A DNA stretch of 21,368 bases from positions 1 to 21,368 of IMG/VR virus record IMGVR_UViG_3300043540_000925; one strand, written 5' to 3'. Both the position numbers and the translations under genes were made by a program. Below the pieces are notes generated by a model. It was not told where the DNA came from, ran no database searches, and saw only the letters and a list, made by a program, of their open reading frames with translations. This DNA is from a virus. Below, in pieces: positions 1-21,368 of this stretch (position 1 is the first letter of the stretch; the number at the start of each line of letters is the position of its first letter).

Positions 1-900
1 GCCAAGCTCCGGGAGAGGAAGAAGGAAGTCCGGCTTGAAGACTACACGACCAGGGACATCTTCGACCTCCTGGACGAGATGCCGAAGACCGCGGTGGCCA
101 TTGCCTTTCTCCCCACTTACGCCGGGGGCTACGAGCGCATGTTCAAGCGCCTGGAAGAAATCTTCGCCTGGAACCGGCCGGCCTACGGGTTGATCGACGC
201 CGAACGCAAGGCCGCCATCCTGGAGAAGATGAAGGCCCGTGACTACCTCTACCTGGATGACCGGGTGGTGGAGGGCCTGCCGATGGTGGCGGTGGTGCGC
301 AAAGCCCGGATGAAGCCGGTTTACGTTTATTCCAACATGGAGGCCCTGCGCCGGGGAGTCCTGAAGCAGCAGCGGCACGAAGAGTTCGTGCCCTTCACCC
401 GCCTGTCCGATGACGATGCGATCACCCCGGAGTCCCAGTTGACCCTGACCCCCACCAGCAACCGGGTGGTGAACTACTACCGGGACGTGTACCTCTCCAA
501 GGGCGTAGGCATCCCGGCGGACGGCGAAGTCCCCCTAGTGGCCGCGGTGGACGGGAAAGTCTTCGGGTTCCTGATCTACTCCCGGATGCAGGGCGGCGGC
601 GATGTGTATCTGCTGGCCGACTTCGTGGTCAACTCCGGGCGCTATCGGCGCCTGGCCAAGCTCCTGGTTCTGGTGACCCAGACCAGGGAAGTCCGGAAAC
701 TGCTGGAAGAGAAGTTCCTGCTGGAAATCTCCAGGTGCCGCACCATGGTCTTCACCGACAAGCCGGTGTCCATGAAGTACCGGGGCCTTTACAAGCTGGC
801 CCGGCGGGACCCAGGCAAACTGGTGTATGAGACCGGGATGGGCATCCTGGATCTGAAAGAGGTGATCCCCTTATGGCTGAAGAAATACGAGAAGCCCTGA
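1..900 (+). CDS. Mom-like DNA-modification protein (putative antirestriction adenine methyltransferase family), 5' partial
   Basis: The reading frame is open from base 1, so the start lies outside the window and about 299 codons are visible. Near the left edge the motif AFLPTYAGGYERMFKRLEE resembles motif IV (xPPY) of N6-adenine methyltransferases with the first Pro replaced by Leu. The second half (VAAVDGKVFGFLIYSR, then YLLADFVVNSGRYRRLAKLLV, then KPVSMKYRGLYKL) has the strand-helix rhythm of a GNAT-like domain. It matches my memory of phage proteins annotated as putative antirestriction adenine methyltransferase, related to phage Mu Mom. Mom adds a carbamoylmethyl group to adenine in phage DNA and so blocks host restriction. 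The 3' end overlaps the next ParB-fold gene by 28 bases, so the two are translationally coupled. The family call is from memory of conserved motifs, and the chemistry here is inferred. Confidence 0.55.
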   Translation, partial: AKLRERKKEVRLEDYTTRDIFDLLDEMPKTAVAIAFLPTYAGGYERMFKRLEEIFAWNRPAYGLIDAERKAAILEKMKARDYLYLDDRVVEGLPMVAVVRKARMKPVYVYSNMEALRRGVLKQQRHEEFVPFTRLSDDDAITPESQLTLTPTSNRVVNYYRDVYLSKGVGIPADGEVPLVAAVDGKVFGFLIYSRMQGGGDVYLLADFVVNSGRYRRLAKLLVLVTQTREVRKLLEEKFLLEISRCRTMVFTDKPVSMKYRGLYKLARRDPGKLVYETGMGILDLKEVIPLWLKKYEKP

Positions 901-1667
901 ACCTGCTCAACGAGAAGCTGGCCGGGCTGTTTCCTTATCGCCTGGAACTGGCCGATCCTTCCGAGCTAAGGCTCCTAGAAAAGAACGCCCGCTTCATGAA
1001 GGCGGAGCAGTTCCAGAACCTGGTGGAGAACGTCAAGAAGGACGGCAACCTGTCCTCTCTGCCGCTTTGCTACCGGGAGAAAGACGGGAAGCTCCGGGTG
1101 CTCTCCGGCAACCACCGGGTCATGGCCGCCCGCCAGGCCGGGGTGGAGCAGGTCCTGGTGCTGATGATCGCCGACGAAAAGGACGTGGACGAGAGGCTGG
1201 CCATTCAGCTTTCCCACAACGCCATCGCCGGCCAGGACGACTTGGTCATCCTGAAGGAGCTGTGGGAGAGCATCAAGGACGTGCAGGCCCGGATGTACGC
1301 CGGGCTGGACTCCGACACCCTCAAGGCCCTCCAGGGCATCCAGTTTGCGGCCATCACCGAGCAGCGCCTGCGCTACAAGCTGACCAGCTTCCTGTTTCTC
1401 CCGGAAGAGCTGGAGGACCTGGATCAGCTATTGAAGGAGACCGCCGCGGCCTTTGCCGGGGATGCAGTGTACCTCGCGAATCTGAACACCTACGACGCCT
1501 TCTTCGAGCTCATCGTGCGCATCAAGAAACGTTGCCAGATCAAGAACTCTGCGGCGGCCTTTTTGAAGCTGATGGAGCTGGCCCGCATCGGGTTGGAGCA
1601 ACTGCAGGAGGAGGAAGCCCAGCAGCAAGGCGAAAGCTCCCAGGAGGCTTGCCATGGGCTGGGCTGA
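873..1667 (+). CDS. ParB/Srx-fold N-terminal domain protein
   Basis: 264 aa. Residues 25-110 form a ParB/sulfiredoxin-like domain, with LEKNARFMKAEQFQNLVENVKKDG followed by SGNHRVMAARQAG at 78-90, the G-x-x-R phosphate-binding signature of ParB N-domains. The rest is helical, without the central HTH or dimer domain of a partition ParB, and ends in a Glu/Gln-rich tail. Phage ParB-fold proteins of this type usually sit beside terminase or DNA-modification genes; proposed roles are nucleotide-binding, nuclease or kinase-like activities rather than segregation. An SD GAGGTG lies 9 bases upstream of the ATG, inside the preceding gene. The stop overlaps the next gene by 14 bases. Fold assignment is firm; the biochemical role is open. 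Confidence 0.8.
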   Translation: MAEEIREALNLLNEKLAGLFPYRLELADPSELRLLEKNARFMKAEQFQNLVENVKKDGNLSSLPLCYREKDGKLRVLSGNHRVMAARQAGVEQVLVLMIADEKDVDERLAIQLSHNAIAGQDDLVILKELWESIKDVQARMYAGLDSDTLKALQGIQFAAITEQRLRYKLTSFLFLPEELEDLDQLLKETAAAFAGDAVYLANLNTYDAFFELIVRIKKRCQIKNSAAAFLKLMELARIGLEQLQEEEAQQQGESSQEACHGLG

Positions 1668-2043
1668 AGCGTTGCTTCCCTACCGGGCCTCCGACGATCC
1701 CCAGGGCTTCCTGGGGGCGGCTCTGCTGGCCCAGGACCAGACCCTCTTTCGGCTGGCCGCCACCTGGCCCCGGGTCAAGAAGGTTCTTCCGCCCCCACCT
1801 GGACCGGGAGAGGAGATCGACCTGGATAAGGTTTGGGAGCAGGTCAAGGTCGATTTCGATGAGTGGGCCGAACTGGCACAAGTGAGCACCTTGGTCGCTA
1901 TCCGCGGGTTCCAGGTGTTGAAGAAAAACCTGATCATTTTTCCGCCCGATTACTTGTCCCATCAGGCAGAGGCGGTGCTCAAGAAAGAGGCGGCCGGGAG
2001 GTTCATGACCAAACTGGGCCTGAAACCGGGAGACTTGAAATGA
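1654..2043 (+). CDS. Uncharacterised protein between ParB and terminase nuclease genes
   Basis: 129 aa, not recognised. It is mostly helical, with a Pro-rich turn (LPPPPGPGEE) near residues 45-54 that separates two helical parts, and has no Cys cluster, signal peptide or membrane segment. The SD GGAGG lies 6 bases before the ATG. The gene overlaps ParB upstream by 14 bases and joins the terminase nuclease gene by an ATGA stop/start overlap. Its tight coupling to a terminase fragment makes a packaging or DNA-binding accessory possible, but no motif shows this. Confidence 0.6.
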   Translation: MGWAEALLPYRASDDPQGFLGAALLAQDQTLFRLAATWPRVKKVLPPPPGPGEEIDLDKVWEQVKVDFDEWAELAQVSTLVAIRGFQVLKKNLIIFPPDYLSHQAEAVLKKEAAGRFMTKLGLKPGDLK

Positions 2044-2546
2044 ACCATAACCTGGCAGTGTTTGCCTACCGGCCCGAAGGCGAGCTTTACCTGGGTGTCG
2101 ACTTCGGCTACCGCAATCCCTTTGCCTGCCTGTGGATTCAGCCCATCGATAAAGGCGAGCGGGTCCTGGTGCTGGATGAATACTACCAGCGCTACCGCAC
2201 CACCGCGGAGAATGGCCGGGCGCTCCTGCAACTGCACCAGGCATCCGGTTACGACCGGCTCACCGGCGCCTTCTGTGACCCCTCGGACCCGGAGAAACGG
2301 GCGGTGTTATCTGAAGTCCTGGGCCTTGAAGTCAAGGCGCCCCGCCGCAGCGTGGAGGCGGGGCAGGAACTGGTGCGTCGCTGGCTCAAGGTCCAGCCCG
2401 ACGGCTTTCCCGGCCTCCTGATCCACCATCGCTGTAAAAACCTGATCCGGGAGTTGACCGGATACCTGAAACACGAACCCGGCCAGGGTGAGCACCACGC
2501 GCTGGACGCCTTGAGATACTTCTTCTGCGGGTGGCTCAATGGCTGA
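2040..2546 (+). CDS. Terminase large subunit, stand-alone nuclease domain
   Basis: 168 aa. This is the RNase H-fold nuclease half of a phage large terminase, which cuts concatemeric DNA at the start and end of packaging. The catalytic acids are visible: D21 in LGVDFGYRNPF, D80 in AFCDPSDPEK and D156 in EHHALDALRY. A full large terminase is usually 400-600 aa; here the ATPase half is missing from this gene and is found 3.1 kb downstream (5656-6654). The start at 2040 is chosen for the ATGA overlap with the previous gene and because the domain begins at about residue 10. The frame stays open further upstream, but there it only shadows the 129-aa gene. The stop overlaps the TcmP start. Domain identity is strong; that it pairs with the downstream ATPase is inferred. 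Confidence 0.85.
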   Translation: MNHNLAVFAYRPEGELYLGVDFGYRNPFACLWIQPIDKGERVLVLDEYYQRYRTTAENGRALLQLHQASGYDRLTGAFCDPSDPEKRAVLSEVLGLEVKAPRRSVEAGQELVRRWLKVQPDGFPGLLIHHRCKNLIRELTGYLKHEPGQGEHHALDALRYFFCGWLNG

Positions 2547-3399
2547 GCAGAGCAAAATGAGAGTGCCCGGAGTGGTGAGAATGGCAACGGAATATAACGG
2601 CGTCGGAGCCTCGGAATATACCCGGTATAAGCAGCAGCACCTGAACCAGATTTTGCGGACTCATCTGCGCATCTGCTCGGGGATTCTCAAGGCGCACAAC
2701 GGCTGGGCCCATGAGCAATATCATTACTTCGACCTCAACGCCGGCCCCGGAATCTATATGCACGACGGCGAGATCATCAAGGGGAGCCCCCTGGTCTTCC
2801 TGGAAGAACAGAAGGCCATCGATATGAAGTGTCACGGCGTCTTCTTTGAAATCGATGATGGCCACCGGACCAGGCTGATCCACAATGTCGCCGACTATGC
2901 GGATAAGCCGGGGCTGTCGTTCGCTTTCCACGGGAACCATGAAAAGTTCCTGCCTTGCTATTTCCCTTTGCCGCAGAAGCGGGCGAAACGGGTGTTCGGC
3001 CTGGTCTACTCGGACCCCACCGGCTCGAACCCGCCCTTTGAGCTGTTGCAGAGCATGTTCGAGTGCAAGTGTTTTTCGACCTTGGATGTGCTGCTTTATT
3101 TCTCCGCCACTAATTACAAGCGCCAGTTGATGGCGCCGGCCTGTCCCCTGGCGGAGCGGCTCGATGAAGTCCTGGGCGGCACCAACAAGAAACACTGGAT
3201 CGTCCGCGAGCCTTACGGCAGGCATCAATGGACCTTCCTGATCGGGACCAACTGGACCAAGTTCCCGGAGTTCAAGCAAATCGGCTTCCACCGGATAGAC
3301 CGGCCCGAAGGGAAAAAGATTCTCGCCCGACTGAATTACACCAACATGGAGATGAGGACCAATGGAAATATCGGCCATCATCACGCGCCCTCCCTTTAA
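2539..3399 (+). CDS. tcmP: Three-Cys-motif partner protein TcmP
   Basis: 286 aa from the first ATG, which overlaps the terminase nuclease stop. The SD there is weak, and ATG 2581 (behind GGAGTGG, giving MATEYNGVG) is a realistic alternative closer to the usual family start. The fold looks like a Rossmann methyltransferase: motif I-like FDLNAGPG at 65-71, acidic FFEID at 102-106 after the next strand, and a motif IV-like YSDPTGSNPPF at 157-167. TcmP proteins are named for standing beside proteins with a CxxxCxxC motif, and exactly such a gene follows with a 38-base overlap. The function of the pair is not established. Family confidence is high; the methyltransferase activity is inferred from motifs. 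Confidence 0.85.
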   Translation: MAEQSKMRVPGVVRMATEYNGVGASEYTRYKQQHLNQILRTHLRICSGILKAHNGWAHEQYHYFDLNAGPGIYMHDGEIIKGSPLVFLEEQKAIDMKCHGVFFEIDDGHRTRLIHNVADYADKPGLSFAFHGNHEKFLPCYFPLPQKRAKRVFGLVYSDPTGSNPPFELLQSMFECKCFSTLDVLLYFSATNYKRQLMAPACPLAERLDEVLGGTNKKHWIVREPYGRHQWTFLIGTNWTKFPEFKQIGFHRIDRPEGKKILARLNYTNMEMRTNGNIGHHHAPSL

Positions 3400-4687
3400 C
3401 GAGCTTTTTACCATCAGCCCGGCGGTCCTGGAGAATATCAAGGTATCTATGACCGAAGGCGGCTATGACCAATCCCAGCCCATTGTCTTGTGGGAGGGAG
3501 AAAACGTGGTCATCGACGGTCATACCCGTCTGCAGGCCGCCAGCGAGGTGGGCCTGGAAGACATAACCGTCTTCTACAAAAGCTTCGCTAATGAAGACGA
3601 GGCCCTGGCTTATGCCATCCATAATCAGCGGAACCGGCGGAACCTGACGGATGCCGAAATCCTCCGGTGTATTGAAGCTCTGGACAGCCGGAAAGAGCGG
3701 GGTGGAGACCGGAAAAGCGAGGAGTTCCAGGAAAAATCAAAAGCGCAAGATTGCGCTTTTGAAAAACCGGAATCACCCAATAAGCGCAAAAAGAAGAATA
3801 ACGAGGATAAATCCGCCCAAAAAACCGCGGATATGATGGGCATTTCCACTCGCAAGGTGGAGCAGGCCCGAACGGTCCTGGAGCATGGCGTTGAGGAGGT
3901 CAAGGAAGCGGTGCAGGCGGGCACGATGAGCGTCAATAAAGCCTACCAATTGACCCAGGAATCCCGGCAGGCCAGGGATAAAGGCCGCTCGATCTTCAAC
4001 CGCACCCATGACAACATCGAATGGGCCTGCTGGACCTGGAACCCGGTCACCGGCTGCAAGCACGACTGTCCCTATTGTTACGCCCGGGACATCGCCGCCC
4101 GGTTTTATGGCAATAACAAGTTCGACCCGAAGTTCCATCCGGAGCGTCTGGGCGGACCCGCTAATACCAGGCCACCCCAAGACGGTGCGCCCATCGGCGA
4201 ACGCAATGTCTTTGTCTGTTCCATGGCGGACCTTTTCGGCGCCTGGGTGCCCCAGGAGTGGATCGATGCGGTGATGAAGGAGGTTAGAGAAGCGCCTCAA
4301 TGGAATTTTCTGTTTCTCACCAAGAATCCGGGACGCCTGGTGGGCATCGACTGGCCGCCCAACGCCTGGGTGGGAACCACGGTGGATTGCCAGGAGCGGG
4401 TAGCCGCGGCCGAGAGAGCCTTTGCCAGGATCAAGGCCACGGTCAAGTTCCTGTCCTGCGAACCGCTCTTGGGGGAGGTCAGGTTTCAAAACCTCAAGGT
4501 GTTCGACTGGATCATCATCGGTCCCCGCCGCGTCGGCAAGGAACACGAACAGCCGCAATGGGAATGGGTCGAATCCCTGCTGAATCAGGCCAGGGCCGCG
4601 GGTTTACAGGTTTACTTCAAACCACACCTGTCGGTGAGGCCGAGAGAATATCCTGAAAAAGGGTTCAGGGAGATTAGACATGGCTAA
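3362..4687 (+). CDS. ParB-fold / radical-SAM-like DUF5131 (phage Gp37/Gp68) fusion
   Basis: 441 aa. Residues 1-110 are a ParB/Srx-like domain (IDGHTRLQAA at 51-60). A charged linker (112-150) and an HTH-like stretch (SAQKTADMMGISTRKVEQA, about 151-169) follow. From about 218 on comes DUF5131: IEWACWTWNPVTGCKHDCPYCYAR contains the Cx3Cx2C triad C232, C236, C239 typical of radical SAM [4Fe-4S] binding, followed by FLFLTKNPGRL, WVGTTVD and FLSCEPLLGEV, all hallmarks of Gp37/Gp68. The usual GGESG loop reads GPRRVGK. It is the three-Cys partner of the overlapping TcmP gene. SD GAGG lies 5 bases before the start. The fusion suggests a DNA- or nucleotide-recognition head on a radical enzyme; the substrate is unknown. 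A 12-bp inverted repeat lies inside the linker. Confidence 0.85.
   Translation: MEISAIITRPPFNELFTISPAVLENIKVSMTEGGYDQSQPIVLWEGENVVIDGHTRLQAASEVGLEDITVFYKSFANEDEALAYAIHNQRNRRNLTDAEILRCIEALDSRKERGGDRKSEEFQEKSKAQDCAFEKPESPNKRKKKNNEDKSAQKTADMMGISTRKVEQARTVLEHGVEEVKEAVQAGTMSVNKAYQLTQESRQARDKGRSIFNRTHDNIEWACWTWNPVTGCKHDCPYCYARDIAARFYGNNKFDPKFHPERLGGPANTRPPQDGAPIGERNVFVCSMADLFGAWVPQEWIDAVMKEVREAPQWNFLFLTKNPGRLVGIDWPPNAWVGTTVDCQERVAAAERAFARIKATVKFLSCEPLLGEVRFQNLKVFDWIIIGPRRVGKEHEQPQWEWVESLLNQARAAGLQVYFKPHLSVRPREYPEKGFREIRHG
3737..3762. repeat. Perfect 12-bp inverted repeat inside the ParB-DUF5131 linker
   Basis: The arms are TCAAAAGCGCAA and TTGCGCTTTTGA, separated by GA. The palindrome is in frame and encodes part of the flexible linker (residues around KAQDCAFEK). 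An element this symmetric inside coding DNA may be an inserted palindromic repeat, an operator or an RNA hairpin. Confidence 0.75.
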
Positions 4688-4847
4688 ACCATGCCGCTGT
4701 TTTTGGGCCGATGAAGACGGCACCTGTGCCCGGGAGATGATTCCGGTCAAACAGGAAGGCTGCCCCCTCCATGCTTACCGGATCAACCCCATGACCGGGG
4801 AGAAGTGGGGGCCACTGGAAGGGCCGCCGGAGCGGAAGGAAGACTGA
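4680..4847 (+). CDS. Small four-Cys protein
   Basis: 55 aa, starting MAKPCRCFWADEDGTC. Four Cys (5, 7, 16, 28) and a His (31) could bind one metal ion. It overlaps the end of the ParB-DUF5131 gene by 8 bases and has GGGAG 8 bases upstream. Its stop is 8 bases before the next start, so it belongs to the same operon. The family is not recognised. The coupling and good SD support a real gene. Confidence 0.6.
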   Translation: MAKPCRCFWADEDGTCAREMIPVKQEGCPLHAYRINPMTGEKWGPLEGPPERKED

Positions 4848-4855
4848 GGTATCTT

Positions 4856-5383
4856 ATGACCGAGACTGGAAAAAAGACCATGATGCTGTCTAAGAAGGGG
4901 GAGTCTCAAGCCGGCCTCCCGGTGATCACCAAGGCCCGGCAGTCCCGCATCCGGCAGGTGCAGGAAATGAAGCTCTCGGGCTTCAGACCCGGAGAAATCG
5001 CCACCAAGCTGGGAATCAGCCGGCGCCAGGTGGACCGGGACCTCAAGGACGGCAAGGTCCTCAGCCGCCTCATGGCCCAGGAGTTTGACCAGGACAGTTT
5101 CCTGGGGGACAGCATCAAGTTTTGGCTGCAAATCCGCTGGAAATCCATGCGGGACAGCGAGATGTGCCAGGAGGAAAACGCCAGGATCGGCCACCGCAGA
5201 AATGCCATGACCGCCCAGGAAAAACTGGTGAAGGAACTGCAAGACTGCGGCCTGCTGGCCAAGGTGCCCGAGAGGCTCCTTCTGGGCCCGGACCTGCCCT
5301 TCGAAGACCCGGAGGTGCGGCAGGCCTACCTGGATTTCCTGATCCTGGCCCGGGAGCGGAGCGAAAAAAATCTCGACCTGTGA
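4856..5383 (+). CDS. HTH protein, probable terminase small subunit
   Basis: 175 aa from ATG 4856, behind GAGG at 4846-4849. Upstream in-frame starts would run through the preceding small gene. Residues 28-66 form an HTH (RIRQVQEMKLSGFRPGEIA, then LGISRRQVDRDLK), like the homeodomain-like DNA-binding head of many terminase small subunits, and the rest is helical, as in their oligomerisation region. Terminase small subunits recognise the packaging site and recruit the large subunit. The gene directly precedes the terminase ATPase half, the usual small-then-large order. A general HTH regulator remains possible because no motif is unique to the family. Confidence 0.55.
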   Translation: MTETGKKTMMLSKKGESQAGLPVITKARQSRIRQVQEMKLSGFRPGEIATKLGISRRQVDRDLKDGKVLSRLMAQEFDQDSFLGDSIKFWLQIRWKSMRDSEMCQEENARIGHRRNAMTAQEKLVKELQDCGLLAKVPERLLLGPDLPFEDPEVRQAYLDFLILARERSEKNLDL

Positions 5384-5655
5384 TTTTTTCGGCTATTTAC
5401 ATAAATGGATAGAATATTTCACAAAAACGTCGGTTCCCCACCTGACCCCCGAAAACGGGGACAGGTCCCCACCGCCCCCCATATTAGACCCACCTGGTTC
5501 CCACCGTTTCCGGGATGGCCGGATCCGGGGGCTAACCCTTTATTCGACTTAAAAAAATCGGGTGGCGTAAAGCCTCGCATTCATGCGAACACGCATCCAC
5601 CTTACCATTACTATTCGATCCGACTGATCCCGCCAAAGAGCGCCAGAAGCGGTGT
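5384..5655. other. 272-bp hairpin-rich spacer between the small terminase candidate and the terminase ATPase
   Basis: No credible gene was seen. Hairpin 1 (5440-5466) pairs ACCTG with CAGGT around CCCCG-AAAA-CGGGG. Hairpin 2 (5561-5601) pairs GGTGGCGT with ACG..CCACC and encloses TCGCAT-TC-ATGCGA. Neither has a long T-tract, so they look more like leader structures or sites for DNA-binding proteins than terminators. A packaging site or a leader for the ATPase gene would fit the position. Confidence 0.5.
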
Positions 5656-6654
5656 ATGCAACGCAAGTTCGTCCAACCTCTTTCGGGCTTTGGCATACAG
5701 GGTGCTACTGTGACCATGTCCCCGCAACCGGACAACCAACACGAAGCTGCCTCTCTGTCCATTGTCAACCCCCGGGCGGCCCTGGCCCTGGTGGAGCATT
5801 ACCGGAAGCACGGCTTCAAGGATTCTGGGGAGCTTCTGAAGTTCATCCAGGCCTTCTGGGGTTTGAGACTCCCCCGGGCCAAGGTCTGTCCCGAACATAC
5901 CCCGCCCGCCGAATACGTCACCGCCGCCTTTTTCGAGGAGGTGCAGAACTGCGTCTGCTGGGCCAACCGGGGCGGCGGCAAGACCTTGAACGGCGCCCTG
6001 GTGACCTGGCTGGACTCCGTGTTCAAGCCGGGCTGTGAAACCAAGATTTTGGGCGGCTCTCTGGAGCAGAGCCAGAAGATGTACGCCCATATCCAGGAGC
6101 GCTTCGCCACGCAATCTTTCATCCACCTGGTGGAGGGTGAGATGCTCAAGACTTTCACCAAGATGGCGGGCGGCGGCAGCATCCAGATCCTGACGGCCTC
6201 CAGCAAGAGTGTCAGGGGTCCGCACCCGCAAAAGCTCAAGTTGGACGAGGTGGACGAAATGGACCCCGAGCTGTACGAGGCAGCCCTGTTCATCCCGCAG
6301 ACGGCCCGGAACATCCAGGCCAGCATCCAGATTTACTCCACCATGCACAAGGCCTACGGCCTGATGAACCGGGTGATCACCGAAGCCGCGGAGAGCGGCT
6401 ACCGCATCTTCAAGTGGTGCATTTTTGACGTAATGGAGAAATGCATGGACCGGGATTGCGATGGCTGCGCCCTGTGGGAAGATTGCGGCGGCAGGGCCAG
6501 GGACGCCGACGGGTTCATCAGGATAGACGATGCCATCACCAAAAAACGCATGGCCTCCCGGGAGTCGTGGGAGGCGGAGGCTTTGTGCCTCATGCCCAGC
6601 CAGGAGGGACTTATCTATCGAGAGTTCGACCCTTCTATCCATGTAGTAAGCTGA
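5656..6654 (+). CDS. Terminase large subunit, ATPase domain only
   Basis: 332 aa from ATG 5656; ATG 5716 is an equally possible start because neither has a clear SD. It is the DNA-packaging motor ATPase. Walker A is ANRGGGKT (103-110), Walker B is LKLDEVDE (194-201), and a coupling-motif-like IYSTM follows. A Cys group (CMDRDCDGCALWEDC) sits in the last third. The protein stops at LIYREFDPSIHVVS, exactly where intact large terminases pass into the nuclease domain, which begins LYLGVDFG in the separate gene at 2040. No nuclease half was found downstream. The frame is open to about 5539 without an obvious start. Domain identity is strong; joint function with the upstream nuclease is inferred. 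Confidence 0.88.
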   Translation: MQRKFVQPLSGFGIQGATVTMSPQPDNQHEAASLSIVNPRAALALVEHYRKHGFKDSGELLKFIQAFWGLRLPRAKVCPEHTPPAEYVTAAFFEEVQNCVCWANRGGGKTLNGALVTWLDSVFKPGCETKILGGSLEQSQKMYAHIQERFATQSFIHLVEGEMLKTFTKMAGGGSIQILTASSKSVRGPHPQKLKLDEVDEMDPELYEAALFIPQTARNIQASIQIYSTMHKAYGLMNRVITEAAESGYRIFKWCIFDVMEKCMDRDCDGCALWEDCGGRARDADGFIRIDDAITKKRMASRESWEAEALCLMPSQEGLIYREFDPSIHVVS

Positions 6655-7080
6655 TCGTATTTAACACCATTACTTAAAGCCTATAAGTAACGGTCAAGAG
6701 AAGCCCTAATAATAGCGGGCAGTGGTGCAGTTTGGTTTTGTTACTAAAGTAACGTCAAACATTATATTGATAGTGAGAATGTTATAAAGGTATAAATAAT
6801 TGTATTTAGAACCATTTTACTGTCAAATAATTTTAACCATGTAACTTCTTATACGTATTACCAATAAGGAGCGAGAGTTGCTTAGCCAATGTGAGGGTAA
6901 AAATAACTGTCTTTCCGTGCTGTATTGATGGGTTAGTATTTATAAAAAAATAACGCCTAAAAGTAACTACTTAATCGCACTATGTTATTGCCTGGATATT
7001 TCTTTGTTATTTAGCCTACTTAGGCATACTGAGTGCATCTCTTCTTATTGAATCGCAACCAAAACCAAACCAAAAAGGAG
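6655..7080. other. AT-rich gene-free segment with AGTAAC/GTTACT repeats
   Basis: No ORF of note on either strand. Base composition changes abruptly from the GC-rich neighbour. The word AGTAAC occurs at 6686-6691, 6748-6753 and 6962-6967, with its inverse GTTACT at 6740-6745. Three small palindromes are built from it: TTACTT/AAGTAA (6670-6690), GTTACT-AA-AGTAAC (6740-6753) and AAGTA-AC-TACTT (6961-6972). A further GCCTA-CT-TAGGC lies at 7014-7025. Repeated short motifs in AT-rich DNA beside terminase genes would fit an origin, a packaging site or a regulator-binding cluster. Confidence 0.5.
6767..6796 (+). promoter_or_regulatory. Possible promoter in the AT-rich segment
   Basis: TTGATA (6767-6772) and TATAAA (6791-6796) are spaced by 18 bases, a reasonable sigma-70-type arrangement, and would transcribe into the structured non-coding region downstream. 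In AT-rich DNA such matches arise easily by chance. Confidence 0.3.
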
Positions 7081-7084
7081 GCCA

Positions 7085-7713
7085 ACTTATCGAACCAAGC
7101 CAAGCCGTCAAAGGTGCCACCAAATAGCTCCCAGGGACGGACCAGGGGAGTCGCCGGTCCATAAAAAATCTCCCCCGACCCAAAAGTAGAAGGCAGACCT
7201 GGAAGCCCCGGAAGTCGGAGCGGGAACCTGAGATAGCAATCAGGGGAAAAATAAAAGCAAATACCCTGCAACCAGGCCAATTGAGGCGGTGAGAGGGTCC
7301 CGGCCGACCTGGAGCGGTAACTCAACCCAGGTGAGAGGCGGGTAGGATGGCAGAACCGAACATACTGCCCGGTCTTTTGAGTTGACTAGAACTCTGGTTT
7401 TTCTTCTTTGACCCACAGAAGAAGGGGCCATCGGAGCCCTTACATCCGAAGCGGAGCTAAGAACCGGGAGCGAGGCGAAACCGGGAGCGACCCGAACCTA
7501 ACTGAGGCGAAGGCCAGCCGGCCCGTGGTGCGTGCGACGGGAGGGCCGGAAGGAAGGGGCGGCAAGGCAAGCGAGCGGAAATAGCAACCGGGAAGGGCGA
7601 AGCGAAACCGGTAACATTCTGACCGTATTGATTTTGGCGCTGAACGGGGGCGGGAGTTTCTGCCAGACATTCCTGGCTCCCTTTGAGCGCCAAGCTCGAT
7701 GTCCCAAAGGGAG
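7085..7713 (+). ncRNA. Candidate large structured non-coding RNA or long leader
   Basis: About 630 bases with no credible gene but many potential stems, read on the + strand: 7139-7143/7156-7160 (GGACC/GGTCC), 7227-7231/7240-7244 (CCTGA/TCAGG), 7307-7312/7327-7332 (ACCTGG/CCAGGT), 7379-7383/7390-7394 (GAGTT/AACTC), 7401-7407/7417-7423 (TTCTTCT/AGAAGAA), 7431-7435/7445-7449 (TCGGA/TCCGA), 7518-7524/7543-7549 (CCGGCCC/GGGCCGG), 7587-7591/7608-7612 (ACCGG/CCGGT) and 7634-7641/7686-7693 (TTGGCGCT/AGCGCCAA). Loops are purine-rich with GNRA-like runs. A 12-base direct repeat (AACCGGGAGCGA) lies at 7462 and 7479. Large ornate RNAs such as GOLLD and ROOL occur in phages at such places, but I cannot match a consensus by eye. 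The ends are approximate. Confidence 0.45.
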
Positions 7714-7714
7714 G
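7634..7714 (+). promoter_or_regulatory. Two-state leader that can hide the SD of the gene at 7723
   Basis: Fold 1: TTGGCGCT (7634-7641) pairs with AGCGCCAA (7686-7693), with GGGAG (7652-7656)/CTCCC (7677-7681) and CCAG (7663-7666)/CTGG (7673-7676) stacked inside. This leaves the SD GGGAGG (7709-7714) free. Fold 2: CTCCCTTTG (7677-7685) pairs perfectly with CAAAGGGAG (7705-7713) and covers the SD. It can enclose GAGC (7685-7688)/GCTC (7694-7697), which shares base 7685. CTCCC cannot do both, so this is the logic of a translational riboswitch or RNA thermometer. Confidence 0.5.
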
Positions 7715-7722
7715 AAACGACA

Positions 7723-7905
7723 ATGAGGGTTAAGACCAACGAATACGAATGCAGCCATGGCCGGAAGCCACGGGGTATGGGTTGCTGGGCTTTCCAGATC
7801 GGCGAGGAAACGGTTTTCATCACCGGCACTTTCACCACCGCGAAGGACCTGGCTGCCAAGAACGCCAGGGCCAAGGGCCTGGGTTTCATAAAGGTTCTTC
7901 CATAG
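7723..7905 (+). CDS. Small unknown protein behind the structured leader
   Basis: 60 aa, MRVKTNEYECSHGRKPRGMG..., not recognised. The start is set by GGGAGG 8 bases upstream; an in-frame ATG at 7699 lies before the SD and is less likely. The protein looks like a short beta-rich fold (CWAFQIGEETVFITGTFTTAKDLAAKNARAKG) with two Cys. It is the first gene after the 1.07-kb non-coding region and opens a row of three short genes, so it is the one most directly placed under control of the leader. Confidence 0.6.
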   Translation: MRVKTNEYECSHGRKPRGMGCWAFQIGEETVFITGTFTTAKDLAAKNARAKGLGFIKVLP

Positions 7906-7917
7906 GAGACCAGGAAA

Positions 7918-8109
7918 ATGGCGGAACAGGTCACCAGTTGTCTGAACGAAAGCTGCGTCGGCTGCCGGCATCTTCATCTGCACCTTGGCCAGTACCGCTG
8001 TTTCAAGGCCAAACACGCGGCCGAAGGAGAGTTTATCTGTTGGCCCAAGAGCGGGACCCAGTACCCCCGGCCGATTCGCTACCGGGAGCGCTGCTACGAA
8101 GCAAAATGA
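7918..8109 (+). CDS. Small Cys-rich protein, likely metal-binding
   Basis: 63 aa. Six Cys (8, 13, 16, 28, 41, 59) and three His, with CLNESCVGCRHLHLHLGQYRC as the core, suggest a small zinc- or iron-binding fold. The start follows a GGAGACCAGGAAA leader 12 bases after the previous stop, so the two are probably co-transcribed. Not assigned to a family. Confidence 0.6.
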   Translation: MAEQVTSCLNESCVGCRHLHLHLGQYRCFKAKHAAEGEFICWPKSGTQYPRPIRYRERCYEAK

Positions 8110-8122
8110 GGGAGGCGAAACA

Positions 8123-8338
8123 ATGGACCTGGAGGAAGTGCAGGAAGACCTGGAGATGATTCGTAAGGGCCTGGAGTTGATTGAAAACCGGGCCGTTGCC
8201 ATCATGCAAAACTTGGACGCGCACGGAACAGACGTCCCTCAAGAATTTATCGGGCAGTTCAGAAGAGCCCATGAAGAGCTGGGAGACATGGTAAACCACC
8301 TGGCCGACCTGGCCGGTTTGGAACAGGAAGAAGATTAA
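8123..8338 (+). CDS. Short acidic coiled-coil protein
   Basis: 71 aa from ATG 8123, behind GGGAGG; longer in-frame starts would overlap the preceding gene entirely. It is almost wholly helical, with heptad-like Leu/Ile spacing (MDLEEVQEDLEMIRKGLELI, later HEELGDMVNHLADLAG) and an acidic C-terminus (EQEED). Probably a dimeric adaptor or structural protein; no enzyme motif. It ends the small operon and is followed by a strong terminator. Confidence 0.6.
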   Translation: MDLEEVQEDLEMIRKGLELIENRAVAIMQNLDAHGTDVPQEFIGQFRRAHEELGDMVNHLADLAGLEQEED

Positions 8339-8375
8339 CCCGCCTCTGACCCCCGCCTCGAATCCCACCACCTAC

Positions 8376-8408
8376 GGGCCCGGGCAACCGGGCCCCCGCC
8401 CTTTTTTT
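8376..8408 (+). terminator. Strong rho-independent terminator
   Basis: The 8-bp stem GGGCCCGG/CCGGGCCC is closed by a GCAA tetraloop (8384-8387) and followed by CCGCC and seven T. It lies 37 bases after the acidic coiled-coil gene. Confidence 0.8.
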
Positions 8409-8419
8409 GCCGTGTCTCC

Positions 8420-8448
8420 ATGGGTTAAAAACCCATTTTTTTTGGAGG
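8420..8448 (+). promoter_or_regulatory. Hairpin with T-tract fused to the SD of the sigma-like gene
   Basis: ATGGGTT-AAA-AACCCAT is followed by a T run ending at 8443 and immediately by GGAGG (8444-8448). No promoter fits between them, so the hairpin must lie within the leader of the gene at 8456; attenuation or antitermination is likely. Confidence 0.6.
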
Positions 8449-8455
8449 CACGGCG

Positions 8456-9088
8456 ATGAAAAAACTGGTTGGAGCTTATGGAAACAAGGGTAAGGGCAGA
8501 GAGCGCGAAATTATTCCGATCCCCGAGGGAGTCACCGAGGTCAGGGAGGTCATGGCTTTGGTCAATTGCAGCTATTTGACCGCCAAGGCCTCGCTGAAGC
8601 GCGGTTATTTCATCGTCGATTACCTGAAGCGGTCCATCTGCCCCGGTCCCCTTGACCCCGAGGCTGGCTACAAGATGGCCTGGCACGTTTACCACAGGAA
8701 ATTCCGAGGCAAGCTCCCCTGGTACCTGGACGCTAGAGAGGTGGTCCAGGAGGGTGTCTTGATGTTGCTGGAAATGGCCGGGCATCCACGGTTTGCGGAG
8801 CGCAAGTTCCAGTTTTACGTGGCGCTGAATGGCATGAAGGGATTCATCGAGCGCCAGCGGCGGCTGCGTGGTTCCAGAATAGGCCCGGAAGTGGAGCCGG
8901 GTTTTGAGGAATCATACCGCGAGGACGTTAGGGCTGATTGGCTGGCCTGCTGGCAAGCGGAGCGGCAGGAGGCTCCGCAGAAAGCGAAAGCGAGCCCCGA
9001 CACCTGGGGCCGATCCCATCGGGCCACCGAGAAGATATGCCGTGCCATCGAGTCCAAGGGGATTACCCCCATGGAACTGGCGGCATGA
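8456..9088 (+). CDS. Sigma-70 region-2-like protein, possible phage sigma factor
   Basis: 210 aa. An N-terminal HTH-like stretch (VTEVREVMALVNCSYLTAK, about 25-43) precedes a region resembling sigma-70 region 2: DAREVVQEGVLMLLEMAGH, then FQFYVALNGMKGFIERQRRLRG, matching the DLxQEGxxxLL...F..Y....I...I.R.RR pattern that binds core RNA polymerase and the -10 element. The C-terminal third is charged and shows no clear region 4, so it may be a truncated or diverged factor. It has a private hairpin leader and a good SD. If it is a sigma factor, the recurring CTTTAAGTAAAA motif is a candidate target. The match is by eye and the alternative is a general HTH regulator. Confidence 0.4.
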   Translation: MKKLVGAYGNKGKGREREIIPIPEGVTEVREVMALVNCSYLTAKASLKRGYFIVDYLKRSICPGPLDPEAGYKMAWHVYHRKFRGKLPWYLDAREVVQEGVLMLLEMAGHPRFAERKFQFYVALNGMKGFIERQRRLRGSRIGPEVEPGFEESYREDVRADWLACWQAERQEAPQKAKASPDTWGRSHRATEKICRAIESKGITPMELAA

Positions 9089-9096
9089 ACCCAACT

Positions 9097-9121
9097 GGGG
9101 GCCTGCGGGCCCCCGCTTCTT
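9097..9121 (+). terminator. Terminator-like hairpin after the sigma-like gene
   Basis: GGGGGCC (9097-9103) pairs with GGCCCCC (9108-9114) across a TGCG loop, followed by a broken T-rich tail (CTTCTTTT). It sits 9 bases after the stop. Confidence 0.65.
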
Positions 9122-9136
9122 TTGCTGTGCTTCTTC

Positions 9137-9147
9137 CTTTAAGTAAA
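9137..9147 (+). promoter_or_regulatory. CTTTAAGTAAA motif, copy 1
   Basis: First of four related intergenic words (others at 14755, 18672 and 21091). It lies after the terminator and 63 bases before the next start, a position that would suit a promoter for the following genes. Confidence 0.4.
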
Positions 9148-9209
9148 CAAACCAAATTTCTCGGAGGCACGGTAGCTCCCCGAAACAATTGAGTCTGGAG
9201 GTTAAAACG

Positions 9210-9512
9210 ATGGCCCTTTATAGCACTGCTGGGGCAGAGAAATTTGATCATTCCCCAATCCCGGAACTCCGGGTCGTGGAAAAACCCCTTTGCCTGGTGG
9301 GAACTCAGGTGCAGGCGCATCCCCTTCCCGGTTCCTGGAGGGCCTTTACCGAGGACGGCTTCAAATTCTACGAGGTGGATTCCCGCTGGTGTGGCCGATT
9401 CCACGTCTGGACCCTCGAAATTAACGGCGAATGGGGCCGGCGGCTCAAGCGGCGCCAGGGGTACTGGGACAGCCGCACCGGGATTTACATCTACTCCGGC
9501 CCGAAGGAGTAG
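9210..9512 (+). CDS. Uncharacterised 100-aa protein
   Basis: The start at ATG 9210 is set by CTGGAGG 8 bases upstream; a TTG at 9189 lies before this SD and is rejected. The protein appears beta-rich and ends in an aromatic, basic patch (EWGRRLKRRQGYWDSRTGIYIYSG) typical of nucleic-acid-binding or structural phage proteins. No family is recognised. It is followed after 3 bases by the next gene, so they form an operon. Confidence 0.65.
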   Translation: MALYSTAGAEKFDHSPIPELRVVEKPLCLVGTQVQAHPLPGSWRAFTEDGFKFYEVDSRWCGRFHVWTLEINGEWGRRLKRRQGYWDSRTGIYIYSGPKE

Positions 9513-9515
9513 AAC

Positions 9516-9734
9516 ATGACGAAAGAAATTACCTGGAAAGGCGAGAAAGGCCGGCTGTTGCAGGTATGCCGGTCCTGTCCCTGCGGCTGCGGTGACCAGG
9601 GCGGGCGGCCCGGAGTCGGCTACCTCACCGGCTCCGACGAGGAAGGCAACGGCTTAACCGTCTGGATCGAATCGGAGGAAGTTTATCAGAGGCTGGAAAG
9701 ACTGCTAATTAAGCGCCAAGGGGGAACTAATTGA
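9516..9734 (+). CDS. Small Cys-rich protein
   Basis: 72 aa with a compact cluster CRSCPCGCGDQGG near residues 18-30 that could bind a metal, and a helical C-terminus (SEEVYQRLERLLIKR). GGAG lies 8 bases before the start and overlaps the end of the previous gene. Not assigned. Confidence 0.6.
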   Translation: MTKEITWKGEKGRLLQVCRSCPCGCGDQGGRPGVGYLTGSDEEGNGLTVWIESEEVYQRLERLLIKRQGGTN

Positions 9735-9873
9735 AATAATGGAGGTAACAAGATAGGATATACTGAAAAGTGGCGGAAGAGGGAATCGCTTTATGAATCT
9801 CTCTCCGGAGGTGGAAATGGGAAACCAAAAATGGTAGAATTAATGGTACCTTGAGGATTGAGGAAGGAAAATC

Positions 9874-10092
9874 ATGAAGAAAGCCTTTACCGTCATCATC
9901 GAGAGAGACCCGGAAAGCGGGTGGCTGATAGGAGAAGTGTTGGAACTCCCTGGTTGTTATTCTCAGGCACCTGATCTACCTACCTTAGAGGCCAATATGA
10001 AAGAGGCCATCTCTGTTTATCTTCAGACCACGGTTCTTGAAGAACCTCTATCATCTTTCGTGGGAACCTGGCAGGTGGAGGTAACTGCATGA
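9874..10092 (+). CDS. hicB: HicB family antitoxin
   Basis: 72 aa. The partial RNase H-like fold of HicB is clear: FTVIIERDPESGWLIGEVLELPGCYSQAPDLPTLEANMKEAI matches the family pattern (strand, ExPGC, helix). HicB binds and blocks HicA. There is no C-terminal DNA-binding domain, so autoregulation would need another mode. SD-like GAGGAAGG lies upstream. The stop overlaps the hicA start (ATGA). Antitoxin-first order is less common than hicAB but well known. Confidence 0.9.
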   Translation: MKKAFTVIIERDPESGWLIGEVLELPGCYSQAPDLPTLEANMKEAISVYLQTTVLEEPLSSFVGTWQVEVTA

Positions 10093-10322
10093 CCAGACTC
10101 CGCCTGGTTTCTTACCGAGAGCTTAAGAAGGTAGTCCAGGCGGCAGGTTTTCGATGGATCAGATGTGAGGGCAGCCATAATGTCTTCCGGCATGATAGCG
10201 GAAAAATTGTGGTGATTCCTGATCATGGGACACAGATTATTGTTAGACCACTCCTGCGAAAAATTCTGCGTGACCTGGGATTGAAACCTGAAGAATATCA
10301 CCGTCTCTTAGATGAATTATAG
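10089..10322 (+). CDS. hicA: HicA family mRNA interferase toxin
   Basis: 77 aa with a dsRNA-binding-like fold: SYRELKKVVQAAGF, then EGSHNVFRH (27-35) holding the catalytic His H30, then VVIPDHG and a C-terminal helix starting at LRKILRDLGL. HicA cleaves mRNA and is neutralised by the coupled HicB. The length is normal for the family (60-80 aa) and all key motifs are intact, so it is probably active. It is followed by a terminator. Confidence 0.92.
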   Translation: MTRLRLVSYRELKKVVQAAGFRWIRCEGSHNVFRHDSGKIVVIPDHGTQIIVRPLLRKILRDLGLKPEEYHRLLDEL

Positions 10323-10358
10323 ATTTTAAAGATTTTAAAGAAATCAGATAGGACAAGG

Positions 10359-10384
10359 AAAAGCCGCCTTTGGGCGGCTTTTTT
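10359..10384 (+). terminator. Terminator after hicA, in the left copy of a duplicated segment
   Basis: AAAAGCCGCC/GGCGGCTTTT with a TTTG loop and a T-run. It is nearly the same as the hairpin at 11311-11333 and belongs to the duplicated block that continues into a truncated gene start. Confidence 0.85.
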
Positions 10385-10390
10385 ATTTCC

Positions 10391-10493
10391 TGGAGGTGAA
10401 AGATGATTAAAGATGATTAAAGATTATCTGAAAGCCGGTTATCCGGCCCTGCTACTCAGGACGCAAATCTGTAGCCGCTATAGAAATTATTAG
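10391..10493 (+). pseudogene. Truncated 5' copy of the AAA+ ATPase gene
   Basis: The SD TGGAGGTGAA and about 17 codons match the start of the intact gene at 11352 (here MIKDYLKAGYPALLLRT, there MIQDYLKAGYPALLVRT). A 10-base tandem duplication (AGATGATTAA) has put a stop after the first ATG (10403); the second ATG (10413) reads into unrelated sequence and stops at 10493. Over the 50 shared coding bases I count 7 differences, 5 of them silent, so it looks like a fragment of a diverged functional homologue rather than a recent copy. Confidence 0.8.
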
Positions 10494-10539
10494 TGAAATC
10501 GAGTCGATGTTAGGTAAAATTGCCATAGAGGAGAGGCCG

Positions 10540-10848
10540 ATGGACCCGATAACCCAAAAGTGCAAAGAGGTTTTGGAGAAGCATTATGGGGACCGGTTTG
10601 CCGGTCTCATTCTATACGGCTCCCAGGCGCGCGGCGAAGCCGGGGCGGGGAGTGATATCGATCTGCTGGTCTTGCTCCATGGGCCATTCGATTATTTTCA
10701 GGAAATCTGGAACCTGGCCGAGGTGCTCTATCCGTTACAATTGGAATCGGACCGGTTGATTTCCGTCAAACCTGCGGCAGTGCAAGACTTCCAGGCTGGT
10801 ATTTTACAGTTCTATCGCCACGCCCGGCGGGAAGGGATACAGCTATGA
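10540..10848 (+). CDS. MNT-type nucleotidyltransferase (antitoxin of an MNT/HEPN pair)
   Basis: 102 aa from ATG 10540, behind GAGGAG; an in-frame ATG at 10507 has no SD. It is a minimal nucleotidyltransferase: GSQARGEAGAGSDIDLLVLL contains G27-S28 and the metal-binding D39 and D41. In characterised pairs such as MntA/HepT the enzyme transfers AMP to the HEPN toxin and silences it. The stop overlaps the HEPN start (ATGA). The frame is open upstream to 10432 and reads like protein (KSVAAIEIISEIESMLGK), perhaps the tail of a lost gene. The pair sits between two copies of a terminator plus AAA+ 5' end. Confidence 0.88.
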   Translation: MDPITQKCKEVLEKHYGDRFAGLILYGSQARGEAGAGSDIDLLVLLHGPFDYFQEIWNLAEVLYPLQLESDRLISVKPAAVQDFQAGILQFYRHARREGIQL

Positions 10849-11264
10849 GCCTGCCGCTCTTCGAGCCTGAAGTTACGGCCAACCTGGAGCGGGCGGAAGA
10901 ATCCATCCGGGCGGCCCAATTGCTCTATGAAGCCGGGCATTGGGATTTTGCTGCGGCCCGGGCTTATTATGCCACCTTTTATGCCGCCACCGCGGCCTTG
11001 TTGAGCGAAGGCCGGGAATACCTGAAACACAGCGGCGTCATTGCCGCCATTCATAAATTCTTGGTCAAAACCGGCAAGCTGGATAAAGAGCACGGCAAAA
11101 ATCTGAACTGGCTCTTTGAACTGCGCAGCATTGGCGATTACGGCGACACCCGGCATGTGCCCCAAGAAGACGCTTCCAGAGCCATTGCAGTCGCCCAATC
11201 ATTTGTTGCAGCCATCAAGAAAATCTTGAAACACCGGGAGCAGAAAACCTCCCTTTCGGGGTGA
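10845..11264 (+). CDS. HEPN domain protein (toxin of an MNT/HEPN pair)
   Basis: 139 aa, all-helical. The N-terminal part (NLERAEESIRAAQLLYEAG, then AARAYYATFYAATAALL) and the later LRSIGDYGDTRH (93-104) with the conserved Arg and D-Y-G are typical of HEPN proteins paired with MNT enzymes. HEPN toxins are RNases that use an Arg/His motif; here the spacing R94 to H104 is longer than the strict Rx4-6H, so the active residues are uncertain. Coupled to MNT by ATGA and followed by a terminator. Defence or stabilisation of the element is the likely role. Confidence 0.87.
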   Translation: MSLPLFEPEVTANLERAEESIRAAQLLYEAGHWDFAAARAYYATFYAATAALLSEGREYLKHSGVIAAIHKFLVKTGKLDKEHGKNLNWLFELRSIGDYGDTRHVPQEDASRAIAVAQSFVAAIKKILKHREQKTSLSG

Positions 11265-11310
11265 AAGCTTAGCCGCAAATTGAACTAACTAATTCGCCTA
11301 AAAACCTTTT

Positions 11311-11333
11311 AGCCGCCTTGGGGCGGCTTTTTT
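11311..11333 (+). terminator. Terminator-like hairpin abutting the AAA+ gene SD
   Basis: AGCCGCC/GGCGGCT with a TTGG loop and six T, followed 8 bases later by TGGAGG of the gene at 11352. It is the right copy of the duplicated segment (left copy at 10359). There is no room for a promoter before the gene, so some read-through is expected. Confidence 0.8.
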
Positions 11334-11351
11334 ATTTTCTTGGAGGTGAAA

Positions 11352-12791
11352 ATGATTCAAGACTATCTGAAGGCCGGCTACCCGGCCCTGCTGGTCAGGA
11401 CCCATGAGCCGGAAAGATTCATTGGCTCCGCGCTTAAAGAGATCAACGGCAGGAGTCCTTTTCAATGGGATGTGGTCCGGGGCCTCCGGGAACTGGGCAA
11501 CGGGGCCGAATGGGAAGAGGCCGATCCCTTCGATCTCCCCAACGTGGCGGCCCGGGGGAAAGACAAGGCGGTCTGGTTCCTGAGGAACTTTCACTTCTGG
11601 CTGAACGAGCCGCCGGTCATTCAAGCCCTTCAGAACAACCTGCCGGTGTACAAGACCAAGGGCATCACGCTGGTCATCGTCTCAGCTGACGCCAAGCTGC
11701 CCCTGGAGTTGGAGCGGGAGGTGGTGGTGCTGGATTTTCCCCTGCCCAGCCGGGAGGAATTGGGGACTATCCTGACGGGCCTGGTGGAGAGCACCGGCAT
11801 CGAGCCGGAAGACGTAGAAGCGGTGCTGGACGCAGCCCAGGGACTCACCTGGGAAGAGGGGGAAAATGCCATGGCCCTGGCCCTGGTGCGTCAGAAGCAA
11901 TTCGATCCCCATACCATCTGCACCCTTAAGGCCCAAATGGTGGAGAAATCGGCAGCCTTGCAGTTCTCGCAGTTCACCGAGACCTTTGCCACCCTGGGCG
12001 GCCTGGAGAACCTGAAAGAATGGACGCTGAACCGGTTCCAGAACCGGAGGTCCGGGCTGCCATTCCGGGGCATCTTACTCCTTGGTGTGCCAGGAACCGG
12101 TAAATCTCACTTCGCCAAGGCCCTGGGGAACGAAGTAGGCTGGCCGGTGCTCTCCCTGGATATGGGCCGGGTGTTTGGTTCCCTGGTGGGGGAGAGCGAA
12201 GCCAAAATGCGTGAGGCCTTGAAGGTGGTAGATGCTATGGCCCCCTGTGTCCTCTTTATTGATGAAATCGAAAAAGGCCTGGCCGGGGTGGGCGGCTCTT
12301 CCACCGACGGCGGCACTACCCAGCGGGTGGGCGGCACCTTTTTAACTTGGCTGAATGACCATACAAGCCAGGTTTTCGTGATAGCCACCTGCAACAGTTA
12401 TGAAAAGCTCCCGCCGGAATACACCCGCATGGGGAGGTGGGATTCGATCTGGTTCGTGGATAACCCGGGAGTCAAGGAGCAACTGGACATCCTGGACATC
12501 TATCTCAAGCAGTTCATGGGCAAATGCTTGGGAGACTTGATGGCAGAGAGTGACGGCCGGGTCAAAATTCCGGACCTAGAAGGTTACAGTGGCGCGGAGA
12601 TCAGGCAGGTGGCCATCGAAGCGGCTTACAACGGCGGCGACCTGGAGACCGCGGCCCGGTTCGTAATTCCTATAAGTAAATCCCAAAAACAACAGATGGA
12701 CAGCCTGCGGGAGTGGGCCAGGGCCCGGACCATCCCGGCCGGCCGGCCCCAGGCGGAAGAAACCAAGGGCAAAAGGAGAGTGACGTTATGA
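11352..12791 (+). CDS. Ycf46-like AAA+ ATPase
   Basis: 479 aa from ATG 11352, behind TGGAGG. The N-terminal half (DYLKAGYPALLVRTHEPERF, later VIVSADAKLPLELEREVVVL) matches the non-catalytic Ycf46 region. The C-terminal AAA+ core has Walker A GVPGTGKS (245-252), Walker B VLFIDEIEKG (300-309), a sensor-1-like VIATCN and an Arg-finger region TRMGRWDSIWF with R359 and R362. Ycf46 proteins are of unknown function and are found in plastids, cyanobacteria and mobile elements. The gene leads a cassette with DUF1257 (Ycf35-like) and DUF2997 proteins. Its 5' end is duplicated at 10391. The ATPase is likely active; the client is unknown. Confidence 0.82.
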   Translation: MIQDYLKAGYPALLVRTHEPERFIGSALKEINGRSPFQWDVVRGLRELGNGAEWEEADPFDLPNVAARGKDKAVWFLRNFHFWLNEPPVIQALQNNLPVYKTKGITLVIVSADAKLPLELEREVVVLDFPLPSREELGTILTGLVESTGIEPEDVEAVLDAAQGLTWEEGENAMALALVRQKQFDPHTICTLKAQMVEKSAALQFSQFTETFATLGGLENLKEWTLNRFQNRRSGLPFRGILLLGVPGTGKSHFAKALGNEVGWPVLSLDMGRVFGSLVGESEAKMREALKVVDAMAPCVLFIDEIEKGLAGVGGSSTDGGTTQRVGGTFLTWLNDHTSQVFVIATCNSYEKLPPEYTRMGRWDSIWFVDNPGVKEQLDILDIYLKQFMGKCLGDLMAESDGRVKIPDLEGYSGAEIRQVAIEAAYNGGDLETAARFVIPISKSQKQQMDSLREWARARTIPAGRPQAEETKGKRRVTL

Positions 12792-13015
12792 TGACGGTGA
12801 TGGTTACCCCGGAAACCGCCAGGATCGAGGTGCGGGAGGGCTTCAGCCTGGCACTCCCCAAGTTCCTTTGGCGGGTTATGGAGGCCAGGGCGAAGGCCCT
12901 GCATGGCGGCGACCTGAGAGCCACCATGACGGAACTGGTGGCGGAGGAGTTGCTCAGGTGGTTCAAAGAGTCCATCCGGGGAGGCGTCCCGGTCCCGGGA
13001 CCCTCCCCTAACTAA
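12788..13015 (+). CDS. Small unknown protein of the Ycf46/Ycf35 cassette
   Basis: 75 aa, starting MMTVMVTPETARIEVREG at the ATGA overlap with the AAA+ gene, SD GGAG 9 bases upstream. The core (FLWRVMEARAKALHGGDLRATMTELVAEELLRWFKE) is helical and could be a short ribbon-helix-helix-like or adaptor fold; the last residues are Pro/Gly-rich. Not recognised, but the coupling places it in the same functional unit. Confidence 0.6.
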   Translation: MMTVMVTPETARIEVREGFSLALPKFLWRVMEARAKALHGGDLRATMTELVAEELLRWFKESIRGGVPVPGPSPN

Positions 13016-13026
13016 AGGAGGCGGCG

Positions 13027-13434
13027 ATGTCCCATTACTCAGAAGTGCAGATCGAATTGACTGACGAGGGTTGCCTGGTGGCGGCCCTCAAGCGGTTGGG
13101 GTTCGAGGGAAAAGTGGAGGTGCACAAAGAGCCGCAGGCCCTTTACGGCTACCAGGGGGACGTGAGGTCCCAAAAGGCCCATGTCATCATCAGGCGGCAG
13201 CACGTGGGGCCGGCGGCCAATGACCTGGGGTTCGAGCGGCAGATTGACGGCAAGTACCGGATTTGGGTCTCGGATTATGACCGCAAGTACAACAAGTATG
13301 ATGATGCCTGGATGGGCCGCCTCAAGCAGGCCTACGGCGTGGAGAAGGCCAAAGCGGAAGCCAAGAAGCGGGGCTACCGGGTCTCCGAACAGAAACTGGA
13401 CGACGGCCGCATCCGCCTGGTTTGCAGGAGGTAA
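13027..13434 (+). CDS. DUF1257 (Ycf35-like) protein
   Basis: 135 aa. Starts MSHYSEVQIELTDEGCLVAALKRLG, then LYGYQGDVRSQKAHVIIRR, DLGFER, KYRIWVSDYD and a C-terminal AKAEAKKRGYRVSEQKLDDG. This is the pattern of DUF1257/Ycf35, small conserved proteins of unknown function that often stand next to Ycf46-like ATPases. SD GGAGG 6 bases before the ATG. The downstream DUF2997 gene begins 2 bases after its stop with its SD inside this gene, so the two are made together. Confidence 0.8.
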   Translation: MSHYSEVQIELTDEGCLVAALKRLGFEGKVEVHKEPQALYGYQGDVRSQKAHVIIRRQHVGPAANDLGFERQIDGKYRIWVSDYDRKYNKYDDAWMGRLKQAYGVEKAKAEAKKRGYRVSEQKLDDGRIRLVCRR

Positions 13435-13436
13435 TC

Positions 13437-13622
13437 ATGCAAGAGATCGTCATCGACTTTGACATAACCGGTGAGGTCAAGATAGAAGGCAAGGGCTTCC
13501 AGGGCAAAAGCTGCGATGAGGCCATGGGCAACTTCGAAAAGGCCATGGGTGTGGTGGCAAACCGCAAAAATAAACCGGAGTATTTCCAGAGGGTCCGCAA
13601 CAATGTCAGTCAGCGAGCTTGA
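13437..13622 (+). CDS. DUF2997 protein
   Basis: 61 aa from ATG 13437. The pattern IVIDFDITGEVKIEGKGFQGKSCDEAM, then KPEYFQ near the end, is that of DUF2997, which commonly follows DUF1257. Its single conserved Cys (in GKSCDEA) is present. SD CAGGAGG lies in the tail of the DUF1257 gene. Function unknown; it may be a substrate or partner for the AAA+ protein. Confidence 0.75.
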   Translation: MQEIVIDFDITGEVKIEGKGFQGKSCDEAMGNFEKAMGVVANRKNKPEYFQRVRNNVSQRA

Positions 13623-13752
13623 GATCGACTTCGCGGAAGATGGCACAGCTTCTACTCCCTGGTGGACCGAAGAGACGGCGAAGATTCTCTCCGCCCTTGG
13701 CCCGCCAGCCCCGGAGTTCGAGGAGCTTAACAAAAACCCTTATTGCGGGTAA
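13603..13752 (+). CDS. Short acidic protein, weakly supported
   Basis: 49 aa, MSVSELEIDFAEDGTASTPWWTE..., overlapping the DUF2997 end by 20 bases with GAGGG upstream. Acidic and Pro/Trp-containing. No family. It could be a real small gene of the cassette or a chance frame. Confidence 0.4.
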   Translation: MSVSELEIDFAEDGTASTPWWTEETAKILSALGPPAPEFEELNKNPYCG

Positions 13753-13790
13753 AGAAGAGGGTAAAGCAAGAGAAATCCTCAACTAATGAC

Positions 13791-13820
13791 TTGACAATAC
13801 ACCATTATGGTGTATTTTAT
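13791..13820 (+). promoter_or_regulatory. mqsRA promoter with palindromic operator
   Basis: A perfect -35 TTGACA (13791-13796) is followed after 16 bases by TATTTT (13813-13818). A perfect inverted repeat ATACACCA-TTA-TGGTGTAT (13797-13815) fills the spacer and enters the -10, the usual site for antitoxin repression. The predicted transcript would begin within about 10 bases of the mqsR ATG, so the mRNA may be nearly leaderless. Confidence 0.8.
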
Positions 13821-13831
13821 AGGTGCGAGCT

Positions 13832-14152
13832 ATGACAGAGAAGCGCCAACCTACTTACGACCTTGCAGCATTCAAGGCTGCTTTTAGCAGCGTTGAGAGG
13901 CTGGCCGTTACCGGCACGGCTTTAAGAGGCGCCGCCGCTCTGGGATTTGGACGCGCTGAGATCGTCGAAACGATCCAGACCATGCAACGGGAGTATTTTT
14001 ACAAATCCATGACCTCTTATGCCGACCACCGGCTTTGGCAGGATGTGTACCATGTCCCATCATCGGTTGGGATGTTGTATATCAAGTTTACCGCCGATGC
14101 TATAACCGAGTTTTTGTTGCTCTCGTTCAAGGAGAAAGACAATGAGCGCTAA
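13832..14152 (+). CDS. mqsR: MqsR family mRNA interferase toxin
   Basis: 106 aa from ATG 13832 (a GTG at 13823 is less likely). The signature EYFYKSMTSYADHRLWQDVY, then VYLK-like MLYIKF and the final LLLSFKEK match E. coli MqsR closely, including the Lys of FYKSM and the Gln/Tyr of WQDVY. MqsR is a RelE-fold endoribonuclease that cuts mRNA at GCU. The antitoxin follows with an 11-base overlap in toxin-first order, as in E. coli. Controlled by the palindromic promoter just upstream. All key residues seem intact. Confidence 0.92.
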   Translation: MTEKRQPTYDLAAFKAAFSSVERLAVTGTALRGAAALGFGRAEIVETIQTMQREYFYKSMTSYADHRLWQDVYHVPSSVGMLYIKFTADAITEFLLLSFKEKDNER

Positions 14153-14591
14153 TCCTTCATGTCCGAAAACGGGGGCCCCGATGCATCGCGACGTGCGGCC
14201 TATGACTTTGACCTATAAGGGGGAGTCGATCTCCTTCGATATGCCCGGCTGGTATTGTGACGATTGCGAGGAGAGCATCCACATCGGCAAGGATATGAAG
14301 GTATCAGACCGGATGTTGAACCGCCTGAAGGCGCGTAGTGAAGGGTTGCTGACGCCGGAAGAGATTCGGCGAATTCGGAAGAAACTACGACTTTCTCAAG
14401 AATCTGCCGGTCTGCTGATCGGCGGCGGGCCGCGGGCCTTCCAGAAATACGAAAATGGCGACCTGCTGCCGAGCCGGGCGATCAGCAGTGCTTTGGTTCT
14501 TCTTGATCACGACCCAGATGCCTTAGCAGTTTTAAAAGAGCGGCAAGAAGCGGCCTCAGTCCCATCACAAGCCATGTCAAAAGTGGGATAA
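14142..14591 (+). CDS. mqsA: MqsA family antitoxin
   Basis: 149 aa. An N-terminal metal-binding part (CPKTGAPMHRDVRP, YKGESISFDMPGWYCDDC) and a C-terminal XRE-type HTH (LRLSQESAGLLIGGGPRAF, KYENG, LPS). The first Zn motif has only one Cys (C7, with T10 in place of the second), while C39 and C42 are kept; this variant is common in the family as I recall. MqsA binds MqsR and represses the shared promoter via the HTH. SD GGAG lies in the mqsR tail. Confidence 0.92.
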   Translation: MSANPSCPKTGAPMHRDVRPMTLTYKGESISFDMPGWYCDDCEESIHIGKDMKVSDRMLNRLKARSEGLLTPEEIRRIRKKLRLSQESAGLLIGGGPRAFQKYENGDLLPSRAISSALVLLDHDPDALAVLKERQEAASVPSQAMSKVG

Positions 14592-14618
14592 ATTTCCATA
14601 ATAATGAGGGACAGCAGC

Positions 14619-14750
14619 ATGAGTGAGATATTGGCTATTGCCTATGACATGGCTTACGACCTGTTCAAGGCCGGAGCCATGGATGAAAATACCATACGCA
14701 AGATTAAGGAAATCTGCCTTCCTGGAGAAGCGGACAAAATGACAGAGTAA
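14619..14750 (+). pseudogene. Truncated HigA-like antitoxin N-terminus
   Basis: 43 aa, MSEILAIAYDMAYDLFKAGA... then DENTIRKIKEICLPG. This is the N-terminal leader of HigA/XRE-type antitoxins (pattern ETAxxLxxAGxxDxxTxxxxxxLCLP), but the following HTH domain is absent and the frame stops. GAGGG lies upstream, so a peptide may still be made. Probably a remnant of another toxin-antitoxin module in this hot spot. Confidence 0.5.
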
Positions 14751-14754
14751 ACCT

Positions 14755-14766
14755 CTTTAAGTAAAA
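14755..14766 (+). promoter_or_regulatory. CTTTAAGTAAAA motif, copy 2
   Basis: Lies 4 bases after a stop codon and 98 bases before the next start, upstream of two hairpins in the leader of the DUF3150-like gene. Related copies at 9137, 18672 and 21091. Confidence 0.45.
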
Positions 14767-14821
14767 ACAACTTATTCATCAAACCCGGGCAGCGAGTCCT
14801 GGTTTGAGTGACCAAGACAAA

Positions 14822-14850
14822 AGGCCGGTCAATGACCGGCCTAATTTTTT
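14822..14850 (+). terminator. Terminator-like hairpin abutting an SD
   Basis: AGGCCGGT/ACCGGCCT around a CAATG loop, then AATTTTTT. The SD CTGGAGG starts at 14851, so the hairpin is part of the leader of the gene at 14865 and probably acts as an attenuator. A smaller AAACC/GGTTT hairpin lies at 14781-14805. Confidence 0.75.
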
Positions 14851-14864
14851 CTGGAGGCAAGAAC

Positions 14865-15791
14865 ATGAGCACAAGGAAATCTGACGGCAACGGCTTCGAC
14901 GGATTGGTGGCGATCCAGCTTTGCACCAAGAGCTGGCCCGGAATCGTGAACCTCACTAAAGAGGACCTGGGGATGGAGCAGGTCCCGGAATTCTTCCACC
15001 TCGGCAATAAAAAACTCTATCCGGCCGAGTGGCGCCAGGCCTTTAACCGCAAGATCGGCGAAGCCCGGCGGGACCTGAACCTCAACACTTTCGATTTCGT
15101 GTTGGAGTGGGTCCGGTGCTCTCCCAAGAACCGGCTGGCCCGGACGGTGGAAAAGCTGGATCAACGCATCGCCGAATACAAGGCCCTGGCCGACGAGTTC
15201 TGCGAAAAGTACGACACCATCCGGAAAGAGTGGAAGGTCTATTGCGAGGGCCGGTGGCCCGGTTCCTGGAAGCTCATGGAACCCCACTATCCCAGCAAAG
15301 CGGCACTGCGGGCGAAGTTCGACATGTACTACATCATCACCGAGATCAAGGCGGCTGAGCCTCCCACTAAGACCACGGCCCCGGAGATCATGGCGGCTTA
15401 TGAACGGGCCAATGCCGAACTGGAGGCCAAGTGCAAGGAAGTCGTTGAGATGGCTTTCCTGGATTACCAGAAGCGCATCCGGGAGGTGGTCACCGGCCTG
15501 TCCGTGTCCCTGAAGGAAGGCAAAGTGATCCGGAATGATTCTTTGGAGAAGGTGCGCAACCTTCACGACTGGGCCCGGGAGATGAACATCTTCGGGTACA
15601 AACCTTTGGAGCAAGCCCTGGCCGAACTTAAGGCCGGTTTAGACGGGGTGGACATTAGGGTCCTGAAGGACAACGAGGCCCTCAAGGGGCAATTGGCTGG
15701 CTTGGCTGAGCAGGTGGCTGCGGTGGCCGCCAAGACCGAAGACGTGAGCATGGTTTCCGGCAACTATAAAAGGATGATCGACCTGAGTTAA
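14865..15791 (+). CDS. DUF3150-like coiled-coil protein
   Basis: 308 aa from ATG 14865, 8 bases after CTGGAGG. The N-terminal part (FDGLVAIQLCTKSWPGI, LGNKKLYPAEWRQAFNRKIGEARRDLN) and the long helical middle (RLARTVEKLDQRIAEYKALADEF) resemble DUF3150 proteins of plasmids and phages, which often accompany AAA+ ATPases. The C-terminal 60 residues are Ala/Leu-rich coiled coil (LKGQLAGLAEQVAAVAAK). No enzyme motif. Possibly an adaptor or filament-like partner; the family call is by eye. Confidence 0.45.
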   Translation: MSTRKSDGNGFDGLVAIQLCTKSWPGIVNLTKEDLGMEQVPEFFHLGNKKLYPAEWRQAFNRKIGEARRDLNLNTFDFVLEWVRCSPKNRLARTVEKLDQRIAEYKALADEFCEKYDTIRKEWKVYCEGRWPGSWKLMEPHYPSKAALRAKFDMYYIITEIKAAEPPTKTTAPEIMAAYERANAELEAKCKEVVEMAFLDYQKRIREVVTGLSVSLKEGKVIRNDSLEKVRNLHDWAREMNIFGYKPLEQALAELKAGLDGVDIRVLKDNEALKGQLAGLAEQVAAVAAKTEDVSMVSGNYKRMIDLS

Positions 15792-15801
15792 GAGGTGCCC
15801 A

Positions 15802-16035
15802 ATGGACATCATGCTGATTCGAGGAAGGCGAGTGCACCTCTCTAACCTCCATACCCGGGACGGCTACGGCAACGGCCCTATTACCGTGGGTTGTGGAGTT
15901 TATAGAGAGGTGCATGGCCGGGAGGAGTGGACCGGCGAGAGCATCCGCGGCGAGATTCCCACTGAGGAACTGATTAAGTGGGGACTCCGGAAGGGCTACT
16001 TGAAATTTGTGCAACTGCGGGAGGAGGAGACATGA
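15802..16035 (+). CDS. Uncharacterised 77-aa protein
   Basis: Begins MDIMLIRGRRVHLSNLHTRDG, 10 bases after the previous stop, SD GAGG. Mixed beta/helix, no Cys cluster apart from one Cys, no membrane segment. The stop overlaps the next start (ATGA). Not recognised. Confidence 0.6.
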   Translation: MDIMLIRGRRVHLSNLHTRDGYGNGPITVGCGVYREVHGREEWTGESIRGEIPTEELIKWGLRKGYLKFVQLREEET

Positions 16036-16553
16036 GCGCGCCAACGTCTTCGGCAACCATCATGTTCCCGGTAAGCTGCTTTGATCAGGAAATCAGGGCG
16101 TTGCTGGAAAGGGAATATGACATTGAGTTTAAACCCCAAGTGTTCGGGCCTAATTTCGAGATCGAAACAAAGCGCCTTTATGCCAGCATGGAAATCGACA
16201 TCCAGGAGGGGCTGCTGGTTTTCTCGGATGGTGAGGCCCGGTATGGCGAATTCGCCGAACTGGAAGAATTATTGGTCAAGAAAGGCATCCCTTTTGATCG
16301 GGAAAGCTCAATGGACTGGGACCGCCCCCCGGTTAGCCGGGTTTTCCGTCCCGGCGATCCCCCTTTAGATGTGGATATCCCGGACGACGAAAGCTCCGGC
16401 GTAGTGGTGGAAATCAAGAAAAAGATTAGAGCAGTAGGGGACAAAGCAATTTCTGAAATCCCGATTTTGCGGGAAATCATGGATTGCATAGAAGAGGTAT
16501 TCCCCACCTATCCCTCCCTGATGGATTGGGTAAAGGAGGAGGCCACTATATGA
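16032..16553 (+). CDS. Accessory protein, paralogue of the gene at 18201
   Basis: 173 aa from the ATGA overlap at 16032, SD GGAGGAG. The middle and end match the protein at 18201-18677: here GLLVFSDGEARYGEFAELE, KKGIPFDRES, RVFRPGDPPLDVDIP and FPTYPSLMDWVKE; there GILSLDDQEASYGMFDDLE, KKGIPFDRQI, RVIFRPAHNDVPALDLTLP and YPTYLPLSDYVKAL. No known domain, acidic overall. An in-element duplication with strong divergence implies that both copies have been kept. Confidence 0.7.
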   Translation: MSAPTSSATIMFPVSCFDQEIRALLEREYDIEFKPQVFGPNFEIETKRLYASMEIDIQEGLLVFSDGEARYGEFAELEELLVKKGIPFDRESSMDWDRPPVSRVFRPGDPPLDVDIPDDESSGVVVEIKKKIRAVGDKAISEIPILREIMDCIEEVFPTYPSLMDWVKEEATI

Positions 16554-16906
16554 ACAATCCTATCAAGGGCACCTTAGGCCAGGACCGGGAATCCTACACC
16601 GATATCCAGGACCGGGAGAGTTACACCGCCGTCGAGACCGGCGAATGCCGGATTTGCGGCGATGAACACGAACTCGATGAGCTGCAAGACGGCCTGTGCC
16701 ACGTCTGCCGGGAGCACCCTCAAGGCTCTTACGAGTGGCATTTGGGCATCTACTTCAAAGGCGGTGACCCCTATGGCGATGAGCACGACGCCTTCCGGTC
16801 CGGATGGCTCCGGGCTTTGTATGAGATAAACGAGCGCCTGGTCGCCGGGACTGACATAGGCCAGGTCCTCAAGGACCTGGAGCCGAGAAGGGAGGCCGAA
16901 TCATGA
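16550..16906 (+). CDS. Zn-ribbon-containing small protein
   Basis: 118 aa, joined by ATGA to both neighbours. A near-repeat at the N-terminus (QDRESYTDI, QDRESYTAV) precedes a Cys-x2-Cys pair pattern CRICGDEHELDELQDGLCHVC (33-53), a likely zinc ribbon. The C-terminal half contains a helix starting SGWLRALYEINERL. SD GGAGGAGG. Role unknown. Confidence 0.65.
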   Translation: MNNPIKGTLGQDRESYTDIQDRESYTAVETGECRICGDEHELDELQDGLCHVCREHPQGSYEWHLGIYFKGGDPYGDEHDAFRSGWLRALYEINERLVAGTDIGQVLKDLEPRREAES

Positions 16907-17244
16907 TCGAATGTCGAGGCCGCAACGGGTGGTTCAAACTACACCGTGCAAGTGCAGACCTTTATCAAACCACGGACCTTGCCTCAGTGTCCCTTGAGTC
17001 CAGGGGCCAATGGCGCAATGTGGCACCCATCTATTTCCAGGGTCCCAAAGCCGAGATCGAGGCTCTGCTGATGAAACTGCTGGAGCAAGTGCGGGCGGTT
17101 GGCGGACCATCATTTTACTGTGACGACTGCGCCCGTGAACGTGACCTGTCCCATCCCCTCAAGCATCGGATTTGGGGTGTCTGCCCTATATGCAGCGAGG
17201 GGGAACGGTTCATCAATCATAACCTGGGCGAGCCGGGAAAGTGA
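16903..17244 (+). CDS. Small protein with C-terminal Zn-ribbon
   Basis: 113 aa, MIECRGRNGWFKLHRASAD..., coupled by ATGA. Two CxxC pairs (YCDDCARERD near 72-81 and VCPICSEGE near 93-101) probably hold one zinc; the N-terminal part is a beta-rich module with a helix (KAEIEALLMKLLEQV). Not recognised. Confidence 0.65.
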   Translation: MIECRGRNGWFKLHRASADLYQTTDLASVSLESRGQWRNVAPIYFQGPKAEIEALLMKLLEQVRAVGGPSFYCDDCARERDLSHPLKHRIWGVCPICSEGERFINHNLGEPGK

Positions 17245-17253
17245 GGCAATGCC

Positions 17254-17565
17254 ATGAATGAACACGGTTTGAACATCAGATTTCTGGCCCAGGGAATGAT
17301 CAAACTCTCTCCTGAAGAGTTGCCGGATGGGTTCTTCTCCTGGTCATGGAAAGATCAGATCGGCTGGGTCAAAGAGTATTGGGACAGCCTCTCCAGAGAG
17401 GACCTGCTGGAAGGTGTAGCCTACCTCACCATCGAAGAAGATTCGGTTCCCGACTGCCTGGAGGTGGACAACGAGAATTATGACATCCTGGCCCAAACTG
17501 CAGCCTGGGCCGCCTATGACCGGCCTGGGTCGAGTGTCTTAGAGCCGGTAGAACCGGAGGAGTGA
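17254..17565 (+). CDS. Uncharacterised acidic protein
   Basis: 103 aa, start behind GAGG and 9 bases after the previous stop. Trp-rich middle (GFFSWSWKDQIGWVKEYWDSL) and acidic C-terminus (EPVEPEE). No Cys cluster or membrane segment. Acidic small phage proteins often mimic DNA or inhibit host factors, but nothing specific can be shown here. Confidence 0.6.
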   Translation: MNEHGLNIRFLAQGMIKLSPEELPDGFFSWSWKDQIGWVKEYWDSLSREDLLEGVAYLTIEEDSVPDCLEVDNENYDILAQTAAWAAYDRPGSSVLEPVEPEE

Positions 17566-17569
17566 AGCC

Positions 17570-17767
17570 ATGCCGGTAATAGGTCTTGAAAATGTAGAGC
17601 ACCCCGAATACGGCGTGATCACGGTGGACCTGGACCTGCTGCGAGAGCAGCTTACCTGGCTCGAAAATCTGCCAAGTTATGACACCTGCATCCCGATTTG
17701 TGAGGAGCGGGAAGGACTGTTAAACCTGCTGGGCGGCATTATCGACCTGGCAAACCCGGAGGATTAG
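17570..17767 (+). CDS. Uncharacterised 65-aa protein
   Basis: MPVIGLENVEHPEYGVITVD..., SD GGAGGAG within the previous stop region, 4 bases after the previous gene. Leu-rich helices (LREQLTWLENL, REGLLNLLGGIIDL) and two Cys (CIPIC). Probably co-translated with its neighbour. Not recognised. Confidence 0.6.
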   Translation: MPVIGLENVEHPEYGVITVDLDLLREQLTWLENLPSYDTCIPICEEREGLLNLLGGIIDLANPED

Positions 17768-17827
17768 GAGGTGATGGCATCCGGAATTATACATTAAGAA
17801 TAAATACTTCAAGTTCAGGGAGGATTG

Positions 17828-18184
17828 ATGTTTACCAGTTATTTCTGGCGCTTCCATCACAAGGAAGTCCCCCACCTGGTCTCAATCGCCTTAAAAACCC
17901 CGGAGTGGTTCCACGGCCGGCGCTATCCGGCACTGGCGCCTACCAGGAAAATGCTCAAAATGTGCGAGGACAAATACCGGGTGGCCTATCAAAAAATCCT
18001 GAACCGGCTGGATCCCCGGAAGGTTTACGAGGTCCTGGGCCCGGAGGCGGTGCTACTCTGTTGGGAATATCCTGGCGAGTTTTGCCATCGGCGTCTGGTG
18101 GCGGAGTGGCTGGAAAAACACTTGGGGATTCAAGTGCCGGAGTTGCCCGCAAATTATGACGAACGGCAAAACACCTTATTCTGA
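17828..18184 (+). CDS. DUF488 family protein
   Basis: 118 aa from ATG 17828 (in-frame TTG just before it rejected), behind GGGAGG. The C-terminal signature AVLLCWEYPGEFCHRRLVAEWL and IQVPEL is that of DUF488, a small family of unknown function found in chromosomes and phages, with the conserved Cys-His-Arg (CHR). The N-terminus (FTSYFWRFHH, HLVSIALKTPEWF) is consistent with the YTIGYxG start of other members in altered form. Length is normal for the family. Confidence 0.75.
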   Translation: MFTSYFWRFHHKEVPHLVSIALKTPEWFHGRRYPALAPTRKMLKMCEDKYRVAYQKILNRLDPRKVYEVLGPEAVLLCWEYPGEFCHRRLVAEWLEKHLGIQVPELPANYDERQNTLF

Positions 18185-18200
18185 AAGGAGGTTTGATCGT

Positions 18201-18677
18201 ATGGGAGACAGATTTTGGGGGCGGATTGAATTCCCCGCGCGGATGATTGATCCGGAGGTGAGGGAGGCCCTGGAAGGGGAAGGAGTAGAGTTTGACGGGG
18301 ACAACCTCGTGGAAAAACGGATGCAGACTTACGACCCGGAGGTTTATGTGGATGACGGGATTTTAAGCCTGGACGACCAAGAGGCCAGCTATGGGATGTT
18401 TGATGATCTGGAACGACTCCTGAGAAAAAAGGGCATCCCCTTCGACCGGCAGATCGGCCAGGCTTACGAATACACCCCGGAACGAGTGATATTCCGACCG
18501 GCCCACAACGACGTCCCGGCCCTGGACCTCACCCTCCCCCTGTTTGACGATGAGCCGATTGTTCTCCTGCGGGATTTGCGGAACTTGCTCCCCCAGGGGA
18601 TCGAGGCGATCAGGGCTTACCTGGACAAAGAATACCCCACTTACCTGCCTTTAAGCGATTATGTCAAGGCTCTTTAA
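18201..18677 (+). CDS. Accessory protein, paralogue of the gene at 16032
   Basis: 158 aa from ATG 18201, 8 bases after AAAGGAGGT. It shares GIL-x-DDxEAxYGxFxxLExLLxKKGIPFDR, the RVIFRP strand and the C-terminal PTYLPLSDYVKAL with the protein at 16032, while the N-termini differ. Unknown function. Its stop TAA is part of the CTTTAAGTAAAA motif. Confidence 0.7.
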   Translation: MGDRFWGRIEFPARMIDPEVREALEGEGVEFDGDNLVEKRMQTYDPEVYVDDGILSLDDQEASYGMFDDLERLLRKKGIPFDRQIGQAYEYTPERVIFRPAHNDVPALDLTLPLFDDEPIVLLRDLRNLLPQGIEAIRAYLDKEYPTYLPLSDYVKAL

Positions 18678-18683
18678 GTAAAA
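18672..18683 (+). promoter_or_regulatory. CTTTAAGTAAAA motif, copy 3
   Basis: Contains the stop codon of the preceding gene and lies 22 bases before the parB ATG, followed by ACC, AAGGAGG and the start. Here no hairpin intervenes. Confidence 0.45.
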
Positions 18684-18705
18684 CCATCTTTCAAGGAGGC
18701 AGATC

Positions 18706-19836
18706 ATGGGTAGGAAAAAGCCCGTGGCCACGGGCGACTGTGGAACCTGCGACTTCTGGAAACGGAAGGCGAGCCCGATAAAGGGCAGGCTAATCCCGGG
18801 AGGGACCGGGAAGTGCACCCGGAAAGAGGGACTGTGCGAAAACCCCAAACCCAAAGACCCCATTCCCGAACGGAAAGGGAAGCCCAAAAAAGAAGGGGGC
18901 CTGCGTCCACAGGCCCCCCAAATTCAAAATTCTGGAACGGGATCAGTTGCGTTGGCTTCAATATACCCGAACCCTGCCCAGCCGCGCAAGGTTTTTCCAA
19001 AGGCTGCCCTGGAAGAACTGGCGTTGTCCATCAAGGAGCAGGGACTGATCGAACCCCTGGTGGTAGTGGCCAAGGGAGAGAAGTTCATGCTTATAGCCGG
19101 GGAGCGGCGTTGGCGGGCCTGCCAGATGGCTGGATTGACTTCCGCCCCGGTGCGCATCCTGGAGGCGGATGACCGGCAGATCGCGGAAATGGCCCTGGTC
19201 GAAAACCTTCAGCGTCAAGACTTGACCCCACTGGAAGAGGCCCGGGCCTTCAAGGAGATGCTGGATAAAAACGGCTATACCAAGGAGGAACTGGCCCAGA
19301 AGCTGGGGTTCAGGCAGGTGTGGCGGGTAGATGAGCGTTTGTCGCTCTTGAACCTGGCCCCGAAGTTCCAGGACGCCCTGACTTTCGGGATTATCACCCC
19401 TTCCCAGGGCTTTGAGCTCAGCCGCCTATCGGATGCCGAAGATCAGGAGGTGGTGTTCCGCAAGATCAAGGCAGGGGAACTCCCGACCTATAATCATCTC
19501 CGGCGTTTCGTCAATGCCCTGGTGGAGGCCAAGAAGGAAAAGGTCCTGTTCGAGATGCCCAAAAAGCAGGACCTGGAGATCGTCTCCCGCTGGGAAAAGA
19601 CCCTGGATGCGGTCACCGGCTTGATCGTCAAGTCCTTTTCCCCGGAAGACTGCAAGGTGCTGGCCCGGGTCTGCCAGGGCAATGCCCAGGTGAACCTGAT
19701 GAAAATCGACCTCATCATCAAGCACCTGAACCTGGTGAAGAAGGCCATGCTGGAAAACGCCAGCCGACAGGAGGTCTACGGCCTCATCAATGGCAGTGCG
19801 AACCTCGTCCCGGTGGAAAGCGTGAATCCGGCATAA
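18706..19836 (+). CDS. parB: ParB/Spo0J-type partition protein with Cys-rich N-terminal extension
   Basis: 376 aa. Residues 1-60 form a four-Cys module (C12, C15, C37, C44) that resembles small stand-alone phage proteins. After a linker comes the ParB N-domain (YPNPAQPRKVF, LAGERR-like IAGERRWRACQMAG at 130-143, ALVENLQRQDLTPLEEA at 163-179), then the HTH (YTKEELAQKLGFRQVWRVDERL) and a helical C-terminus. True ParB proteins load at parS as CTP-dependent clamps; no ParA and no parS was seen here. SD AAGGAGG. A GC-rich hairpin at 18895-18918 in the linker suggests an old gene fusion. Confidence 0.85.
   Translation: MGRKKPVATGDCGTCDFWKRKASPIKGRLIPGGTGKCTRKEGLCENPKPKDPIPERKGKPKKEGGLRPQAPQIQNSGTGSVALASIYPNPAQPRKVFPKAALEELALSIKEQGLIEPLVVVAKGEKFMLIAGERRWRACQMAGLTSAPVRILEADDRQIAEMALVENLQRQDLTPLEEARAFKEMLDKNGYTKEELAQKLGFRQVWRVDERLSLLNLAPKFQDALTFGIITPSQGFELSRLSDAEDQEVVFRKIKAGELPTYNHLRRFVNALVEAKKEKVLFEMPKKQDLEIVSRWEKTLDAVTGLIVKSFSPEDCKVLARVCQGNAQVNLMKIDLIIKHLNLVKKAMLENASRQEVYGLINGSANLVPVESVNPA
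18895..18918. repeat. 9-bp-stem hairpin inside parB linker
   Basis: GGGGGCCTG/CAGGCCCCC with a 6-base loop. Read on the minus strand it is followed by a T-rich stretch, as in a terminator. The left arm shares GGGGGCCTGCG with the hairpin at 9097. Its position at the junction of the Cys module and the ParB domain suits a fused intergenic hairpin. Confidence 0.65.
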
Positions 19837-19863
19837 AAAGAAACCTCAAGGCTTGATGAATAG

Positions 19864-19942
19864 GGCGAGTGATGCCAAGTCACCCGCCTTTGTTGTTTCT
19901 GGAGGACATCAATCTTTCGGCCTGCTTTGGTGGGCCGTTTCT
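19864..19942 (+). terminator. Two terminator-like hairpins in the dnaN leader
   Basis: First: GGCG-A-GTGA/TCAC-C-CGCC (19864-19888) with a T-rich tail, then an orphan CTGGAGG with no start near it. Second: CGGCC/GGCCG (19918-19937) followed by TTTCTT. The real dnaN SD AAGGAGG comes after both. Confidence 0.5.
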
Positions 19943-19965
19943 TAATCCTGAAGGAGGAAATCGAC

Positions 19966-21096
19966 ATGCAGATCAATATTGAGCGTGAAACTTTGTTAAA
20001 AGGAATCGGTCATGTCCTGGGCGTGGTGGACAAGCGGGGGACGCTCCCCATCCTGAGCCACTGCTTGCTGCAAACCAATGGTAACGGCGTCTTTATTTCG
20101 GCTACCGATCTGGAAATCAGCTTCCGGGGCTTTTATCCGGCAGAGGTGACGGAGCCTGGCGCCCTGACGGTGCAGGCCGGCTACTTCAACAACCTAATCA
20201 AGGACCTGCCCAAGGGCCCGCTGGCCCTGGTGGGCACAGACAAGGCCGCCATGCAGATTCAGACGGGGGGCTCCCGCTACCAACTTTATGGCCTGGCCGC
20301 GGAGCAGTTTCCGCCCATCCCAGAGACTCCGGCAGAAAACCTGGTGGAGGTGGACAGCCGGTTGCTGAAGGAGATGATCCTCAAGACCATCTTCTCGGTC
20401 TCCGGCGACGACCTGCAATACAACCTCTCGGCGATTTTTTGTGAGCGGGTGGAAATGGATGAGGGCAGTTGGCTCCGCCTGGTCTCCACCGACGGCCACC
20501 GCCTCACCCTGGTGGAGCGGCCTCTGCCCGAAGGCGAGCAGTTGGGCCTGGGTGAGGGCATCCTGGTTCCGTATAAGGCCATGCGGGAGATCGGCAGGTT
20601 TCTGGACGGCCAGGAGAAAGTGGCCATAGGCTTGGCCGAGAAAGTCCTGGCCCTGCAAGCCACCGACAAGCATCTCTTTGTCCGGCTCCTGGACCGCAAG
20701 TTTCCCGATTACCGGCGCATCATCCCGGAAAGCTTCACCTATCGCTTCTCGGTCAATCGTAAGGAACTGACCGAAACTCTGAAGCGGATCGCCCAGTTAT
20801 CGAGCGACCGCTTCAAGGGCGTGATCTTCAAGCTGGCGGCGGACACGGCGGAAGTCACTTTTGCCAACCCGGATGTGGGCGAAGGCCGGGAACTGCTCTC
20901 GGTAACTCTGGAATCGGGCGATGCGGACCAGCTTCCCCTGGAGCTTGGTTTCAACGCCCGCTATCTCCTGGAGCCCCTGCAGGCCATGACCGGCGACATG
21001 GTATTCTTGGAGATCAACGACACTGACCGTCCCTGCCGCCTCATGGATCAGGAAGATCCCCACTACTTCTGTCTGGTGATGCCCATGAGTCTTTAG
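19966..21096 (+). CDS. dnaN: DNA polymerase III beta subunit (sliding clamp)
   Basis: 376 aa from ATG 19966, 8 bases after AAGGAGG. Full-length clamp (about 365 aa is usual) with the three-domain pattern: LPILSHCLLQTNGNGVFISATDLE near 27-50, LRLVSTDGHRLTLVERPLP in the middle, RKFPDYRRIIPE after it, and the C-terminal YFCLVMPMSL that lies at the partner-binding pocket. The clamp tethers replicative polymerase to DNA. A copy on a phage-like element implies that it supplies part of its own replisome; no polymerase is in the window. The stop TAG forms part of the CTTTAGGTAAAA motif. Confidence 0.95.
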   Translation: MQINIERETLLKGIGHVLGVVDKRGTLPILSHCLLQTNGNGVFISATDLEISFRGFYPAEVTEPGALTVQAGYFNNLIKDLPKGPLALVGTDKAAMQIQTGGSRYQLYGLAAEQFPPIPETPAENLVEVDSRLLKEMILKTIFSVSGDDLQYNLSAIFCERVEMDEGSWLRLVSTDGHRLTLVERPLPEGEQLGLGEGILVPYKAMREIGRFLDGQEKVAIGLAEKVLALQATDKHLFVRLLDRKFPDYRRIIPESFTYRFSVNRKELTETLKRIAQLSSDRFKGVIFKLAADTAEVTFANPDVGEGRELLSVTLESGDADQLPLELGFNARYLLEPLQAMTGDMVFLEINDTDRPCRLMDQEDPHYFCLVMPMSL

Positions 21097-21104
21097 GTAA
21101 AACC
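21091..21104 (+). promoter_or_regulatory. CTTTAGGTAAAACC motif, copy 4
   Basis: Spans the dnaN stop codon; it differs from the other copies by one base (AG for AA). It is followed by a terminator-like hairpin and an SD. Confidence 0.4.
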
Positions 21105-21112
21105 ACTCATAC

Positions 21113-21151
21113 CAGGGAGGAGGTGGCCATCATGGTCGCCTCCCCTGTTTT
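21113..21151 (+). terminator. Terminator-like hairpin abutting the next SD
   Basis: CAGGGAGG pairs with CCTCCCCTG (one bulged C), enclosing GGCC/GGTC; the tail is TTTTGT. The SD AGGAGG begins a few bases later at 21155. Confidence 0.65.
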
Positions 21152-21164
21152 GTCAGGAGGAAGC

Positions 21165-21299
21165 ATGGAAGGAAGCCGGTTGCGGCCCTTCAAGTGGACC
21201 TGGGGGAAGCGGCTCATGACGGCCGTTTTTTTTATTGAACTGTTAATCCTTTGGGCCGGGCTGTATGCCCTGGCCTGGCTGTTAGCCCCATTATTTTAA
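21165..21299 (+). CDS. Single-pass membrane peptide
   Basis: 44 aa, MEGSRLRPFKWTWGKRLMTA followed by one hydrophobic helix (FFIELLILWAGLYALAWLLA). The basic N-terminus before the helix predicts it stays in the cytoplasm. SD AGGAGG 4 bases upstream. Such peptides in phages may be holin-like or host-interaction factors, but nothing specific is visible. Confidence 0.6.
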   Translation: MEGSRLRPFKWTWGKRLMTAVFFIELLILWAGLYALAWLLAPLF

Positions 21300-21308
21300 G
21301 GAGGAAGT

Positions 21309-21368
21309 ATGGCTATCAAAAACCTGGTGCCCCGGCTGGCGGAGCGGGGGAAAATCAAGATCGGGGAG
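21309..21368 (+). CDS. Start of a gene cut by the window edge
   Basis: Only MAIKNLVPRLAERGKIKIGE is visible, behind GGAGG 5 bases upstream and 9 bases after the previous stop. The N-terminus resembles phage proteins annotated as hydrolase or metal-binding protein, from memory and with low confidence. Confidence 0.5.
   Translation, partial: MAIKNLVPRLAERGKIKIGE

Follow-up and report, generated by a model that had tools for sequence, protein, structure and literature searches.

A candidate Mom-type DNA-hypermodification operon of phages, often packed with its own tRNA-Gly, and a separate TcmP/ParB-DUF5131 cassette beside it

Phage Mu Mom, a GNAT-fold enzyme that forms N6-carbamoylmethyl-adenine, operates in an anti-restriction setting. 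What donates the glycine in Mom-type DNA modification is, as far as we know, not settled. In 2021, a review on jumbo phages still named an acyl-CoA 'such as glycyl coA' as the donor (PMC7824862). The Pfam families PF22555, PF22556, PF22559, and PF22751 (DAM-like-phage1/2, GNAT-phage-like, and DUF488-N3) hold the same domains as the module described below, to which a tRNA-Gly partner and a clamp-binding tail of DUF488 are added here. Nucleic-acid-modifying systems containing DUF488 were reportedly predicted in virus-host conflicts by Burroughs and Aravind in their 2023 work on the rhodanese-phosphatase superfamily. No prior report of the tRNA-Gly link or of the clamp-binding tail was found in the open-licence PMC literature, and an earlier publication elsewhere is possible. 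Other transferases of GNAT fold depend on aminoacyl-tRNA, for example the Fem ligases and the L/F transferase, and the cell-wall tRNA-Gly of staphylococci works with FemXAB. The GNAT fold and a dedicated non-canonical tRNA-Gly suggest an analogy between these enzymes and the module, whereas the acceptor proposed here is DNA.

The stretch of DNA analysed (the window) comprises 21,368 nucleotides of the viral record IMGVR_UViG_3300043540_000925, and a Mom-type operon for DNA hypermodification, carried by a phage of Deltaproteobacteria, probably ends in its left part (Table 1). Six co-oriented genes overlap at its left end, by 28, 14, 4, 8, and 38 nt. The original prediction from the sequence had recognized the overlap and counted five genes; it missed the ORF of the 129-aa protein and the terminase nuclease. 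The second ParB fold and the radical-SAM-type domain belong to one protein; the presence of two ParB folds stands. The motifs it listed are all there, namely FLPTY (positions 106-120) together with a GNAT half in gene 1, the ParB signatures GNHR and GHTR, DLNAGPG and YSDP in TcmP, and CKHDCPYC (Cx3Cx2C, at residue 232) in the ParB-DUF5131 protein. The idea that five proteins form one module did not hold. Rather, there are two units with packaging genes between them, 1-1667 (DAM-like and GNAT enzyme, ParB) and 2539-4687 (TcmP and ParB-DUF5131), and a single five-protein module was rejected because of the co-occurrence pattern across loci. The large terminase is split and permuted, with the TerL nuclease gene between the units and the ATPase gene downstream. 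The two products align with the C-terminal half (E 7e-9) and the N-terminal half (E 1e-50), respectively, of the intact TerL of locus L071, and the HTH gene sits between them in sister phages. The 129-aa protein has no Pfam or PHROG match and is conserved together with the terminase genes in the window's phage group.

Table 1. Features of the window, with positions counted from its first nucleotide
Feature	Position	Strand	Evidence
DAM-like + GNAT (Mom-like) enzyme, C-terminal ~300 aa, cut by contig start	1..900	+	PF22555, PF22559, phrog_7858
ParB-fold protein	873..1667	+	phrog_7405 E 3e-67; GNHR signature
Protein of 129 aa, function unassigned	1654..2043	+	adjoins nuclease gene in ~20 sister loci
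Stand-alone RNase H-like nuclease domain of large terminase	2040..2546	+	phrog_5653 E 5e-11
TcmP, Rossmann methyltransferase-like, cassette gene 1	2539..3399	+	TIGR04474 E 5e-17, 62.7 bits, cut-off 53
Fusion of a ParB and a DUF5131 radical-SAM-type domain, cassette gene 2	3362..4687	+	PF07505 E 1.3e-44; GHTR
HTH protein, candidate small terminase	4856..5383	+	weak HTH matches
Stand-alone ATPase domain of large terminase	5656..6654	+	Walker A GGGKT, DEVDEM
Second DUF488-type gene, C-terminal beta-clamp-binding-like QNTLF	17825..18184	+	phrog_2450 E 7e-25; PF22751 E 1e-4, below cut-off
Phage-encoded beta sliding clamp of DNA polymerase III	19927..21096	+	PF00712 E 6e-26, PF02767, PF02768

Gene 1 is incomplete, its frame being open to base 1, and only the C-terminal two-thirds are present. 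Full-length relatives have about 432 aa and an N-terminus longer by roughly 130-160 aa; the complete 432-aa proteins of loci L002-L005 are 94-95% identical to it. The protein is a clear member of the Pfam families (GNAT-phage-like PF22559, E 1.6e-33; DAM-like-phage1 PF22555, E 1.9e-19; above chance) and of phrog_7858 (E 1.2e-58). PF22555 and PF22559, in that order and both above the gathering score, are found in the window, L048, and L098. The structural search bore out the prediction of a Mom-like enzyme, as both a methyltransferase and a GNAT fold were found in the model of the L002 homologue (pLDDT 87). Its N-half shares the fold of the Dam and D12-class DNA adenine methyltransferases (Z 12-13; E. 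coli Dam, Z 12-13.4), and the top-ranked GNAT for its C-half is phage Mu Mom (8bv8_A, Z 10.7, rmsd 3.1, 134 residues), a tied rather than a clear best match because the next GNAT structures lie within 1 Z unit. The likeness to Mu Mom is by fold only; at the sequence level it is not significant (hhalign probability 0.2%), and Mu Mom, with 241 aa, is too short for a Dam domain. The 50 fold matches listed for the GNAT half include no aminoacyl-tRNA transferase, which speaks neither for nor against a relation. Sequence searches of the PDB with the DAM-GNAT, DUF488, TcmP, ParB, and DUF5131 proteins gave nothing useful. In place of the Dam catalytic motif D/N-P-P-Y, the DAM-like domain carries FPPTY/FLPTY (P/L-P-T-Y), with no acidic or amide residue there, although PTY and the SAM-site-like CSG/NDVS are conserved. 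An active Dam methylase was rejected because of this degenerate motif, and methylation is not expected as the catalytic Asp is replaced. By analogy with Mu Mom, acyl transfer to adenine may be proposed for the window's enzyme as well.

ParB is the near-universal partner of the DAM-GNAT gene. The pair was retained in 81 of the 82 dereplicated module loci, as co-occurrence across genomes would have it for this part of the prediction; ParB is directly downstream in nearly all viral loci, and its SGNHR and QLSHNxIxGxDD motifs are near-invariant. Two further conserved partners are new here, an upstream DUF488 gene and a tRNA-Gly or shrunken tRNA-Gly-like RNA. DUF488 precedes DAM-GNAT in 62/82 dereplicated loci against 0/120 random loci, and at the level of records it is present in 28/37 against 0/50 controls. 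The beta-clamp-binding motif Qxx[LM]F ends 27 of 102 DUF488 proteins as compared with 8 of 11226 other ORFs. Cultured carriers include the Mycobacterium phages Jeon and Argie, which grow on M. smegmatis mc2 155, and Gordonia phage Clawz; in Jeon, gp65 is the DUF488 homologue, gp68 the DAM-GNAT enzyme, and gp69 ParB. The DUF488-type gene in the right part of the window is a homologue of the one found upstream of DAM-GNAT in relatives. GNAT enzymes mostly act on proteins, small molecules, or aminoacyl-tRNA, and DAM-GNAT may likewise target a protein or RNA, as in host takeover or as a toxin. This is improbable in view of the Dam-fold fusion, the Mom fold as the nearest GNAT, the ParB partner, the clamp-binding DUF488, and the terminase genes that are often adjacent, all of which argue for phage DNA as the target.

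In a set of about 130 related elements, the module often comes with a tRNA-Gly of its own, usually between DUF488 and DAM-GNAT. ARAGORN found 35 tRNAs in the module loci (1.58 Mb), at least 22 of them Gly-like, as compared with a single one in random viral DNA (1.03 Mb). A pattern scan, which imposed a GCG acceptor, gave 29 tRNA-like matches with U73 in module loci and 0 in controls; ARAGORN and the covariance search had no such constraint. In a covariance search of held-out loci, module-linked U73/Gly matches lay near 21/87 loci and 0/92 controls; with a score of at least 40 bits, 10/32 complete records and 0/50 controls had a match. The covariation of the RNA was 0.753 against 0.164 after shuffling. 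A relaxed acceptor/T-arm pattern was rejected, as its 18 U73 matches in controls were too many by chance, and the union counts were dropped. The Rfam scan misses the shrunken RNAs, tRNA-Sec alone being returned (E 0.35). The strict element occurs in about 53 of 135 module loci and hence is not universal; it is missing from the gap in L005 and L263. No tRNA was found in 33 Mu-type mom loci, a further difference from Mu Mom, and in tRNA-less loci the host tRNA pool would have to suffice. The window itself gave no convincing match (best 13 bits); as the contig begins inside DAM-GNAT, the module-side DUF488 and tRNA-like RNA, which in L002-L004 come before the DAM-GNAT gene, would fall off its left end.

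The association could be incidental, the tRNAs serving translation by codon compensation or being integration-site remnants, since tRNAs are common in phages and some copies are canonical tRNA-Gly of 72-75 nt (Jeon, Argie, L318, L319). This is rather unlikely, as there is a strong glycine bias, the module-linked position recurs across unrelated phages and plasmids, and random viral loci have almost no tRNAs. Moreover, many copies are non-canonical, with a 6-nt anticodon loop in L061-L065 and, in the window's clade, a mini D-arm plus a long anticodon arm, and so are unlikely to work in translation. In that clade, the three-arm RNA of 68-69 nt with CCA mostly lies 15-20 nt before the DAM-GNAT start codon, a placement that would also suit a tRNA mimic regulating the DAM-GNAT mRNA in cis, in a role like the Com/mom translational control of Mu. 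Such a regulator is quite improbable, as other phages have the RNA 0.6-4.8 kb upstream or downstream of ParB (L060, L029, L057), and the RNAs of relatives keep cloverleaf pairing and glycine identity (G1-C72, C2-G71, U73, NCC anticodon). The frequent presence of a dedicated tRNA-Gly suggests that the tRNA may supply the group placed on DNA.

The second unit is a separate cassette, probably independent cargo, and is found in other viruses without Mom. Its TcmP model (pLDDT 72) has a methyltransferase fold by Foldseek, and TcmP directly precedes DUF5131 in about 20 other viral loci in tandem; tblastn found no TcmP in cultured phages. The two-gene order is that of the PADLOC candidate PDC-M30 (TcmP + DUF5131), with the differences that the window's DUF5131 is fused to a ParB domain and its TcmP is weakly similar to PDC-M30A (E 6e-4). 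The ParB-DUF5131 protein matches PDC-M30B (E 3e-39) and PDC-M41B (E 5e-43), and radical SAM PF04055 below the cut-off (E 0.0035). According to the original prediction, all five proteins would be one DNA-modification machine in which the radical-SAM enzyme alters the base; TcmP would methylate in such a machine. The genes are co-oriented and overlapping, and radical-SAM genes of DUF5131/PA0069 type occur near the module in 9/82 against 2/120 random loci, some directly upstream of DUF488 (L008, L017, L020, L268). However, this excess fades from p=0.008 at 80% dereplication to p=0.07 at 60%, and TcmP is found in 0/82 dereplicated module loci. The GNAT family was returned for 0 of 23 other viral records with DUF5131/TcmP, in a search that had no positive control. 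In the sister phages L007, L008, and L016 the cassette site is empty, the TerL-nuclease and HTH genes nearly touching. Hence, a single machine is very improbable, and the recurrence of radical-SAM genes leaves a looser link with the Mom module possible.

The full unit, as judged from relatives, would run DUF488, tRNA-Gly(-like RNA), DAM-like/GNAT, and ParB, followed by packaging genes in the window's group. The phage tRNA-Gly would be charged by the host glycyl-tRNA synthetase, and an adenine would be flipped out of the DNA bound by ParB and the DAM-like domain, with no methylation as the DPPY Asp is missing. The base would then receive glycine, or an acyl group derived from it, through the Mom-like GNAT domain, with glycyl-tRNA as the donor. 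The DUF488 cysteine enzyme, often clamp-tethered, may take part in this pathway where DNA is being replicated. As a result, phage DNA may become restriction-resistant at packaging. The analysis shows the gene content, the folds, the conservation statistics, and the association with tRNA; the DNA substrate, the adenine, the glycyl-tRNA donor, and the anti-restriction role are inferences. That the window holds the end of a Mom-type operon of DUF488, tRNA-Gly, DAM-GNAT, and ParB using glycyl-tRNA, with TcmP/ParB-DUF5131 as independent cargo, is the reading towards which the balance tips, if only just. A more tentative proposal, which we would sooner doubt than affirm, is a widespread phage system of tRNA-dependent DNA aminoacylation, in which glycine comes from a dedicated, often non-translational tRNA-Gly and the parts are the Dam/Mom fusion, ParB, and a clamp-tethered DUF488.

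The repeated link of a tRNA-Gly gene to Mom-like enzymes points to glycyl-tRNA as the possible glycine donor of this base modification, and cultured phages that infect M. smegmatis and Gordonia would allow a direct test. If the proposal is true, the clamp motif of DUF488 would link DNA modification to the replication fork. Likewise, tRNA would gain a role in DNA chemistry, and phage tRNAs of this kind would serve anti-restriction rather than translation.

The six genes in the first 4,687 bases of the 21,368-base IMG/VR fragment overlap, and the family matches obtained are strong. The original prediction had described an operon of five such genes acting as a single DNA-hypermodification machine; the motifs it quoted are present and the overlap stands, but there are six genes, and the proposed machine is read here as two units, a Mom-like module and a separate cargo of TcmP and ParB-DUF5131.

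Features of the fragment
Feature	Position	Remark
DAM-like + GNAT gene (gene 1)	from base 1	truncated, N-terminus missing
ParB	873-1667	
129-aa unknown protein	1654-2043	
TerL nuclease domain	2040-2546	stand-alone
TcmP	2539-3399	
ParB-DUF5131	3362-4687	
TerL ATPase	5656-6654	
AT-rich stretch after ATPase gene	6655-7300	GC about 0.47-0.50, no convincing genes
HicB/HicA	9874-10322	likely toxin-antitoxin; phrog_353 toxin for 10089-10322
Nucleotidyltransferase/HEPN-like pair	10507-11264	likely toxin-antitoxin
MqsA-like regulator	14142-14591	likely toxin-antitoxin
DUF488 gene	17825-18184	ends QNTLF
Phage-encoded sliding clamp	19927-21096	

Loci with a gene 1 homologue (70 from viruses, 60 from cellular genomes and further ones from cultured phages and plasmids) were dereplicated at 80% identity to 82 and compared with 120 random viral loci. 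ParB, the predicted partner of the Mom-like gene, is indeed found in 81/82 (random 0/120) and DUF488 in 62 (random 0/120), lying within 4.5 kb in 45 of the 58 loci having enough upstream sequence. TcmP is found in none of the 82 or the 120. (ParB-)DUF5131 directly follows TcmP in about 20 other viral loci, and a GNAT-phage family search of such records, run without a positive control, gave no match. Sister phages devoid of this pair have almost no gap between the TerL nuclease and HTH genes, and the cassette matches the PADLOC candidate PDC-M30. Hence, it is regarded as separate cargo, and a single machine including TcmP and the radical-SAM protein is considered unlikely. DUF5131-like radical-SAM genes occur in 9/82 module loci versus 2/120 random ones. 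Radical-SAM genes (DUF5131 or PA0069 type) lie immediately upstream of the module DUF488 in L008, L017 (interrupted by a single TGA), L020 and L268. The likely host group is Deltaproteobacteria/Syntrophales, as metagenome genomes of these groups hold close relatives of gene 1 (L261-L270).

The TerL ATPase and nuclease genes match successive halves of a single TerL ORF in locus L071 (E 1e-50 and 7e-9, respectively). Their permuted, nuclease-first order is real and not an assembly error, because about 15 sister loci share it. A second terminase-nuclease-like ORF, preceded by an HTH gene, is found upstream of DUF488 in L002, L003, L008, L015 and sisters.

The N-terminus absent from gene 1 is visible in its relatives (~432 aa). 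In an AlphaFold model of the L002 homologue (pLDDT 87), residues 2-249 align to E. coli and T4 Dam (Z 12-13); for residues 274-415 the top-ranked GNAT structure is phage Mu Mom (Z 10.7), with other GNATs within one Z unit. The model thus supports the predicted Mom-like identity. The SAM-site-like residues CSG and NDVS are kept in the relatives, and the DPPY of Dam methylases is replaced by (P/L)PTY. As the Asp is gone, the DAM-like domain is likely to bind a base rather than methylate it. Gut-type relatives carry an amidoligase joined to this DAM-GNAT core (Amidoligase_2 + DAM-like-phage2 + GNAT-phage-like), and in some a PLP-type or alanine-dehydrogenase-like gene lies next to it, which is consistent with an amino-acid-derived modification. 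The family itself is not new, since Pfam already names its domains as phage families.

A tRNA-Gly is annotated directly upstream of the DAM-GNAT gene in mycobacteriophages Jeon and Argie. ARAGORN found 35 tRNAs, mostly glycine or glycine-like, in 1.58 Mb of module loci, and a single one in random viral loci totalling 1.03 Mb. Counting matches that have U73 as discriminator, a pattern scan (GCG acceptor, T-arm and anticodon hairpin) gave 29 on the strand of the module and none on the opposite strand or in control loci. A covariance model built from 27 of these gave 29 matches in 87 held-out loci. Of these, 21 have U73 and a glycine anticodon and lie at most 5 kb from the module, whereas no match at E 10 came from 92 control loci; the test is partly dependent, as certain held-out loci (e.g., L009, L021) are closely related to sequences in the model. 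Over whole records, 10/32 module viruses and 0/50 random viruses reached at least 40 bits. Pairing covariation was 0.753 versus 0.164 when shuffled, the alignment being fitted to the model and hence biased towards it. In the window's clade (L002, L003, L004, L009, L010, L012, L021, L024, L261, L262) the RNA is 68-69 nt, ends in U73-CCA, has a D-arm of 3-4 bp and a long anticodon arm with GACCA, and sits mostly 15-20 nt ahead of the DAM-GNAT start; such an RNA retains glycyl-tRNA-synthetase identity but looks unsuited to the ribosome. Not every locus has the element: L005 and L263 lack it. Rfam and tRNA searches of the window gave no match; the tRNA and upstream DUF488 are absent because the contig begins inside gene 1. 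The module and tRNA-Gly also occur on plasmids of Peribacillus asahii (L322) and Streptomyces (L323), the former resembling a phage-plasmid as it has terL and head genes.

The DUF488 upstream of DAM-GNAT keeps an LLCxE...CHR cysteine signature. The bacterial sliding-clamp-binding motif Qxx[LM]F forms the C-terminal end of 27/102 DUF488 copies versus 8/11,226 other ORFs, a comparison whose p-value is too favourable since the copies are mutually related; the tail is spread over many lineages and the motif is found once within DUF488 bodies. The window encodes both its own clamp and a DUF488 with such a clamp-binding-like tail.

Glycyl-CoA is the published guess for the Mom donor (PMC7824862). 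From the gene sets, folds and associations observed here, we infer that glycyl-tRNA may instead give glycine to a flipped-out adenine via the GNAT domain; ParB and DUF488 would assist, and the outcome would be restriction-resistant DNA.
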